Positions 1 to 64,000 of a DNA stretch of 64,000 bases are shown here, piece by piece. The DNA lies in NCBI GenBank assembly GCA_039944855.1, contig JBDUXZ010000020.1, positions 1-64,000 on the forward strand. Reading direction: 5' to 3'. Numbering within the stretch: the first letter of the stretch is position 1; each line of letters starts with the position of its first letter. This stretch comes from Rhodothermales bacterium. GTDB taxonomy: Bacteria > Bacteroidota > Rhodothermia > Rhodothermales > JANQRZ01. The position numbers and the translations under genes are program-made. The notes beneath the pieces are model-generated. The model was not told the DNA's origin. It did not search any database and was given only the letters and a program-made list of their open reading frames with translations.

Positions 1-89
1 AAGGCGGCGGCGACGGCTCGTTCGGTGTGGTCGCCGCGGAGGGCGGCGTCGAGGACGCGTTGGCGGAGGTCGAGCGAGAAGGCGCGCAT
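1..89 (-). CDS. IS630-family transposase, N-terminal fragment (runs off window)
   Basis: The minus strand from the ATG at 87-89 reads MRAFSLDLRQRVLDAALRG and stays open to the window edge, 29 codons. The pattern MxxFSxDLRxRVLxA is the typical start of IS630/Tc1-mariner-type transposases, where it opens the N-terminal helix-turn-helix that binds the element ends. Only this segment is visible, so whether the transposase is complete cannot be told. Two perfect palindromes lie just upstream (99-148) and could belong to the element end. Call rests on the motif alone. Confidence 0.6.
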   Translation of the reverse strand, partial: MRAFSLDLRQRVLDAALRGDHTERAVAAA

Positions 90-98
90 GAGCGAGGA

Positions 99-148
99 GT
101 TGGGGTCGCCCCAACTTACATCATCCAGAACCCTGCTCTAGCTAGAGC
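99..148. repeat. Two adjacent perfect palindromes beside the IS630 fragment
   Basis: GTTGGGGTCGCCCCAAC (99-115) has a 7 bp stem and 3 nt centre; GCTCTAGCTAGAGC (135-148) is a 14 bp perfect palindrome. They lie between the start of the transposase fragment and the next gene. They may be part of the insertion sequence terminus or its promoter/operator; this is inference. Confidence 0.35.
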
Positions 149-254
149 ACGACCAACCGATCGTTCCTCGCCATTGCACGGGAGGCGGTCTACATCGTGC
201 GCTTCACCGACCGATGCCTTGAACGGGCACCCTCCACTTCACACCCTTACTCCT

Positions 255-965
255 GTGCTCGCTGGACACTACGCCACCGCCCTCATCGCCCAACAGCGCA
301 TCAAGACGAGTGCGATCCTGTACTTCCTGATTGCGTGTCAATTCCCTGACTTTCTTTGGCTCGGCTTCCACTATCTCGGGCTCGAGCATACGGAGCCTAC
401 CGATGCCTTTGCGATGACCCTCGACACGATGCACGTCGAGATGATGTACAGCCATGACGTGCTGCCCACGTTGTTGTGGATGGCCGTGGTCGCGGGCATA
501 GGCATAGCGATCTACCGCAACTGGAAGGTGGGCGCGGTGGGGGCAGGACTGCTCGGTGTGCACGCCGTTGCGGATTACTTCGTCGGCTTCCCTCACGGCG
601 TGTTCGGCCCCGATTCGCCGCGAATCGGCTTCGGGCTGTACGAGACGGCACCCTATGTAGCCGTCACGCTAGAGCTCCTATTCACAGTCGCCGTCCTCGT
701 CTGGTTTTTCCGAACGGATGCGCGCGCTGGAATCGCGTATGCAAGGACGTCCCTGGTCCTGTTTGCGGCCGTGTTCGGAGGCGGGATCGCGTTCATGTAC
801 CTCGTTGCGTCCACGACACTCGCCGAACTCCTCGGTCTCGGCGCCGTCGACGTGGGCTTCGGCACGGCGGTCCCCACGTTGATCCTGACGTACGCGGCCA
901 TGACCTTCGCCCTGTCGAAAGCCATGCGCGCGAGGAGAAGCACGGACCCACCCGCACACACGTAG
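255..965 (+). CDS. Uncharacterised multi-pass membrane protein
   Basis: About 236 residues from the GTG at 255, which gives a start VLAGHYATALIAQQ. The frame is open further upstream, but that part overlaps the transposase region and has no membrane character, so the GTG is preferred. I recall bacterial membrane proteins of unknown function beginning with a similar M(F/L)xGHxAxAL pattern and containing a QFPDxLW segment; this one has CQFPDFLWLGF near residue 30. About six hydrophobic segments follow, with conserved-looking His and Asp residues (MHVEMMYSHD; HAVADY) facing possible metal or proton chemistry. Function unknown. It stands alone, with the PIG-L gene converging on it. Confidence 0.65.
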   Translation: MLAGHYATALIAQQRIKTSAILYFLIACQFPDFLWLGFHYLGLEHTEPTDAFAMTLDTMHVEMMYSHDVLPTLLWMAVVAGIGIAIYRNWKVGAVGAGLLGVHAVADYFVGFPHGVFGPDSPRIGFGLYETAPYVAVTLELLFTVAVLVWFFRTDARAGIAYARTSLVLFAAVFGGGIAFMYLVASTTLAELLGLGAVDVGFGTAVPTLILTYAAMTFALSKAMRARRSTDPPAHT

Positions 966-1039
966 CAGCCTCGAACACGTCGAAAAGAAGTCGAGGCCGA
1001 TTCAGCGCGCCATCGACTGTACGCGCCGCAGGGTACCGC

Positions 1040-1756
1040 TCAGCCCTCGTCATGGAGGTCGGCGGTGAGGCTGTCGAGCGGGGCGTCGTGCTCCTCCTGA
1101 AATAGCACGAAGGGCACGCCGTCAGCGACCTGTCGTAGCGGCCGATGCTTCTCAATCACGTCGGCGTAGGTCTCGTAGCAGGCGAGCGCGGTTTCGGCCT
1201 GCTCGCGGTCGGCGTCGGTGAACGGCACGACGGCGCCGAGGTCGGCGCGCGGTACGCCGCGCAGCTTCATCGGGGCGTCCTCGATCTCGCCTTCGACGAG
1301 CGTGAAGAACGCGAGCCGGCGCGGGCTCCGCCCGGCGAGTTCGTCGCACACCGCGCAGTACGCCCGCTTCACGACGGCGTGCGTCACGAGGTGGTCCGGG
1401 TGCCCGCTGATGCCGTGATGCGCGTACGTCACCACGACGTCGGGCAGCACGGCCTCGATCTTCCGCTCGATGATGTGTTCGAGGTCGCGCGGGTCAAGCC
1501 CGGCGAGGCCGCCGTCGGGGAAGTCGAGGACGGTGAGCTCGATGCCGAGCACGTCGGCGACGCATTCCATCTCCTCCTCCCGCCGCGCGCCCATTTCGTC
1601 CACCGAAAGGCCGAGGTCGTGCCGGACCTTCGTCGCGCCCCCTTTCGTCAGCGTGAGGAGGTGGACGTCGTGCCCCTCGCGGACCTGCCGGGCGATGGCA
1701 GGCGCGGGTCCGAAGGACTCGTCGTCGGGATGGGGGAAGATGTAGAGAATCGTCAT
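1040..1756 (-). CDS. PIG-L/LmbE family deacetylase
   Basis: 238 residues from ATG at 1756 (MTILYIFPHPDDES). The N-terminal PHPDDE motif (His9, Asp11, Asp12) and the downstream HHGISGHPDH motif are the zinc-binding and catalytic signature of the PIG-L/LmbE family, which removes N-acetyl groups from N-acetylglucosamine-type conjugates. Members include BshB of bacillithiol synthesis and MshB of mycothiol synthesis, but nothing here fixes the substrate. The frame is open upstream to 1864, but that stretch lacks family homology. It lies 117 nt downstream of the B12 uptake operon on the same strand and may be transcribed separately. Confidence 0.85.
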   Translation of the reverse strand: MTILYIFPHPDDESFGPAPAIARQVREGHDVHLLTLTKGGATKVRHDLGLSVDEMGARREEEMECVADVLGIELTVLDFPDGGLAGLDPRDLEHIIERKIEAVLPDVVVTYAHHGISGHPDHLVTHAVVKRAYCAVCDELAGRSPRRLAFFTLVEGEIEDAPMKLRGVPRADLGAVVPFTDADREQAETALACYETYADVIEKHRPLRQVADGVPFVLFQEEHDAPLDSLTADLHDEG

Positions 1757-1873
1757 GGGAAGAGAGGACGGGCGAAGGAAGGGAAGAGCGAAGAGAAGGA
1801 AGAGCGGAGGAGGATCGAGCACCGACCGACGCGCCTGACCTCTTCCGCTCTTTCGGTCTTCCACGCCTCCGTC

Positions 1874-2092
1874 CTATCCCGGTTCGTCGGCGGCCGTCAC
1901 GATCTCGTGGAAGACGGCTCGGCCGGTCCGCAGCATCCGCCGGACGTAGGGGTGGCAGAGCTTGCAGTTCTCCCCGAACGCCGCGTGCTCCTGCAGCTCC
2001 GTGACGGTCTCCGAGCCCGTTGCGTCGGCGACGGTCTTGAGTTCGGCGAACGTCACGCCGAAGCAGTAGCACCGGTCGATGTGGACGGCCAT
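1874..2092 (-). CDS. BFD-like [2Fe-2S]-binding protein
   Basis: 72 residues. Four cysteines are spaced C8-x-C10 ... C43-x2-C46, closely matching the CxC-x(31)-CxxC pattern of bacterioferritin-associated ferredoxin (Bfd), whose fold binds one 2Fe-2S cluster. Family members deliver electrons to bacterioferritin or act as small domains in NAD(P)H reductases. It starts 9 nt after the stop of the propeller lipoprotein and looks like the third gene of the riboswitch-controlled B12 uptake operon. No bacterioferritin is seen nearby. A role in reducing imported corrinoid is possible but is only inference from position. Confidence 0.75.
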   Translation of the reverse strand: MAVHIDRCYCFGVTFAELKTVADATGSETVTELQEHAAFGENCKLCHPYVRRMLRTGRAVFHEIVTAADEPG

Positions 2093-2101
2093 GCGGCGGC
2101 G

Positions 2102-3166
2102 CTAGTTGGTGGCGCGGAGGAAGGCGATGTGGCTGGGCACGACGCCGACGCCGAACCCGCGCGTCCGCGTACCGTCCGGGGCGAAAACTCCGACGCGGCC
2201 TCGGGCGGTGAACGGCGCGTCAGGATGGAGGTACGCCACGTAGAGCGCGCCGTTGATGCCGTCGTACGCGACGGCGTTGATCCCCTCGCCTATCATATTG
2301 AGCGTGGCTTCGAGCCGGTTGCGGTCCGTGTCGAACCGGTAGACCAGGCCGCCTTCGGCGTAGGCCGCGACGAGAAGGGCGGCCTCCGGCGAATAGTCGG
2401 CGTCCTGCCCCACGCTCGCCGTCCCGACCGGCGTCGGGAAGTCCACGCGAGCGACCTCGTCTCCGTTGGCGCCGTTGAGTACGACGATCGCGCCATTCGT
2501 CTGCCCCGTCGGGTTGCCCTCCGTGTCGAACGTCGTCGCACCCGTGCAGACGGCAACGATCTCGCGCTGCGCGTCGGCGAAGAGGAAGCGCGGCCCGTCG
2601 CACCCGACGTCGATGCGCTCGATCTCCTCGAAGGTATCGGCGTCGAGGACGGTCACGGTGCGACCCGCGCCGAAGTCGAAGTTGGCAACATAGAGCCGGT
2701 TGCCGACGAGCGCGAGGCCGTCGGGGTTACCGCCGAGCGTGACGCGCTCCCCCGCCGTCCCCTCCGCGAGGTCGAGCGCGACGACGCCGCCGTCGCTGAA
2801 CCCCTCATCGAAGAGGGAGGTGACGAACGCGCGGTCGCCGTCGAACACGAAGTAGCGAGGGTTCGCGACATCGTACTGCCCGACCCGCTCCAACGTCTCG
2901 GCGTCGAGCACGTCGACGCCGGTGAGCGTCGCGAGGTAGAGCCGCCCGGCGTGGACAGCGATGCTCTGCACGAAGCGGTCGTTGAACGCCTCCCGCGCCC
3001 GATCCGTGGCGGGGTCATACACCGTGAGCCCGCCGTCGTCCGCGCCGAACGCCCCCTGCTCGGCGATGAACACGCCGTCCGTGAATGGGAGCGGACCCGG
3101 ATCGGTCGTGGAGTCGCAGGCGGTGAGGAGAAGCGGGAGGCAGAGCAGGAGCGCGAAGCGTCGCAT
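2102..3166 (-). CDS. YncE/DUF5074-like beta-propeller surface lipoprotein (BtuG-like)
   Basis: 354 residues from ATG at 3166. A signal peptide ends in the lipobox LLTAC, followed by Asp- and Thr-rich linker. The body is made of about seven repeats of a propeller blade (for example LYLATLTGVDVLDAETLERV and LYVANFDFGAGRTVTVLDA), as in YncE-like and DUF5074 proteins. In Bacteroides the B12-binding surface lipoprotein BtuG has this fold and is paired with BtuB. The gene starts 10 nt after btuB, in the same riboswitch-controlled unit. Capture of cobalamin at the cell surface and hand-over to BtuB is a reasonable inference; the binding site itself cannot be judged from sequence. Confidence 0.75.
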   Translation of the reverse strand: MRRFALLLCLPLLLTACDSTTDPGPLPFTDGVFIAEQGAFGADDGGLTVYDPATDRAREAFNDRFVQSIAVHAGRLYLATLTGVDVLDAETLERVGQYDVANPRYFVFDGDRAFVTSLFDEGFSDGGVVALDLAEGTAGERVTLGGNPDGLALVGNRLYVANFDFGAGRTVTVLDADTFEEIERIDVGCDGPRFLFADAQREIVAVCTGATTFDTEGNPTGQTNGAIVVLNGANGDEVARVDFPTPVGTASVGQDADYSPEAALLVAAYAEGGLVYRFDTDRNRLEATLNMIGEGINAVAYDGINGALYVAYLHPDAPFTARGRVGVFAPDGTRTRGFGVGVVPSHIAFLRATN

Positions 3167-3176
3167 GGGGCGTCGT

Positions 3177-5102
3177 TTAGAAGGAGAGGTGGAGGCGGAG
3201 GCGGGCGTGGCGTGGCGGCATCGGGTAGCCGCGCACGACTTCGATCTCGGCGTCGAGCGCGTTCTCAACGGCGAGCGCGAGCGCGGCGGCGAACTGCGGG
3301 AAGCGGTGGTGGAGGCGGATCTGGCCGTCGAGCGTGAACGTGGCGGGCAGGTCGAGGCTGCCGTCGGAGCGGACGGGACGGGCACTCGTGAACCGCCCAC
3401 CGGCATCGAGCCGGAGCTTGGTCGCCGAGCCGAGCGCGAGCGCGGCATCGGCGTGGAGCTTGAATTGATGCCGCGGGACGTAGCGGAGCTGGTGGCCCCA
3501 CGTCGTCGAGCCCGGCCGCGAGCGGTCGCGGGCGTCGGTGAGCGTGTAGATCAGCCCGCCGCCGAGCACCGTGCGGCCGAGCCGAACGCCCGCCCGCCGG
3601 GCCGAGGCTTCGAGCCCGAGCGTGCGCGTCCGGCTGAGATTTTTGGGCGCGTAAAAACCACCCGCCGCTGGCTGCCACACGATCTGATCGCGGAGCCGCG
3701 ACGCGAAGACGCTCACTTCAGCGCTCGCTCCGCCGCGCTCGACAGCCGCGCCGAGGTCGGCGGTCCATCCGCGTTCGGGGCGGAGGTCGGGGTCGCCGCC
3801 GGGCTGCCAGAAGCGGTCGTTGAAGGTGGGGGCGCGGAAGGCGAGACCGGCGCTCGCCTTGAGCCACAGCGGCCACGCGGCGACGGGTTGTGCGTTCACG
3901 CCGAGGCGCGGGCTGAGGGCAGCGAGCATCCGCTCGGCCCCGCCGGAGCGGAGGTAGACGTCGGCGCGGAGCGCTGGGTAAAGGAGGATGCGCCCGAGAT
4001 CGCCCGTCGCGTGGACGAACGCCCCGAGCCGCGTCTCGCGCGCGTCGTCGCGCAGGTTCGGGTGCGACGCCGTCCCGACGCCGCCCGTCACCCCGCCCGC
4101 GACGACCCACGCCGGATGCACGAGCGCCCGCGCCTCGATCTCGCCCGAGCCGAGCCACGTTCGCCCCGTGTCGTCGAGCCCGAGTGCGGCGTTACGGTAG
4201 CGGAGCGACGCGCGCTGCACGAGGCCGCCCGCTCGGAGCGCGACGGGGCCGAGCCGCGAGGCCACGTCGCCCCACACGCGGAGGTGCCGGTCCCACTGCC
4301 GCTCGTCCTGCGACGCGCTGCCGACGCTGCCGGGCAGCCCGCGCTCGGCAGCGCCCACCCACGCCCCGACCTGCCCCCGCGTCGGGCCGTCCGGCGCGAG
4401 TTCGACACGAGCGTAGACGGAGTGGAGCACGCGGTCCGCGCCATCGCGGCGAGCCGTTGCCCCGTCGAGCCCGGCGTTCGGATCGAAGAAGGTGAAGTCG
4501 CCCTCGGATGTCTGCGTTTCAGCAGCGACGAGGGCGGAGACCGCCCCGCGCGTCCCGGCGGCGAGGCCGCTGAACGACCGCTCGCCCCACGCCCCGGCCA
4601 TGCTCGCGAGCGTCAGCCGGTCCCGGCCGGGCCGCGCCGTGCGGAGGTCGATCACGCCGCCGACACCATCCGTCCCGTAGAGCGCCGAGCCCGCGCCGTG
4701 GAGGATCTCGACGCGCTCCAGCAGCACCGTCGGCAGCAGCCCCACATCGAGTTGGCCGAGCTGCGGATCCGCGATGCGGTGGCCGTCGAGGAGGACGAGC
4801 GTCTGGCTCGCACCCGTGCCGCGGAGGGAGAGGCTGGCCAGGCCGCCCGCCCCGTAGCGCCGGACGAAGACGGCCGAGCGTGCGTCAAGCAGGTCCGCCA
4901 CGGACGAGGCCCCGACCGCTTCCACCGCCTCCGCGTCGAGCACGGTGACGCGCGCCGGGGCGAGCGCTACTGCCGTCTCCGCCCGCGTCGCGACGACACT
5001 GACGGCGGGCAGCGTGGTGTCTGCCGGGACGGAGTCCGCACGCTGCGCCGCGACGAGCGGGGTGGCGAGCAGGCTTAGAAAAAGGAGAGCGAGGAGGCGC
5101 AC
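3177..5102 (-). CDS. btuB: TonB-dependent vitamin B12 outer-membrane receptor (BtuB-like)
   Basis: 641 residues from GTG at 5102. A signal peptide (MRLLALLFLSLLATPLVAA) is followed by a plug domain: TonB-box-like LPAVSVVATR, then SLRGTGASQTLVLLDG, and GSALYGTDGVGGVIDL. A 22-strand-type barrel ends in LRLHLSF, a normal C-terminal aromatic signal. Length is close to E. coli BtuB (about 600). Substrate is assigned from the cobalamin riboswitch immediately upstream and the BtuG-like lipoprotein downstream. The GTG lies only 2 nt beyond the T-run of the riboswitch terminator hairpin, so the ribosome binding site must overlap that hairpin (a GAGG lies in its 3' arm). Confidence 0.88.
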   Translation of the reverse strand: MRLLALLFLSLLATPLVAAQRADSVPADTTLPAVSVVATRAETAVALAPARVTVLDAEAVEAVGASSVADLLDARSAVFVRRYGAGGLASLSLRGTGASQTLVLLDGHRIADPQLGQLDVGLLPTVLLERVEILHGAGSALYGTDGVGGVIDLRTARPGRDRLTLASMAGAWGERSFSGLAAGTRGAVSALVAAETQTSEGDFTFFDPNAGLDGATARRDGADRVLHSVYARVELAPDGPTRGQVGAWVGAAERGLPGSVGSASQDERQWDRHLRVWGDVASRLGPVALRAGGLVQRASLRYRNAALGLDDTGRTWLGSGEIEARALVHPAWVVAGGVTGGVGTASHPNLRDDARETRLGAFVHATGDLGRILLYPALRADVYLRSGGAERMLAALSPRLGVNAQPVAAWPLWLKASAGLAFRAPTFNDRFWQPGGDPDLRPERGWTADLGAAVERGGASAEVSVFASRLRDQIVWQPAAGGFYAPKNLSRTRTLGLEASARRAGVRLGRTVLGGGLIYTLTDARDRSRPGSTTWGHQLRYVPRHQFKLHADAALALGSATKLRLDAGGRFTSARPVRSDGSLDLPATFTLDGQIRLHHRFPQFAAALALAVENALDAEIEVVRGYPMPPRHARLRLHLSF

Positions 5103-5103
5103 G

Positions 5104-5135
5104 AAAAAACCCGAACCTCAAAAGAGAGGGTCGGG
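5104..5135 (-). terminator. Rho-independent terminator of the cobalamin riboswitch
   Basis: On the minus strand the arms CCCGACCCTC and GAGGTTCGGG (10 bp, one mismatch) close on the loop TCTTTT and are followed by six T. It stands between the B12 aptamer and btuB, where a riboswitch expression platform is expected. The T-run ends 1 nt before the GTG start codon, so the same hairpin could act on transcription and also hide the GAGG that would bind the ribosome. Confidence 0.8.
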
Positions 5136-5225
5136 TCGCCGGGCCGGCGGGATACGAGATCGCCGGGCGCGCTCGCAGCGCGCAGCACCTGACCCTCTGA
5201 TCCCGGAGGTCGCTGGTGAGGACGC

Positions 5226-5472
5226 GCTCGGGCAGGTCTCCTGGCTCGCGGCGTGGAGGCGCTGCGGGAAGCAGCGGGCCTCGGTCCTCCGGCTCGGCCC
5301 GGGCCTTCCCCTCCGGCTCGCGGAAATCGCGGGTGGAAAGTGGCCCGGTGCCTCGGCACCGTCGGACGCGCCGCCTACAGTTGCGGGTACAGCTCCAGCT
5401 TCGCGCGGGCACGCCGCGCCGACTGGATTCCCTTTTCATCTGCGCCCGCACCGAAGCGATGCGCAGAACCTG
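5226..5472 (-). promoter_or_regulatory. Cobalamin riboswitch (adenosylcobalamin aptamer)
   Basis: The minus strand contains the conserved elements in the right order: the GGTGC arm then ATGAAAAGGGAATCC (about 5425-5455), GAGCTGTACCCGCAACTGTA (about 5376-5395), a GGGCCACTT segment (about 5337-5345), and the B12 box GAGCCAGGAGACCTGCC (about 5232-5248). These match the Cobalamin family. It lies upstream of the B12 receptor gene with a terminator after it, so B12 binding is expected to shut off the uptake operon. The outer ends are approximate. Confidence 0.93.
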
Positions 5473-5690
5473 AGGCGTATGGGAAAGAGCGAGCCCGAAG
5501 ATAAGGCCGTCCATGCGCAGGACCAATCCCCGCGAGCGCCTCCGCTACAAAACCTAACATCCTATTGCCCCCTCATCGATCAACCGTTCGTGGATGAGAA
5601 CACCCCGAAGCGTACCTTGACATCGCAGCAACACCCTCTGCCGCACTGGATCTCATTCGGTGCCCGCCCCACACTCCGCTGTCGTATCGC

Positions 5691-6074
5691 ATGGACCGCC
5701 GCATCTTCATCGTCGAAGACCACTCGTTCGTCCGGGAGATGCAGGCTCGGCTCATCAACCTCCAGCCTGGCATGACGGTGTGCGGCACGGCCGAGAGCAT
5801 CGAGGCTGCCCTCGCCGACCTCGCGGCCCTTCCCGACGGCGCCGACCTCGTCATCCTCGACCTCTCGCTCTTCGAGACCTCGGGGTTCGACCTCCTCGCC
5901 ACGATCCGAGAGCGCTGGCCAAATCTGCCCTGCGTCGTGCATTCCGGCAAGCCCGCCATCGAGTTCGAAGCGGCGGCGCTCGAGGCAGGAGCGGTCGGGT
6001 ACGTGGAAAAGGGGGACGCCATCTCGTTGCTCCACATCATCCGAACCACCCTCGATATCTCAGAATCCCTATGA
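5691..6074 (+). CDS. Stand-alone response-regulator receiver protein
   Basis: 127 residues, a single CheY-like receiver domain with no output domain. Acidic pair E9/D10, phospho-acceptor Asp57 (VILDLSL), Ser85 and Lys107 (YVEKGD) are all present. The stop overlaps the start of the RsbQ-like gene by 4 nt (ATGA), so the two are translationally coupled and form a unit with the PAS histidine kinase that follows. Most likely the phosphorylation partner of that kinase, passing phosphate onward or acting by protein contact. A frame open further upstream is ignored because it lacks receiver homology. Confidence 0.88.
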
Positions 6075-6901
6075 CAGCCGACCTCTCCCGGGAGCGCATC
6101 ATCGCGCGCAACCACGTGACTGTCAGCGGGCGAGGCGCACAGCCCATCCTGTTCGCCCATGGGTTCGGGTGCGACCAGACCATGTGGCGCTTCGTAGCGC
6201 CGGCGTTCGAAGACGACTATCGCGTCGTCCTCTTCGACTACGTCGGCGCGGGCCGCTCCGACCTCAAGGCCTACGATGCCCATCGCTACAGCCATCTCGA
6301 GGGGTACGCCCGGGACGTCCTCGACATCTGCGAGGCCCTCGACCTGCGGGACGTCATCTTCGTCGGGCACTCGGTGAGCAGCATGATCGGGGTGCTCGCC
6401 GCGCGCAAGGCCCCGGAGCGGTTCGCCCGCCTCATCCTCGTCGGCCCCTCGCCGCACTACCTCAACGACGGGGACTACCTGGGCGGCTTCGAGCGGGCCG
6501 ATCTGGAGGGGCTCTTCGACCTCATGGACAAGAACTACATCGGCTGGGCGAACTTCCTCGCACCTGTCGTGATGAAAAACGACGAGCGGCCCGAACTGAC
6601 GGAGGAGCTTCAAGAGAGTTTCTGCTCGACCGACCCCGTGATCGCGCGGCGCTTCGCCGAAGCCACGTTCTTCGCCGACAACCGGGCCGACCTCCCCGGC
6701 GTGACCGTGCCCTCCCTCGTCCTCCAGTGCACCGACGATGCGATCGCGCCTGACGCGGTGGGCACGTACGTCCACCACCACATCCCCGGCAGCGCGTTCC
6801 ACCACCTCGCTGCGACGGGCCACTGCCCCCACATGAGCCATCCGGACGAGACGACCGAGGCCATCCAGGCCTACCTCTCGTCGTCGCCCGCCGCCGCGTA
6901 A
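6071..6901 (+). CDS. RsbQ-like alpha/beta hydrolase
   Basis: 276 residues. Alpha/beta-hydrolase fold with [10 protein letters not shown] oxyanion region, nucleophile Ser101 in GHSVSS, an Asp in [11 protein letters not shown], and catalytic His in GHCPHMSHP. The GFGxDQxxW and GHSVS patterns match RsbQ, the Bacillus stress regulator related to plant KAI2/D14. RsbQ works with RsbP, a PAS-domain phosphatase, presumably by making or presenting a small hydrophobic ligand. Here it is followed 18 nt later by a PAS-containing histidine kinase, which keeps the RsbQ-PAS pairing but changes the output. Confidence 0.88.
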
Positions 6902-6919
6902 ACCCGACCGCGCGCCCCG

Positions 6920-8017
6920 ATGGCTAAAGCAGGCGCTACCGACCTCCTCCACACGGCGCCGTGCGGCTTCCTCGCCGTCGCCGACGACGGCAGGATCCTC
7001 TACGCGAACGTGACCCTCCTCGGGCTCGTCGAGGCCGATGCCCTGTCGGGGCAGCACGTCGATGCGATCCTGACCCCCGGGGCTCGCATCTTCTACCAGA
7101 CCCACGTCTTCCCCCTCCTCAAGCTGCGCAACCGGGTGGAGGAGGTCTACCTCTCGCTGCGCACCCGCTCCGGCGACGACGTGCCCGTCCTCCTCAACGC
7201 CGTCCGCGGTATACGCGACGGGCACCCCGTCAACGACGCCGTCGTGGTCCCGATGCGGCGGCGCAACCAGTTCGAGTCCGAGCTCCTGCAGGCGAAGCAC
7301 GTCGCCGAGGAGGCCAACCGGGCGCGGGCGCGGTTCCTCTCGATCCTCTCGCACGACCTCCGCGCCCCGCTCAGCGCCATCAACATGGCAGCGACGATCC
7401 TTCAAAGCGGGGCCGTCGGGCCCGTCAACGAGATCCAATCTCACGATCTCCGGCGCATCGAAGACGCGAGCAGCTACGTGCTGCGGCTGGTCACGGACTT
7501 GCTCAACTTCGCCCGGATGGAAGCGGGCCGTATCGACGTCCGCCTCCGCCCTATCGCCCTGTCCGACGTGCTGGACCGCACGCTCGGCGTGGTGGAGCCC
7601 CTCGCATCGGGTGCCGGGCTCACGTACGACGCGGACCTCCACGACCCGGCGTGCGAGATCCTCGCCGATCCCGAACGGCTCCAGCAGGTGCTCCTCAACC
7701 TCCTGACGAACGCCGTAAAGTTCACCGACGGGGGGGGCCGCATCACGCTGGCGTCCGAGCGCGTCGGCTCCACCGTCCGCCTGCACGTCCGCGATACCGG
7801 GCACGGGATCCCCCCGGACGCGATCGACCGCATTTTCGACCCCTTCGTGCAGCTCGACCGCCCCGACGCGAGCGGGCCGCGCGAGGGCGCCGGGCTCGGG
7901 CTCGCCATCAGCCGCGAACTCACGCACGCCATGAAGGGCGAGCTCACCGTGGCGAGCGTATTGGGCGCAGGGACCTCGTTCACGGTGGCCCTCCCCCTGG
8001 TCTCACCCGAAGGATGA
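6920..8017 (+). CDS. PAS-domain sensor histidine kinase
   Basis: 365 residues, no membrane segment, so cytoplasmic. PAS domain at about residues 8-110 (CGFLAVADDGRILYAN), a short coiled linker, HisKA dimerisation domain with phospho-acceptor His145 (SILSHDLRAPL), and HATPase domain with N-box LLTNAVKFT, G1 DTGHGIP, F-box FDPFVQL and G2 GAGLGLAIS. All catalytic motifs look intact. It is the third gene of a compact unit with a receiver protein and an RsbQ-like hydrolase, and probably senses a ligand made or delivered by that hydrolase. Confidence 0.9.
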   Translation: MAKAGATDLLHTAPCGFLAVADDGRILYANVTLLGLVEADALSGQHVDAILTPGARIFYQTHVFPLLKLRNRVEEVYLSLRTRSGDDVPVLLNAVRGIRDGHPVNDAVVVPMRRRNQFESELLQAKHVAEEANRARARFLSILSHDLRAPLSAINMAATILQSGAVGPVNEIQSHDLRRIEDASSYVLRLVTDLLNFARMEAGRIDVRLRPIALSDVLDRTLGVVEPLASGAGLTYDADLHDPACEILADPERLQQVLLNLLTNAVKFTDGGGRITLASERVGSTVRLHVRDTGHGIPPDAIDRIFDPFVQLDRPDASGPREGAGLGLAISRELTHAMKGELTVASVLGAGTSFTVALPLVSPEG

Positions 8018-8047
8018 ACGCGCGGAGCGAGACGGCGCCGGGCAGCG

Positions 8048-9442
8048 TTACAACGTCACCGACTCACCGCGCGCCGGGATCACGACATCGCCGAAGCTCG
8101 GAGCCATTGCAGATTTGAGCTTCTCCTGCCGCTCGGGGTCGCCGTGGACGAGGAAGACGGTCTGGAGCCGGTCGCGGCTCTGGGCGCCGAGGAAGTCGAG
8201 GAGGCCGGGCTCGTCGGCGTGCGCGGAGAAGTAGTTGAGCACGGCGACCTCGGCCTTGAGCCGGTGCGGCTGGCCGAAGATCTTGACCTCCTCCCGCCGT
8301 TCGACGATCCGCTTGCCGAGTGTGTGCTCGGCTTGATAGCCGACGATCATCACCGTGCTGCGCGGGTCTTCGACGTTGTTGCGGAGGTGGTGGAGGATGC
8401 GCCCGTGCTCGGCCATCCCGCTCGCCGAGATGATGACCATCGGGACGCGCATGCCGTTGAGCGCCTTCGAGCGCTGGACGTCGCGGACGTATTCGAGCCG
8501 CTCGAAGCCGAACGGGTCGGGGTCGGTCAGGATGTAGTCGAGGAGCTTGCGGTCGTAGCACTCGGGATGCGTTTGGAAGACGCCGGTGACGTTAACCGCG
8601 AGCGGGCTATCGACGAAGACAGGGATGCGCGGAATCCGCTCCTCGTTCCACAACTGGTCGAGGGCGTAGACGAGCTCCTGCGTCCGGCCGACGGCGAAGG
8701 CGGGGATGATGACCTTGCCGCCACGCGCCGCCGTCCGGCTGACGACGTCGGCCAGGGCGTCCTTCGCCTTGCCCGCTGGCTCGTGCGTCTTTCCACCGTA
8801 CGTCGACTCCGTGATCAGCCAGTCGCAGTCGAGCATCGGCTGCGGATCGCGGAGGATCGGGCGGCCGGGGTTGCCGACGTCGCCGGTGAAGCCGAGCCGT
8901 TTCTGCCGACTGCCCTCGGTGACGGTGAGCGTCATCGTCGCCGAGCCGAGGATGTGGCCGGCGTCGCGGTACTCGACCTCGCAGCCGGGGACGGGCTCGA
9001 ACGGCGCGCGGTAGCCGACGCCGACGAAGAGGTTCAACACGCCCTCGGCGTCGTCTTTCGTGTAGAGCGGCTGCACGGCGGGCTCGCCCTTTTTGCGGAA
9101 CCGCTTGTTGAAGAAGGCGGCGTCGCTCTCCTGGATGTGCGCGCTGTCCATCAGCATCAGCGCGCAGAGGTCGTAGGTCGCGTGCGTGGCGAAGATGCGC
9201 CCCCGGAAGCCGGCTTTGTAGAGTCCCGGCAGCATCCCCGAGTGGTCGATGTGGGCGTGGGAGAGGAGGACGGCGTCGATCTCCCGGGCCTCGGCGGGGA
9301 AGGTGCCGTTGATCTCTTTGGCCTCCGCACGACGGCCCTGGAACAGCCCGCAGTCGAGGAGCAGCTTCTCCCCACTGTCGAGCTCGACGAGGTGCATGGA
9401 GCCGGTGACGGTGCGGGCGGCGCCCCAGAAGGTGAGCTTCAT
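8048..9442 (-). CDS. MBL-fold beta-CASP RNA-processing nuclease family protein
   Basis: 464 residues from ATG at 9442 (MKLTFWGAARTVTGS). Metallo-beta-lactamase motif SHAHIDHSGMLP, further zinc ligands in DAGHILGSA and TGDVGN, then a beta-CASP insertion (STYGGKTH; IPAFAVGRTQEL) and the C-terminal FSAHADEPG. This is the bacterial YSH1/CPSF-73-like family, which acts as RNA endo- or exonuclease. An upstream in-frame start at 9472 adds ten residues without homology and is not used. Confidence 0.9.
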   Translation of the reverse strand: MKLTFWGAARTVTGSMHLVELDSGEKLLLDCGLFQGRRAEAKEINGTFPAEAREIDAVLLSHAHIDHSGMLPGLYKAGFRGRIFATHATYDLCALMLMDSAHIQESDAAFFNKRFRKKGEPAVQPLYTKDDAEGVLNLFVGVGYRAPFEPVPGCEVEYRDAGHILGSATMTLTVTEGSRQKRLGFTGDVGNPGRPILRDPQPMLDCDWLITESTYGGKTHEPAGKAKDALADVVSRTAARGGKVIIPAFAVGRTQELVYALDQLWNEERIPRIPVFVDSPLAVNVTGVFQTHPECYDRKLLDYILTDPDPFGFERLEYVRDVQRSKALNGMRVPMVIISASGMAEHGRILHHLRNNVEDPRSTVMIVGYQAEHTLGKRIVERREEVKIFGQPHRLKAEVAVLNYFSAHADEPGLLDFLGAQSRDRLQTVFLVHGDPERQEKLKSAMAPSFGDVVIPARGESVTL

Positions 9443-9536
9443 CGGATGCGGGGGTCGAGGAATAGTAGACACGACACGTCGCGTCTGCGGGATTCAGGGG
9501 ACGAGCGTCAATCTACACGCCCGGCCCGAAACGCAG

Positions 9537-9568
9537 CGCGCCCGCTCCACCGAGGCGGAACGGGCGCG
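9537..9568 (-). terminator. Possible terminator hairpin after the small membrane protein
   Basis: CGCGCCCG and CGGGCGCG pair across a short interior, giving a strong GC stem about 20 nt beyond the stop of the upstream minus-strand gene. There is no clear T-run, so the role is uncertain. Confidence 0.35.
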
Positions 9569-9589
9569 GACGGTGCGCACGCGGTCTAG

Positions 9590-9925
9590 TTACGGCCTGA
9601 TGCGCCGGGCGAGGCGCTCGGCGCGGTCGGTGGGGCTCTCCTCTACCTCGGCGTCGGGTAGGTCGAGGCGGGCGGCGGCGGCCTCGGGGTTCCGCTGCGC
9701 GAGCTCGAACGTCTCCGTCGTCACGATGGCTTCGAGGTTCTGGACGCGCTGCGTGAGCCGCTTGCGGTCGGCCTTCGCGCTCTCGAGTTCGTGGATCACC
9801 TCCTGGAGGAGCTGCTGCTGCTCGGAGGAGGGCGCGGCACGGGACGCGCCGCTGGCCCAGTTGCGCGACGCTTGCACGATGGCCCACGCGAGGATGGCGA
9901 CGATGGCGACGAGAAAGGGACCCAT
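9590..9925 (-). CDS. Small membrane-anchored coiled-coil protein
   Basis: 111 residues. One N-terminal membrane segment (FLVAIVAILAWAIVQA, residues 4-19), then a Gln/Glu-rich coiled coil (about 34-70) containing RVQNLEAIVTTE, and a charged tail. The topology and the xxxLExIVxxE pattern recall PspB, the phage-shock membrane adaptor, but no PspA or PspC is nearby and the match is weak. Function unknown. It is flanked by an aldehyde dehydrogenase gene upstream on the same strand (65 nt gap). Confidence 0.6.
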   Translation of the reverse strand: MGPFLVAIVAILAWAIVQASRNWASGASRAAPSSEQQQLLQEVIHELESAKADRKRLTQRVQNLEAIVTTETFELAQRNPEAAAARLDLPDAEVEESPTDRAERLARRIRP

Positions 9926-9990
9926 GATCGGTGTCGGTAGTGACGGGGCTGGCTCTCATGATAACCCGGAAGGCCACACGCGTGGTACGC

Positions 9991-11361
9991 CTACTCGACC
10001 CAGAGCGTTTTTGCGTTGACGAACTCGCGGATGCCGAGGCCGGATAGCTCGCGCCCGTACCCGCTGTCTTTCACCCCGCCGAACGGGAGGTGCGGGTGGC
10101 TCTTCACGAGCTGGTTGACGAACGCGCAGCCGCACTCCAGCCGCCGGGCGACGGCCTCGCCCTTCGCCCGGACCTCGGTGAAGACGGCCCCGCCGAGTCC
10201 GAAGTGGGTGTCATTCGCGAGGTCCACGGCCTCGTCGAGATCGGCGGCGACGATGACGGAGGCGACGGGCCCGAAGATTTCTTCCTCGAACGCGACGGTC
10301 CCGCGCTGCACGTTCCCGAGCACGGTCGGGGCGTAGTAGAAGCCAGCCCGGTCCAGCTTCTTGCCGCCGGTGAGGATCTCGGCACCGTCCGCCACGGCGC
10401 GCTCGACCTGATCGTGGACCTCGTCGCGGAGGTCCTCCCGTGCCATCGGCCCGACATCGGTGCCGTCGTCCATCGGGTTGCCGACGGCGAGGCTCTCGAA
10501 GGCGCGGACGAACCGCTCGGTGAAGGCCTCGGCGACGGACGCCTCGACGATGAACCGCTTGGCGGCGATGCACGACTGCCCGTTGTTCTGCACGCGGGCG
10601 TTCACCCCAATCTCGACGGCGCGGTCGAGGTCGGCGTCGGCGAGGACGAGGAACGGGTCGGAGCCGCCGAGTTCGAGCACGGTCGGCTTGAGGTGCTGCC
10701 CGGCGGCGGCGGCGATCGCGCGGCCGGCCGCTTCGCTGCCCGTCAGCGTCACGCCGCGCACGCGAGCGTCGGCGATCACGTCCTCGAACCGGTCGTGCGG
10801 AACGAGGAGGTTCTGGAAGACGCCCGCGCCGAAGCCAGCCTCGCGGAAGAGGTCTTCCATCGCGTGCGCGCAGCTCTGCACGTTCGAGGCGTGCTTGAGG
10901 ATGCCGACGTTGCCCGCCATCACGTTCGGCGCGGCGAAGCGGAAGGCCTGCCACAGCGGGAAATTCCACGGCATCACCGCGAGGATCAGCCCGAGTGGCT
11001 GATACGCGATCACGCTCTTCGTCGCCTCCGTCTCCACGGGTTCGTCGGCGAGTTGGGCCTCGGCGTGCTCGGCGTAGTAGCGGCAGACCCACGCGCACTT
11101 CTGCGCCTCGGCGACAGCCTGCGCGAGCGGCTTCCCCATCTCCCGCGTCATCAGTTCGCCCAACGACTGCTTCCGCTCATCGAGCAGGTCGGCGACGCGG
11201 TTCATCATCCGGGCGCGCTCGGCGAACGACGCGGCGCGATGGCGGGGGAACGTGTCAGCGGCGCGCTGGAGAATGGATTCGGTCTCCGTTTCGGAGTGGT
11301 AGGGGTAGGTGGCGAGCGTCTCGCCGGTGGCGGGATTGACGCTGGTCGCGGAGGTGGACAT
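9991..11361 (-). CDS. NAD(P)-dependent succinate-semialdehyde dehydrogenase family protein
   Basis: 456 residues, full aldehyde dehydrogenase length. MPWNFPLWQAFR binding segment, LTGSEAAGR of the Rossmann region, general base Glu230 in LELGGSDPF and nucleophile Cys264 in NNGQSCIAAKRF, and the late EEIFGPVASV motif. The sequence style (SVNPATGE..., GQSCIAAKRFIV) resembles the GabD/YneI succinate-semialdehyde group, which oxidises the aldehyde to the acid, but substrate cannot be fixed. It is divergent from rnc with 95 nt between them. Confidence 0.88.
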   Translation of the reverse strand: MSTSATSVNPATGETLATYPYHSETETESILQRAADTFPRHRAASFAERARMMNRVADLLDERKQSLGELMTREMGKPLAQAVAEAQKCAWVCRYYAEHAEAQLADEPVETEATKSVIAYQPLGLILAVMPWNFPLWQAFRFAAPNVMAGNVGILKHASNVQSCAHAMEDLFREAGFGAGVFQNLLVPHDRFEDVIADARVRGVTLTGSEAAGRAIAAAAGQHLKPTVLELGGSDPFLVLADADLDRAVEIGVNARVQNNGQSCIAAKRFIVEASVAEAFTERFVRAFESLAVGNPMDDGTDVGPMAREDLRDEVHDQVERAVADGAEILTGGKKLDRAGFYYAPTVLGNVQRGTVAFEEEIFGPVASVIVAADLDEAVDLANDTHFGLGGAVFTEVRAKGEAVARRLECGCAFVNQLVKSHPHLPFGGVKDSGYGRELSGLGIREFVNAKTLWVE

Positions 11362-11456
11362 GAGGGGGGCGGAGTGAAATCAGAGAGGAGAGGGAGCGGC
11401 GCCTTGCGTCCGATGCCGGAAACGGAGACATTGGAGCGGCTTTCCGTCGACGAACC

Positions 11457-12356
11457 GTGGCACTACCCGAACCAACTCCAACTGACACGAGCGAGCGGGG
11501 CATCTTGCTCCGCCTCCGCACCATCATCGCCGCCGTGCGTGCTCGGCTCCGCGCGCTCCAGCACCGTGTCGTCCGCTCGGGCCGCCCCGCGCCGCCGCCC
11601 GACATAGCGCAGGAAGTCATGGACGCCGTGACCGCCGCGCGGCAGGCGCAGATCGAGGCGTTCGTCGGCAGGCCCATCGGCGACCTCGCGCTCTACGACC
11701 GCGCGCTCCGGCACCGCTCCGTCCTGCGCGGGCAGCCCAACAGCCACCTCCAGAGCAACGAGCGGCTAGAGTTCCTCGGCGACGCCGTGCTCGGCGTCGT
11801 CATCGCCGAGCGGCTCTACGTCGACTTCGCCGACCGCGACGAGGGCTTCCTCACGCGGACGCGCGCCAAGCTCGTCAACGGGCCCATCCTCGCCCGCTAC
11901 GCCGACGCGCTCGGCCTCGGCCCGCTCCTCCTCCTCAGCCCGAACATGGCGCAGGGCGAGGGCCGGCAGAACCCTACGGTCCTCGCCGACGCCTTCGAAG
12001 CCATCCTCGGGGCGCTCTACCTCGACCTCGGCTTCGACGCCGCCCGCTCCTTCGTCTTCGACCTCATCGACGAGCACCTCGACCTCGACGAGATCGCCGA
12101 GCAGCGGAACAACTTCAAGAGCCTGCTGCTGGAGTACGTGCAGGCGCGGGGGCAGCCGCAGCCCGCTTACCACGTCGTCGCCGAGGAAGGGCCGAGCCAC
12201 GAGCGCGAGTTCACGATCGAGGTCCGCGTCGAGAAGCGGAGGCTCGGATCGGGCCACGCGCGGTCGAAGAAACAGGCCGAGCAGCAGGCCGCCTGCGAGG
12301 CGCTCGACCGCCTCCGAGAAGAAGAGCGAGAGGCCGCCGACGCGGCGAAACAATAG
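11457..12356 (+). CDS. rnc: Ribonuclease III
   Basis: 299 residues from GTG at 11457. An N-terminal Arg-rich extension of about 50 residues precedes the catalytic domain, whose signature is NERLEFLGDAVLG (residues about 101-113) with the downstream ADAFEAILGALYLD acidic residues. A double-stranded-RNA-binding domain closes the protein (FKSLLLEYVQ ... SKKQAEQQAACEAL). It cleaves double-stranded RNA in rRNA maturation and mRNA turnover. Some 50-60 residues longer than E. coli Rnc because of the N-terminal extension. The start is uncertain; a later start would remove part of this extension. Confidence 0.93.
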   Translation: MALPEPTPTDTSERGILLRLRTIIAAVRARLRALQHRVVRSGRPAPPPDIAQEVMDAVTAARQAQIEAFVGRPIGDLALYDRALRHRSVLRGQPNSHLQSNERLEFLGDAVLGVVIAERLYVDFADRDEGFLTRTRAKLVNGPILARYADALGLGPLLLLSPNMAQGEGRQNPTVLADAFEAILGALYLDLGFDAARSFVFDLIDEHLDLDEIAEQRNNFKSLLLEYVQARGQPQPAYHVVAEEGPSHEREFTIEVRVEKRRLGSGHARSKKQAEQQAACEALDRLREEEREAADAAKQ

Positions 12357-12434
12357 CCCCGGCGTTTGGTTCGGCTCGATGGGGCCCGCGGGCCCCGCCG
12401 ACCGACGCCCTCCCCCCGACCCTGGACCGCCGCT

Positions 12435-15323
12435 ATGCAAGTCGTCCCCGACGCCCTCGCCCTCCGCCACCCGGACCGCTTCGAGCGCCGCCACAACGGC
12501 CCCGCGCCCGATGGCGTCGAGGCCATGCTCGACGCGCTCGGGCTGGACTCGCTCGACGCGCTCGCCACGGCCGCCGTGCCGGACAGCATCCGCACCGACC
12601 GGCCGCTCGACCTCCCCGCCCCGCTCACCGAGGCGCAGTTGCTGGAGCGCGCCCGCACGCTCGCCGAGCGGAACAGCGTCTACCGCTCGTACCTCGGGAT
12701 GGGCTACCACGACACGATCACGCCGCCGGTCATCCTGCGCAACGTGTTCGAGAATCCGGGCTGGTACACGCAGTACACGCCGTATCAGGCCGAGATCGCG
12801 CAGGGCCGGCTCGAAGCCCTGCTCAACTTCCAGACCGCCGTCGCCGACCTCACCGGGCTGCCGATCGCGAACGCCTCGCTCCTCGACGAAGGCACGGCCG
12901 CCGCCGAGGCGATGAGCATGTTCTTCGGGCAAGCGCGCGGGAAGAAGACGCGGTTCTTCGTCGCCGAGAGCTGTCACCCGCAGACGATCGCCGTGGTGCA
13001 GGGCCGCGCCGAGCCGATCGGCGTCGAGGTCGTCGTCGGCGACCCGGCGGACTTCGCGTTCGGTGACGACGTATTCGGCGCCCTCCTGCAGTACCCGACG
13101 ACGGAGGGCGCGGTCGAGGATTACGCCGACTTCTGCGCTGCCGCGCACGACGCCGGGGCGTACGTCGCCGTCGCCACCGACCTGCTCGCCCTCACCCTCC
13201 TCACTCCGCCCGGCGAGTTCGGCGCGGACGTGGCCGTAGGCAACTCGCAGCGCTTCGGGGTGCCGCTCGGCTATGGCGGCCCGCACGCCGCGTTCTTCGC
13301 CACGACCGACGAGTTCAAGCGGAAGATCCCCGGCCGCATCATCGGCGTCTCCGTCGATGCGAACGGCGACACCGCGCTGCGGATGGCGTTGCAGACGCGC
13401 GAGCAGCACATCCGCCGCGAGAAGGCGACCTCGAACATCTGCACGGCGCAGGTGCTCCTCGCCGTCATCGCGTCGATGTACGCGGTTTACCACGGGCCGG
13501 AGGGACTGAAAGCGATTGCCGAGCGCGTCCACGGCTTCACCAAGCTCCTCTCCCGCGGCCTCCGCCGAATCAGCCATGAGGTCGTCCACGACGACTTCTT
13601 CGACACGCTCCGCGTCCGCCCCGCCGCTGGCTTCAAGTCCGCCGACATCGCCAAGCGCGCCGCCCACGAGTTCGGCATAAACCTCCGCGCCTTCGGCGAC
13701 GGCACGCTCGGCATCGCCCTCGATGAGACCGTCGGGATCGACGACGTGAACGACCTGCTGATGGCGTTCTCCGGTACCGCCGCACCCGGCTTCACGGCCG
13801 ACGAACTCGTGGGCGAGATGGAATCGGGGTACGACGGCGCGCTCGCCCGGACGAGCGACTTCATGACGCACCCGAACTTCCACCGCTACCGGAGCGAGAC
13901 GCAGATGCTCCGCTACCTCAAGAAGCTGGAGAACCGGGACCTCTCGCTCGCGCACTCGATGATCCCGCTCGGGAGCTGCACGATGAAGCTCAACGCGACG
14001 GCCGAGATGATCCCCGTCACGTTCCGCGGCTTCTCGAAGCTACACCCGTTCGCGCCCCTCGCGCAGGCCGCGGGCTACCACGAGATGATGGACGAGCTGC
14101 GTGAGTGGCTCAAAGAGATCACCGGCTTCTCCGACGTGAGTTTGCAGCCCAACAGCGGCGCGCAGGGCGAGCTCGCCGGGCTCATGACGATCCGCGCCTA
14201 CCACCTCCACCGCGGCGACACCGACCGGACGGTCTGCCTCATCCCGTCGTCGGCGCACGGCACGAACCCCGCGAGCGCGGTGATGGCCGGGATGGACGTC
14301 GTCGTCGTCAAGTCCGACGAGAAGGGGAACGTGGATATGGACGACCTCCGCGCGAAGGCCGAGCAGCACGCTGACCGCCTCGCCGCGCTGATGATCACGT
14401 ACCCGAGCACGCACGGCGTCTTCGAGCGGACGATCCGCGAGATCGCCGAGCACGTCCACGCGAATGGCGGGCTCGTCTACATGGACGGCGCGAACATGAA
14501 CGCCCAGGTCGGGCTGTGCCGGCCGGGCGAGTTCGGGATGGACGTGTGCCACCTCAACCTGCACAAGACGTTCTCGATTCCGCACGGCGGCGGCGGGCCG
14601 GGGATGGGGCCGATCTGCGTCAACGACACGCTCGCCCCGTTCCTCCCGGCGCACCCCGTCGTGGACGGCGTCGGTGGGCAGGAAGGTATCGCGCCGATCT
14701 CGGCCGCACCCTACGGCAGCGCGTCGATCCTGCTGATCTCGTGGGCGTATATCGCGATGATGGGCGGCCCCGGGCTGACGCGGGCGACGGCGCTCGCCAT
14801 CCTCAACGCCAACTACATGGCGAAGCGGCTCGAAGGGCATTACGACGTCCTCTTCCGCGGCCCCGTGGGCTACGTCGCCCACGAGTTCATCCTCGACCTC
14901 CGCCCGTTCTCCGACGCGGGCATCACCGCCGAGGACGTGGCGAAGCGGCTCATCGACTACGGCTTCCACGCCCCGACGATGAGTTGGCCCGTCGCCGGCA
15001 CGCTGATGATCGAGCCGACCGAGAGCGAAGCGCAGGACGAGCTCGACCGGTTCTGCGAGGCGATGATCGCGATCCGCTCCGAGATTCAAGAGATCGAACT
15101 CGGCGTTGTCGACGTGGAGCAGAGCGCGCTCCGCCACGCCCCGCACACCGCCGCCGTCGTCACCGCTGACGAGTGGGACCGGCCGTACTCGCGGCAGCAG
15201 GCGGCGTACCCAGCGGCGTGGACGCGCGAGGCGAAGTTCTGGCCCGCCGTCGGCCGCGTGGACAACGCATGGGGCGACCGCAACCTCGTCTGCTCCTGCC
15301 CGCCCATCGAGGAGTATCAGTAA
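12435..15323 (+). CDS. gcvP: Glycine dehydrogenase (decarboxylating), P protein
   Basis: 962 residues from ATG at 12435, the usual length for the single-chain P protein in which both halves are fused. RRHNGP near the N-terminus, N-terminal half ending in the AFSG region, C-terminal half with the pyridoxal-phosphate lysine in [16 protein letters not shown], and [15 protein letters not shown]-like end motif. It decarboxylates glycine and passes aminomethyl to the H protein of the cleavage system. The gcvT and gcvH genes are not in the window. A strong terminator follows 21 nt after the stop. Confidence 0.96.
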
Positions 15324-15344
15324 AGCGCAGGGTATCGAACCGAC

Positions 15345-15378
15345 GTAGGGGCGCAGCGTGCTGCGCCCCTACTGTTTT
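15345..15378 (+). terminator. Rho-independent terminator after gcvP
   Basis: A perfect 12 bp stem GTAGGGGCGCAG/CTGCGCCCCTAC with a CGTG loop, followed by TGTTTT. It ends the gcvP transcript and faces a convergent minus-strand pseudogene. The outer GTAGGGGCG is shared with the terminator at 55777. Confidence 0.88.
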
Positions 15379-15382
15379 GCCG

Positions 15383-15930
15383 TCAGCGCGTCTCGCGGTA
15401 GAGCGCTTCGAACACGTCGATGAAAGGCTGTCCGAGCGCGTCCGAGAACTCGCCGAGCCATCGCTGGATGTAGTTCACGTCTACCTCGTCCGCTTTGAGC
15501 AGCACGCTGCGCGCATCCTCGATGTCGCGCGGCGACGACCTTGTGGATCAGCAGATCCTCCCGCGAGGCGAAGCGCACGTCGGTGCCCGCGATGTCTACG
15601 TGCCGCGCGCCGCAGCGCCTCCTGCTCGTAGCCGGAAAAGGAAAAGATGACGTCCACGCGGATACGCGAGTCCGAGTCTTCGCAGAGCAGTACGAGCGTT
15701 TCCTCAACGAACGCCGTGTCCACGAGCGCCTGGAAACCGACGCCCGTGAGGGCGGCGAGGACGTCCGGGAGCCGGTCTGGCGCGGCCCCAATCGTCACGC
15801 CGATGTCTTGCGTGACACGCGGCTCGCCGTAGAGCAGCACGGCTTGTCCTCCGATCACCCTGTAGGGCAGGCCGACCGCTCCAAACGCCTCAGCGAGGCG
15901 GCTCAGGAGGTGGTCGAAGGTTGAAGGCAT
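15383..15930 (-). pseudogene. Frameshifted nucleotidyltransferase (AbiEii/DUF6036-like)
   Basis: From ATG at 15930 the first frame gives MPSTFDHLLSRLAEAFGAVG then YRVIGGQAVLLYGEPRVTQD and a nucleotidyltransferase-like core up to YEQEAL. Around 15612-15622 the sensible reading moves one base (RHVDIAGTDVRFASREDLLIHKVVA), and near 15530-15540 it moves again (DIEDARSVLLKADEVD ... EALYRETR, stop at 15383). The overall span is 548 nt, not a multiple of three. Such proteins are NTP-transferases often found as toxin-like partners. Either two real disruptions or assembly errors; the small partner gene upstream overlaps by 41 nt and is intact. Confidence 0.75.
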
Positions 15931-16108
15931 TGGCGGTTCGGAGGTCGGCCTCTATGCCTCGCAGCGAGGGCGACGGCCACACGCCGAGGGCGAGCGCTTC
16001 CTGATAGAGCGCCTCTACGATACGCCGGTTATGCTCGAAGTCCGGCGGGGTCTGGCGGATGCGCTCGCGCTCGAATGCGGCGACGCGCGCGAAGTCGGGG
16101 CGAAGCAT
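15890..16108 (-). CDS. Small partner protein of the nucleotidyltransferase
   Basis: 72 residues, MLRPDFARVAAFERERIRQT followed by an ALYQEALALGVWPS segment. It starts upstream of, and overlaps by 41 nt, the disrupted nucleotidyltransferase, which is the normal arrangement for two-gene toxin-antitoxin-like units of this type. No known motif is recognised. A role as cognate small partner (antitoxin-like) is inferred from position only. Confidence 0.55.
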   Translation of the reverse strand: MLRPDFARVAAFERERIRQTPPDFEHNRRIVEALYQEALALGVWPSPSLRGIEADLRTANAFNLRPPPEPPR

Positions 16109-16554
16109 AGCGGTGCTACGCTCGCCAAGAGAACTGGGTCCACCGACCTGTCGGGAGGGTGTCGTGTCATTCTACGGCGACCGAGGCGAAAGCGGGCGCG
16201 CCTGTACCGTCCGCAATGGGAGCCTCGTCTCACCGTGCCAGCCCCCTCTGGTTGGTCACACATGCCGCGCTGCTCCAGGCGTGGATGAGACTCAATAGGA
16301 GTCCGGTAGCGAGACTCGACCGACTCAGCTAAGCTATCCGGCGACGAATTGTTGATCGCGGCGCGTGACGCCTCATGGCTCAAAGCAGAGCCTGTAGCTT
16401 ATGCTTTGGAAGCGATACACTTGCGACGGGGAGCAGGTCGGACCCTTGTGAATTCACCTAGTGCTTTACCTGAGCCGATCGGTGATAAGTCCCTCTGGGC
16501 AGCAGGCGGGGATTCCCCCCAACATAACGCACTCCCACCCCCCACTCCGGAGGG
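16109..16554. other. Intergenic stretch without a recognised gene
   Basis: About 450 nt between the nucleotidyltransferase pair and the curli promoter. Reading frames here are short and without homology, and the base composition is more AT-rich than around it, from about 16310 on. No RNA gene or repeat recognised. The pattern fits an upstream regulatory region of the curli operon or the remains of degraded sequence. Confidence 0.4.
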
Positions 16555-16583
16555 TTGACAAGTGGCTCACGAGAGCATAGTAT
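16555..16583 (+). promoter_or_regulatory. Candidate sigma-70-like promoter of csgEFG
   Basis: TTGACA at 16555-16560 and TAGTAT at 16578-16583 with exactly 17 nt between them, in an AT-richer upstream region. It would give an untranslated leader of about 170 nt before csgE. No other promoter-like pair of this quality is seen in the interval. Confidence 0.5.
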
Positions 16584-16761
16584 GCGGCCCGACGTAACGC
16601 CGCAACTGCTGATTGATCCCGCGTCGGCGTCACACTCAAAAGACGACGCCGTCCTCATGATATCCGGTTCGCGCTGTGTGGTACGATTACTGATCCACAT
16701 GTCGTCGCCCCTCGTATCCTGACTGCGCTCAGGCTCAACTCGGCGCAGAAGATTTCCGTTT

Positions 16762-17268
16762 ATGAACACCTCCGCCCCCAACTCACGAACCGCTCTTCGC
16801 CCCGCCGTCGTGCGGGGGCTCGGCGGTGTCGTCATTGCGGTGCTCGTCGCGCTCGCTCCGGTCGCCGCCGCGCAGGACACCCCTGCGCCAACGGTCCCCG
16901 TCCCGTCCACGAGCGAGGCCCCGGCCGACTCGGCGGACACCGACGCCGAGCAGCGCCTCATCCCGCAGTCCTACGGCATCACCGGGCTCGTTGTGGACGA
17001 GACGCGCACGACGATCGGCCGCGACTTTTACGACACGTTCTACGAGGCGTGGACGTCGCCCGAGGGCTCGGTCAACTACACCGTCGTCGTAGAGGAGCAA
17101 CCCGTCCCGGGGCGGGGGACGCGCGTGCTCGTCCGCCTCAACGATGAGGTCGCCTTTGACACGCGGTTGCAGCCGGGCTACGATCGCATCCGGGAAGCCG
17201 CGCTCGCCGCCGTAGGTTATACCCGCCGCGCGCTCTCCTCGGCCGCCCCGCTCTCGCGCGGACTCTAG
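16762..17268 (+). CDS. csgE: Curli secretion adaptor CsgE
   Basis: 168 residues. An N-terminal signal region ends near PVAAAQ, then a Pro/Thr/Ser-rich linker (residues 34-60) absent in short homologues, then the CsgE domain: GLVVDETRTTIGRDFYDTFY, NYTVVVEEQPVPGRGT, VLVRLNDEVAFDTRLQPG. CsgE caps the CsgG pore from the periplasm and brings in curlin subunits. It is first in a csgE-csgF-csgG unit, 28 nt before csgF. Confidence 0.93.
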   Translation: MNTSAPNSRTALRPAVVRGLGGVVIAVLVALAPVAAAQDTPAPTVPVPSTSEAPADSADTDAEQRLIPQSYGITGLVVDETRTTIGRDFYDTFYEAWTSPEGSVNYTVVVEEQPVPGRGTRVLVRLNDEVAFDTRLQPGYDRIREAALAAVGYTRRALSSAAPLSRGL

Positions 17269-17296
17269 ACCGGCCTAACTCTCAACCTCCGTCCCG

Positions 17297-17710
17297 ATGT
17301 TACGCTCGCTCGCTCTCGCCCTCGTGGCGCTCGCTTTCACGGCCCGCCCCGCCGCCGCCCAAGAGTTCGTCTACCAGCCGACGAATCCTGCGTTCGGCGG
17401 CTCGTACCTCAACTACTCGTGGCTCCTCAGCTCGGCGCAGGCGCAGAACCTGTACCAGAACCAGAGCAGCAGCCGCTTCCAGCGCGACCCCCTCGCCGAC
17501 TTCGAGCAGAGCCTCCAGCGCCAGATCCTCAGCCAGCTCTCGCGCGAGATCGTCTCCGACCGCTTCGGCGGGATCGACTTCACGCAGGAGGGGCGCTTCG
17601 ACCTCGGCGACTTCATCATCGAGATCACGCCGGGGCTCAACGGGCTCAACGTTAGCATCTTCAACGTGCTCACGGGCGACGAATCGGTGGTCACGGTCCC
17701 GAATCCGTAG
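17297..17710 (+). CDS. csgF: Curli assembly protein CsgF
   Basis: 137 residues with signal peptide ending PAAAQ. The mature N-terminus EFVYQPTNPAFGGSYLNYSW followed by LLSSAQAQN matches the CsgG-binding segment of CsgF, which inserts into the pore constriction. The FEQSLQRQILSQLSREI helix and the GLNGLNVSIFNVLTGDE end are also typical. CsgF links secretion to nucleation on the cell surface. csgG follows after 94 nt. Confidence 0.94.
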   Translation: MLRSLALALVALAFTARPAAAQEFVYQPTNPAFGGSYLNYSWLLSSAQAQNLYQNQSSSRFQRDPLADFEQSLQRQILSQLSREIVSDRFGGIDFTQEGRFDLGDFIIEITPGLNGLNVSIFNVLTGDESVVTVPNP

Positions 17711-17804
17711 CGCCCTTCTCTTCCGTCGCAAATTTTTTTGCTTTGCGTGAGCGATGCCGGTGCCGTTTTACGCATTGCCTATTGCACCCCTTTAACCAGC
17801 CTGC

Positions 17805-19211
17805 ATGTCGCGTTTCGTTTCTCCTTTCGCGCTCCTGTTCCTGAGCCTCATCGCGCTCGGCCTGGGCGGCTGCGCGAACTATCTCGCCCCGTTCGAAACC
17901 CAGCCCGTGCGGCCTAGCGTCCAGAGCCCGCAGAACGACGAGTTGCGTGCGCTCCCGCGCCCGGCCGACAAAGTCGTCGTGGCCGTCTACCGGTTCCGCG
18001 ATCAGACGGGGCAGTACAAACCGACGAATGGCGGCTCGTCGTTCTCGACGGCGGTGACGCAGGGCGCGACATCGATCCTCATCCGCTCCCTCGAAGAGTC
18101 GGGCTGGTTCATCCCGATTGAGCGCGAGGGCCTCTCGAACCTGCTCAACGAGCGGCAGATCATCCAGACCACGCGCATCCAGAACAGCGCCGCCGACGCG
18201 CCGCCTCCTGCCCTCCCGCCGCTCCTCTTCGCCGGCGTGCTGATCGAGGGCGGCATCATCGGCTACGACACGAACGTGATGACGGGCGGCCTCGGCGCGC
18301 GCTACCTCGGGATGGGCGCCTCGGGCAAGTTCCGGCAGGACCAGGTGACGGTCTACCTCCGCGCCGTTTCGACGCAGACCGGCCGCGTGCTCAAGACCGT
18401 CCACACGACGAAGACGATCCTCTCGCAGCAGCTCGACGGGAGCCTCTTCCGCTTCGTCGATACGAACAAGATTCTAGAGACCGAGGCCGGCTACACCTTC
18501 AACGAGCCGAGCGTCGTCGCCGTCACGTCGGCCATCGAAGAGGCGGTGATCGGGCTCGTGATCGAGGGCGTGCGGGACAACCTGTGGACGCTCGTCGATC
18601 CGGCTCAATTGACCGAGCAGGAGTTCCGAGCCTACGACGAGCGGGTGAACAACGCTTTCCGCGCCTACGACGCACGGGTGGCCGACAGCGGTCGGCGCGA
18701 TGCGTTCGGCCGCTCGCTCACGTCATCGAACGGTCGAATCGCGGTGGGTGTGTCGGGCGGGGCGCAGCGCGCCAACAGCGACTTTGCCGACCCGCTCGTG
18801 CGACCCGCTGCCGGGCTCGACGTACGCTATGCTCTAACCCCACGTTTCAGCCTCGGCGCGAGTGTATCGGGAGGGGGCGTGGCCGCCGATCGAGCGTTCA
18901 GCCGGCTGGGTGCTGGGGCCGAGGCGGCGGCTCGCTACACCGTACTTCCTAACAGTTTTTTAACGCCGTTCCTGACGGTCGGCGCAGGCGCGCTTTTCCT
19001 GTTCGACTCCGACGTGGACGTGGACCGATCCGTCCTCCCAACCGTGAGCGCGAGCGGCGGGTTCGAGCTAGCGGTCGCGCCCGACGTGGGACTCACGATC
19101 GCCCTAAACCAGTCCTATGCGCTCATTGACGCCATCGACGACATTGAGCGCGGGACCGTCAACGACAACGTGTGGAGCCTCCGCACAGGGGCCACATTCT
19201 ACTTTCGCTAA
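17805..19211 (+). CDS. csgG: Curli secretion channel CsgG with C-terminal beta-barrel-like extension
   Basis: 468 residues. Lipoprotein signal with lipobox LGGC, then the CsgG domain (residues about 25-290): VVVAVYRFRDQTGQYKP, GATSILIRSLEESGWF, PLLFAGVLIEGGIIGYD, and the transmembrane-hairpin region FRQDQVTVYLRAVS. E. coli CsgG ends near residue 277. Here a further stretch of about 175 residues with alternating hydrophobic strands (IAVGVSGGAQ, LGASVSGGGVAAD, LTPFLTVGAGALF) ends in GATFYFR, the look of an outer-membrane barrel C-terminus. The extension may anchor or assist the ring of CsgG in the outer membrane. Confidence 0.93.
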   Translation: MSRFVSPFALLFLSLIALGLGGCANYLAPFETQPVRPSVQSPQNDELRALPRPADKVVVAVYRFRDQTGQYKPTNGGSSFSTAVTQGATSILIRSLEESGWFIPIEREGLSNLLNERQIIQTTRIQNSAADAPPPALPPLLFAGVLIEGGIIGYDTNVMTGGLGARYLGMGASGKFRQDQVTVYLRAVSTQTGRVLKTVHTTKTILSQQLDGSLFRFVDTNKILETEAGYTFNEPSVVAVTSAIEEAVIGLVIEGVRDNLWTLVDPAQLTEQEFRAYDERVNNAFRAYDARVADSGRRDAFGRSLTSSNGRIAVGVSGGAQRANSDFADPLVRPAAGLDVRYALTPRFSLGASVSGGGVAADRAFSRLGAGAEAAARYTVLPNSFLTPFLTVGAGALFLFDSDVDVDRSVLPTVSASGGFELAVAPDVGLTIALNQSYALIDAIDDIERGTVNDNVWSLRTGATFYFR

Positions 19212-19367
19212 CAGATTCACGAGGCGCACTCTCGACTGCGCCAAAACTCAGCTTCGGATGCGCCAAAAGCTACAGCCATGTAACCGCTTCCACGAGTAAA
19301 TTATCGGCGAGTGCTCGCGGTACGATCTGCGATACTCACCGAACACAAAACGGCACCGAAGGGACCG

Positions 19368-19474
19368 TCTCGTTTGCAGACGAGACATGAGGAACCCCCC
19401 GGCGCCGCGGGTACCTCCGGGTAGGGAGGCACTGACAGCATATCCTACCCTTCTGGTACCTCTCTGGGTTCCTC
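19368..19474 (+). promoter_or_regulatory. Structured leader upstream of the first curlin gene
   Basis: Two hairpins in the 335 nt gap between csgG and the first curlin gene. The first is GTCTCGT ... ACGAGAC (19368-19387). The second is a nested stem: GAGGAACCC (19389) with GGGTTCCTC (ends 19474), GGTACC (19410) with GGTACC (ends 19460), and GGGTAGG (19419) with CCTACCC (ends 19450), with an 18 nt apical loop. Neither has a T-run. The stem ends 72 nt before the ATG, so it probably lies in the untranslated leader or the promoter region. The remainder of the gap shows nothing recognised. Confidence 0.6.
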
Positions 19475-19546
19475 ACCCCATCTCCGCCGAGCGGCGGGCA
19501 TGGATCTATAACCCAACCTTTCACTAACCTCTTAGAGGTACCACAC

Positions 19547-20527
19547 ATGAAGAAGCTCCTTCTTCTCGCAGCCTTCGGGCTGTTCGCGAGCCCCGCGTTC
19601 GCGCAAACCAACATCAGCAGTGACGTTGACCAAAGCGGTCCTTCCGATAACCAAGCTCAGGTTGACCAGGCTGGTACGAACCTGAGCAGCGATATCGATC
19701 AGACCAGTGCAGCTCCTGTGAGCGGGCAGCCCGACAAAGACTTGGTGGCCGATGTCGATCAGGACGGTACTGACTTGACGAGCGACATTGATCAGGTCGG
19801 AGCCGGTGGAGCGTTCGCCAAGGTTGACCAAGATGGTAATCTTGATTGGGCCCGCATTGACCAGAATGCTTCTTACTATGTAGACCAGCAGGCCCGAATC
19901 TTCCAGACTGGAAACGGAGCCGCGTTGAACAGAGCGGACATTGAGCAGCAGGGTTGGGGCGGCAACCAGATCGCTCGCATCGACCAGATCGGCGAAGACA
20001 ACGACGCCCGAATCGACCAGGCTCACTTCGGCGTTACCTCGACCGTTGATCAGGACGGTATTTCTCACTTCGCGCGCGTTGAGGCAAATGCCCTCGCCGG
20101 TGAGCGCCCTAGCTTTGGCAACCGTGTGCAGTCCACTCAGAGTGTTGAGCAGACTGGTTCGGATGGCATCGGGCATTCCGCTCGTCAGCGCATGGGTGTC
20201 GGTGGTACGGATATGGACGGCGGTAACAGCATGCGGATTCGCCAGCTCCTCGGTGACGACAACGATGCTCGTCAGGACATGACGGCTACCGGTGCTGCGG
20301 TTGACAAGAACAACACGCAGATCATCGATCAGCTTGGGGGCACGGGTAACTACGCCTTCCAGTCGACTGCAGGTAATGGTGGTCCCTACGAAGGGAACTT
20401 CGCACGTGTCGTGCAGGACACGTGCACTGATTGCTCTGCAACGCAGCGGCAGTTTGGCTCGTTCAACGACGCTCGCACTGACCAGTCCGGCAGCAATCAC
20501 GTCGCCAACGTGACGCAAAGTCAGTAA
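19547..20527 (+). CDS. Curlin-repeat fibre protein 1 (Asp-rich, CsgA-like)
   Basis: 326 residues. Clean signal peptide (MKKLLLLAAFGLFASPAFA) then about 12-14 irregular repeats around the curlin motif, here V/I-DQ-x-G-x-x-N-x-A, for example NQIARIDQIGEDNDARIDQ. Curlin repeats stack into a beta-solenoid amyloid. Unusual points are the many Asp-Gln steps in place of the usual Gln/Asn-rich faces, and a C293-x-x-C296 pair near the C-terminus, since cysteines are not normal in curlins. It has its own terminator, so it is probably an abundant single-gene transcript. Most likely a major subunit. Confidence 0.85.
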   Translation: MKKLLLLAAFGLFASPAFAQTNISSDVDQSGPSDNQAQVDQAGTNLSSDIDQTSAAPVSGQPDKDLVADVDQDGTDLTSDIDQVGAGGAFAKVDQDGNLDWARIDQNASYYVDQQARIFQTGNGAALNRADIEQQGWGGNQIARIDQIGEDNDARIDQAHFGVTSTVDQDGISHFARVEANALAGERPSFGNRVQSTQSVEQTGSDGIGHSARQRMGVGGTDMDGGNSMRIRQLLGDDNDARQDMTATGAAVDKNNTQIIDQLGGTGNYAFQSTAGNGGPYEGNFARVVQDTCTDCSATQRQFGSFNDARTDQSGSNHVANVTQSQ

Positions 20528-20542
20528 GAATGTTGGATTGGA

Positions 20543-20578
20543 GGCTGGGGGTGCTCCGGCACCCCCAGCCCATTTTTT
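20543..20578 (+). terminator. Rho-independent terminator after curlin 1
   Basis: Perfect 12 bp stem GGCTGGGGGTGC/GCACCCCCAGCC with a TCCG loop, then CA and six T, 15 nt after the stop codon. Confidence 0.92.
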
Positions 20579-20630
20579 CTCGCGCTGCGCTCTTTACCCC
20601 CGCCAGAGCAAGAGCGCCATCACCGAGGCA

Positions 20631-21542
20631 ATGCGAATTACTCTCTTAGCTATAGCTATGCTGTGGCTGTGCGGTACGGCGGTCGCACAGAGCAGTGCTA
20701 CTGTTTCCCAGACCGGGAACAGCAACGAAGCTACAACCACGCAGACCAACCCGAACGGCCACACCGTCGAGGCCTCCACCACACAGCACGGTGCGGGCAA
20801 CACGGCAACGCAAACGCAGACGATCGCCGACCGCTTCGACGGCCCCGTCCAACTCAACGCCACGATCCAGCAGCAGCTTGGCGGTAACACCGCCACCCAA
20901 GTTCAGACGTTTGATGCAGGCGCGTCGAGCACGACGATGCACGCCGCCGTGACCCAGCAGGGCTCCGGCACGGCGTCGCAAACCCAATCTTTCAACGGCT
21001 TCCTCACGGTCAGCGACATCGGCGCCGTCATCGTGCAGGAGAGCGGCACCGGCAACAGCGCCACGCAGACGCAGGCCGGAGCCGGCTTCTTCTTTGTAAA
21101 CACGGCGCTCTCCGCCGAGATCATACAGCGCGGCACCGGCGGCAACACCGCGACGCAGACGCAGCACGCACTGAGCGGCGCGTCGAACACGGTGCTGAAC
21201 GCGAACATCGAGCAAACCGGGAGCGGCAACACCGCCTCCCAATCCCAGGCCGGCCTCGCCCTCTTCGGAGAAGCCGAGGTGATGGGATCGATCACGCAAG
21301 ACGGCGTCGGCAACCTCGCCACGCAGGTGCAGGTGGGCGGCGTCAGCGTGTCGGCCACGGTCTTTCAGGACGGCGCGACGAACCAGTCGTACCAGACCCA
21401 GGTCGGCAGCGAGTTGAGCAGCATCGTGTCGCAAGTCGGCGATCTGAACCTGTCGGTCGTGACGCAGACGGGCAGCGGCCACGAGGCCGTCGTCACGCAA
21501 AACGGATCAAATAACAGGGCCACGATTACACAGAGCAACTGA
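20631..21542 (+). CDS. Curlin-repeat fibre protein 2 (Thr/Gln-rich, CsgA-like)
   Basis: 303 residues from ATG at 20631; the signal peptide ends CGTAVAQ. About seven to eight longer repeats of roughly 35 residues around GxGNTATQTQ, for example GTGGNTATQTQHALSG and GSGNTASQSQAGL, ending in VVTQNGSNNRATITQSN. This is the classical Gln/Asn curlin pattern, and differs clearly from the Asp-rich neighbour. It secretes through CsgG and could be an alternative major subunit or co-subunit. The frame is open upstream to about 20538, but that part overlaps the terminator and is not used. Confidence 0.85.
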   Translation: MRITLLAIAMLWLCGTAVAQSSATVSQTGNSNEATTTQTNPNGHTVEASTTQHGAGNTATQTQTIADRFDGPVQLNATIQQQLGGNTATQVQTFDAGASSTTMHAAVTQQGSGTASQTQSFNGFLTVSDIGAVIVQESGTGNSATQTQAGAGFFFVNTALSAEIIQRGTGGNTATQTQHALSGASNTVLNANIEQTGSGNTASQSQAGLALFGEAEVMGSITQDGVGNLATQVQVGGVSVSATVFQDGATNQSYQTQVGSELSSIVSQVGDLNLSVVTQTGSGHEAVVTQNGSNNRATITQSN

Positions 21543-21547
21543 ATCCT

Positions 21548-21682
21548 ACCCCCCGTCGCTGCTTGCGGTCGCTGCGCTCCCGGCTGCGCGCGACTGTCCC
21601 CCTCGTCGAGGGGGACAGCCCCGTGAAGCCTGAGCGCGTCAGGGACGGAGTCCCGGAGCGCGATGCGAACGGGGCGGGGGGT
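21548..21682. repeat. REP/MITE-like palindromic element between curlin genes
   Basis: 135 bp bounded by the inverted ends ACCCCCCG (21548) and CGGGGGGT (ends 21682), with an inner hairpin CTGTCCCCCTCG/TCGAGGGGGACAG and further short palindromes. It begins 5 nt after a curlin stop codon. The architecture fits a small non-autonomous mobile or REP-like repeat. Copy number elsewhere is unknown. Confidence 0.5.
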
Positions 21683-21727
21683 CCGAAAGCGAACCGGCCG
21701 CTCTGAAAGTATCAAACCTCCAAGTCC

Positions 21728-22363
21728 ATGCGCACGCTCCTGATCGCCCTCGCCCTTTCGGTCGCGCCCACGCTCGCTGCCCACGCGCAGGATAGCGAGC
21801 AGGACGTGACGACGCTGATCGTGCAGGAAGCGGTCACGCAGGGTACAACTGCGAACCCGCTCGCGACGGATGAGGCGTTTGACGCCATCGCGGACTTCGG
21901 GCTGCTGAGCGAGGAAGGGCAGGCCCTCGCCGGGTTCTCGCTCGGTGCGCAGGGCAACCTCGCCCTCGTGCGGCAGGCCGCGTTCGACGACCTCCTCGGT
22001 GCCGGCAACGACAACGATGCCTCTATCGGGCAGGATGGGGACGGCAACCTCGCCGTGCTCCTCCAGCAGGGCGACGACAACTTCACGTCGACGCTTCAGA
22101 TCGGCAGTGGGAACGTGATCGGCGTCCGGCTCCGCGGTGTGGGCAACCAGCTCGGCACGCAAGCCACGCCGGGCGTGCTGCAAGCGGGTGCAGATAACCT
22201 CTACCTCCTCGACTACACCGGCGATGGCCAGACGATCGCGCCCACGGCGCAGATCGGCGACGGCAATCAGGTCGTGCAGATCGGTGAGATCGACGTGCCT
22301 TTCGGCGTCGAGCAGCGGGGCGACGGGATGCGGATGATCATCCGCCACAACGGGGCGCAGTGA
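21728..22363 (+). CDS. Curlin-repeat protein 3 (candidate nucleator, CsgB-like)
   Basis: 211 residues, signal peptide ending AAHAQ. A non-repeat first half (residues about 22-85) precedes five or six curlin-type repeats (NDNDASIGQDGDGNLAVLLQ, GDDNFTSTLQIGSGN, GDGNQVVQIG), ending RMIIRHNGAQ. Fewer repeats and a divergent tail recall the minor subunit CsgB, which nucleates fibres on the surface. Its stop overlaps the start of the CsgH-like gene (TGATG), so the two are co-translated. Confidence 0.75.
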   Translation: MRTLLIALALSVAPTLAAHAQDSEQDVTTLIVQEAVTQGTTANPLATDEAFDAIADFGLLSEEGQALAGFSLGAQGNLALVRQAAFDDLLGAGNDNDASIGQDGDGNLAVLLQQGDDNFTSTLQIGSGNVIGVRLRGVGNQLGTQATPGVLQAGADNLYLLDYTGDGQTIAPTAQIGDGNQVVQIGEIDVPFGVEQRGDGMRMIIRHNGAQ

Positions 22364-22761
22364 TGTCCGGCCGTATCGTCCCTATCCTCTGCTTGATCGC
22401 GGCGGGCCTCCTGACGCTCCCCGTGGTCGTCTCCGCCTTCAACCGTGTGACCTCTGTGACCCGTCCCGCCTGGATCGAAGTCGTGCGCGAGGGCGATGCG
22501 CTGCTGATCCGCAGCCTCTTCGATTCATCCCGCGACACGCCGAAAGGACTCCGCTACCAGCTCGACGTGAGCAAGCGGGGCACCTCAGGCACCTCGACGA
22601 CGCGGCAGGGGGGGGCGTTCGAGCCGACGCTCTACCGGACGGACACCCTCTCCACTGTCCGTGTCGGCGTGCAGGCGGGCGACACGGTCACAGCCCGGCT
22701 CGAAGTCGCGAGCCCCAACGGCCTGCTGGCCGAAGCCAATTTTCGCGAAATCATACGCTGA
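22363..22761 (+). CDS. CsgH-like curli inhibitor/chaperone
   Basis: 132 residues from ATG at 22363. One N-terminal hydrophobic segment (IVPILCLIAAGLLTLPVVVSA) then a small beta domain with YQLDVSKRGTSGTSTTRQGG at about residues 63-82, and TARLEVASPNGLLAE. The YxLxVxKxGxSGxSxTxQxG pattern matches CsgH, which in alphaproteobacteria replaces CsgC and blocks premature curlin amyloid formation in the periplasm. The overlap with a curlin-repeat gene supports this. Recognition is from motif memory, so moderate confidence. Confidence 0.72.
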   Translation: MSGRIVPILCLIAAGLLTLPVVVSAFNRVTSVTRPAWIEVVREGDALLIRSLFDSSRDTPKGLRYQLDVSKRGTSGTSTTRQGGAFEPTLYRTDTLSTVRVGVQAGDTVTARLEVASPNGLLAEANFREIIR

Positions 22762-22871
22762 CGCGGGATGGCGCAGCGGCTTTCTGTGGATATTTTCGCG
22801 GCCTAGTGCACCAGGGAGTCGCCCTCCTCTGCACCACTACGCTGTCCCTCCCCTGACTTCGACCCGCCCTC

Positions 22872-23513
22872 ATGCTTCGTCGTTTCGCCGCTGCCCTCTT
22901 CGTTCTCCTCCCCCTGCTCGTCATCGTCGGCTGCGAGAATGAGCTACTCGAACCCGATCTCCGCGGCGCCATCGAAGGGCAGGTCTTCGACTTCGACACA
23001 CGGGAACCGCTGAGCGGCGTGAACATCACGACGAACCCGCCGACCGGCTCCCTCATCACCGACGAAGAGGGGCGCTTCCGTCTCGACGACCTCCCCACGG
23101 GCAACTACTCGGTGGCGGGGCGGCGCAGCGGGTACGACGCGAACTCGATCACCGTCTCGGTGCTCGACGGGGAGACCCGGACGGCGATCCTCCTCCTCGA
23201 GCAAGAGACAGAGGAAGACACCACCTCGAACGGCGCGCGCTTCGACGCCTCCGTACTCAACTTCTCGAACCAATCCCGCCAAGACAGCTCGTTCGTCGTC
23301 GTCGAATACCGGGCGCGCAACACGGGCGGGACGCCGATCTCAGCGTACGAGATTTATTTCCAGCTCCTCACGACGGGCCAGACCTACTTCGAGGAGGTCA
23401 GCGGGACGAACCTCGGCGTCGGGCAGTCCGACATCGGTGAGTTCGAGCAGTACGTGGGGCGTGACACCGTCATCGCGGTCGAGATCAGCGATGTCTTTTT
23501 CGACGGGCAGTAG
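22872..23513 (+). CDS. Lipoprotein with carboxypeptidase-regulatory-like (CarboxypepD_reg) domain
   Basis: 213 residues. Lipoprotein signal (LLVIVGC), then a beta-sandwich domain at residues about 37-100: IEGQVFDFDTREPLSGVNIT, TDEEGRFRLDDLPTGNYSV, with the GxFxLxxLPxGxYxV pattern typical of CarboxypepD_reg/CNA-B-like folds. The second half (about 115-213) reads like a second Ig-like domain (FVVVEYRARNTGG). Located 110 nt after the CsgH-like gene on the same strand, so possibly part of the curli surface programme, but the link is only positional. Confidence 0.75.
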   Translation: MLRRFAAALFVLLPLLVIVGCENELLEPDLRGAIEGQVFDFDTREPLSGVNITTNPPTGSLITDEEGRFRLDDLPTGNYSVAGRRSGYDANSITVSVLDGETRTAILLLEQETEEDTTSNGARFDASVLNFSNQSRQDSSFVVVEYRARNTGGTPISAYEIYFQLLTTGQTYFEEVSGTNLGVGQSDIGEFEQYVGRDTVIAVEISDVFFDGQ

Positions 23514-23570
23514 ACCGCCGGGCCGGGACGCTGCAGGGGCTTGCCGGTCGGGAGCGGCAGCCCCCGTCCC

Positions 23571-23813
23571 TTATGCGCGCGTCGCGGCGAGCACGTCCTC
23601 GAGCTCTTTCGGCTTCGGCAGCGTAACCTCGTCGCCGGCGATCGTCGTTTCGAGGTAGAACCGAGCGAAGGCGGCGCGCTCGTCGTCCGAAGCGTCGGCC
23701 TCGTCGAAGGCGGCGGAGAACTCGTCCCAGTGCGCCTGCGCTACCTTGCCGGCGACGTAGTGGGCGAACAGCAGGGGCATCGCGGAAGCGGACCGAACGG
23801 CGAGAGTCGACAT
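23571..23813 (-). CDS. Hypothetical small protein
   Basis: 80 residues from ATG at 23813 (MSTLAVRSASAMPLLFAHYV). No motif recognised; acidic in the middle (FDEADASDDERAAFARFYLE), hydrophobic at the start. It converges with the upstream lipoprotein gene. An in-frame upstream start (23861) adds a Thr-rich stretch unlike coding sequence. Confidence 0.5.
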   Translation of the reverse strand: MSTLAVRSASAMPLLFAHYVAGKVAQAHWDEFSAAFDEADASDDERAAFARFYLETTIAGDEVTLPKPKELEDVLAATRA

Positions 23814-24030
23814 GGTGGTGGAGGGCTTCGAGGGAAGAGGGACGGTGGTGCGGGTCCTCATTCAACTCTTGTGCCAACGGCCCTACCTGCCCCTGGTCGC
23901 CGGGAATGGCCGATTTCTCGTCGGGCTCGGGTTCCATAACCCCCCGACTGATTGAACGATTATTCCCTCCGCGTAAGCTTATTAGCTTTGGGCTCGCTTC
24001 TCACCCGTTCTATTCTCGACCTCCGGCCCC

Positions 24031-24561
24031 ATGAACGCTCTCGTCACGGACCTCACGGAGCTCCCCCGCCTCTTCCACTACAACGCGTGGGCGAATGCCC
24101 GCCTCGTCGACGCGCTCCGCCCTGCGAGTGACCGCGCGCTCGCAATTGCCGCGCACGGATTCACGGCCGAGCGCATCTGGCTGATGCGGTTGCGCGGCGA
24201 GACGACAGACGGGGACTCGATCTGGCCCGAGCTTTCCGTGCGCGCCTGCGCGAGCCTCGCCGCCCGCAACGCCTCGGCGCTCGCCGCCTATATCGAGGGG
24301 CTCGACAAGCCCGACCTCACGCGGAAGGTCCGCTACCGCAACAGCAAAGGCGTAGCGTACGCGACGGCTGCAGGCGACGTGCTGCGCCACCTCCTCCTCC
24401 ACAGCGCGTACCACCGGGGCCAGGCCGCCGCTGCCCTGCGCGAGGACGGTGCCGAGCCGCCCGTGACGGACTTTATCGTTTTCGTCCGCGAAAGACACGA
24501 AGCGCACCCGAGCACGTCGAGTGAGGGGCAGAGTGCGCCGTCAACGCCGCGCGTGCCGTGA
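24031..24561 (+). CDS. DinB-family protein
   Basis: 176 residues. Four-helix-bundle DinB/YfiT pattern: FHYNAWANARLVDAL near the N-terminus with the first metal His, central helices with ERIWLMRLRGE, and the LLLHSAYHRGQAAAALRE motif carrying the HxxxH pair. Family members bind a divalent metal and act as thiol-transferases with small thiols; the substrate is unknown. The tail after residue 155 is low-complexity. It converges with rpoN, 9 nt apart. Confidence 0.85.
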   Translation: MNALVTDLTELPRLFHYNAWANARLVDALRPASDRALAIAAHGFTAERIWLMRLRGETTDGDSIWPELSVRACASLAARNASALAAYIEGLDKPDLTRKVRYRNSKGVAYATAAGDVLRHLLLHSAYHRGQAAAALREDGAEPPVTDFIVFVRERHEAHPSTSSEGQSAPSTPRVP

Positions 24562-24570
24562 GCGTTTGGC

Positions 24571-26064
24571 TCACGCCAGCACGATCTCTTTGCGCAGCCG
24601 GGCCACCGGCACGCCGAGCTGCTCGCGGTACTTCGTCACGGTGCGGCGAGCGATCTGGAAGCCGCGGTCTTCGAGCATCGTCGCGATCTTCTGGTCCGAG
24701 AGCGGCTTCTCCTTGTCCTCGTCGGCGATGATCCGCTCGATGATGGCCTTGACCTCTTTGTTCGAGACCTCTTCGCCGCTGTCCGTCGTGAGGCCCTCGG
24801 AGAAGAAGTACTTCAGCTCGTAGACGCCCCACTCGGTCTGGACGTACTTGCCGTTGACCACGCGCGAGATCGTCGAGATGTCCATGTGGATCTTCTCGGC
24901 GACGTCCTTGAGGATCATCGGCTTGAGGTTGCCCTCGCCGCCGAGGAAGAACTCCTCCTGTAGCTCGATGATCGCGCCCATCACCTTGATCATCGTCGCG
25001 CGGCGCTGGTTGATCGAGTTGATGAACCACCGGGCCGACTCCATTCGGTTCTTGAGGAACTGCTTAGTGTCGGACACCTTGCCGTTGACCCCGCTCTTGG
25101 TGACGCCGTTTCGCTTCTTGGCGGAGAGGTCGTTCCACATCTGCTTGTAGTGGCGGTTGATCCGCAGCTCGGGCGCATTCCGCCCGTTGAGCATGATGAT
25201 GAACTCGCCGTCGACGTATTCCACAGTGAAGTCCGGCGTGACGTAGTTCGTGCTCGCGGCGAACTCCCCCTCGCCCGGCTTCGGGTCGAGGCCCTGGATG
25301 ATGTCGAACGCCTCTTTGAGCTCCTCCTCGCAGAGGTTCAGCTTGCGCATGATCGTGTCGAAGTGCTTCATCGTGAACGCCTTGTACGTCTCGCGGAGCA
25401 CGTCGATGGCGTTCTCGCGGCCGTCGACCTCGTCGGGCATGGCTTCGAGCTGGACGAGGAGGCACTCGCGGAGGTCGCGGCTGGCGATGCCGACGGGGTC
25501 GAGCCGCTGGAGGCGGAGGAGGACCTCCTCGACGTCGTCCTCGGTCAGCATCAGTCCCTGGCTGAACATGATGTCGTCGACGATCGAATCGATGGGCCGG
25601 CGGAGGTAGCCGTCTTCGTCGATCGAACCGATGATCTGCTCGGCGATGACGTCCTGCGTCTCGTCGAAGTCGAGCATCCCGATCTGGTCGCGGAGATACT
25701 CGACCATCGAGGACTTGTACGGCATCGGGATCTCGCGCTGCTCCTCCTCGGCGGAGTGGTCCACGCGAGCTTTGTAGCCGTAGAGGTCGTCGGGGCTGTT
25801 GATGAACTCGTCCCAGTCGAACTCATCGTCGGAGTCTCCCTCGGGCTCGCGGTCGGAGTCCTCGGCCTGCGTCGGCTCGTCGGCCTCGTTCTGCCCGACC
25901 TCCTCTTCCTCGTCCTCGCCCTCTTCGAGGAGCGGGTTGATCTCCATCTCCTCCTTGATCCGCTGCTCGAGCTCGAGCGTGGGGAGCTGCAGCAGCTTGA
26001 TGTACTGGATCTGCTGCGGCGAGAGCTTCTGCTGGAGGGATTGCTTTTGCTGGAGGTTGAGCAT
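24571..26064 (-). CDS. rpoN: RNA polymerase sigma-54 factor
   Basis: 497 residues. Gln-rich region I (MLNLQQKQSLQQKLSPQQIQ), an acidic region II (residues 48-85) longer than usual, core-binding region, and the C-terminal RpoN box ARRTVTKYREQLGVP that reads the -24 element. It directs transcription at -24/-12 promoters with AAA+ activators. No activator gene is seen in the window. The acidic linker fits the generally acidic proteome. Confidence 0.97.
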   Translation of the reverse strand: MLNLQQKQSLQQKLSPQQIQYIKLLQLPTLELEQRIKEEMEINPLLEEGEDEEEEVGQNEADEPTQAEDSDREPEGDSDDEFDWDEFINSPDDLYGYKARVDHSAEEEQREIPMPYKSSMVEYLRDQIGMLDFDETQDVIAEQIIGSIDEDGYLRRPIDSIVDDIMFSQGLMLTEDDVEEVLLRLQRLDPVGIASRDLRECLLVQLEAMPDEVDGRENAIDVLRETYKAFTMKHFDTIMRKLNLCEEELKEAFDIIQGLDPKPGEGEFAASTNYVTPDFTVEYVDGEFIIMLNGRNAPELRINRHYKQMWNDLSAKKRNGVTKSGVNGKVSDTKQFLKNRMESARWFINSINQRRATMIKVMGAIIELQEEFFLGGEGNLKPMILKDVAEKIHMDISTISRVVNGKYVQTEWGVYELKYFFSEGLTTDSGEEVSNKEVKAIIERIIADEDKEKPLSDQKIATMLEDRGFQIARRTVTKYREQLGVPVARLRKEIVLA

Positions 26065-26103
26065 GGCGGGTGGGGCAGGTCAAAGGGCGAGCCGTGGGCG
26101 GGC

Positions 26104-26697
26104 TCAGGTGGCGAAGAGGACTGCGGCGCGTTCGATGCACGCGGCGCGAAAGGCGTCGTACCACTCCGCGCCATACTTGCGCGTGAGCGGGTCGCGGAGG
26201 AAGTCGTAGAGTTGGACGCCGGCTCGGCGGCCCTGCGTGACGGCAGGCGCGCAGAGGTCGATCTGCTCGTAGTTCAGCACGTCGGTCCCGCCGATCTCCT
26301 CGATGCGGATCGGGAAGAGGTGGCAGGAGATGGGTTTCTCGAAGTCGAGCCGGCCGGCGTGGTACGCCTGCTGCAGCGCGCACTTGGCGACGGGCCGCTT
26401 CGCGTCGCCCTCATAGACGACGAAGACGCACTCACGCCCTTCGACGCACGCCGTGCCGTAGCGGCCGGGCCCCTCCTCCACCCACACCCCTTCCTTTTCT
26501 ATCACGCGCCGCGCTTCGGGCCGGAGGGCAGAGGCAACGACGGGGAGGGCGCGCTCGAGCTCGGAGCGCTCGTCCGGTTCGAGCGGCGCGCCGCGGTCGC
26601 CGTGGACGCAGCACGCGCCGAGGCACCGGCCGAGGTGGCAGGCGAACGGCGCGTCGAGGACGGCGTCGGAGACGAGTATTTCGTTGATAGCAAACAT
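26104..26697 (-). CDS. DUF3109 family cysteine-cluster protein
   Basis: 197 residues from ATG at 26697. Cysteines grouped as CHLGRCLGACCVHGDRGAP, CVEGRECVF, KCALQQA, SCHLFPIR and LCAPA match DUF3109, a Bacteroidota family with a putative metal-binding cysteine cluster, of unknown function. The start codon is only about 10 nt from the -10 of the candidate promoter, so the message may be nearly leaderless. Divergent from ruvB. Confidence 0.85.
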   Translation of the reverse strand: MFAINEILVSDAVLDAPFACHLGRCLGACCVHGDRGAPLEPDERSELERALPVVASALRPEARRVIEKEGVWVEEGPGRYGTACVEGRECVFVVYEGDAKRPVAKCALQQAYHAGRLDFEKPISCHLFPIRIEEIGGTDVLNYEQIDLCAPAVTQGRRAGVQLYDFLRDPLTRKYGAEWYDAFRAACIERAAVLFAT

Positions 26698-26706
26698 AGT
26701 ACCAAT

Positions 26707-26735
26707 AGACTACGGTCTGAGCCCGACCGTGTCAA
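26707..26735 (-). promoter_or_regulatory. Candidate sigma-70-like promoter for the DUF3109 gene
   Basis: On the minus strand TTGACA (26730-26735) and TAGTCT (26707-26712) are 17 nt apart. The expected start of transcription, about 7 nt on, falls at around 26700 and the ATG at 26697, so little or no leader is predicted. Confidence 0.5.
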
Positions 26736-26980
26736 TGGTATCGGGGAGAGGGCCGGGGTTTTTAAACAGAATCGGGCTGTAAATGTTAGCGTTCATCATT
26801 TTGTGCTTCGGGGCATGTGAGGAGGTCAGAATCGCCGCTCCGTCATTTCACGGACGCCTCGCCAATTCCGCACACGCCACCACGGATTCGGGACCGCGCC
26901 GGCCTCCCGTGACGCGGGGCTGTCAGCCGACGGACGTACTTTGAGCCGTTCACGCCGCCGCCGCCAGCCCCGCCTCGACC

Positions 26981-28009
26981 ATGAAGGACCGTTCCGTCGT
27001 TTCCGCTCAACCTGCGCGGGCGGAGGAGGACTTCGAGAAGAAGCTCCGCCCCCAGTCGCTCGACGAGTTCGTCGGGCAGCAGAAGATCAAAGACAACCTC
27101 CGCGTCTTCATCACCGCCGCCCTCCAGCGCGGCGAGTCGCTCGACCACGTGATGCTCTCCGGCCCGCCCGGCCTCGGGAAAACCACCTTGGCAGCGATCA
27201 TCGCTGAGGAAATGGGCGCGGCTTTCAAGACGACGAGCGGCCCGGCCCTCGACAAGCCCGCGAGCATCGCCGGCATCCTCACGAACCTCGACGAGGGCGA
27301 CGTCCTCTTCATCGACGAGATCCACCGGCTGAGCCCGATCATCGAGGAGTACCTCTACTCCGCGATGGAGGACTACGCCATCGACATCCTCATCGACTCC
27401 GGCCCGTCGGCGCGGAGCGTGCGGATCTCGCTCCCGCCGTTCACGCTTGTCGGCGCGACGACGCGGAAGGGGCTCCTCACCGCCCCGCTCCGCGCCCGCT
27501 TCGGGATCGACTTCCGCTACGACTACTACACGGCCGACCTCCTGCGGAAGATCATCCTCCGCTCGGCCGACATTGTGAACGTCGAGATCGAGGAGGACGG
27601 AGCGCACGAGATCGCCCGCCGCAGCCGGGGCACGCCGCGCATCGCGAACCGCCTGCTCCGCCGCGCCCGCGACTTCGCCGAGGTGGAAGGCGAGGGCCGG
27701 ATCACGCGGGCGCTCGCCGACTACGCACTCAACGCGCTCGACGTGGACGAAGCCGGGCTCGACGAGATGGACAGCCGCATCCTCCTCTCCCTCATGGAGA
27801 AGTTCGAAGGCGGCCCCGTCGGCGTCTCGACCCTCGCCGTCGCCGTGAGCGAGGACCCGGGCACGATCGAAGAGGTCTACGAGCCGTACCTCATCCAGGA
27901 GGGGTTCATGGCCCGGACACCGCGCGGGCGCATCGCTACGCCGCGCGCCTACGACCACTTCGACATCCGCCCCCCGATGAAGCCCGGCGACCTCTTCCCT
28001 GAACGCTGA
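26981..28009 (+). CDS. ruvB: Holliday junction branch-migration helicase RuvB
   Basis: 342 residues, standard length. [19 protein letters not shown] opening, Walker [11 protein letters not shown], Walker [10 protein letters not shown], sensor 1 GATTRKGLL, arginine finger region PLRARFGI, and the C-terminal winged helix ([10 protein letters not shown]). It is the motor of RuvAB branch migration. No ruvA or ruvC adjacent. A strong bidirectional terminator follows. Confidence 0.97.
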
Positions 28010-28032
28010 CGGAGCGGAGTCCCAAAAACTGA

Positions 28033-28067
28033 AGCGCCCCGGCTCGTCTTGAGCCGGGGCGCTTTTT
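28033..28067. terminator. Bidirectional terminator between ruvB and the CsbD-like gene
   Basis: A 13 bp perfect stem AGCGCCCCGGCTC/GAGCCGGGGCGCT with a 5 nt loop, followed by five T on the plus strand; on the minus strand a TCAGTTTTT follows. It serves both converging genes. Confidence 0.9.
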
Positions 28068-28087
28068 CGTTCGAGATGAAACGGCGC

Positions 28088-28282
28088 TCAGATCTTTTTG
28101 CGGAGGTTCTGGCGCGCCTCGCCGACTTTCTGCTTGGCCTTGCCTTTGGCCTCGTCGACTTGGCCTTCGGCGTGCGTCGACTTGTCGTCGGTGATGTCGC
28201 CCCAAGCCTGTTTCGCTTTGCCTTTGGCTTCGTCCATCATGCCTTCGCCCTTTTGCTGGGCGGGAGATTTCTTGTCTGCCAT
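28088..28282 (-). CDS. CsbD-family stress protein
   Basis: 64 residues from ATG at 28282 (MADKKSPAQQKGEGMMDEA). Repeated DEAKGKAKQ segments with GDITDDKSTHAEGQVDEAKG match the CsbD family, small hydrophilic helical proteins induced by general stress; the molecular role is unknown. A longer in-frame start at 28357 lacks homology. Confidence 0.85.
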   Translation of the reverse strand: MADKKSPAQQKGEGMMDEAKGKAKQAWGDITDDKSTHAEGQVDEAKGKAKQKVGEARQNLRKKI

Positions 28283-28387
28283 GAGAGGTCCTCGTGAGAT
28301 GTGCGAGTGGGAAGGGAGCAGCCCCACGGAAGGGACTGTGCGTCGTATATGTCCCATCTTCCCCTTGGTCCCCGTCGCCGAACGAAT

Positions 28388-29104
28388 TCACGATCGGCCG
28401 TCGCGGGATTCGAGGAAGTCCTTCCGCAGCGTCCGCGTGACGCGGTCGGCGGCGAACTCGGCGAGGCGGGCGAGGCCGCGCTCCATCTCCTCCACGGAGA
28501 GCCGGGCGAGCGCACGAGCCGTCACGACGTTCCCGGCCGCGGGGGGCAGCCCGAAGAGCGTGCTCGTGAGCACCTCGCGCTCGCTGAGCTTGTCCTTCCA
28601 GATCGTCTCGCGCGTCGCTCCGTCGAGCAGGACCACGTCGGCTTCGACGGCGAAGTAGGTGGCTCCCTCGTACGAGTCGGCGACGAGGCCGTAGTGGTAG
28701 ACACGGATGTCGAGGACGAAGTCGGACGTGGCGGGGTCGCTGACCGGGCGGAGGTCGAGGGTGGGGGCGCTGCCGGCGAGCGCGCGCCGGGCGATGATGG
28801 CCGCTACATCGACGCGGGCCGAGGCCGAGTCGAGCCGGGCCTGCGCCTTGCGGGCCGCCTCCCACTTCTTCGTCGCCGTGCCGACGCGGACGGCCGAGCC
28901 GATGGGGTCGCGGAGGTCGACGAACGCCTCGCTCCACGGGCCGCTCGCCACACGCGGGCCGGGCGGGATCGCGGCGATGACGGCCACGCTCCGATCCGCG
29001 AAGTCGTAGCTGTGGAGCCGGTTCGAGGGCCCGCAGCCGGCGAGGACGGGGAGCACGGCGAGGGCAAGCGCGAGGGCGGCGAAAAGCCGTGGGGAGGGAC
29101 GCAT
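28388..29104 (-). CDS. Lipoprotein of unknown function (LptE/ABC-auxiliary-like)
   Basis: 238 residues from ATG at 29104. Lipobox LPVLAGC, then an alpha/beta region that reads SVAVIAAIPPGPRV ... FVLDIRVYHYGLVADS ... YFAVEADVVLLDGATRETIWKDKLSERE, the sort of pattern seen in periplasmic lipoproteins that collect substrate or help assemble outer-membrane components. The C-terminal half is helical (ARALARLSVEEMERGLARLAEF). No family recognised with certainty. Confidence 0.6.
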   Translation of the reverse strand: MRPSPRLFAALALALAVLPVLAGCGPSNRLHSYDFADRSVAVIAAIPPGPRVASGPWSEAFVDLRDPIGSAVRVGTATKKWEAARKAQARLDSASARVDVAAIIARRALAGSAPTLDLRPVSDPATSDFVLDIRVYHYGLVADSYEGATYFAVEADVVLLDGATRETIWKDKLSEREVLTSTLFGLPPAAGNVVTARALARLSVEEMERGLARLAEFAADRVTRTLRKDFLESRDGRS

Positions 29105-29289
29105 CGGTCGGAACCTGGAGTGGGGTCGGGTATTGTTGGGCAGGCGCGTTGTCGCTATCCTTTCAGCCGCACCGTGGTCGGCCCGGGTAACACCCCCGAA
29201 GCCAGCTCCCACAGGCTTGACTCTCCGTTCGCGGACCCGTACCCTACCCGGCGCACCGGCTCCCCTCACCTCCCATCTGCCCCGAACTC

Positions 29290-29652
29290 ATGCCCTACGT
29301 CGTCGCTGAGCCCTGCATCAACTGCAAGTACACCGACTGCGTCGAGGTCTGCCCCGTGGACTGCTTCTACGAAGGGCCGAACTTCCTCGCCATCCACCCC
29401 GACGAGTGCATCGACTGCAACGCCTGCGTCCCGACGTGCCCCGTCGAAGCCATCTACGCCGACGACGAGCTGCCCGCGAAGTGGGAGCACTACACCGAGT
29501 GGAACGACTACCTCTCGAAGCAGTGGGCCGAGCTGGGCTACAACATCACCGAGAAGAAGGACGAACTCCCGACGGCCGCCGAGTTCTCGACGGAGCCGCA
29601 GCTCACCCAGAAGTCCGAGGAGGACATCCTCACGTGGGAAGGCTCGGCGTGA
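29290..29652 (+). CDS. fdxA: 7Fe ferredoxin (FdxA type)
   Basis: 120 residues. [20 protein letters not shown] with CPVDC supplies the first cluster ligands and [15 protein letters not shown] the second; spacing CxxC-x5-C-x3-C then CxxCxxCxxxC fits a 3Fe-4S plus 4Fe-4S ferredoxin of the Azotobacter FdI group. The C-terminal half ([16 protein letters not shown]) is the usual extension. Low-potential electron carrier. Convergent with the CIA30 gene, 4 nt apart. Confidence 0.93.
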
Positions 29653-29656
29653 CGCG

Positions 29657-30232
29657 TTACGATCCGTCGGCGTAGGCGGCCATCCAGTCCACCTCCAACT
29701 GGAAAGGGCCCGACACGCCGTCATAGACGAACAGCCCGACCGACCGGGCGCGGGCGGGGTCGAGCCGGCGCTCGGGCAGGGGCCGGCCGTGTGCGGAGGC
29801 GCGGAATGAGGTAAACGGCACGCGCGCCTCGTGCCAGCCCTCCCCCTCCACGACGGGCAGCGGCGCGCGGAACGCGACGGGGATGGAGCCGGCGCGCTCG
29901 CCCGTGTGCACCTCCACCTCGTACTGCCGCCCGTCCGCGCGGTAGCGCACCGCGAGCCCGTCCGCATCGCCGAGACCGAGGTCGGTCGGCCGTGTGCGGA
30001 TCGACGAGAACCCGCCGCCGTTCGTGTTCGTGACGCCGCTGAAGACGAGGGTTTCGCCCGTGAACGCGGGGCTGCCTTCGGAGCGGCCGCCCATCACGCC
30101 GTCGTTGACGGTGATCCAGCGGTCAGCGGCGTCGGGGTCGGTGAAGTCGAAGAGGAGAGGCACGGGGGACGCGGGTTGAGCGACCGCCATGGCCGCGAGA
30201 AGCAGGACGCAGAACGGAGCGAAGCGAAGCAT
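29657..30232 (-). CDS. CIA30-family secreted protein
   Basis: 191 residues from ATG at 30232, signal peptide ending MAVAQ. The body (LFDFTDPDAADRWITVNDGV, MGGRSEGSPAFTGETLVFSG, GGGFSSIRTRP, and the late VDWMAAY) matches the CIA30 domain, a beta-sandwich first known from complex I assembly factors and common in bacteria as a periplasmic or secreted protein of unknown role. In bacteria no link to complex I should be assumed. Confidence 0.85.
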   Translation of the reverse strand: MLRFAPFCVLLLAAMAVAQPASPVPLLFDFTDPDAADRWITVNDGVMGGRSEGSPAFTGETLVFSGVTNTNGGGFSSIRTRPTDLGLGDADGLAVRYRADGRQYEVEVHTGERAGSIPVAFRAPLPVVEGEGWHEARVPFTSFRASAHGRPLPERRLDPARARSVGLFVYDGVSGPFQLEVDWMAAYADGS

Positions 30233-30361
30233 AGCGTTGGGTGACGAGTGGACGGCGTGCAACGGTGAGCGCTCGGGTTGGGTTCGGCTCGACGGGGCGT
30301 AGAGCGGTCAGCGTGGTGGTACCTTCCCGCTTTCGTCCTCTCCCGCTCCCGCCTCCTCCAC

Positions 30362-30721
30362 ATGCGCCTCCTGTTCGCCCTCTTGCTCGTCGCCCTCCTC
30401 TCCCTCGCCGCCTGCGACTCTGACGACGGCGGCGACGGTACTGCCGGGGCTTCCAGCACCGTCACCGTCGCGTACGAAGGCCGGCTCGAAGACGGCACCG
30501 TCTTCGACCAGAGCGAGCGCACCACGTTCTCCCTCACCCGCGTCATCCCCGGTTTCCGCGACGGCATCGTGGGCATGCGCGTCGGGGAGACGAAGACGTT
30601 CTCTGTCGCGCCGGAGGAGGCGTACGGCGAGGCAGGGGTGACGAACCCGAACACGGGCGAGGTCATCATCCCACCCAACGCCACGCTGATCTTCGAAGTC
30701 ACCCTCCTCGGAGTCCAGTAG
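30362..30721 (+). CDS. FKBP-type peptidyl-prolyl isomerase lipoprotein
   Basis: 119 residues from ATG at 30362. Lipobox SLAAC, short acidic linker, then a complete FKBP domain: VTVAYEGRLEDGTVFDQS, VIPGFRDGIVGMRVGETKTF, EEAYGEAG, and LIFEVTLLGVQ. It catalyses cis-trans prolyl isomerisation and would act in the periplasm or at the outer membrane. Upstream in-frame codons lack homology and would bury the lipobox. Confidence 0.92.
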   Translation: MRLLFALLLVALLSLAACDSDDGGDGTAGASSTVTVAYEGRLEDGTVFDQSERTTFSLTRVIPGFRDGIVGMRVGETKTFSVAPEEAYGEAGVTNPNTGEVIIPPNATLIFEVTLLGVQ

Positions 30722-30790
30722 CCGGGCAGAGGCGACGGTTCCCCCTCGTCCGCCCCACTCGCTTTCCTCTTCACCTTCGCCCCCGGTCTC

Positions 30791-31717
30791 ATGGCTCGCC
30801 CCTGGTCCACCTCCGACATCCCCGACCTCTCCGGCCGCACGGCCGTCGTCACCGGCGCGAACAGCGGGCTCGGCAAAGCGACCGCGCGTGAGCTGGCGCG
30901 TCACGGCGCACGCGTCGTGATGGCCTGCCGTAGCCGGGAGCGCGCCGACGAGGCCCGTGCTGACCTCCTCGCCGACGTGCCCGGCGCCGACCTCCCCATC
31001 GAGCTCCTCGACCTCGCGAGCCTCGACAGCGTCGCCGGCTTCGCCGAGCGCTTCACCGCCGAGCACGACCGGCTCGACCTGCTCTACTGCAACGCCGGCA
31101 TCATGGCGATCCCGCGTGGCGAGACGGCCGACGGCTTCGAGATGCAGTTCGGCGTGAACGTGCTCGGGCACTTCGCGCTCATCGGCCGGCTGCTGCCGGT
31201 GCTGACGGCGACGGAGGGCAGCCGCGTCATCACGCTCAGCAGCATGGCCGCGTGGAGCGGGAAGATCCACTTCCACGACCTCGGCCTCGAACGCTCGTAC
31301 GGCCGGTGGAAGGCGTACAACCAGAGCAAGCTCGCCGACCTCATGCTCGCCTTCGAACTCGACCGGCGCTTGCAGGACCGCGGCGCGACGACGAAGGCCC
31401 TCGCCGCCCACCCCGGCCTCTCGAACACCGACCTCCAGACGACGAGCGTGTCGAAGAACGGCTCGAAGGCGGAGGAGCTGTTCTACAGCCTCACGATGGA
31501 CCGCATCGCCCAGACGCCGGATCAGGGGGCCGAGCCCCAACTCCGCGCCGGCACCGACCCGCTCGCGCGCGGCGGCGCGTTCTACGGGCCGAAGTACTTC
31601 CTGCGGGGCCACGCCGTCGAGATCAACCCGCCGCGGGCCGCGCTCGATGCGGCGGCCCGCGCCCGGCTGTGGGAAGCCTGCGAAACGCTCACCGGCGTTG
31701 CCTACCTCAGCGACTGA
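30791..31717 (+). CDS. Short-chain dehydrogenase/reductase (retinol/protochlorophyllide-reductase-like)
   Basis: 308 residues. Nucleotide-binding TGANSGLGKATA near residue 19, NAGIM motif, catalytic Ser in ITLSSMAAW and YxxxK in AYNQSKLADL. The layout and the C-terminal AHPGLSNTDLQ are like the SDR subgroup of oxidoreductases related to retinol dehydrogenases; substrate unknown. Cofactor NAD(P)H, cytoplasmic. Confidence 0.9.
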   Translation: MARPWSTSDIPDLSGRTAVVTGANSGLGKATARELARHGARVVMACRSRERADEARADLLADVPGADLPIELLDLASLDSVAGFAERFTAEHDRLDLLYCNAGIMAIPRGETADGFEMQFGVNVLGHFALIGRLLPVLTATEGSRVITLSSMAAWSGKIHFHDLGLERSYGRWKAYNQSKLADLMLAFELDRRLQDRGATTKALAAHPGLSNTDLQTTSVSKNGSKAEELFYSLTMDRIAQTPDQGAEPQLRAGTDPLARGGAFYGPKYFLRGHAVEINPPRAALDAAARARLWEACETLTGVAYLSD

Positions 31718-31882
31718 GCCGGCGGCGCACGCCTCGACCGCCTCGATCCGTGCTGGCGTTCTCTTCCTCTTCGGCACGGAGCCGATGAACCCTGACGAAG
31801 TTCCTCGGGTAGAGGCCTTCGGGTGGAGGCCTTCGGCCCATATGTGTTAGCTTATGGAATCCCACTCCAGACTCCGCGACCT

Positions 31883-31947
31883 CCTGCGATTCGGGTATCG
31901 GATTACTCCACTTCAGTCTCCGCCACCACGCCCGCCCGAATCGCAGG
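31883..31947 (+). promoter_or_regulatory. Perfect 13 bp inverted repeat ending at the sigma factor start codon
   Basis: CCTGCGATTCGGG (31883-31895) and its exact reverse complement CCCGAATCGCAGG (31935-31947) frame 39 nt. The second arm ends directly against the ATG at 31948 and contains the AGG that would lie at the ribosome. It can be a DNA operator or, if transcribed, a hairpin hiding the start. Confidence 0.7.
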
Positions 31948-32505
31948 ATGATTTCCCCCTCAACAGAAACTACCGCGCTCCTTTCGGCCGCCCGCAATGG
32001 AAGACCGCGTGCAGCCGACCTCCTGTTCGAGCGGGTGTACAACGAGCTGCGGCGGCTCGCCCAGAAGCGCATCGCGGCCGACTCACCCATGGTGACGATC
32101 TCCGCCACCGAGCTCGTGCACGAGGCCTACCTCAAGCTCGTTGACGGAAAGGATTGGGAGGACCGGGCGCACTTCATGACGATCGCGGCCCGAGCCATGC
32201 GTCAGATCCTGACCGACCGCGCGCGGGCGCGGAGCGCGCACAAGCGGGGGGGCAGCGCGCGTGCGATCACGCTTCAGGACGATCTCGTCGGCACCGCCGG
32301 GGACGTCCATGAGCAGATCCTGAATGTGGATGCCGCACTCGACCGCCTAGCGGGGCGGAGTGAGGACCTGGCCCGGCTCGTCGAACTCCGCTTCTTCGGC
32401 GGCCTCGGCGTCGGCGAGGCCGCCGAAGTGCTGGGGGTCTCGCCCCGGACGGCCGCCCGTCAGTGGGCCCGCGCCAAGGCGCACCTCCGCGCTGAACTCG
32501 CTTAG
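31948..32505 (+). CDS. ECF-type sigma factor (TIGR02999-like)
   Basis: 185 residues. Region 2 with YNELRRLAQKRIA and TELVHEAYLKLVDGKDWEDR, the latter being the mark of the TIGR02999 group, then ARAMRQILTDRARARSA, and region 4 ELRFFGGLGVGEAAEVLGVS plus RTAARQWARAKAHL for -35 recognition. Such sigma factors are often paired with Ser/Thr kinases in place of anti-sigma factors. The kinase gene follows 36 nt later. A paralogous pair is at 46302-49788. Confidence 0.92.
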   Translation: MISPSTETTALLSAARNGRPRAADLLFERVYNELRRLAQKRIAADSPMVTISATELVHEAYLKLVDGKDWEDRAHFMTIAARAMRQILTDRARARSAHKRGGSARAITLQDDLVGTAGDVHEQILNVDAALDRLAGRSEDLARLVELRFFGGLGVGEAAEVLGVSPRTAARQWARAKAHLRAELA

Positions 32506-32541
32506 CTGAACTCGCTCAACAGCCCCACCTCCCTCAGCCCT

Positions 32542-35010
32542 GTGCCCCCATCCCTCGACTGGAGCGCGCTCGATACAGCGCTCGACCGTGCTCTCGATCT
32601 TGAGGGGGAGGAGCGCGCCGCCTTCCTGGCCTCGCTCGACGCGGCCACGCGCGTCGCCCTGGAGCCGCTCCTCCGTGACGCCCTCGCTGACGACCCGCTC
32701 CTCGACCACCCCGATTCCGTCCTGAACATGCTGGCGGACGACGAGGCCGATACGTCGTTGGAGGAGGGCGAGCGCGTCGGGCCGTACCTGCTCACGGGCC
32801 TCGTCGGCGAGGGCGGCATGGGCCGCGTCTTCCGCGCCCACCGAGCCGACGGGGTGTTCGACCAGACCGTCGCGGTCAAGGTGGTACGCGCATCGCTTAC
32901 GCTCGCCGGGACCGACGTGGCGGCCCGGCTCCGCCGCGAACGCGCCGTCCTCGCCACGCTCGACCATCCGGGCATCGCCCGCCTCCTCGACGGGGGCCAG
33001 ACGGACGACGGCGTGCCCTACCTCGTCACCGAGTTCGTCGACGGCGCGCCCATCACGACGTGGGCCGCCGAGCGCGCGCTCGACGTGAAGGCCTGCGTCC
33101 GGCTGCTGATCGAGGTGGCCCGGGCCATCGACCACGCCCACCGGCGCTTCGTCGTCCACCGCGACCTCAAGCCCTCGAACGTGCTCGTGACCGAGCGCGA
33201 CGGCACGCCCCGCCCGGTCGTGCTCGACTTCGGGATTGCCAAGCTGCTCGCCGAGGCTGAGGACGAGGACGCCCACGGATTCCCGCTTACCCGGACCGGG
33301 ATGCGCTTGATGACGCCCGCCTACGCTGCGCCCGAGCTCTTCGAGCCGGCCGCCACGGTGACTACGGCGGCCGACGTGTACGGCCTCGGCGCGCTGCTCT
33401 ACGAGTTGCTTTCGGGCCGCCGCCCCCACGACGACGCGGGAACCTCGGGCCCGCCGACGACGGAGGCGACCCGGCCTTCGAAGGCGGTCCTGCTGCCGGC
33501 GACCACGACGGGGCTCGACACGTCGCACCGCGCGCGGGCGCTTCAGGGCGATCTCGACACGATCTGCCTGAAGGCGCTCCACCGCGACCCGACGCGGCGC
33601 TACGCCTCAGCCTCAGCCCTCGCCGACGACCTGACCCGCTTCCTCGATGGACGGCCCGTCGAGGCGCGGCCGGATTCGGTGTGGTACGTGGCCGGGCGAT
33701 TTGCGCGGCGGCACCGGGCCACGGTGCTGGCCGCGACCGTGGCGCTGTTCGCGCTCGTAAGCGGGCTCGGTTTTTCGCTCGTCGCGCTGGGCAGTGAACG
33801 GGAAGCCCGGGCCGAGGCCGAGGCCTCGGCCGCTCGCGCCGATGCGGCGGCTCAGCTCCTGGGCGGTTTCTTCGCCGCCGCCGATCCCGAGCCGCTACGG
33901 GGGCGCCCCTTGACCGCCCGCGAGGCGCTCGATCAGGGCGTCGCCCGCGTTGGCGAGGTGGAGTCCGATGTGCTCCGGGCCTACCTCCTCCGCATCCTCG
34001 GCGAGACCTACGTCCAGATCGGCGACCCCGTCCTGGCCGACTCCCTCCTCCAGGCATCGCTCGGGCTCCAAGGCGAGCGGGCAACCGGCGAAGAGGTCAC
34101 ACACACCCGCCTCCTGCTCGCCGCCACCCGCGACGCCCTCGACGATCCCGAGACGGCCCTCGCCTTGGGAGAGCGTGTAGTGCAGGATCACCAGAACGAC
34201 CCCGACCCCGACCTCGCAGCCTGGGGGCTGTGGGTCGTCGCCCGGGCCCGCATACGCCTCGGCCAGTTCGACCTGGCCCTGCAGACGGCCGAGCGCGCCG
34301 AACGGCAGACGCGCCGTGGAGCGAAGGCGGAGCGCCGGGCTTCCATACTCCGGCTCCTCGGCGAGACGTATACGGAGGCTGGGCGTCCCCAAGAGGCCCT
34401 CCCTATCCTCGAGAAAGCCTTCGCGTTGTCTAGGGACGAGCACGGGCTTGAGAGTGTCCCCACGGCAAGTGCCCGTCTGCTCCTCGCGAAGGCGAAGATG
34501 GGCGTCGGGGCCTTCCGGGAGGCCGAAGCCCTGCTCCGGGAGAGCCAGGCGTACCAGGTTCGAGTATTTGGGAGCGAGACCGTCGGCTACGTGCTGGCGA
34601 ACATCGCCGAGGCCCGCTTTGGAGCAGGGGACTACTGGGGAGCCGCCGCCGTGTTGGATTCGGCCGTTACCATGATGGAGCCCCGACTGCCGCCCAACCA
34701 CCGCGACATCGGGGGGTGGTTGACGCGCCAAGCGACGGCTCTCCACCGAGTCGGCGCCTACCGTGAGGCGGAGGGGGCGGCCCGGCGGGCCGTGCGGATT
34801 GCAGAAGCCCAGACGGGGCACCCGGTTGAACTAGGGGAGTCGTTGCGCCAGCTCGGCCTCGCACTGAGCGAGCAGGGGCGGAGCAGCGAAGCGGGACCCG
34901 TTCTCCGACGCGCCCTGGCGGCGTTCGAGTCGCCCGAGGCGCAGGCGGCGCTCGATGCCGAGGAGGTCGAGGCGGTGCGCACAGCGCTGGCGGCGCTGAC
35001 CGAGGAGTGA
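32542..35010 (+). CDS. Transmembrane Ser/Thr protein kinase with TPR domain
   Basis: 822 residues from GTG at 32542. Kinase domain (about 77-370): GEGGMGRVFRAH glycine loop, VAVKVV with the ATP lysine, VVHRDLKPSNV catalytic loop near residue 207, DFGIAK, and APELF. One membrane segment at about 391-416, then an outward C-terminal region of tetratricopeptide repeats (about 440-810), including ALETAxR-like and EAExLLRESQ units. Pairs with the sigma factor just upstream and likely controls it or its targets by phosphorylation; the TPR part probably senses a ligand or partner outside. Confidence 0.93.
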   Translation: MPPSLDWSALDTALDRALDLEGEERAAFLASLDAATRVALEPLLRDALADDPLLDHPDSVLNMLADDEADTSLEEGERVGPYLLTGLVGEGGMGRVFRAHRADGVFDQTVAVKVVRASLTLAGTDVAARLRRERAVLATLDHPGIARLLDGGQTDDGVPYLVTEFVDGAPITTWAAERALDVKACVRLLIEVARAIDHAHRRFVVHRDLKPSNVLVTERDGTPRPVVLDFGIAKLLAEAEDEDAHGFPLTRTGMRLMTPAYAAPELFEPAATVTTAADVYGLGALLYELLSGRRPHDDAGTSGPPTTEATRPSKAVLLPATTTGLDTSHRARALQGDLDTICLKALHRDPTRRYASASALADDLTRFLDGRPVEARPDSVWYVAGRFARRHRATVLAATVALFALVSGLGFSLVALGSEREARAEAEASAARADAAAQLLGGFFAAADPEPLRGRPLTAREALDQGVARVGEVESDVLRAYLLRILGETYVQIGDPVLADSLLQASLGLQGERATGEEVTHTRLLLAATRDALDDPETALALGERVVQDHQNDPDPDLAAWGLWVVARARIRLGQFDLALQTAERAERQTRRGAKAERRASILRLLGETYTEAGRPQEALPILEKAFALSRDEHGLESVPTASARLLLAKAKMGVGAFREAEALLRESQAYQVRVFGSETVGYVLANIAEARFGAGDYWGAAAVLDSAVTMMEPRLPPNHRDIGGWLTRQATALHRVGAYREAEGAARRAVRIAEAQTGHPVELGESLRQLGLALSEQGRSSEAGPVLRRALAAFESPEAQAALDAEEVEAVRTALAALTEE

Positions 35011-35044
35011 GCGCGTGCCCGGGCGAGGATCGACCACATAGCAA

Positions 35045-35074
35045 GCGGGGGCCGAGCCGAAGCCCAGCCCCCGC
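35045..35074. terminator. UUCG-loop hairpin, copy 1
   Basis: On the minus strand a 13 bp stem (two G-U pairs) closes on a UUCG tetraloop: GCGGGGGCTGGGC, TTCG, GCTCGGCCCCCGC. It lies 94 nt beyond the stop of the acidic lipoprotein gene and 34 nt beyond the kinase stop. It shares 19 identical bases, GGGGGCCGAGCCGAAGCCC in plus-strand reading, with the hairpin at 35903. No T-run, so the role may be mRNA protection as well as termination. Confidence 0.7.
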
Positions 35075-35167
35075 AGAGGTCTCCCGCACGGTAACCCACC
35101 ACGAATCTCCGCCGGGGATGAGCGAGCCGAGGAGAAATCGGCCCGCTGGACGCACCACGCACTGGGT

Positions 35168-35680
35168 CTAGTTTGCCTCGGCGATGGTGACGGTGTAGTC
35201 GCCGCGTCCACCTTCACTACCGCCAGCGATGATCTGGTAGAGCCCGGGCCCCACGCGAGCGGTGAACGTCGCGGTTCGGTCCTGATCGTCGTCCGGGGAA
35301 GCCACCGCGAGTTCGGCGCTCTCGGAGTTGAGGATGATCTCGGGGGCGAACGCCTCCGACGTCATCGTAACGCGGACGGTGGTCGCACCTGTCGCCTTGA
35401 AGAAGTGCAGGTCGGAACGCGAAGCCCCGTTGTTGAAGTCGTACTGGCAGTCGTCGTCCGTGATCGTCCCCGAACTGGACCCCGAATTGGAGTACAGGAT
35501 GACCTCGCAACTGCTCGCCCCTGTAAACGACGACGCGGCGATCTCATCGGCCGTCGGCGTCAGGAGGCTCGTTCCCGTTTCATCGGAGTCGCTGCTGTCG
35601 CACGCCGGGAGGACGAGCACGAGCGCCGCCATGGCAATCATGCGTAGCTGGTGGATCGTAGGTAGTGTTTTACAAATCAT
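35168..35680 (-). CDS. Small acidic secreted lipoprotein
   Basis: 170 residues from ATG at 35680 (MICKTLPTIHQLRMIAMAAL; an alternative ATG at 35641 would shorten the n-region). Lipobox VLPAC, Ser/Asp linker, and a mature part of about 120 residues with two cysteines (SSCEVILYS; DDCQYDF) and beta-strand character (ATTVRVTMTSEAF, TFTARVGPGLYQIIAGG). The GGRGDYTVTI end is like a bacterial pre-peptidase C-terminal (PPC) or similar small beta domain, but this is not certain. Framed by the same 5' element and 3' hairpin as the lectin gene. Confidence 0.65.
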   Translation of the reverse strand: MICKTLPTIHQLRMIAMAALVLVLPACDSSDSDETGTSLLTPTADEIAASSFTGASSCEVILYSNSGSSSGTITDDDCQYDFNNGASRSDLHFFKATGATTVRVTMTSEAFAPEIILNSESAELAVASPDDDQDRTATFTARVGPGLYQIIAGGSEGGRGDYTVTIAEAN

Positions 35681-35766
35681 GACGTAGGGTGGAGGGGAAG
35701 GCTGGAGTCGGTTGAGGAGCCCACGACGCCCGGACAGCGGCCCGGGCCGCAGGGCTCTACCCCAAC

Positions 35767-35832
35767 AGCGAGATTCCGCGCGGCCGACTGCCACGGCCGG
35801 CTGATTTTTTCTCGACCGTGCGACCGCTCACG
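35767..35832 (-). promoter_or_regulatory. Shared upstream element, copy B
   Basis: 66 nt upstream of the acidic lipoprotein gene, nearly the same as 37180-37234. Identical blocks, in plus-strand reading, are AGCGAGATTCCGCGC, GGCTGATTTTTT and GCGACC-x-CTCACG. On the coding (minus) strand it reads CGTGAG...AAAAAATCAGCC...GCGCGGAATCTCGCT and its near end is 86 nt from the ATG. Likely a promoter or regulatory site. Confidence 0.7.
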
Positions 35833-35902
35833 GCATGTCCGACGACCGGGACCCGATGACGGCGTGGCCCTCCGTGTCATGGCTCCAGTTGAACCAACGA
35901 AC

Positions 35903-35930
35903 GGGGGGCCGAGCCGAAGCCCGGCCCCCC
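35903..35930 (-). terminator. UUCG-loop hairpin, copy 2
   Basis: A 12 bp stem with one G-U pair on a UUCG tetraloop, minus strand GGGGGGCCGGGC, TTCG, GCTCGGCCCCCC. It lies 35 nt beyond the stop of the lectin gene. Closely matches the hairpin at 35045. Confidence 0.7.
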
Positions 35931-35965
35931 TTATCCACGGAGGAGATTCCGGAAGGCACCGCGAC

Positions 35966-37072
35966 CTAGTAGTCGGACGCGGCCTCGCTAATCGGTCCGT
36001 GCGCGTCGAAGCGCCATAGTTGCCCCGTCACGTTCTGGCAGTCGTCCATAAAGGCCGTCCCCCCCATTTGGTCAGATCCCCGACCGTTGGCCTCGAGACA
36101 CTCGTTCTCGCCCCGGAACATGGACTTCAGGCGATAGAACCCGTTGTCGGCCGACTCAACCTTCCACAGCTGTCCTGATACGTTCTGGCAGTCGTCCATA
36201 TAGGCCGAGCCACCCATGTAGTCGGATTCCCTGCTGTTGCTCTCGAAGCACTCGCCCTCGCCGCGCTCGCTGCTCTTGAGGCGGTAATAGCCGTTTCCGG
36301 CGTCCTGGACCTGCCACAGTTGCCCCGTCTGGCTGCGGCAGGGCGTCATGACAGCGTTGCCGCCGAACTGACCACCGCGACCGTTGCTCTCCAGGCACTC
36401 GGCGTCCTCGTGAGACATGGACTTGAGGAGGTACCACGTGCCGGGGGTCGGTGCGCTCTCGGTAGGCGTGCCCTCGTTGGCCGCGATCTCGCTGCCGCCC
36501 GCGCCGGGTACAGATCGTACCTGTGCGCTCAGGCCATTGCCGGCCCCGCACACGTCGGCGAGCGTGATGACGATGCGGTTGACGTCGTCGGACTTGAGGT
36601 AGGGCGAGAGGTCCACCGTCTTGCTCTCTCGGAGACCAACGAGGTCGGGGACGTTCACCCCGTTGTTGATGCCCTCTTCCCCGGCGAAGACGGTGACGCG
36701 CGCGGCATCGTCCACATTCGTGAAGTCGATCGCGAACCCTTCGTCGGGACCGGGGAGCACGAACGTCTCGAAATAGGTGTAGTTGGCTTGCGCGCGGCAG
36801 GGCGTTCCGCCCGGGCCGCTCCAGCGGAGGGATTGATCGTTAGACACGTTCGACCACCCGCTATCATTCGAGGCGGGAATCTGCGACCCGCTCAAGAACC
36901 CTTCGGTGTCACCATTGGGGATAACCGTGCCGAAGTTGTGGCGGGCAGCGGTTCCTTCATGCACTTGCCAGCCCCCGCTCTGGGCGGTCGCGGTGGCCGC
37001 AGCGAGCAGGCCGACGCCGAGGCAGCTCACGACGAGGAGAGCCCTGACGAGGGAGTAGGTTGTATTGATCAT
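35966..37072 (-). CDS. Secreted RICIN-type (QxW) lectin-like protein
   Basis: 368 residues from ATG at 37072. Signal peptide ending AAATATAQ. Residues about 32-185 look like a beta-sandwich (FETFVLPGPDEGFAIDFTNV, VTVFAGEEGINNG), and about 205-368 hold three repeats of roughly 50 residues, each with a cysteine pair, a GGxAxMxxC step and the QLW of a QxW beta-trefoil lectin (near 250, 300 and 350), as in GYYRLKSSERGEGECFESNS. It is a secreted carbohydrate-binding candidate. Framed by the shared 5' element and 3' hairpin. Confidence 0.8.
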   Translation of the reverse strand: MINTTYSLVRALLVVSCLGVGLLAAATATAQSGGWQVHEGTAARHNFGTVIPNGDTEGFLSGSQIPASNDSGWSNVSNDQSLRWSGPGGTPCRAQANYTYFETFVLPGPDEGFAIDFTNVDDAARVTVFAGEEGINNGVNVPDLVGLRESKTVDLSPYLKSDDVNRIVITLADVCGAGNGLSAQVRSVPGAGGSEIAANEGTPTESAPTPGTWYLLKSMSHEDAECLESNGRGGQFGGNAVMTPCRSQTGQLWQVQDAGNGYYRLKSSERGEGECFESNSRESDYMGGSAYMDDCQNVSGQLWKVESADNGFYRLKSMFRGENECLEANGRGSDQMGGTAFMDDCQNVTGQLWRFDAHGPISEAASDY

Positions 37073-37179
37073 GGTATTCTTGATGTGTGGGAATGCCTGC
37101 TTAGGCATAGGAGGTTGAGCAGGACCAGCCCAGCAGGCCAGCCGAGCATCCGCTAATAGCGTCGGGTGCTCACTCCGAT

Positions 37180-37234
37180 AGCGAGATTCCGCGCAGCTGT
37201 CTGCCATACCCGGCTGATTTTTTTCGTGCGCGCG
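37180..37234 (-). promoter_or_regulatory. Shared upstream element, copy A
   Basis: 55 nt upstream of the lectin gene, matching 35767-35832 in the same three blocks, with differing spacer bases and about 10 nt shorter. Its near end is 107 nt from the ATG. The kept blocks and order argue for selection or a recent duplication. Confidence 0.7.
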
Positions 37235-37455
37235 ACCTCTCACGCCGTGACGGCGCCGTCGAGAACGACGCTCCCCCGCCCGCACTGATCGACACCGAGA
37301 CGAGCCAGGACGGGGCACGGTACCGCGTCTACGTCACGAGGACCCGCCAGAACGCGAGGCATGCCCGAGCGCCTCGGAATCCCGGAGAGGATTGCGGAGA
37401 TCGGAAAGCGGTACACTGAGCCCATTCTATTCTTCGACCTTGTCGACGCCTCGCC

Positions 37456-38151
37456 ATGTCCCTCCCGGCCCTCCCCTCCGACCCCGTCCTCCGAACGGAG
37501 GGCCTCACACACACGGTCGGCGGGCGGGTCCTCGTGGACGGCGTGTCCGTCGAGGTCGCGCGCGGGGACGTCCTCGCCGTCGTCGGGCCGAGCGGGGCCG
37601 GGAAGTCGTCGCTCCTCCGCCTCCTCAACCGGCTCGACGAGCCGACGGCAGGGACGGTCTACCTCGACGGGGTGGACTACCGCACGCTGCCACCGCGCAC
37701 GCTCCGCCAACGGGTCGGGATGGTGATGCAGGCGCCGTACCTCTTCCCCGGAACGGTCGCCGAGAACATCGGCTTCGGGCCGGAGCAGCACGGAAAGCAC
37801 CTGGCGCGGGAGGACCTCGCCCGGCTGCTGGAGCGCGTCGGGCTCGGGGGATTCGAGGACCGGGATGTGGCGCGGCTCTCGGGGGGAGAGGCACAGCGCG
37901 TCTCCGTCGCCCGGACGCTCGCCAACCGGCCCGAGGTGCTCCTGCTCGACGAGCCGACCTCCGCGCTCGACGAGGAGGCCAAGGCCGATGTCGAGGAGCT
38001 GCTGGCGGACGTCGTGCGGGACCGGGCGTTGACGGCCGTCCTCGTCACACACGATCCCGGGCAGGCCGCGCGGCTGGCGGACCGCGTCCTCACGCTCGAA
38101 GCCGGTCGCGTGGTCGGAATTCAACCCGCCACGGAGGCCTCGCATGCTTAG
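37456..38151 (+). CDS. fetA: ABC transporter ATP-binding protein (FetA/YbbL-like)
   Basis: 231 residues. Walker A GPSGAGKSSL, Q-loop MVMQAPYLFPGTV, signature LSGGEAQRVSVARTL, Walker B LLLDEPTSALDEEA, and H-loop VTHD. Its stop overlaps by 8 nt the start of a FetB-type permease, which fixes it as the ATPase of an iron/metal export system of the FetAB type. The call depends on the neighbour. Confidence 0.88.
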   Translation: MSLPALPSDPVLRTEGLTHTVGGRVLVDGVSVEVARGDVLAVVGPSGAGKSSLLRLLNRLDEPTAGTVYLDGVDYRTLPPRTLRQRVGMVMQAPYLFPGTVAENIGFGPEQHGKHLAREDLARLLERVGLGGFEDRDVARLSGGEAQRVSVARTLANRPEVLLLDEPTSALDEEAKADVEELLADVVRDRALTAVLVTHDPGQAARLADRVLTLEAGRVVGIQPATEASHA

Positions 38152-38938
38152 CGGCCTCTTCGACCACGAACTCACTCTCGGGGCCGTGCAGGCCGTCGTG
38201 GCGGCCGTCCTCGCCCTCGCTGTGGCGCTCGTCGCGCGGCGGCAGAAGATCCGGCTGCTCGGCGAGACGGGCATCGCGCTCGCGCGGGGGATCGTGCAGA
38301 TCGTCGTCGTCGGGGCGCTCCTCGTCGTCGTTTTTCAGGGCCCGCTGTGGACGGGCGTGCTCGTCCTCGCGGCGATGATGGGCGCGGCCGGCGCGATTGC
38401 CGGGAAGCGGGCGGAGGGAATTCCCGGCGCGTTCCGCGTCTCGTTCTATGGCATCGTCGGCGGGGCCGGGCTCGTGATCCTGCTGATGACGCTGCTCGGC
38501 GCGATCCAGCCGGAGCTGACATCGATGATCCCCGTCGGGAGCATGCTCATCGCCAACAGCATGAACACGGCGGCGCTCTCGCTGGAGCGGTTCCGGAGCG
38601 AGGTCACCGCTCACACGGGCTACGTCGAGGCCGCCCTCGCCCTCGGCGCCGACCCGAACGTGGCCGTCCGGCCGTACGCGCAGGCCGCCGTCACCGCCGG
38701 CATGATCCCCCGCCTCGACTCGCTCAGCTCGCTCGGCATCGTGTGGATTCCGGGGCTCATGGCCGGGATGATCATCGCGGGCGGGAATCCCATCTACGCG
38801 GCGGTCTACCAGTTCGTCGTGATCGCGATGATCTACGCGGCGAGTGGGCTGACAGCGCTCGTGAGCACCCTCCTGCTGCGCCCCGGCGCCTTCACCGCGG
38901 CCGAGCAGCTAGCCCTCCGTCCGAGCGGCACCCGCTGA
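38144..38938 (+). CDS. fetB: Iron export permease FetB (UPF0014)
   Basis: 264 residues with six to seven membrane segments. The signatures RRQKIRLLGETGIALARGIVQI, IPVGSMLIANSMNTAALSL, and LDSLSSLGIVWIPGLMAGMI match the UPF0014/FetB family. In E. coli FetAB improves resistance to oxidative stress by exporting iron. Overlaps the ATPase gene by 8 nt. Confidence 0.92.
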   Translation: MLSGLFDHELTLGAVQAVVAAVLALAVALVARRQKIRLLGETGIALARGIVQIVVVGALLVVVFQGPLWTGVLVLAAMMGAAGAIAGKRAEGIPGAFRVSFYGIVGGAGLVILLMTLLGAIQPELTSMIPVGSMLIANSMNTAALSLERFRSEVTAHTGYVEAALALGADPNVAVRPYAQAAVTAGMIPRLDSLSSLGIVWIPGLMAGMIIAGGNPIYAAVYQFVVIAMIYAASGLTALVSTLLLRPGAFTAAEQLALRPSGTR

Positions 38939-38953
38939 CGTGCGGCCCGCGCC

Positions 38954-40546
38954 TCACTCATCCGGCAGCGTCGGGAGATAGCGCGGCGGTGCACGGTGGC
39001 GCGTGGCCTGCTCGTAGGCATAGGCCAGCCGGATCAGCACCGGCTCGCTCCATCGCCGCCCGATGAACGACACGCCGACGGGCAGGCCGTGCACGAGCCC
39101 GGCCGGGACGGTCACGTTCGGATAGCCGGACACCGCCGCCGGCTGCGAACTCGACGTGATGAAGTGGTCGCCGTTGACGAGGTCGATCGGCCACGCCGGG
39201 CTGCCCGTCGGGGCGACGAGCGCGTCGAGGTCGTGGGCGTCCATCAGGCTGTCGATCCCGGCGCGGGCGCGGCCCCGGCTGCGGGCGAGCGCGCGCTGGT
39301 AGGTCGAGTCCGTGAGCGGACCCTTCGCCTGCGCCATCTCCAGAAGCTCCTGCCCGAACCACGGCATCGACGCCTCGGCGTGCGCCTCGTTGAAGGCGAT
39401 CACGTCGGCGAGCGACCGCACGGGCGCCGTCGGATGGGCGGCGAGGTAGGCGTCGAGGTCGTGCTTGAAGTCGTAGAGGAGGACGGTGAACTCGTCGCCG
39501 CGGTAGCCGCCGGGGAGCCCGAGCGAGTCGACGATCACGGCCCCGGCGGCGCGCATCGCCTCGACGGCCTCGCCCGCGATCCGGTCGGTGTCCGGGCTGT
39601 CGCCGAAGTGCGACGCCCGGAGCACCCCGAGGCGGGCGCCTTCGAGCCCGGTCGCGTCGAGGAACGCGGTGTAGTCGGCGGCGCGGTGCGGGGCTGCGGC
39701 GGCCGTCGTCGTGTCGGCGGGGTCGGCGCCCGCCATCGCCGAAAGCAGGGCCGCCGCGTCGGCGACGGTCCGCGCCATCGGCCCGGCGGTGTCCTGGCTG
39801 TGCGAGAGCGGGATGATGCCTGCGCGGCTGACGAGTCCCACCGTCGGCTTGATCCCCACGAGGCCGTTCGCCGACGACGGGCACACGACCGAGCCGTCCG
39901 TCTCCGTCCCGACGCCGACGGCGGCGAGGCTCGCCGCAATCGCCGCGCCGGTGCCCGCCGACGAGCCGCAGGGCGAGCGGTCGAGCACGTAAGGGTTCTT
40001 CGTCTGCCCCCCGAGCGCGCTCCACCCCGACGACGAGTTCGTCGAGCGGAAGTTGGCCCACTCGCTGAGGTTCGTCTTGCCGAGGACGACCGCCCCGGCC
40101 GCGCGCAGCCGCTCGACGATGAACGCGTCCGCCGGGGCGATGACGCCGTCGAGCGCGAGCGCCCCGGCCGTCGTCGGCATCCGGTCGGCCGTGCCCACGT
40201 TGTCTTTGAGGAGGACGGGGATGCCGTGGAGCGGCCCGCGCACCGTCCCGGCGACCCGCTCGGCATCGAGCGCGTCGGCGAGCGCGAGGGCGTCGGAGTT
40301 GACGGCGAGGACGGAGCGGAGCGTCGGCCCGCTCCGGTCGAGGGCCTCGATCCGGGCGAGGTACGCCTCGGTGATCTGCCGCGCCGAGCAGCGCCCCTCC
40401 GTCATCGCCGCCTGCAGCTCCACGACGGAGGCCTCGTCGACGGCGCAGGCCGTTGGCTGGGCGTGCGCCGTCGGAGCGAGACCGAGCGAAAGGGCACTCA
40501 GGGCCACCGTGATGAGGAGAGAGCGGACGGCAAGGAGCGGAGGCAT
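38954..40546 (-). CDS. Secreted amidase-signature hydrolase
   Basis: 530 residues from ATG at 40546, with a signal peptide ending TAHAQ. Amidase signature: catalytic Lys in GIPVLLKDNVG, cis-Ser and the nucleophile in SPCGSSAGTGAAIAAS, preceded by GKTNLSEWANFR. Length and layout are those of extracytoplasmic amidases related to GatA but not of the aminoacyl-tRNA system. It hydrolyses an amide of unknown nature in the periplasm or outside. Confidence 0.9.
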   Translation of the reverse strand: MPPLLAVRSLLITVALSALSLGLAPTAHAQPTACAVDEASVVELQAAMTEGRCSARQITEAYLARIEALDRSGPTLRSVLAVNSDALALADALDAERVAGTVRGPLHGIPVLLKDNVGTADRMPTTAGALALDGVIAPADAFIVERLRAAGAVVLGKTNLSEWANFRSTNSSSGWSALGGQTKNPYVLDRSPCGSSAGTGAAIAASLAAVGVGTETDGSVVCPSSANGLVGIKPTVGLVSRAGIIPLSHSQDTAGPMARTVADAAALLSAMAGADPADTTTAAAAPHRAADYTAFLDATGLEGARLGVLRASHFGDSPDTDRIAGEAVEAMRAAGAVIVDSLGLPGGYRGDEFTVLLYDFKHDLDAYLAAHPTAPVRSLADVIAFNEAHAEASMPWFGQELLEMAQAKGPLTDSTYQRALARSRGRARAGIDSLMDAHDLDALVAPTGSPAWPIDLVNGDHFITSSSQPAAVSGYPNVTVPAGLVHGLPVGVSFIGRRWSEPVLIRLAYAYEQATRHRAPPRYLPTLPDE

Positions 40547-40681
40547 GGGCGGCGGCGGATACGGAGCAGAGCCGCAAGATAGCCGCTCGGCCGATGCCCG
40601 CACCGGCCGAGTAGTCCGTGTCGTAGGCCACCCGCTCGTCTGCGCGCCCTTCCATAGCTCAGGGTGCCACTCGGAGACGAC

Positions 40682-41440
40682 TCAGAGGTACGGATCGGAT
40701 GGATCCATGGCGGCAAACTCTTCGATAAACGATGCGATGCGCCCGACCACAGCTTCCACGAACGCCGCTCCTTTCTCGGGGGTCGCAGCGCGTGGATCGC
40801 CCACCCCCGTATCGGCCGTCATCCGGCGCCAGTCTCGCGGGGCCCACGCCCAGCCCTCGCTAAGTGCCTGCACGCGGAACCGTCGCTCGGCACCGCTGCC
40901 TGCTTCGGAGAGGGGCCGTACGAGGTCGGGGCAGAGGTGCTGCATGGCGCTCGTTTCCAATTCGCCCGCGTGGTCGCCGGGCTCGTCGAAATAGTCGGCG
41001 GCAGGCAGGACGCGCCACCAGTCCACAGCCGCGAGGAAGACCTCGGTCTGCGCTTGCAGCTCACGGAGAAGCGGTTTGAAGCCGTTGCCGCCGTGCGCGT
41101 TGAGGATCACGAGGCGTGGGATACCGGCCGCTTCCAGGCTGCGCACGATATCGCGCAAGACGTGGGCCTGCGTGCTCGGGCTGAGATCAATCGTCGGGCC
41201 GAGGCCGAGTTGCATCGCGTTCGCGCCATACGGTATCGCAGGCAAGACGACCACGCGCGTGCCCGACTCCCATGCACGCCGCGCCGCCTCAGCCGCGACG
41301 CCTTCGGCCAGGGTGGTGTCCGTCGCGTACGGGAGGTGGAAGTTGTGCGGCTCTGTCGCGCCCCACGGAAGCACCGCGACGGCGTAGTCAGCGTCTCGGG
41401 CCTCAGCCCACGTAACCTCGGCGAGTAGGTAAGGGCGCAT
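40682..41440 (-). CDS. Creatininase-family amidohydrolase
   Basis: 252 residues. The family motifs GATEPHNFHLPYATDT (with metal His/Asp) and LVILNAHGGNG are both present, as is a GDHAGELETS metal segment. The family includes creatininase and enzymes of pterin and riboflavin-related biosynthesis (ArfB-like), so the substrate is open. Upstream of it lies only 120 nt before the ahcY stop. Confidence 0.88.
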   Translation of the reverse strand: MRPYLLAEVTWAEARDADYAVAVLPWGATEPHNFHLPYATDTTLAEGVAAEAARRAWESGTRVVVLPAIPYGANAMQLGLGPTIDLSPSTQAHVLRDIVRSLEAAGIPRLVILNAHGGNGFKPLLRELQAQTEVFLAAVDWWRVLPAADYFDEPGDHAGELETSAMQHLCPDLVRPLSEAGSGAERRFRVQALSEGWAWAPRDWRRMTADTGVGDPRAATPEKGAAFVEAVVGRIASFIEEFAAMDPSDPYL

Positions 41441-41496
41441 ACGTTGGGATGCCTTGCTAAGCCAGACAGCGGTGGGGCAGTCGCAAATATAGAAAC

Positions 41497-41525
41497 GGGC
41501 CGCCCCGCGCGCTGCGGGACGGCCC
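41497..41525 (-). terminator. Terminator hairpin after ahcY
   Basis: Minus strand GGGCCGTCCCGC and GCGGGGCGGCCC (12 bp, one G-T pair) with a short AGCGC loop, then GTTTCTATATTTG. It stands 28 nt after the ahcY stop. Confidence 0.6.
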
Positions 41526-41553
41526 TCGGTCGTTCAGCCTCGAACTGCTGCGA

Positions 41554-42831
41554 TCAGGTGCCGGCGGAGTAGTCCGTGGCGTAGGCGACCTGCTCGTCGG
41601 TGAGCGTGTCGATCTTCATCCCCATCGTCTCCAGCTTAATCCCGGCGATCTCCTGGTCGAGCTCCACCGGAAGGTCGAGCACCTTGTTCGGCACGTCTTC
41701 CCCGGCCTCGTGCGCCTTGATGAGGGCGAGGTGGGCCTGGAACTGGTTGGCGAAGCTCATGTCCATCACCTCGCTCGGGTGCCCCTCGGCGGCGGCGAGG
41801 TTGACGAGCCGGCCGTCGGCGAGGACGTAGACCTTCTTCCCGTTCTCGAGGGTGTACTCGCGGTTGTCGGTGCGGATCATCCGGGTGTCCTTCGAGAGCT
41901 CGGCGAGCTCCTTCAGGTTCAGCTCCACGTCATAGTGGCCCGTATTGCAGACGATCGCGCCCTCCTTCATTGAGAGGAAGTGCTCGCCGCGGATGATGTC
42001 CTTCATGCCCGTCGCGGTCACGAAGATGTCGCCGACTTTGGCGGCCTCTTCCATCGTCATCACGCGCATGCCTTCGAGCGTGGCCTTGAGGGCGGCCGTC
42101 GCCAGGACTTCGGTGATGATGACGTTGGCGCCCATGCCCTTCGCGCGCATCGCGACGCCGCGGCCGCAGTGGCCGTAGCCCGCGACGACGAAGTTCTTGC
42201 CGGCGAGGAGCACCGACGAGGCGCGGAGGATGCCGTCGAGCGTGGACTGCCCGGTGCCGTAGACGTTGTCGAAGTCCCACTTCGTCTCGGCGTCGTTGAC
42301 GGCGTAGACGGGGTAGCCGAGCTTGCCGTCGTCGGCCATCGCGCGGAGGCGGTGGACGCCGGTCGTCGTCTCCTCGGAGCCGCCGATGATGTCCTTCATC
42401 TTCTCGGGGAACGCGGAGTGGACGCGGAAGATGAGGTCGGCGCCGTCGTCGAGCGTGGTGTCCGGCGTCTTGTCGATCGTCCGGTCGATGGACCAGTAGA
42501 ATTCCTCGGTGTTCTGGCCGTACCAGGCGTAGATCTCGATGCCCGCCTTGGCGAGGGCCGCGGCGACCTCGTCGTTGGTCGAGAGCGGGTTGCAGCCGCT
42601 CCACGACACCTCGGCGCCGCACGCGGCGAGCGTCTCGATGAGGACGGCGGTCTCCTTCGTCACGTGGAGGCAGCCGGTGATCTTGTAGCCCTTGAAGGGC
42701 TGCGTCTTGCTGTACTCCTCGCGGAGCCGCATGAGCACGGGCATCCGGCTCTCGGCCCACTCGATGCGCATCCGGCCGGCATCGGCGAGGGAAAGGTCTT
42801 TGACTTTGTACGCGCCTTCTTTGTGGTCCAT
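41554..42831 (-). CDS. ahcY: Adenosylhomocysteinase
   Basis: 425 residues. The hallmarks are AESRMPVLMRLREEY, GCLHVTKETAVLIETL, SWSGCNPLSTND, the NAD-binding region VVAGYGHCGRGVAMRAKGMG, and the TGMKDIIRGEHFLSMKEGAI segment. It splits S-adenosylhomocysteine to adenosine and homocysteine. It follows metK on the same strand with a 117 nt gap that holds a long hairpin, so the two work as the SAM cycle. The C-terminal DYSAGT end is near the usual place. Confidence 0.96.
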   Translation of the reverse strand: MDHKEGAYKVKDLSLADAGRMRIEWAESRMPVLMRLREEYSKTQPFKGYKITGCLHVTKETAVLIETLAACGAEVSWSGCNPLSTNDEVAAALAKAGIEIYAWYGQNTEEFYWSIDRTIDKTPDTTLDDGADLIFRVHSAFPEKMKDIIGGSEETTTGVHRLRAMADDGKLGYPVYAVNDAETKWDFDNVYGTGQSTLDGILRASSVLLAGKNFVVAGYGHCGRGVAMRAKGMGANVIITEVLATAALKATLEGMRVMTMEEAAKVGDIFVTATGMKDIIRGEHFLSMKEGAIVCNTGHYDVELNLKELAELSKDTRMIRTDNREYTLENGKKVYVLADGRLVNLAAAEGHPSEVMDMSFANQFQAHLALIKAHEAGEDVPNKVLDLPVELDQEIAGIKLETMGMKIDTLTDEQVAYATDYSAGT

Positions 42832-42880
42832 CGGGTTCGGAGTTTGGGGTTCGGGATTCGGAAGAGAAGAGACGCGGGAG

Positions 42881-42938
42881 GCGGGCGCAAGTTTTAGGAT
42901 TCGGCCGTCTTAACCCAATACCCAAAACCTGCGCCCGC
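42881..42938 (-). promoter_or_regulatory. Long hairpin between metK and ahcY
   Basis: On the minus strand GCGGGCGCAGGTTTTGGG pairs over 18 bp with CCTAAAACTTGCGCCCGC (two G-U pairs), with a 22 nt loop TATTGGGTTAAGACGGCCGAAT. It begins 10 nt after the metK stop and ends about 50 nt before the ahcY ATG. No T-run follows. It may be an intercistronic processing or attenuation stem. It does not visibly fit the known SAH or SAM riboswitch patterns. Confidence 0.6.
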
Positions 42939-42948
42939 TAACCCGTAC

Positions 42949-44133
42949 TTACGCATGCTGCGCCGTCGCCTCTTTGAGGGCGGCGACGTGGTCGAGCGCC
43001 TCCCACGGGAAGCCGTCGCGGCCGAAGTGGCCGTAGGCGGCGGTCGGGCGGTAGATCGGGCGGAGGAGGTCGAAGCGCTCGACGATGGCGCGGGGGCGGA
43101 GGTCGAACGTCTCGCGGATGGCCTCGACGAGCGCGGCGTCGGAGATCGCCCCGGTGCCGTACGTATCGACGGTGATGGAGACGGGCTTGGCGACGCCGAT
43201 GGCGTAGGCCACCTGCACGAGGACCTCCTCGGCGAGCCCGGCCGCGACGATGTTCTTCGCGACGTGGCGGGCGGCATACGTCGCCGAGCGGTCCACCTTC
43301 GAGGGGTCCTTGCCGGAGAACGCGCCGCCGCCGTGGCCGCCCTTCCCGCCGTAGGTGTCGACGATGATCTTGCGGCCGGTCAGCCCGGTGTCGCCGTGCG
43401 GCCCGCCGATGACGAAGCGGCCCGTCGGGTTGACGTGGAGGATGACGTCGTCGAGGTCGAGCTTATCGGCGGCGCCGAGATCGTCGAAGACTTGGGGGAG
43501 GATGTAGGCGCGGAGGTCCTTCTCGATCTGCTCGCGCGTGGCGTCGGGGTGGTGCTGCGTCGAGACGACGATGGTGTGGACGCGCTTGATGGTGCGGCGG
43601 TCCTCCTCGTACTCCACCGTGACCTGGCTCTTGGCGTCGGGCCGGAGGTAGGGCATGTGGTGGCCGGTCTTCCGCATGTCCGCCAGCTTCTTAACGATGC
43701 CGTGCGACGCGGCGAGCGCGAGCGGCATGTACTGGTCGGTCTCGGTCGAGGCGTAGCCGAACATCAGCCCCTGGTCGCCCGCGCCCTGGTCCTTATCCAC
43801 GCCCGCGCCTTCGTCCACGCCCTGCGCGATGTCCGGGCTCTGCGCGTGGAGCGCGGTGAGCACGCCGCACGAGGCCGCGTCGAACTGGAGCGCGGGGTCG
43901 GTGTAGCCGATCTCGTGGATGGTCTGGCGGACGACCTCCTGCACGTCGACGTACGCCTCCGTCGTGACCTCACCCGCGACGACGACGAGCCCCGTCGTGC
44001 ACATCGTCTCGACGGCGACCCGGCTCTTGGGGTCTTTGGCGAGGAAGGCGTCGAGGAGGGCGTCGGAGATCTGGTCGGAGACCTTGTCCGGGTGCCCTTC
44101 GGAGACGGACTCGGAGGTGAAGAGGTAGGCCAT
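42949..44133 (-). CDS. metK: S-adenosylmethionine synthase
   Basis: 394 residues from ATG at 44133 ([20 protein letters not shown]). The motifs [16 protein letters not shown], the [12 protein letters not shown] signature and the [16 protein letters not shown] loop, together with the C-terminal [10 protein letters not shown], are complete. It makes S-adenosylmethionine from methionine and ATP. An upstream in-frame start (44277) adds 48 unrelated residues. Confidence 0.97.
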
Positions 44134-44323
44134 GAGTGCGGGATGCTGGGGAGGGGGTAGGAAAAGCGGCCCTGAAAATAGGCCCGCATCCCCCCGGCTC
44201 CAACTAAGCAACGCCGCCCCCGAGGCCCGGTCGTCCGTTCTAATCGGAACTTCGCACCGTGCGCGCCTTATGCGCACGACGTTGGATTGCTTTCAACGCC
44301 CCCCCACCGTAGCTTTTTACGGT

Positions 44324-44353
44324 TTGACACCCGCCATTCCTCCACCCTACCAG
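44324..44353 (+). promoter_or_regulatory. Weak candidate promoter of acpP
   Basis: TTGACA at 44324-44329 lies 18 nt before TACCAG (44348-44353), a poor -10, and the ATG at 44363 follows closely. A small CCGTA/TACGG hairpin sits just upstream. Confidence 0.3.
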
Positions 44354-44362
44354 CTCCCCAAC

Positions 44363-44611
44363 ATGGCTAACGGAAACGACACCGAAGCCCGCGTCACCTC
44401 CATCATCGTCGAGAAACTCGGCGTGGACGAGAGCGAGATCACGCGCGACGCCTCCTTCACCAACGACCTCGGTGCCGACTCGCTCGACACGGTCGAGCTC
44501 ATCATGGAGCTCGAGAAGGAGTTCGACATGACGATCCCGGACGAGGACGCCGAGAAGATCGCCACCGTCGGCGACGCCGTCGACTACGTCGAGGCCAACC
44601 GCACGGCCTAA
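44363..44611 (+). CDS. acpP: Acyl carrier protein
   Basis: 82 residues from ATG at 44363. The phosphopantetheine site is Ser40 in [16 protein letters not shown]. Acidic four-helix protein with the usual length. It carries the growing acyl chain in fatty acid synthesis and stands before fabF, the normal order. Confidence 0.97.
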
Positions 44612-44818
44612 CCCACCCGAGGCACCGTTTCAGTGCCGCGGGGACGCGGAGAGGGCGCGACGGGAGGCCTCGCCTCCGTGCCGCCCCGTCTCCCCGTCCC
44701 CGCGCCGTATTGAGGCCCCGTCGCGCGCTGCGCTGTGCGCCACGCCATGCGTCACGCTGCGCGGACGGCCTCCGCTCCACGCCGGACTCCTCCCTACTCC
44801 CGGCCCACCTACGCCATT

Positions 44819-46087
44819 ATGCAAGGCACACTTCCACCCGGCCGCCGCGTCGTCGTCACCGGCCTGGGCGCCCTCACCCCCATCGGCCTCACGACGGAAT
44901 CCTATTGGGAGGCGATGATGCGCGGCGAGAGCGGCGCGGCGCCCATCACCTACTTCGACCCCGAGCCCTTCGCCACGCAGTTCGCGTGCGAGCTCAAGGG
45001 GTTCGACGCCGAGGATTTCATCGACAAGAAGGAGGCGCGCCGCATGGACGCCTTCTCGCAGTACGCGATCGTCTCCGCCGACCAGGCCCTCGCCGATGCC
45101 GGGCTCGACTCGGCGGCGATGTCGGACGAGGACAAGACCCGCGTCGGCGTCGTCTTCGGCTCCGGCATCGGGGGGATGAAGCTGTTCCAAGACCAGACCC
45201 TCGTCTTCGGCGCGGAGGGACCGCGCCGGCTCTCGCCGTTCTTCGTCCCCTACATGATCCTCGATATCGCACCCGGCCTCATCGCCATGCGCCACGGGTT
45301 CATGGGGCCGAACTACGCCACGGTCTCCGCCTGCGCCACGAGCAACAACGCCATCGGCGACGCCTTCATGCTCATCCGCAACGGCATGGCGAACACCGTC
45401 ATCTGCGGCGGGTCCGAAGCCCCCATCACGCAGATCGGCGTCGGCGGCTTCGGCGCGATGCGCGCGCTCTCGACGCGGAACGACAGCCCGGCCACGGCCT
45501 CGCGTCCCTTCGACGCCTCGCGTGACGGGTTCGTGATCGGCGAGGGCGCAGGCGCGCTCATCCTCGAAAGCCTGGAGCAGGCGCAGGCGCGGGGCGCCAA
45601 GATCTACGCCGAGGTCACCGGCTTCGGCATGAGCGCCGACGCCTACCACCTCACCGCCCCGCACCCCGAGGGCGCGGGCGCCCGCCTCGCCATGAAGATG
45701 GCGCTCGAGACGAGCGGGCTGGAGCCCGAGGACGTGGACTACCTCAACATGCACGGCACGAGCACGCCGCTCGGCGACGTGGCCGAGACGCAGGCCATCA
45801 AGAAGGTCTTCGGCGACCACGCCTACGAAATGAGCCTCTCGTCCACGAAGTCGATGACGGGCCACCTCCTCGGCGCGGCCGGCGCCGTCGAGGCGATCGC
45901 GAGCATCCTCGCCGTGAAGCACGACCGCGTCCCGCCGACGATCAACTTCGAGGTGCCCGACGAGCGGTGCGACCTCGACTACACGTTCAACGAGCCCGCC
46001 GAGCGCACCGTCGACGTGGCGATGTCGAACGCGTTCGGCTTCGGCGGCCACAACACGACGGTCGTCTTCAAGAAGTTCGCCGAGTAG
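44819..46087 (+). CDS. fabF: 3-oxoacyl-ACP synthase II
   Basis: 422 residues from ATG at 44819. [13 protein letters not shown] opening, catalytic Cys in [14 protein letters not shown], His in [11 protein letters not shown] and [13 protein letters not shown], and NAFGFGGHN end. It elongates acyl-ACP with malonyl-ACP. Follows acpP by 207 nt. The earlier in-frame start at 44735 covers a stretch without homology. Confidence 0.96.
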
Positions 46088-46113
46088 CGGCGGCCGGTTC
46101 GACGCAGAGAATG

Positions 46114-46145
46114 GGGGCGGCGCTCAATGCGCCGCCCCTTTTTTT
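46114..46145 (+). terminator. Rho-independent terminator after fabF
   Basis: A 10 bp perfect stem GGGGCGGCGC/GCGCCGCCCC, loop TCAAT, then seven T, 26 nt after the stop. Confidence 0.94.
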
Positions 46146-46301
46146 GTCGCTCCCTCCCGCCGCTCCGCGCAGCACGGCCAGCCGCAGGGGCCGGATGGCC
46201 ACGCACCGTTAATCGGCCGATCCCCTTGTATGGGAGCCGAACATGGCGTAACGTTCCGGTAGTAATGAGTTTCACCCGTGCTGCTACGAAGAGGCGGCCC
46301 C

Positions 46302-46889
46302 ATGGAGCAGACCCATATGCAGGGCGAAGTCACCCGGTTATTAGAAACGCTGCGCGGCGGCAAGCGCGACGCCCTCAACGACCTGTTCCCCCTGATCTAT
46401 CGCGAGCTCCACGCGATGGCCCACCGGCAGCTCGCCGCGCGACGCCCGGGCCAGACCCTCAACTCGACGGCCCTCGTCCACGAGGCCTACCTCAAGATGG
46501 TCGGCCAGTCGAACGCCGTCTGGCAGGACCGCAAGCACTTCTTCGCCGTCGCCGCCACGGCCATGCGGCACATCATCGTCGACTACGCGCGCCACCGCCG
46601 CGCGCTCAAGCGCGGCGGCAACGTCGTGCCCACGCTCCTCGACGAGGACCGGATGGGGTTGCCGGTGGACGAGCGAGCCCACGAGATCATCGCGCTCGAC
46701 GACGCCCTCGCGCACCTGAGCACGCTCGACGAGCGGCTCGCCCGCATCGTCGAGCTCCGCTTCTTCGGCGGGCTCTCGGTCGAGGAGACGGCCGAGGTGA
46801 TGGAGATCTCCGAGCGGACGGTGAAGCGGGACTGGCGCAAGGCGCGCGCCTTCCTCTATCAGGTGCTCAACGAAGATGCTGCCGCCTGA
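46302..46889 (+). CDS. ECF-type sigma factor (TIGR02999-like), paralogue
   Basis: 195 residues from ATG at 46302. Same signature as the sigma factor at 31948: TALVHEAYLKMVGQS, DRKHFFAVAATAMRHIIVDYAR, ELRFFGGLSVEETAEVMEIS and RTVKRDWRKARAFL. The C-terminal end overlaps the kinase gene by 14 nt, a tight translational link that differs from the 36 nt gap in the first module. Confidence 0.92.
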   Translation: MEQTHMQGEVTRLLETLRGGKRDALNDLFPLIYRELHAMAHRQLAARRPGQTLNSTALVHEAYLKMVGQSNAVWQDRKHFFAVAATAMRHIIVDYARHRRALKRGGNVVPTLLDEDRMGLPVDERAHEIIALDDALAHLSTLDERLARIVELRFFGGLSVEETAEVMEISERTVKRDWRKARAFLYQVLNEDAAA

Positions 46890-49788
46890 ACCGCTGCGCC
46901 CCGCTCTGCCGCCCCCCTCTGCTTCTCCCGGTGCCATGCTCGCGATCGATCCCGCCCGCTGGCAGCGCCTTGCCCCGCTGCTCGACGAAGCGCTCGACCT
47001 CCCGTCGGACGCCCGCGCGGCCTTCCTCGACGCGGCGTGCCGGATGCCGGACGGGAGCCCCGACCTCGCCCTCCGCCTCGACCTCGAACAGCTCCTCGCC
47101 GCCGACGACGAGGCCGGCGACTTCCTCGACGACTCGGCGGCGGACTGGGCGGCGACGCTGATCGAGGATATCGAGCGGGCCACGGCCGAGCCGTCGCTCG
47201 AAGCCGGCGCGCCGGTGGGGCCGTACCGCGTCGTCCGCACGCTCGGGCAGGGCGGGATGGGGACGGTCTACCTCGCCGAGCGCGCCGACGGGCAGTTCGA
47301 GCAGCGCGTCGCGCTCAAGCTCATCCGGCCCGGCATGGGCCGCCACGAGATCCTCCGCCGCTTCCTCCAGGAGCGCCAGATCCTCGCCCGCCTCCAGCAC
47401 CCCCACATCGCCCGGCTCCTCGACGGCGGCATCACGGCCGAGGGCCAGCCCTACTTCGCGATGGAGTTCGTCGACGGGCAGCCCATCACCGAATACTGCG
47501 ACGAGCGCCGCCTCAACCTCGACGAGCGGCTGCGGCTGTTCCGCTCCGTCGCCGAGGCCGTCGCCTACGCCCACCGCAACCTCGTCGTCCACCGCGACAT
47601 CAAGCCGTCGAACATCCTCGTCACAGCCGAGGGCGTGCCCAAGCTGCTCGACTTCGGCATCGCGAAGCTCCTCCACGAAACGGACTCCGAGGATACCCTC
47701 ATCGAGACGCAGGCCGGGCTGCAGGTGATGACGCCGGAGTACGCCGCCCCGGAGCAGGTCCGCGGCGACCCCGTGACGACGGCGACGGACATTTACGCCC
47801 TCGGCGTGGCGCTCTATGAGCTCCTCACCGGCCACCGGCCGTACTACTTCGAGCGCCGCACGCCCGTCGAGATCGAGCGCGTCGTCTGCGAGCAGGACCC
47901 GATCCGCCCGAGCTCCGTCGTCGTCCTCACCCAAGACGTCCGCAAGCCCGACGGCACGGTCGAGACCGTCACGCCGGGCGAGGTCGGGACGGCGCGCGCC
48001 GAGCCCGCGAGCCGGCTCCGCCGCCGCCTCAGCGGCGACCTCGACACGATCCTGCTCAAGGCGCTGCGGAAGGAGCCGCACCGGCGCTACGCCTCGGCCG
48101 AGGTGATGGTGGAGGACCTCCGCCGCTATCAGGACGGGCACCCGGTGACGGCGCGGAAGGAGACCGTCGGCTACCGCGTGCGGAAGTTCGTCCGCCGCCA
48201 CCGCCTGGGCGTGGTCGCGGTCACGGCCCTCGTCGTCTTCCTCGCGGCGGGGCTCACGGGCACGCTCATCCAGACCCGCGCGGTCGAGCGCGAGGCGGAG
48301 CGGACCGAGGCCGTGAAGGACTTCCTCCTCAGCCTCTTCGAGCTCTCCGACCCGTCGGAGCGGACGGACGGGACGATCTCCGCGCGCGAGCTGCTCGCCC
48401 AGGGCGCCGCCCGCGTCGAGGACGAACTCGCCGGGGAGCCCGTGCTCCAGGCCGAGATGATGACCGTGCTCGGCGACATCTACGTCAAGCTCGGCAACTT
48501 CGAGCAGGCGCAGTCGCTCTACGAGCGCGCCCTCGCCCTGCGTGAGCCCGTCTTCGGGACGGAGGGCGCCGAAGTCGCGGCGAGCCTCCACGCCCTCGGC
48601 GCCCTCGCCCTCGACCGCAGCGACTTCGACGAGGCCGAGCGGCAGAGCCGCGCCGCCCTCGCCATGCGGCGAGAAGCCCTCGGCGCGCGCCACCCCGACG
48701 TCGCCGTGACGATGGGCGTGCTCGCGCTCACGCTCCTGCGCAAAGGCGAGCTCGACGAGGCGGAGCCGCTCTTCCGCGAGGCCCTCACCATCAGCCGCGC
48801 CTACCACGGCGAGCACCACCGCGAGGTCGCCGCGCTCCTCAACGACTTCGTCCTCCTGCGCCGCGCCCAGGGCGAATACGCCGACGCCGAGCGCCTCGCC
48901 CGCGAATCACTCGCGCTCCACCGGATGCTCCTCGGCGACGGCCACCTCATGACGGCGACGGCGAAGAACAACCTCGCCATCGTCCTGCGCGACCAGGACA
49001 AGCTCGACGAGGCGGAGGAGCTCTACCGGCAGGTCCTCGCCTTCAACCGGGAGCGGCTCGGCGAGGAGCACCCCTACACCTCCACGGTCACGAACAACCT
49101 CGCCGCCATCCTCAAAGAGCGCGGCGCGTACAACGAGGCCGAGCTCCTCCTCCACCGCGTCCTCGCCGCCGACCTCAAGCAGTTCGGCCCGAACCACCGC
49201 TACGTCGCCCTCGTCCAGCGTCACCTCGCCGCCGTCAACCTCGCGCAGGGCGACCTCGTCGAGGCCGGGCGGCTGGCGCAGGCCTCGCTCACGCTCAACC
49301 GCGAGCTCTTCGGCGAAGCGCACCCGAGCGTCGGCGACGGCTACACCGCCCTCGCCGACATCCTGCAGGCGATGGGCCAGTTCGAGGACGCCGGCCCGCT
49401 CTACGAGCAAGGGGTCGCCGTGCTCCGCGCGACGCTCCCGCCGGATCACCCGGACATCGCCGCCGCCCTCCTCGGACAGGGCCAACTCCTGAGCACGCAG
49501 GGCCGCCTCGCAGATGCCGAGCCGCTGCTCCGCGAGAGCCTCCGCATCCGCGAGGCCAAGTTCGGCGACGCCGACGTGCGGACGGCCGAGGCCCGCACGG
49601 CGCTCGGCATCTGCCTGATGGAGTTCGGCCGTTACGAGGCCGCCCGCCCGCTCCTCGTCTCCGCCTGCGACGTGCTGCTGGAGAAGCGCGGCAGCGGCCA
49701 CGCCCTCACCCGCCAGGCCCTCGCCGCCCTCAGCAAGCTCAACACGATCGACGCTCGGGCGAGGCCCTCCACCACTGCGGGCGGATGA
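46876..49788 (+). CDS. Transmembrane Ser/Thr protein kinase with TPR domain, paralogue
   Basis: 970 residues. An N-terminal helical segment (LDEALDLPSDARAAFLDAAC) also seen in the first kinase, kinase domain about 113-420 (GQGGMGTVYLAE; VALKLI; VVHRDIKPSN near residue 238; DFGIAK; APEQV), a membrane segment about 443-468, and an outward part with about eight to ten TPR-like repeats of 42 residues of the kinesin-light-chain style (EAxxLxRxALAxR..LGxxHPxVA), ending near 950. Presumed to act on the sigma factor encoded in overlap with it. Confidence 0.93.
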   Translation: MLPPEPLRPALPPPSASPGAMLAIDPARWQRLAPLLDEALDLPSDARAAFLDAACRMPDGSPDLALRLDLEQLLAADDEAGDFLDDSAADWAATLIEDIERATAEPSLEAGAPVGPYRVVRTLGQGGMGTVYLAERADGQFEQRVALKLIRPGMGRHEILRRFLQERQILARLQHPHIARLLDGGITAEGQPYFAMEFVDGQPITEYCDERRLNLDERLRLFRSVAEAVAYAHRNLVVHRDIKPSNILVTAEGVPKLLDFGIAKLLHETDSEDTLIETQAGLQVMTPEYAAPEQVRGDPVTTATDIYALGVALYELLTGHRPYYFERRTPVEIERVVCEQDPIRPSSVVVLTQDVRKPDGTVETVTPGEVGTARAEPASRLRRRLSGDLDTILLKALRKEPHRRYASAEVMVEDLRRYQDGHPVTARKETVGYRVRKFVRRHRLGVVAVTALVVFLAAGLTGTLIQTRAVEREAERTEAVKDFLLSLFELSDPSERTDGTISARELLAQGAARVEDELAGEPVLQAEMMTVLGDIYVKLGNFEQAQSLYERALALREPVFGTEGAEVAASLHALGALALDRSDFDEAERQSRAALAMRREALGARHPDVAVTMGVLALTLLRKGELDEAEPLFREALTISRAYHGEHHREVAALLNDFVLLRRAQGEYADAERLARESLALHRMLLGDGHLMTATAKNNLAIVLRDQDKLDEAEELYRQVLAFNRERLGEEHPYTSTVTNNLAAILKERGAYNEAELLLHRVLAADLKQFGPNHRYVALVQRHLAAVNLAQGDLVEAGRLAQASLTLNRELFGEAHPSVGDGYTALADILQAMGQFEDAGPLYEQGVAVLRATLPPDHPDIAAALLGQGQLLSTQGRLADAEPLLRESLRIREAKFGDADVRTAEARTALGICLMEFGRYEAARPLLVSACDVLLEKRGSGHALTRQALAALSKLNTIDARARPSTTAGG

Positions 49789-49789
49789 G

Positions 49790-50581
49790 TCAGCGGAGGC
49801 CGGGGAGCACGGGCCACGTGCCGGGCGGGACGAAGTCTGTCGGCGTCTGCGGGCCGCGGAAGTTGGAGAGGTAGACGGCGGTCTCGCGCAATACGCGGGC
49901 GTTGTCGTGGAACGCCGAGTCGCCCAGCACCACGCCGTCGGAGGTCTGCGCGGGGCCGGAGAAGACGGGCACCAACCGGCGGTCGCGCCCGCCCGCCATG
50001 ATCGTCCGCAGCGAGTCGGTGCGGAAGCCGTGACCGTAAGCGAACGGCGCCAGCTCAGGGTCCTCGTCCGAGGCGTGGCGCGCGCCCTGCAGATGCCCGA
50101 CCTCGTGCGCGAGCGCGTAGCCGGGCGCCCCGAGCGCCTCCCAGTGGACGATCACGAACGCTGTGCTCGCCTCGGCCATGACGGCGGCGTTGACGGTTGT
50201 GCCCGGCCGGTCGGAGACGACCACGACGAGGTCGGCCTCATGGCGGTCGCGGAGCGTGTGCACCTCGTCGAGCACCCCGTCGTCGGTGCGGAGGAGCCGT
50301 TCGAGATCGACGAGGCGGTCGTCCGTCCATGCGTACGTGACTCCGGCGAGGTGGACGGGCACCAGACGGAGGTCGATGTCCGAGTTCGCATAGACCGCGT
50401 TCGTCTCGTCGAACGCCTGCGCGACGAGCCCCTCCACGTCGTCGACGGCGGCGCGCACGCCCGGCGTGTACGTTACGAGCACCGTGATTGCCGTGCCGGA
50501 CTCCGGCGGTTCTTCCGAGCCGCTGTCACAGGAGGACAGCGCGAGAACGGCAGCGAGCGAGCAGAGGAGAGAGCGACGCAT
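49790..50581 (-). CDS. Metzincin-type zinc metalloprotease lipoprotein
   Basis: 263 residues from ATG at 50581. Lipobox LALSSC, then a reprolysin-like domain with the zinc motif HEVGHLQGARH at about residues 158-168 and a following Met-containing turn (RTIMAGG). VLVTYTPGVRAAV and the VVVVSDRPGTTVNA stretch fit reprolysin-like families. A secreted or surface peptidase. Convergent with the second kinase gene; the two stops are 1 nt apart. Confidence 0.87.
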   Translation of the reverse strand: MRRSLLCSLAAVLALSSCDSGSEEPPESGTAITVLVTYTPGVRAAVDDVEGLVAQAFDETNAVYANSDIDLRLVPVHLAGVTYAWTDDRLVDLERLLRTDDGVLDEVHTLRDRHEADLVVVVSDRPGTTVNAAVMAEASTAFVIVHWEALGAPGYALAHEVGHLQGARHASDEDPELAPFAYGHGFRTDSLRTIMAGGRDRRLVPVFSGPAQTSDGVVLGDSAFHDNARVLRETAVYLSNFRGPQTPTDFVPPGTWPVLPGLR

Positions 50582-50676
50582 TGAGGAGCGGTGGATGGTT
50601 CTGTGTTGGGCTCGGTGTGGGACGGGGTCGTAACGATACGAGGTGCAGAACCCGTGCGTCGGCGTGCAACGAAGGC

Positions 50677-51147
50677 TTACGGGGTCAGCGATTTCCGGTA
50701 GACCACCTTGTCGTCGCCGGCTCGGTAGTAGTCGCGGATGCGGGCCTCTTCGACGTACCCACACTTCTGGTAAAACGACCGCGTCCGCTCGAACCCCGCC
50801 AGCCCCGACGTTTCGATGAGCAGCAGGCGAGCGCCTTGAGCCCCAAGCGTCGCCTCGACGTGGCGGACCAGCGCCGCCCCGCGCCCATCGCCCTGCCGGT
50901 CCGGGTGGACGGCGAGCATGTAGAGATTCCAGACGCCGTCAGTAAACGGCTCCGGCGCGTAGTAGGCGACGGCGGCGGGGCCGTCCTCGTCATCGGTGAG
51001 CCAGTGGTGGTCGGGGCCGAGGTCGCCGGAGAAGTGCGCGGCGAGCATGCCGCCGACCTCGTCCAACTCGTGCGGCTGGAACAGCCCGCTCGCGTCGGCG
51101 ATCGCCATCAGGGCATCGGTGTCGTCAGGTCGAGCGGGCCGAATCAT
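50677..51147 (-). CDS. GNAT-family N-acetyltransferase
   Basis: 156 residues from ATG at 51147 (MIRPARPDDTDALMAIADAS). Acetyl-CoA-binding motif A VHPDRQGDGRGAALVRHVE followed by motif B LLIETSGLAGFERTRSFYQKCGY. Substrate unknown. Only noncoding repeat sequence lies upstream. Confidence 0.9.
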   Translation of the reverse strand: MIRPARPDDTDALMAIADASGLFQPHELDEVGGMLAAHFSGDLGPDHHWLTDDEDGPAAVAYYAPEPFTDGVWNLYMLAVHPDRQGDGRGAALVRHVEATLGAQGARLLLIETSGLAGFERTRSFYQKCGYVEEARIRDYYRAGDDKVVYRKSLTP

Positions 51148-51180
51148 AGTCGTCTGGAGAAAAGCAACGCAAGCACTGTT

Positions 51181-51294
51181 GTCATTGCGAAAAGCGTAGC
51201 GACGAAGCAACCTCCTCCGGCCTGCTGACATCGGGAGATGGGCTGCGCCGAGACCTGCGGGGTTGCCACGCGCCCTCCGGTTGCTCGCAATGAC
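51181..51294. repeat. TCATTGCGA-type inverted-repeat element (MITE-like)
   Basis: 114 bp starting GTCATTGCGA and ending TCGCAATGAC, with the nearby sub-terminal blocks GACGAAGCAACCTC and GGTTGCTC. This matches the widespread bacterial CGTCATTGCGAGgagC...GAAGCAATC repeat, thought to be a small non-autonomous mobile element. It lies in the gap between two minus-strand genes. Confidence 0.72.
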
Positions 51295-51334
51295 GGTGAG
51301 GTTGAGAATCGAAGGGCAAGATCCTGCCACACGA

Positions 51335-51889
51335 CTACATACCGTAGCCTCGCCGATACGCAGAGAACGCTGCCACAGCCTCGCCCACACCCGACACGCC
51401 GGGCCGGTGTTGGATGAGGTCTGCGAGGTGACCACTTCCCCGCATAAACGCGCTCGCGCGAATCTTCCGCCCGTCTTTCGATTTAAGCGTGAGATAGCCA
51501 CTCCAGCGCGAGAACCGCGCTTCGCTCACCTCATCCCAGCTGATGCGTGTCGGGGAGCCGCCTACCAGATATCCTTCCAAGCCGTGGGCTCCCACCTTTA
51601 TGCGGCGACGCCCCTCCACGATGATAGGCACTGTCAGGAGCGCGATCAGCCCCACGAACGCGACGAGAGCGATCAATTCCGATGGAGATTGTATCCCATG
51701 CGAGGCCCACAGGAACGCGATTAAACCCAGCCCGATGAGCAGGAGCGCAATCCCTACCCCCCCGACCGCGCCGGGGTAAGCCACGATGACGGAACGGCCC
51801 TCTTCCAACTCAGGTGCCTGTGCTGCCGAACGTGCGAAGAGCCAGAGAACCAGGGTGACCAAAACCCCAGTGATGATGCTACCGACCAT
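51335..51889 (-). CDS. Membrane protein with PH-like C-terminal domain
   Basis: 184 residues. Three hydrophobic segments (about 3-20, 41-60, 70-90) then a soluble C-terminal domain with GLEGYLVGGSPTRISWDEVS, FSRWSGYLTLKSKDG, which has the pattern of bacterial PH-like domains (GxxxxxxxxxxIxWxEVxxxxxS). Function unknown. The upstream gene on the same strand encodes a DciA-like protein, 14 nt away. Confidence 0.65.
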   Translation of the reverse strand: MVGSIITGVLVTLVLWLFARSAAQAPELEEGRSVIVAYPGAVGGVGIALLLIGLGLIAFLWASHGIQSPSELIALVAFVGLIALLTVPIIVEGRRRIKVGAHGLEGYLVGGSPTRISWDEVSEARFSRWSGYLTLKSKDGRKIRASAFMRGSGHLADLIQHRPGVSGVGEAVAAFSAYRRGYGM

Positions 51890-51903
51890 AGTTCAAAGGA
51901 GTG

Positions 51904-52197
51904 TCAGCGGAAGACGATTTCTTGGATCACGTCGCGCCCGAGTTCGGCGTTGAGGCGGTCGCACCACGCGCGGCGCTGGAGGTGGAGCTGGTGCCGCCAC
52001 GTCGCTGAGCGGATCTTGACGAACAGCTTGCCGTCGCGGACCCACGCCTGCTCCGTCATCCCGTTGATCTGCGGCCCGGCGAGGTGCGCCCACGTCTCGA
52101 CCGCCCGCGCCTCGTCGATCTTCTCGCGGAAGCCGAGCCGGTCGATCAGCTCGCGCATCACGGCGCCGAGGGGTTGCGGAGTGTTGGAGGAGGCCAT
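51904..52197 (-). CDS. DciA-like DUF721 protein
   Basis: 97 residues. Pattern AVETWAHLAGPQINGMTEQA, GKLFVKIRSATWRHQLHL and LGRDVIQEIVF fits the DUF721/DciA family, which loads the replicative helicase in bacteria lacking DnaC-type loaders. Short version, lacking the N-terminal extension. It shares its direction with the PH-like membrane gene. Confidence 0.82.
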   Translation of the reverse strand: MASSNTPQPLGAVMRELIDRLGFREKIDEARAVETWAHLAGPQINGMTEQAWVRDGKLFVKIRSATWRHQLHLQRRAWCDRLNAELGRDVIQEIVFR

Positions 52198-52266
52198 GAC
52201 CGGAGAACGGGAGCGCGTGCAAGAGCGTTACGAAGCCAAAGATACCCCGCCCTCGCCCCCACCGCC

Positions 52267-53583
52267 ATGCGTCTGCTTCCCCTCGTCGTCCTCGCCCCCC
52301 TCCTCGTAGGCTGCACGGCCGACGCGCCCCCGTCGCCCGACGCGTCCGTCCGCCCGACCGCGACGGAGCCGTCCGCGACGCCTTCCGACGATCCGCCGGA
52401 CGCGATCCGCACGGAGCCGCTCGCGCCGCAGGCGTATACCCTGACGCTCGCCGACCTCCCCGAGCCCTACGCCACCGAGTCGGCGCGGAAGGGGCCGAAC
52501 GTCGTGGACGTGCCCGCCGACCCCGTCCTCTTCGTGCCCGAGGGCTTCCGCGTCAACGTCTTCGCCGACGGGCTCGACCAGCCACGCTGGCTCGCGCTCA
52601 CGCCCGAGGGCGACGTGCTCGTCACCGAGACGCGCGAGAACCGCATCCGACGGCTCCGCGACACCGACGGCGACGGCGCGGCCGACGACCGCTCGACGTT
52701 CGCCGATGCGGCCAACGGGCTCGACATCCCCTTCGGGATGGCGTTTGCGGATGGCTCGTTCTTCCTCGGCAACTCGGCCGAGGTCCGGCGCTATGCGTAC
52801 GCGGGCGGCGCGCTCGACGGGCGCGGCGAGCGAATCGCCGAATTGCCGGGCGGCGGCTACAACCAGCACTGGACGCGGAACGTCGTCGCCAGCCCCGACG
52901 GCGAGCACCTGTTCGTCTCGATTGGCTCGGCGTCGAACGCGGACCCGGAGCCCCTCCCACGCGCGTCGGTGCAGCGGATGCGGCTCGACGGGAGCGAGCA
53001 GACGACGTTCGCCTCCGGCCTCCGCAACCCCGTCGGGCTCGCCTTCCACCCGCAGACGGGCGCGCTCTACACCACCGTCAACGAGCGCGACCGGCTCGGC
53101 GACGGCCTCGTACCGGACTACCTCACGCGCATCCAGCAGGACGAATTCTACGGCTGGCCCTACGCCTACCTCACGCCCGACAACCTCGACCCGCGCCTGA
53201 CCGACGAGGGCCGAAGCCAGCGGCCCGACCTCGCCGCGCAGACCGTCACGCCGGACGTGCTCTTCGAGGCGCACTCGGCCGCGCTCGGCCTCCAGTTTTA
53301 CGACGGCACGCAGTTTCCCGAGCGGTACCGGCGCGGCGCGTTCGTCGCCCACCGGGGCTCGTGGAATCGGAGTCAGGGCGTGGGCTACAAGCTCGTGTTC
53401 GTCCCCTTTGCGGACGGGCGACCGACGGGCGGCTACGAGGACTTCCTCACCGGCTTCCTCACCGACCCGAGCGGGCCGACGACGTGGGGGCGGCCCGTCG
53501 GCGTGCTCGTGCTGCCGGACGGGAGCCTGCTCTTCACCGAGGAGATGAACGGGCGGATTTACCGCGTCTCCTTCGGGGAGTAG
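52267..53583 (+). CDS. PQQ-dependent sugar dehydrogenase-like secreted lipoprotein
   Basis: 438 residues from ATG at 52267. Lipobox LLVGC, a long Pro/Ala/Thr linker (20-70), then a six-bladed propeller of the soluble glucose dehydrogenase type: LDQPRWLALTPEGDVLVTET, LFVSIGSASNADPE, SGLRNPVGLAFHP, RGAFVAHRGSWNRS, DGSLLFTEEMNGRIYRVSF. Family members bind PQQ, but many are of unknown substrate. A periplasmic or surface enzyme. Confidence 0.85.
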   Translation: MRLLPLVVLAPLLVGCTADAPPSPDASVRPTATEPSATPSDDPPDAIRTEPLAPQAYTLTLADLPEPYATESARKGPNVVDVPADPVLFVPEGFRVNVFADGLDQPRWLALTPEGDVLVTETRENRIRRLRDTDGDGAADDRSTFADAANGLDIPFGMAFADGSFFLGNSAEVRRYAYAGGALDGRGERIAELPGGGYNQHWTRNVVASPDGEHLFVSIGSASNADPEPLPRASVQRMRLDGSEQTTFASGLRNPVGLAFHPQTGALYTTVNERDRLGDGLVPDYLTRIQQDEFYGWPYAYLTPDNLDPRLTDEGRSQRPDLAAQTVTPDVLFEAHSAALGLQFYDGTQFPERYRRGAFVAHRGSWNRSQGVGYKLVFVPFADGRPTGGYEDFLTGFLTDPSGPTTWGRPVGVLVLPDGSLLFTEEMNGRIYRVSFGE

Positions 53584-53667
53584 CGCGCCGAGCGCGGAGT
53601 CGCGCGTTACTTCGCGGCGCGGAGCCTCGGCTGCTGTGCCGTCCCGCCGCCTCCGCTATCTTTCCCG

Positions 53668-55086
53668 ATGCGCTTCCCTCCCCGCTCCATGCTCCGCCGG
53701 CTCGCTCTCCTCCTCGCTTTTGCCCCCGCCTCCCTCGCCCAGCCAGCGCCCGACACGCTCGTCGTAGACGTGGCCGAGGCGATGCGGCTCGCGCTCGACG
53801 GGAGCCCCGAGGTCGCGATCGAGCGGGCGGGGCGCGACTTCGCGGCGGCGCGGGCGAGCCAGGCGCGCGCCGCCCGCTTCCTCACCGAGTTCAACGTCAC
53901 GACGGGCCACGCGATCGCCCCCGGCCTCGACCGCAACGGCTCGACGCTCCCCGGCGACGCACTCTACCTCGACCCCGGCGTCCGCAACGATTGGGAGGAC
54001 CCGCGCCCCTACAACGAATTCAAGGCCGAGCTCCTCCAGCCCCTCTTCACGTGGGGCCAGCTCGGCGGAACGATCCGCGCCGCCGAAGCAGGCGTCGCCG
54101 TCGAAGACGCCGTCGTCGCGGCGAAGGCGGGCGAGGTCGCCCTCCGCACGGGCGAGCTCTACTACAACGTCCTCCTCACCGACACGCTCGCCGCGATCGC
54201 CGTCGAAACGGGAGAGGCGCTCGGCACCGCGCGGGGCGAGTTGGAGCGGCTGCTCGACGAGGGCGACCCCTCGGTCACCGACGCCGACCTCTTCCAGCTC
54301 CGCCTCTTCGAACAGGAGTACCTCCGGCGGCGCGCCGAGGTCGGGGAGCAGCAGGCGCTCGCGGGCTCCGGGCTCGGGCGACAGGTGCTGCGGCCGGGCG
54401 TCGTCGTGCGCGGCGGGACGCTGGAGCCGGTCCCGTTCGAGGTCGAGGATTTGGCGACGTATCAGGCGCTCGGCCTCGCGAGCCGGCCCGAGCTGCGGCA
54501 GGCGGCGGCGGGGCTCCGGGCGCGCGATGCGCTCGTCGACGTCGCCAAGTCAGACTACTACCCCAAGCTGTTCCTCGGGGGGACGGCGACGGGGCGCTAC
54601 GCCGCAGGCCGCGTCCAGCAAGGCAATCCGTTCATCGGCGACTCGTTCCTCGGCTCCGGCCTGCGCTTCGGGCTCGGCATCCGGCAGGACCTCACGTTTT
54701 TGCAGACGCGCGCGAAGGTGGCGCAGGCCGAGGCCGAGCGCAACGAGGTCCGCTTCCAGCAGGAGGCCGCCGAGCAACTCGTCCTCTTCGAGGTCGAGCA
54801 GGCGTTCCGCCAGCTCCGCATCGCCGAGGCCGCGCTCGCGGCGCGGGACGAGACCGTCGCCATCACCGGCGAGTGGCTCCGCACCGAGCAGATCAACTTC
54901 GACCTCGCCCTCGGCGACGTCGACGACCTCATCGCCGCCGTCCGCGCCGACCTCGAAGGGCGGGCGGCGCGGCTCGACGCCGTGAAGACGTACAACGTCG
55001 CCGTGCTCCGGCTCCTCCACGCGGCCGGCGTGCTCGCCGAGCGCGTCGAGCGCGGCACGCTGTTTGAACAAGCAATCGGCGAGTGA
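53668..55086 (+). CDS. TolC-family outer-membrane efflux protein
   Basis: 472 residues (ATG at 53668; ATG at 53689 also possible). Signal peptide ending PASLAQ. Two long helical repeats of the OEP family with LQPLFTWGQLGGTIRAAEAG and, in the second half, LGIRQDLTFLQTRAKVAQAE, each with the Asn/Gly turn. Forms the outer-membrane duct of an export or efflux complex; inner-membrane partners are not nearby. The MlaC-like gene begins 64 nt downstream. Confidence 0.9.
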   Translation: MRFPPRSMLRRLALLLAFAPASLAQPAPDTLVVDVAEAMRLALDGSPEVAIERAGRDFAAARASQARAARFLTEFNVTTGHAIAPGLDRNGSTLPGDALYLDPGVRNDWEDPRPYNEFKAELLQPLFTWGQLGGTIRAAEAGVAVEDAVVAAKAGEVALRTGELYYNVLLTDTLAAIAVETGEALGTARGELERLLDEGDPSVTDADLFQLRLFEQEYLRRRAEVGEQQALAGSGLGRQVLRPGVVVRGGTLEPVPFEVEDLATYQALGLASRPELRQAAAGLRARDALVDVAKSDYYPKLFLGGTATGRYAAGRVQQGNPFIGDSFLGSGLRFGLGIRQDLTFLQTRAKVAQAEAERNEVRFQQEAAEQLVLFEVEQAFRQLRIAEAALAARDETVAITGEWLRTEQINFDLALGDVDDLIAAVRADLEGRAARLDAVKTYNVAVLRLLHAAGVLAERVERGTLFEQAIGE

Positions 55087-55150
55087 CCGACCCCGATTCC
55101 CACCACCCGGCAGGCCCCGCGCCGCCGTTCCGACAGACACCCTGACCCCG

Positions 55151-55750
55151 ATGCTGAACAGATTGACCCCCGTCCTCCTCGCGCTTCTCGCCTTCGCGTT
55201 CGCCGCGGCCCCCGCCTCCGCGCAGTCAGGCGAGATCCAGCAGATGCTCCGCCAGCGCGACGCCGAGATCAAGTCCATCCTCGGCCCGAGCGGCACGCCC
55301 ACGGCCGCGCAGCGCGAGAAGCTCCGCGACGTCGTCAACGGCGTCATCGACTTCGAGGCGATGGCGAAAGGCGCGCTTGGCCCGTTCTGGAGCGACCTCA
55401 GCGTCGCCCAGCGCACCGCCTTCGTCGACGTGTTCGGCGGCGTCGTCCGCGCCCAGTCCCTCGCCGACCTCGACCTCTACCGCGCCCGCGTGACGTACGG
55501 CGACGTAGACGTGAACGGCGCCACCGCCCTTGCCCGCACGACGGCCCGCTCCGGCGACGTGAACGCGGCGGTCGACTACGCCCTCGCGAAGAAGGGCAAT
55601 GCGTGGTACGTCACCGACATCGTGATCGACGGGACCGGCACGGTCGAGGGCTACGCCACCTCGTTCCAGCGCGTGATGAAGCGGCAGGGCGCGGAAGCCG
55701 GCTACGAGAAGCTGATGACGAGCCTCCGCAAGCGCCTCGCGCGCTCGTAA
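55151..55750 (+). CDS. MlaC/Ttg2D-like phospholipid-transport periplasmic protein
   Basis: 199 residues from ATG at 55151, signal peptide ending AAPASAQ. The segments VNGVIDFEAMAKGALGPFW, RTAFVDVFGGVVRAQSLADL, and WYVTDIVIDGTGTVEGYATSF are typical of MlaC, which carries phospholipids between outer and inner membrane. MlaA/B/D/E/F are not in the window. Placed after a TolC-type gene, an arrangement seen in other bacteria, and followed by a terminator. Confidence 0.88.
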   Translation: MLNRLTPVLLALLAFAFAAAPASAQSGEIQQMLRQRDAEIKSILGPSGTPTAAQREKLRDVVNGVIDFEAMAKGALGPFWSDLSVAQRTAFVDVFGGVVRAQSLADLDLYRARVTYGDVDVNGATALARTTARSGDVNAAVDYALAKKGNAWYVTDIVIDGTGTVEGYATSFQRVMKRQGAEAGYEKLMTSLRKRLARS

Positions 55751-55776
55751 ACTCTCCGCTCGATATCCGACGACCC

Positions 55777-55810
55777 GTAGGGGCGACCGGCCGGTCGCCC
55801 CTACTTTTTT
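55777..55810 (+). terminator. Rho-independent terminator after the MlaC-like gene
   Basis: A 28 nt perfect palindrome starting GTAGGGGCGACCGG, followed by six T, 26 nt beyond the stop. The outer GTAGGGGCG is also present in the gcvP terminator at 15345, and it faces the next gene, which converges. Confidence 0.92.
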
Positions 55811-55815
55811 GTGGC

Positions 55816-57480
55816 CTACTGCTTCGTGGCGAGGTGCCAGAGGAACGACAGCTCGGGCCGCGCCACGAGGAAAGCCCCGGCGCCGAGCACGAGGGCGAGG
55901 ACGAGCGGGACGCCCAGCCCGAGCACGAGCGCGCGCGGCATCGGCACCCGCGTCACACGCCCGAAGTCGTAGAGCATCCGCACGCCCGCCACGAGCTCGG
56001 CGAAGGCCCATAGCGAGAGCAGGAGCGGCACCCACCGCAGCGTCTCCGCCGACTGCGCCGCGAGCAGCACGGCCCCGACCATCAGCGCCAGCACCTGCCA
56101 CCGGCTCCACACCGCGAGCGTGAGCGCCTGCGCCGGGCGGATGCGGTGGCGCTTCCCGGCGAGGAGCAGCATCCACACCATGTTGAGCACGAGCCACACC
56201 GCGTAGAACAGCCCGATCATCAGGATCGCCGCCCACGGCGTGTCGAGCACGCGCAGCACGCGCGCCTGCGTAATCGGTTGCAGCCCGCTCATCGTCGCCT
56301 CAATCACGACGGTCTGCGTCGCGGCCTCCAGCGCCACGGCACCGATGAGCCCCGCGCTGAGCACGACCGCGGCGGCCAACCCGAGGTTCGCCGCGTCCTC
56401 CGCCGCCCGGCCGCGCTGGAGCGTCTCGCGGTAGTAGGCGTGGCGTGTGAAGTAGCGCGGGACGATCTGCCGGAACCGCGGCGCCAACCACAACAGCACG
56501 GCGAGCAGGATCACGATCGCCCACCCGAGCAGCACGAACGTCGACGCCCCCTCGCGTGCGATCGGCGCGGTGCCCGCGTCGAAGGCGAAGACCCGCTGCC
56601 GCCCCGTGTAAAACCCCCGCACGACGTCGTAGGCCGGGCGCCGCGCGTCCTCGCTCGACAGCAGGCCGAACGGGGCCTCGACGCCGTCGCGCCACCGGAA
56701 CACGAACACGGCGGCGGGCGCCGGCTCCAGCGAGAACAGCGCGCCAAGCCCGTCCTCGATGAACCGCGCCTGCGACGCGGGCGAGCGCGGCGTGCGGTAC
56801 CCGCCCCGCACCTCGTCGTTCACCGGTGCCCCGAAGAACCCGATCCCGACGGGCGTGTCGTGCCCAGCCCGCCACCGCTCGATGAGGTCGAGCGGGTCGC
56901 GCTCGCGCGCGTCGAGGAGGACGAGGTCGACGGTCTCGTCGCAGACGTCGTCCTCGACGAAGCGGGAGACGTAGTACGTCCGAGCGCCCGCCGGGCCGTC
57001 CGAGCGGACGAGGTCGGTGAGGGTGCGGAAGTAGGCGCAGGCCTCGGGCGTGCTCGTGTCGGCGAAGCGGGCGAGACCGAAGGCGCGGGCCGAGGGGTGG
57101 CCCTGCGCGAGGGCGAGCGCCGCGCCGAGTTCGCGTTGCGCGAACGCGAGCGTGTCGGCGAGGCGGGCCGCCGGCAGGTCGGCGACGGCGAGCTCTTGGT
57201 AGACGACGAGGCCGAAGAGGTCGGCGGTGCGGAGGATGGACCCGCGCGTGACGAGGTCCGTCCGCACGGCCGTGATGCCGGCGTCGCGCATCGCCCGGAG
57301 GTCGCGCAGCGCGGCGTCGAGGCTGTCCGGTTGGCGCCACACGACGCCGCGTGCCGTCTCGCCGTCGCCGACCGTCATCCGGTCCCCTGCCGAATCGGGC
57401 TCCGCCGGGGCGGTCTGCTGCGCCGAAACGGCCGTGGCGACGAGGAGCAGCAGGACGGGGAGCAGACGAGCGAGGCGCAT
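55816..57480 (-). CDS. Hybrid protein: glycoside-hydrolase-like extracytoplasmic domain plus Yip1-like membrane domain
   Basis: 554 residues. Signal peptide ending TAVSAQ, then about 290 residues that look like the TIM-barrel part of a glycoside hydrolase family (ITAVRTDLVTRGSILRTADL, FGLVVYQELAVADLP, ARAFGLARFADTSTPE, DLVLLDARERDP), then at about 315-335 one membrane segment and, from 370 to the end, five more, resembling Yip1-like membrane domains. Retained catalytic Glu residues of a hydrolase are not obvious, so the barrel may be non-catalytic. Function unknown. Confidence 0.7.
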   Translation of the reverse strand: MRLARLLPVLLLLVATAVSAQQTAPAEPDSAGDRMTVGDGETARGVVWRQPDSLDAALRDLRAMRDAGITAVRTDLVTRGSILRTADLFGLVVYQELAVADLPAARLADTLAFAQRELGAALALAQGHPSARAFGLARFADTSTPEACAYFRTLTDLVRSDGPAGARTYYVSRFVEDDVCDETVDLVLLDARERDPLDLIERWRAGHDTPVGIGFFGAPVNDEVRGGYRTPRSPASQARFIEDGLGALFSLEPAPAAVFVFRWRDGVEAPFGLLSSEDARRPAYDVVRGFYTGRQRVFAFDAGTAPIAREGASTFVLLGWAIVILLAVLLWLAPRFRQIVPRYFTRHAYYRETLQRGRAAEDAANLGLAAAVVLSAGLIGAVALEAATQTVVIEATMSGLQPITQARVLRVLDTPWAAILMIGLFYAVWLVLNMVWMLLLAGKRHRIRPAQALTLAVWSRWQVLALMVGAVLLAAQSAETLRWVPLLLSLWAFAELVAGVRMLYDFGRVTRVPMPRALVLGLGVPLVLALVLGAGAFLVARPELSFLWHLATKQ

Positions 57481-57612
57481 GAACGGTGGAAGCGAGAGAG
57501 GGGGGACGCGGCGGGGGCGAGGCCGAGCGGCTCAAGGTACGGCCTCCGACCAACTCGCCGCCGAACCATCGGTTCGCATCCCCGTCTACTCCTCTAGCCC
57601 GCCCCCACCCGT

Positions 57613-59472
57613 ATGGCCGTCCGCGCCCCCGACTTCCCACCCGGCCTCGCCTGGTTCAACACCCCCGCGCCGCTCTCGCTCCGCGCCCTGCGCGGCCGGT
57701 TCGTCCTCCTCGATTTCTGGACGTATTGCTGTATCAACTGTCTCCACGTCCTCCCCGACCTCGACCGGCTCGAACGGAAGTGGCGCGACGAACTCGTCGT
57801 GATCGGCGTCCACTCGGCGAAGTTCGAGCACGAGCGGGGTGCGGAGGCCGTCCGCCACGCCGTCCTCCGCTACGGCATCACGCACCCCGTCGTCTCCGAC
57901 CCTGACTTCGCGGTGTGGGACGCGTGGAGCGCGAAGGCGTGGCCGACGTTCTTCCTCGTCGACCCGCGCGGCTACATCGTCGCCTCCAAATCTGGCGAGG
58001 GCGTCTTCGCGCCCATCGACGCCGCGCTCGAACGCCTCGTCCCCGTGGCGGAACAGGCGGGCGACCTCGTCCGCACTCCGTTCGAGCCCGCGCCCGAGCC
58101 CGACACCACGCCCGCGTCGATGCTCCGCTTCCCCGGTAAGGTCTCGGCCGACGCCGCGCACGGCCGCCTCTTCGTCAGCGACTCGAACCACCACCGCCTC
58201 CTCGTCACTGATTCAGCGGGCCGCGTGCTCCACGCCGTCGGCTACGGCGATGCCGGGCTCGATGACGGCGCGTTCGACACTGTCGCGTTCCGGCAGCCGC
58301 AAGGGACGTGCTACGACCCCGCGACCGACCGTCTCTTCGTCGCCGACACCGGCAACCACGCGCTTCGCGTCGTGGACCTCGGCGCAGGCACGGTCACGAC
58401 GCTCGCCGGCGACGGGCGGCAGGCGCGCTACGGCGCCCGCGAGGCGGACGGCACGCGCTCGCCGCTGAACTCGCCGTGGGACGTGCTGCTCCACGACGGC
58501 GTGCTCTACGTCGCGATGGCCGGGCCGCACCAGCTCTGGGCGTTCGACCCGGCGACGGGGCGGGGCGAAGTCTGGGCGGGCACCGGCGAAGAGAACCTCG
58601 TCGACGGCCCCCGGCTCCGCGCCCTCCTCGCCCAGCCGAGCGGGCTCGCGGCGGCCGATGGCTGGCTCTATTTCGTCGACAGCGAGACGAGCAGCCTGCG
58701 CCGCGTTCCGCTCAGCGGTGGTCCCGAGGGGGCGGTCGAGACGCTCGTCGGCGAAGGCCTCTTCGTGTTCGGCGACGTGGACGGGAGCTATCCCGAGGCG
58801 CGGCTCCAGCACCCGCTCGGCGTCAGCGTCCACGGCGGCGCGGTGCTCATCGCGGACACGTATAACCACAAAATCCGGCGGTACGACCCGGCCACCGGCG
58901 CGCTCACGACGTGGCTCGGCACCGGCACCCCCGGCCTCGCGGACGGCCCGCCGGGCATCGCCTCGTTCGACGAGCCGAGCGGGCTGTGCGTGCTCGGCGC
59001 CACGCTCTTCGTCGCCGACACGAACAACCACCGCCTGCGCACTGCCGACCTCCGCACCGGGAGCGTCCGCACGCTCACACTCGCCGCGCCGGTGGCCGAG
59101 CGCGCCGCGCCGGAGGAGCACGCGCCGATCTCGCTCGTGCCCGGCAACGGCGAACTCCTCGTCGAGATCGCCCTCCCGCCGGGGTTCAAGCCGAACCCGC
59201 TCGACCCCGGCGCGCTCCGTCTCACCTCCGACGACGAAGGCATCGCCCGCCCCGACACCGACCGGCCGCAGACGGCCGACTCGCCCCTCCGCCTCCCCCT
59301 CACCCTCCGCGATGGCGACACCGCACTCACGCTCGACGGCGCGGTCTACTTCTGCGCCGACGGCGGCGGGACGTGCTACCTCCACCGCATCGCCCTCCGC
59401 ATCCCGCTCACCGTCGATGCCGACGCTCCCGCCGAAGCAACCGTGCGCATCGCCGTACCGCCGCCCGACTGA
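57613..59472 (+). CDS. Thioredoxin-NHL-repeat protein (NHLRC2-like)
   Basis: 619 residues. An N-terminal thioredoxin-like domain (about 1-140) with the redox pair C40-I-N-C43 in DFWTYCCINCLH, then an NHL beta-propeller (about 165-500: FVADTGNHALRVVDL, IADTYNHKIRRYDPATG, FVADTNNHRLRTADL), and a C-terminal beta domain (about 510-619). This order is that of NHLRC2, conserved from bacteria to animals. No signal peptide is seen, so it is probably cytoplasmic. The role is unknown. Transcribed towards the aminotransferase gene, 2 nt apart at the ends. Confidence 0.88.
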   Translation: MAVRAPDFPPGLAWFNTPAPLSLRALRGRFVLLDFWTYCCINCLHVLPDLDRLERKWRDELVVIGVHSAKFEHERGAEAVRHAVLRYGITHPVVSDPDFAVWDAWSAKAWPTFFLVDPRGYIVASKSGEGVFAPIDAALERLVPVAEQAGDLVRTPFEPAPEPDTTPASMLRFPGKVSADAAHGRLFVSDSNHHRLLVTDSAGRVLHAVGYGDAGLDDGAFDTVAFRQPQGTCYDPATDRLFVADTGNHALRVVDLGAGTVTTLAGDGRQARYGAREADGTRSPLNSPWDVLLHDGVLYVAMAGPHQLWAFDPATGRGEVWAGTGEENLVDGPRLRALLAQPSGLAAADGWLYFVDSETSSLRRVPLSGGPEGAVETLVGEGLFVFGDVDGSYPEARLQHPLGVSVHGGAVLIADTYNHKIRRYDPATGALTTWLGTGTPGLADGPPGIASFDEPSGLCVLGATLFVADTNNHRLRTADLRTGSVRTLTLAAPVAERAAPEEHAPISLVPGNGELLVEIALPPGFKPNPLDPGALRLTSDDEGIARPDTDRPQTADSPLRLPLTLRDGDTALTLDGAVYFCADGGGTCYLHRIALRIPLTVDADAPAEATVRIAVPPPD

Positions 59473-59474
59473 CG

Positions 59475-60626
59475 CTACGGTGCGCCGAGTGCCGTTTCGA
59501 CACGCTCGCGCAACGTCGCCAGCCGCTCCACGGGCTCGTTGCTGAAGACGAGCCGGACAAAGCGGTCGCCGTTCGCCTCGCCCCAATCGCGCATCGGCGT
59601 GGCCGCGACGCGCTCGGCCAGCAGCCGCTCCGACGCCTCGAACGACCCGAGCCCGAGCCGCTGCACGTCGAGAAGCTGCGACCAGCCGCCAGCCGCCGGG
59701 ATCATCGCATAGCCGGCGAGCTGGTCGGTCACTGTATCGCGGCGGCGCTGCCATTCGGCGAGGCACCGGCCGAAGTCTGCTTCGGATTCGGCGAGCGCGG
59801 CGAGCGCGCCGGGCTGCGCGATGCCCGTCGGCGTGACGGCGTTGTAGATGTGGACACGGGCGATGTCGTCAATGACGGGGTGCGGGCCGGCGACCCAGCC
59901 GACGCGCCACCCGATCATCCGGTACTCCTTCGACACCGAGCCGACGGTAATCGTCCGCTCGGCCATGCCGGGCAGCCCGGCCGGCTGTGTCACCGCCCGC
60001 CCGTCGAAGACGATCCGCTCGAATGCCGCGTTGTAGAGCAGCCACACGTCGTGCGCGCGGCACACCTCGGCGACAGCCTCCCATTCTTCGTCGTCGAGGA
60101 CGGCGCCGGACGGCATCGAGGGGTTCATCAGGAAGAGGACGCGCGTGCGCGGCGTGACGGCGGCGCGGAGCGCGTCGAGGTCGAGCCGCCACGTACCATC
60201 GGACTCGACGAAGGGGACGAGCCGCGTCGTGCAGCCCGCTAGGCGGGCGCGGTAGATCATCCCGGCGTACGTCGGATCGGTGAGCACGACCTCGTCGCCG
60301 GGGTCCGTGAGGGCGAGGAGGGCGTCGAGCATCCCCTCTGTCGCGCCGCACGTGATCACCACGTTCGCGGCGGTAAAGTCTGTGCCTGCGTCCCGGTTGA
60401 TGCGTGCGGCTACGGCCTCACGTAACGCGACATTCCCGACGAACGGGAGGTAGCTGTTCGCCTCGTCCGTCCCGATCGCATCGCGCGTGGCGGCGACGGC
60501 GGCGGGCGGCGGGGCGAGGTCCGTGTCGAGGTTTTCGAGCCGGAGCACGGAGGCGTCGTCCCCGGCAGCGGCAGCGACGCGGTCGATCGAGAAGCCGGGG
60601 ATCCCGGCGAGGCGGTGTGAGCCCAT
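59475..60626 (-). CDS. Class I/II pyridoxal-phosphate aminotransferase
   Basis: 383 residues from ATG at 60626 (MGSHRLAGIPGFSIDRVAAA). Fold type I motifs: VVITCGATEGMLDALLAL, LFLMNPSMPSGAVLDDEEW, the cofactor lysine in VGSVSKEYRMIGWRVGWVAG. Normal aspartate-aminotransferase-like length. A longer frame to 60659 would start inside the terminator hairpin at 60643-60671, so it is rejected. Substrate unknown. Confidence 0.88.
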   Translation of the reverse strand: MGSHRLAGIPGFSIDRVAAAAGDDASVLRLENLDTDLAPPPAAVAATRDAIGTDEANSYLPFVGNVALREAVAARINRDAGTDFTAANVVITCGATEGMLDALLALTDPGDEVVLTDPTYAGMIYRARLAGCTTRLVPFVESDGTWRLDLDALRAAVTPRTRVLFLMNPSMPSGAVLDDEEWEAVAEVCRAHDVWLLYNAAFERIVFDGRAVTQPAGLPGMAERTITVGSVSKEYRMIGWRVGWVAGPHPVIDDIARVHIYNAVTPTGIAQPGALAALAESEADFGRCLAEWQRRRDTVTDQLAGYAMIPAAGGWSQLLDVQRLGLGSFEASERLLAERVAATPMRDWGEANGDRFVRLVFSNEPVERLATLRERVETALGAP

Positions 60627-60642
60627 GGCGATGGTATACAAA

Positions 60643-60671
60643 GCGGGGCCGGGCATCACGCCCGGCCCCGC
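60643..60671 (-). terminator. Hairpin between susD and the aminotransferase gene
   Basis: A 12 bp perfect stem GCGGGGCCGGGC/GCCCGGCCCCGC with a 5 nt loop, followed on the minus strand by TTTG. Ends the susCD unit 26 nt after the susD stop. Confidence 0.75.
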
Positions 60672-60696
60672 AGTTTATGCTGGAATACCCTTCAGG

Positions 60697-62127
60697 TTAC
60701 ACGTTCTCGGCGAACGGGATCGGGAACTGCAACCACACGTCGTCCCCCTCACGGTCGATGGGGAAATCGTCGTTGAGGCATCCCCCGCCGTCGAGGAGGG
60801 TGGGGTCACAATCGGCGTTGTTGTAGCGGCGAACGTCAACCCAGCGATGACCCTCACCGTAGAGCTCGTAGCGCCGCTGCCGTAGGATTTCTGCGAGCAC
60901 CCCGCCGAGCGTCGCATCGTCATCTTCTGCGTCGGTACCGAAGTCGTCGAGCCCGGCTGCGCGGCGGATCACATTGATCGCCTCGACGGCCCCACCGAGG
61001 TTGCCGGTCTGCGCGAAGGCCTCGGCTTGAAGCAGGATGAGCTCGGCGTTGCGAATGATCGGGATCGGCGCGCTGATCGATTCGTAGCGGACGAAGGTGT
61101 AGGCGCTCGTGAGGCCGTCAAGCGAGACAGCAGTCGGCTCCCCTTCGCTGTTGAGGTGGAGCGCGACTTTCGGGTCCGCCCCGAACACCCGCTGATCCTC
61201 GGGGTCCGCGTCCGTGACGAAGCTCGGGTGCCCTGCGATGATCTCGCCTGCCGAGGCATCGACGGGGTAGAACATGAGGTTGCCGAGGTCGCCGGCTCCC
61301 GTTGAGTAGACGTGGTAGGCCCCCGTGAAGAGGTCACCGTCTGCATCGAAGAAGGACTCCGCGAGGAGGCCCGGGATGGAGCCGAAGTCCCCACGGTAGG
61401 CAGCGATGCGAGCGGCGAGGGCGCGGTTGAACTGGCGGAACTCGGATGCAGTATCGAGAGAGATCGAGCCCACGTTATCGACCGTCGTGGAGAACGGGAG
61501 TTCAGCGTCCCCGGCGGCAGCGAGGCTAGCCGCCCCCTCATCGAGAATGGCTGCGATGTTCGCAATCGCCGCGTCGTACGGGCTTACGATGGGGCCGAGG
61601 TCATCGAGGTCCGCGATGTCGGTGCGGACACCGTTGTTATAGGTGAGGTTGAGGTTGAGTAGGAGCTGGTATGCGATCCACGTCTGGGCGTAGCCCTGCG
61701 CCGCCGCCCGTTCCGCCTCGCTGTAGAGCGCGAAGTCCTGAGACGCTTGAGCGAGGACGTAGGCGTTCCGGATGGCGCTGTAGCGAGCCGCCCACGGGCG
61801 CGCGATGTAGAACGTGTTGTTGTCGAGTTGGAAGTCCTCCTTGCCGAGAAGCTCCGTCACGAAGCGGGGATCGGAGTTGCTGAAGCGGTAGTACTCGCGG
61901 CCGACCACGCCGACGTTGATGAGGTAGAGGCTGAGGTCGGTGCGGGTGCCGGCCTCGATGCCGACGGCGAGGTTGGCGAGCTTGTCGCGCGTGGGGTTCT
62001 CAAGGATGTCGCTAAGCGACGGGCCATTGGGGTCCTGAACGTCGTCGATGTCGAGGGCATCACAGCCCGCGAGGGCGAGGCCCAAGACGAAGACGGCCAG
62101 GAGGAGAGGAGCGTGTGTTCGGTTCAT
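60697..62127 (-). CDS. SusD/RagB-family outer-membrane nutrient-binding lipoprotein
   Basis: 476 residues from ATG at 62127 (a GTG lies directly before). Lipobox LGLALAGC, then a mostly helical TPR-rich fold: LANLAVGIEAGTRTDLSLYL, RNAYVLAQASQDF, QTWIAYQLLLNLNLTYNNG, and C-terminal QRRYELYGEGHRWVDVRRY, the characteristic end motif. SusD proteins sit on SusC channels and bind glycans or peptides. Short (476) compared with some; the preferred substrate cannot be told. Follows susC by 74 nt. Confidence 0.95.
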   Translation of the reverse strand: MNRTHAPLLLAVFVLGLALAGCDALDIDDVQDPNGPSLSDILENPTRDKLANLAVGIEAGTRTDLSLYLINVGVVGREYYRFSNSDPRFVTELLGKEDFQLDNNTFYIARPWAARYSAIRNAYVLAQASQDFALYSEAERAAAQGYAQTWIAYQLLLNLNLTYNNGVRTDIADLDDLGPIVSPYDAAIANIAAILDEGAASLAAAGDAELPFSTTVDNVGSISLDTASEFRQFNRALAARIAAYRGDFGSIPGLLAESFFDADGDLFTGAYHVYSTGAGDLGNLMFYPVDASAGEIIAGHPSFVTDADPEDQRVFGADPKVALHLNSEGEPTAVSLDGLTSAYTFVRYESISAPIPIIRNAELILLQAEAFAQTGNLGGAVEAINVIRRAAGLDDFGTDAEDDDATLGGVLAEILRQRRYELYGEGHRWVDVRRYNNADCDPTLLDGGGCLNDDFPIDREGDDVWLQFPIPFAENV

Positions 62128-62201
62128 CACAGAGGAGGCTAGAGTTCGGGGTCGCGCGGCGGCCGGACCGCCCAGCCGCCGCGCACGGAGAGCGACAGGG
62201 C

Positions 62202-64000
62202 CTAGAGGCCGACGCTCACGTGGAAGAGGTACTGCCGCGCGCTTGGGTACGGCGTCACGTCAACGCCCGACGCGACGGGCTGTGAGCCGAAGTTGCTCAC
62301 CTCAGGATCGTAGCCCGAGTAGCCCGTGATCGTGAAGAGGTTGCGCGCCGAGGCGCCGATGCGGAACGTCCGCAGGCCGAACGCGCCGGTGTACCGATCG
62401 AGCAGGCTCTTCGGGAGGTTGTAGTACAAGCCGAGCTCGCGGAGGCGGAAGTACGAGGCGTCCTCGACGAAGCGCTCGGCGCCGGGCGTGCTCGTCCGCT
62501 CCTCGAACGAGGACTCGCCGAAGTCCGGGCTCGTCCCCGTGAGGTCGTAGAGGAAGTACGTGAGGTTGATCACGTCGCCGCCCTTCTTCCAGTGGGCGAA
62601 CACGTTGAGCGTGAGGTTGTCGAAGATCGTGAAGTCGTTCGAGAAGCTCATCTGGAAATCCGGGGCCACGTCGCCGAGTTGGAACTCGCCGTCGGTCCGG
62701 CCGTCGCCATCGCGGTCCGCGGTGCCGACGATCTGCGTGGGGCTCTCGCCCTCCTCGATGCGGACGACGCCGAGCGACGAGGCGAACCCGCCGCCGGCAG
62801 CGTTGAACGGCTCCACGTTCAGCTCCGTCACTTCAGAGCTGTTCGTCCAGAAGCTCGTCCGCGAGACCCACCGCACGGCGTCCACGTCGACGGGGAGCAC
62901 GGTCAACCCGACTTCGAGGCCCTGGTTGACAAGCTCACCGCCATTAAAGAACTCGACGCCGAAGCCCGTCGACGGCGGGAGCGCGCGCGTGAGCAGGAGG
63001 TCGCTGACGTTCTTGCGGTAGATCGTGAACTCGAGGTTCGCGCGCCCGTCGAGCGCGCTGATGTCGAGGCCGCCCTCGATCTCGTTCGTCCGCTCGGGCA
63101 GGATGTCCGCTGCCCCAAGCGTGGCCCCGACGAGTGAGCCGACGGTGCCACCGATGTTGACGGCGTTGAACGAGGTGAACTTCGCCCCGAACGGCGCGAT
63201 GTTGCCCGTCTGCCCGAACGCCACCCGGAACTTGAACTGGTCGATCTGATCGTAGCTCCAGAAGGGGAACTCGGCCACGTTCACCGCGAGCGACGCCTTC
63301 GGGTAGAAGTAGAACTTCTCGACGTCGCCGTTGAGGTTCGAACGGTCGGCGCGGAGACCGAGCGTGGCAACGACACGGTCAGCGTAGTTCGCTTCGGTTT
63401 GCCCAAAGAACGCCTGGTTCTCCTCGATAATGCGGAGCTGCCGTGTGGCCGTGAGCGAGGCGGCTTGGTTTACGTTCTGCTGCCCCGGCACGAGGCCGCG
63501 CGCGAGGAGGGAGATGCTGTTGCTGTTGTTGTTCGTCCCCGTGATCCCGGCCTGCGTCGTGAAAAAGAGCCGGTTGGCGGGCAGGTTGAACGAGTGGACG
63601 AGCGCGCCGCGATAGTTCGTGTTGAGGCTGCTCGTCTCGCCGAGAATCGAGGTACCGATGCTGTTGCCGCCACGGGCCTGCTCGAACTGAAGCTCGCGTG
63701 GGGCGAGCACCTCGCTCTCAAGCCCGTAGTAGTCGACGCCTGCCTCGACGACGGCCTGGAGCGCCTGCCGCTCGTCGCGGAGGACGTCGTAGGTAAAGCG
63801 GCCCGAAGAGAGCACGCGGTTGACGGTCTCCTCGTTCGTGAGGAGGGCGATCGTCTGAAGCGGATTCGACGAAGCCACGAGGTCGTTGACGGGGAACACC
63901 CCGTTCGCGTCCTCGCGGATATCCACGAAGCTCGGCGTCGAGAGGAGCGCGATGCCGAGCGAGGTGCCGGAGTTGTCGTTGCCCGTGATGCCGCGCGCCG
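62202..64000 (-). CDS. SusC/RagA-family TonB-linked outer-membrane protein, C-terminal part
   Basis: About 600 residues are visible, open to the window edge, so the start, signal peptide, carboxypeptidase-like domain and plug lie beyond 64000. Visible parts are barrel strands with TSLGIALLSTPSFVDIREDA at the edge, NEIEGGLDISALDGRANLEF, DGEFQLGDVAPDFQMSFSND and the end YLFHVSVGL, which show the family. It pairs with the SusD gene downstream. No carbohydrate enzymes are seen in the window, so the cargo is unknown. Confidence 0.93.
   Translation of the reverse strand, partial: ARGITGNDNSGTSLGIALLSTPSFVDIREDANGVFPVNDLVASSNPLQTIALLTNEETVNRVLSSGRFTYDVLRDERQALQAVVEAGVDYYGLESEVLAPRELQFEQARGGNSIGTSILGETSSLNTNYRGALVHSFNLPANRLFFTTQAGITGTNNNSNSISLLARGLVPGQQNVNQAASLTATRQLRIIEENQAFFGQTEANYADRVVATLGLRADRSNLNGDVEKFYFYPKASLAVNVAEFPFWSYDQIDQFKFRVAFGQTGNIAPFGAKFTSFNAVNIGGTVGSLVGATLGAADILPERTNEIEGGLDISALDGRANLEFTIYRKNVSDLLLTRALPPSTGFGVEFFNGGELVNQGLEVGLTVLPVDVDAVRWVSRTSFWTNSSEVTELNVEPFNAAGGGFASSLGVVRIEEGESPTQIVGTADRDGDGRTDGEFQLGDVAPDFQMSFSNDFTIFDNLTLNVFAHWKKGGDVINLTYFLYDLTGTSPDFGESSFEERTSTPGAERFVEDASYFRLRELGLYYNLPKSLLDRYTGAFGLRTFRIGASARNLFTITGYSGYDPEVSNFGSQPVASGVDVTPYPSARQYLFHVSVGL

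What the first reader, a model, noticed from the sequence alone, without database searches (positions are those of the whole stretch)
35045..37234. Two unrelated secreted genes framed by the same upstream element and the same UUCG hairpin
Seen directly: 37180-37234 and 35767-35832 share AGCGAGATTCCGCGC, GGCTGATTTTTT and GCGACC-x-CTCACG in order, upstream of two minus-strand genes (a QxW lectin-like protein and an acidic lipoprotein) with no similarity to each other. Downstream of each lies a UUCG-tetraloop hairpin (35903-35930, 35045-35074) with 19 identical bases. Each gene therefore looks like a unit [element - secreted gene - hairpin]. This could be a family of exchangeable cassettes or a regulon with a common promoter and 3' stabiliser. 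The neighbouring sigma factor and kinase (31948-35010) are natural candidates for the controller, but that is inference.
Basis: partly seen in the sequence, partly recalled or inferred. Interest (0 to 1): 0.75.

Follow-up and report, generated by a model that had tools for sequence, protein, structure and literature searches.

The report
Sigma-factor promoter shared by secreted genes
Two unrelated secreted-protein genes share the same upstream stretch because, most likely, it is the promoter read by the neighbouring kinase-controlled sigma factor; the same promoter sits beside the same sigma factor in three related bacteria, next to other secreted proteins, whereas the shared hairpin is just this genome's ordinary terminator style.

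Summary
An ~80-bp element lies upstream of a ricin-B-lectin-type secreted gene and of an unrelated acidic lipoprotein gene, and both genes end in a UUCG hairpin with 19 identical bases. Nothing else aligns: coding parts, 5'UTRs and hairpin flanks are no more alike than shuffles. The element occurs only twice in the genome, so 'many exchangeable cassettes' is not supported. The N-domain of the lectin protein has homologues in two related genomes, each divergently beside the closest orthologue (65% identical) of the window's sigma factor, behind the same promoter. Two further orthologous loci also carry it. A matrix built only from the relatives ranks the two window sites first and second in 2.0 Mb of this genome; a strict consensus hits three places in 245 genomes, all beside this sigma factor. 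The sigma factor carries SATE instead of DAED in region 2.2 and is followed by a transmembrane Ser/Thr kinase, the signature of kinase-activated ECF43 factors. The hairpin core is generic here (also after a recA-like gene). Best reading: a small kinase/sigma regulon of secreted, often lectin-like proteins. No expression data exist.

The parts
37171..37253 (-). shared upstream element of the QxW gene (distal block, A-tract, promoter)
37201..37206 (-). -35 hexamer TGGCAG of the QxW gene promoter
   Evidence: 17-bp spacing to CGCT in six of seven sites
37178..37183 (-). -10 hexamer CGCTAT of the QxW gene promoter
37212..37223 (-). AAAAAATCAGCC block upstream of the -35 (UP-like A tract)
   Evidence: sequence; A/T tract at a similar place in most orthologous sites
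37232..37244 (-). distal block CGTGAG-x-GGTCGC, shared only by the two window copies; role unknown (activator site or duplication remnant)
35966..37072 (-). secreted QxW protein, 368 aa: signal peptide, conserved N-domain (about 34-190), ricin-B-type lectin repeats
   Evidence: Pfam Ricin_B_lectin E 2e-14; N-domain homologues
35903..35930 (-). UUCG hairpin after the QxW gene (U-poor terminator type)
35758..35846 (-). shared upstream element of the lipoprotein gene
35788..35793 (-). -35 hexamer TGGCAG of the lipoprotein gene promoter
35765..35770 (-). -10 hexamer CGCTGT of the lipoprotein gene promoter
35799..35810 (-). AAAAAATCAGCC block
35820..35832 (-). distal block CGTGAG-x-GGTCGC
35168..35680 (-). 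acidic lipoprotein, 170 aa, lipobox LPAC, two conserved Cys beyond it; distant homologues in 12 other genomes of the order
   Evidence: no Pfam hit
35045..35074 (-). UUCG hairpin after the lipoprotein gene, between convergent genes
31948..32505 (+). ECF-type sigma factor (TIGR02999 / Sigma70_ECF); region 2.2 reads SATE (Thr54) instead of DAED; proposed to read the two promoters
32542..35010 (+). Ser/Thr kinase, one transmembrane stretch (about 395-416), C-terminal TPR repeats; proposed activator of the sigma factor

Best explanation
The element is the target promoter of the adjacent ECF sigma factor. Its core is -35 TGGCAG(tcgg), a fixed 17-bp spacer and -10 CGCTWT(nnGG), with an A/T tract just upstream. 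The sigma factor is co-encoded with a membrane Ser/Thr kinase and lacks the acidic DAED motif of region 2.2, so it is probably inactive until the kinase phosphorylates Thr54 (SATE), as for EcfP/PknT and EcfK/PknS. A signal sensed through the kinase would then switch on a small set of secreted proteins, here the ricin-B-type lectin protein and the lipoprotein. The hairpins are ordinary terminators of this genome. Shown: promoter conservation, linkage and residue signature. Inferred: sigma binding, phosphorylation and the signal.
For: Closest sigma orthologues (63-70% identity) occur in only three other genomes of 245, at four loci. In G013 and G054 a homologue of the QxW N-domain lies divergently beside the orthologue. 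TGGCAG-N17-CGCT sites precede secreted genes at these loci: G013 exact, G054 C3 two sites with 0 and 1 mismatch, G053 weaker, G054 C4 with a perfect -35 but degenerate -10. 14 paralogous TIGR02999 loci (about 280 kb) have none with <=1 mismatch. A matrix from relatives only ranks the two window sites 1st and 2nd in 2.0 Mb of this genome. Leave-one-locus-out recovers L163 (both sites), L165 and L166 above every control. A strict consensus occurs 3 times in 245 genomes, all beside these sigma genes; the reversed pattern occurs twice. An unlinked G054 site, not used in the model, lies about 30 nt before a lipoprotein ATG. 20 of 22 aligned TIGR02999 factors, the window's included, have Thr at the third position of the region 2.2 motif. 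The phospho-switch of kinase-linked ECFs is described in PMC8999054, PMC13147305 and PMC8103513.
Against: No expression data. The relatives' sites helped to define the motif, so only the hold-out tests are independent. The QxW site deviates (ACAG for TCGG) and ranks only 5th with a shorter matrix. G054 C4 lacks a good -10 and failed leave-one-out. The two window elements are alike over about 80 bp, more than sigma contacts need, so a second regulator or recent copying also contributes. The sigma operon itself has no such site, so autoregulation is not seen. Some kinase-linked groups other than ECF43 keep acidic residues and may work differently.
Confidence: 0.75

Rival explanations
1. The two elements are remnants of a tandem duplication of one promoter-gene-terminator unit whose coding part was later replaced or diverged; no special regulation.
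For: The two window copies resemble each other over about 80 bp, including spacer and distal block, more than they resemble relatives' sites. The genes are adjacent and in the same orientation, and the hairpins share 26 bases with one mismatch.
Against: 5'UTR, coding start and hairpin flanks align no better than shuffles. The promoter core is conserved in other genera beside the same sigma factor and before different genes. This explains the origin of the pair, not the function, and can hold together with the main reading.
Confidence: 0.15
2. The element is recognised by another factor (housekeeping sigma plus an activator, e.g. an AraC/receiver-type regulator like those in the G053 and G054 loci), and the sigma factor is only a neighbour.
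For: AraC/receiver genes lie in two of the orthologous loci. A distal block and A tract upstream of the -35 are conserved in the window pair.
Against: The conserved part is a two-block promoter with constant 17-bp spacing, and it tracks the sigma orthologue, not the AraC gene, which was not seen near the window and G013 loci.
Confidence: 0.1
3. Exchangeable cassettes: mobile units of [element - secreted gene - hairpin] moved by recombination at the shared element or hairpin.
For: Different secreted genes lie between matching ends. Secreted genes behind the promoter differ between genomes and are mosaic.
Against: Only two copies in the genome; the hairpin core also occurs after a recA-like and an acyl-CoA-dehydrogenase-like gene; no flanking homology. 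No recombinase was searched for.
Confidence: 0.04

Closest known systems
ECF43 sigma factors activated by a Ser/Thr kinase (EcfP/PknT of Vibrio parahaemolyticus; EcfK/PknS of Xanthomonas citri)
   Same: Sigma2-sigma4 factor beside a transmembrane Hanks-type kinase, no anti-sigma gene seen among the adjacent genes, DAED of region 2.2 replaced (STTA in EcfP, QATE in EcfK, SATE here) with a Thr at the phosphosite (PMC8999054, PMC13147305).
   Different: Known regulons are polymyxin resistance and a type VI secretion system; here the proposed targets are secreted lectin-like proteins and lipoproteins, in a Rhodothermales-like genome, and the kinase carries TPR repeats.
Canonical ECF promoters (AAC at -35, CGT at -10; PMC8103513)
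   Same: Two short blocks with a fixed spacer, CG-starting -10, genes next to the sigma factor.
   Different: -35 is TGGCAGTCGG and -10 is CGCTWT; no sign of autoregulation of the sigma operon.
Intrinsic terminators with UUCG hairpins
   Same: Very stable GC stem with C-UUCG-G loop just after the stop codon.
   Different: No U run follows; the sequence core is a habit of this genome rather than a mark of these two genes.

Membership tests
ECF43-type kinase-activated sigma factor | ECF architecture (sigma2 and sigma4 only) | tested here: met
   185 aa, PF07638 E 1e-46, TIGR02999 186 bits against cut-off 126
ECF43-type kinase-activated sigma factor | adjacent Ser/Thr protein kinase | tested here: met
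   32542-35010, Pkinase E 4e-37, HRD/DFG/APE motifs, one TM stretch
ECF43-type kinase-activated sigma factor | DAED of region 2.2 replaced, with a Thr at the phosphosite | tested here: met
   SATE, Thr54; SATG in the closest orthologues, mostly NTTA/NSTA/STTA in paralogues
ECF43-type kinase-activated sigma factor | phylogenetic placement in ECF43 by the ECF classification models | not testable with these tools
   no ECF-group models held; the classification paper is not in the library
ECF43-type kinase-activated sigma factor | activity depends on phosphorylation by the kinase | not testable with these tools
   needs experiment
ECF target promoter | two conserved blocks at constant spacing upstream of target genes, co-occurring with the sigma factor | tested here: met
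   TGGCAG-N17-CGCT; hold-out and class-wide tests; one of seven sites (G054 C4) lacks a good -10
Recombination cassettes (integron-like) | many units with the same recombination site | tested here: not met
   two copies only; similarity confined to promoter and hairpin
Intrinsic terminator | GC-rich hairpin followed by a U run | tested here: not met
   hairpin met; downstream CGUUCGUUG and GCUUGCUAU are not U runs

The most novel reading that the evidence does not exclude
In this lineage a kinase-activated sigma factor keeps a dedicated promoter behind which unrelated or domain-shuffled secreted binding proteins (ricin-B, fascin-like, bulb-lectin-like, NHL repeats) are swapped during evolution: a fixed sensor-promoter module with a rapidly exchanged secreted output, perhaps for recognising surfaces, prey or rivals.
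Probability: 0.25. Interest if true: 0.7.

Novelty: new member of a known kind. Interest (0 to 1): 0.55.

Why it matters
Kinase-linked TIGR02999 sigma factors are expanded in this group (3 to 17 hits in the genomes counted), yet I found no paper naming a target promoter or regulon for any of them in this order. Here one factor gets a concrete promoter sequence, a target list and a phosphosite, each testable by simple experiments. If right, it also gives a recipe for the paralogues: compare sequences next to orthologous sigma-kinase pairs in related genera.

Tried and rejected
Model R1 of the two window elements over 114 genomes of the order gave only weak hits (E >= 0.003); those inspected lay mostly in coding sequence, and two lay in a dispersed repeat of G079. 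A sigma-54 reading of TGGCAG...GC was dropped because the GG-GC spacing is one base short (inspection). Integron-like attC sites: no support. Hairpin as regulon mark: rejected, generic core. Structures of the lipoprotein and of the QxW N-domain without alignments had low confidence (pLDDT 54 and 43), so no fold search was made. No homologous solved structure for the sigma factor by phmmer. Alignments with relatives were not sent to structure prediction because its stated rule does not list those loci.

Full report
What is there. On the minus strand, downstream of a convergent sigma factor/kinase pair (31948-35010, +), lie two secreted genes: a lipoprotein (35168-35680) and a 368-aa protein with ricin-B-type lectin repeats (35966-37072). 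Both repeats are real and beyond chance. The proteins are unrelated.

How far the similarity goes. Segment by segment, the two loci align strongly only over the distal block, A tract and promoter, and over the 26-nt hairpin. The 5'UTRs, the first 120 nt of the genes, the stop-to-hairpin stretch and the sequence after the hairpin are no better than shuffles. A model of the element finds only these two copies in the 4.6-Mb genome and no convincing one in 114 genomes of the order (inspected hits are mostly in genes, or in a dispersed repeat).

The hairpin. GGGCTTCGGCTC occurs 8 times in the genome. In 2.0 Mb, 4 of 11 strong UUCG hairpins carry it; the other two follow a recA-like gene and lie between a convergent oxidoreductase-like and an acyl-CoA-dehydrogenase-like gene (gene names read from sequence). 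It is a terminator habit of this genome, not a mark of these genes. It lacks a U run.

The lead to the promoter. The N-terminal domain of the lectin protein (about residues 34-190) has homologues in only a few genomes of the order. The two clear ones, in G013 and G054 (E 2e-15 and 2e-14), are each encoded divergently next to the closest orthologue of the window's sigma factor (65% identity). Their upstream regions share GTGGCAGTCGG with the window element. Two more orthologous loci (G054 C3, 70%; G053, 63%) have it as well: G054 C3 before an AraC/receiver regulator and before a Vgb/NHL-repeat protein with a type IX sorting tail, and G053, weaker, before a fascin-like secreted protein.

Tests. 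(1) Controls: fourteen loci of paralogous sigma factors of the same TIGR02999 family contain no site with one mismatch or less. (2) Hold-out: a matrix built from relatives only ranks the two window sites 1st and 2nd in 2.0 Mb, scores 23.5 and 18.3 against 16.5 for the next (first done on 1.2 Mb, where a shorter matrix ranked the QxW site only 5th). (3) Leave-one-locus-out recovers L163 (both sites), L165 and L166 above all controls; L164 fails because its -10 is degenerate. (4) Class-wide: the strict consensus TGGCAGTCG-N14-CGCTWNNGG occurs at three places in 245 genomes, all beside these sigma genes, against two for the reversed pattern. That pattern was written from these sites, so the informative part is that nothing else matches. 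(5) A model search finds a new, unlinked site in G054 about 100 kb from the sigma gene, about 30 nt before a lipoprotein ATG.

The regulator. The sigma factor is TIGR02999. Canonical ECF factors carry DAED in region 2.2; kinase-activated ECF43 factors carry STTA (EcfP) or QATE (EcfK), and phosphorylation of the Thr restores the charge needed to bind RNA polymerase (PMC8999054, PMC8103513, PMC13147305). The window's factor has SATE (Thr54), its closest orthologues SATG, most paralogues NTTA, NSTA or STTA; two paralogues read DTAA. The kinase has an intact catalytic core, one transmembrane stretch and C-terminal TPR repeats. This fits a membrane kinase that switches the sigma factor on. One caution from the literature: the T51A variant of EcfK still complements, so other phosphosites may matter (PMC13147305).

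What the targets have in common. Products behind the promoter are mostly exported and built of binding-type or repeat domains: ricin-B repeats; the shared N-domain with VWD and weak bulb-lectin similarity; fascin-like; Vgb/NHL repeats; lipoproteins. The lectin half of the window protein is closest, among the genomes scanned, to proteins of alphaproteobacteria and cyanobacteria (42-44% identity), while clear N-domain homologues were found only in this order, so the protein is a mosaic.

Verdict. A real feature, best read as a small ECF sigma/kinase regulon with a newly recognised promoter; the hairpin part is ordinary. Origin of the window pair by copying of the promoter region is likely as well, since the two elements are more alike than the promoter requires.

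Noticed in passing
L163:10017-10964 (G054) and L166:9932-10882 (G053): A receiver-AraC type regulator gene sits divergently beside the sigma/kinase pair in two orthologous loci; in G054 it carries the promoter itself. It was not seen near the window and G013 loci.
   Followed up: partly
window 37171-37253 and 35758-35846, distal 35 bp: The block CGTGAG-x-GGTCGC-CG-CGA-AAAAAATCAGCCGG is almost identical in the two window copies but not in relatives; possibly a second regulator's site or recent copying.
   Followed up: partly
G001, G002, G013, G054, G012: TIGR02999 sigma factors are expanded in most relatives: 16, 11, 10, 17 and 3 hits per genome, nearly all with a Thr in place of the acidic region 2.2 motif.
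   Followed up: partly
L032 and L038 (G079), around 1201-1600: A dispersed repeat with GTCATTGCGAG...CTCGCAATGAC ends and repeated AGGTCAT(C/G)CC units flanks unrelated genes.
   Followed up: no
window 35966-36450 (-): The ricin-B half of the QxW protein is closest to proteins of Antarctobacter, Mesorhizobium and Leptolyngbya-type cyanobacteria, whereas clear N-domain homologues were found only in this order: a mosaic, perhaps with horizontal transfer of the lectin part.
   Followed up: partly
L092:10644-10681 and L116:8923-8952 (own genome C24:230644 and C2:108923): Strong hairpins with the same GGGCTTCGGCTC core after a recA-like gene and between convergent oxidoreductase-like and acyl-CoA-dehydrogenase-like genes.
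   Followed up: yes
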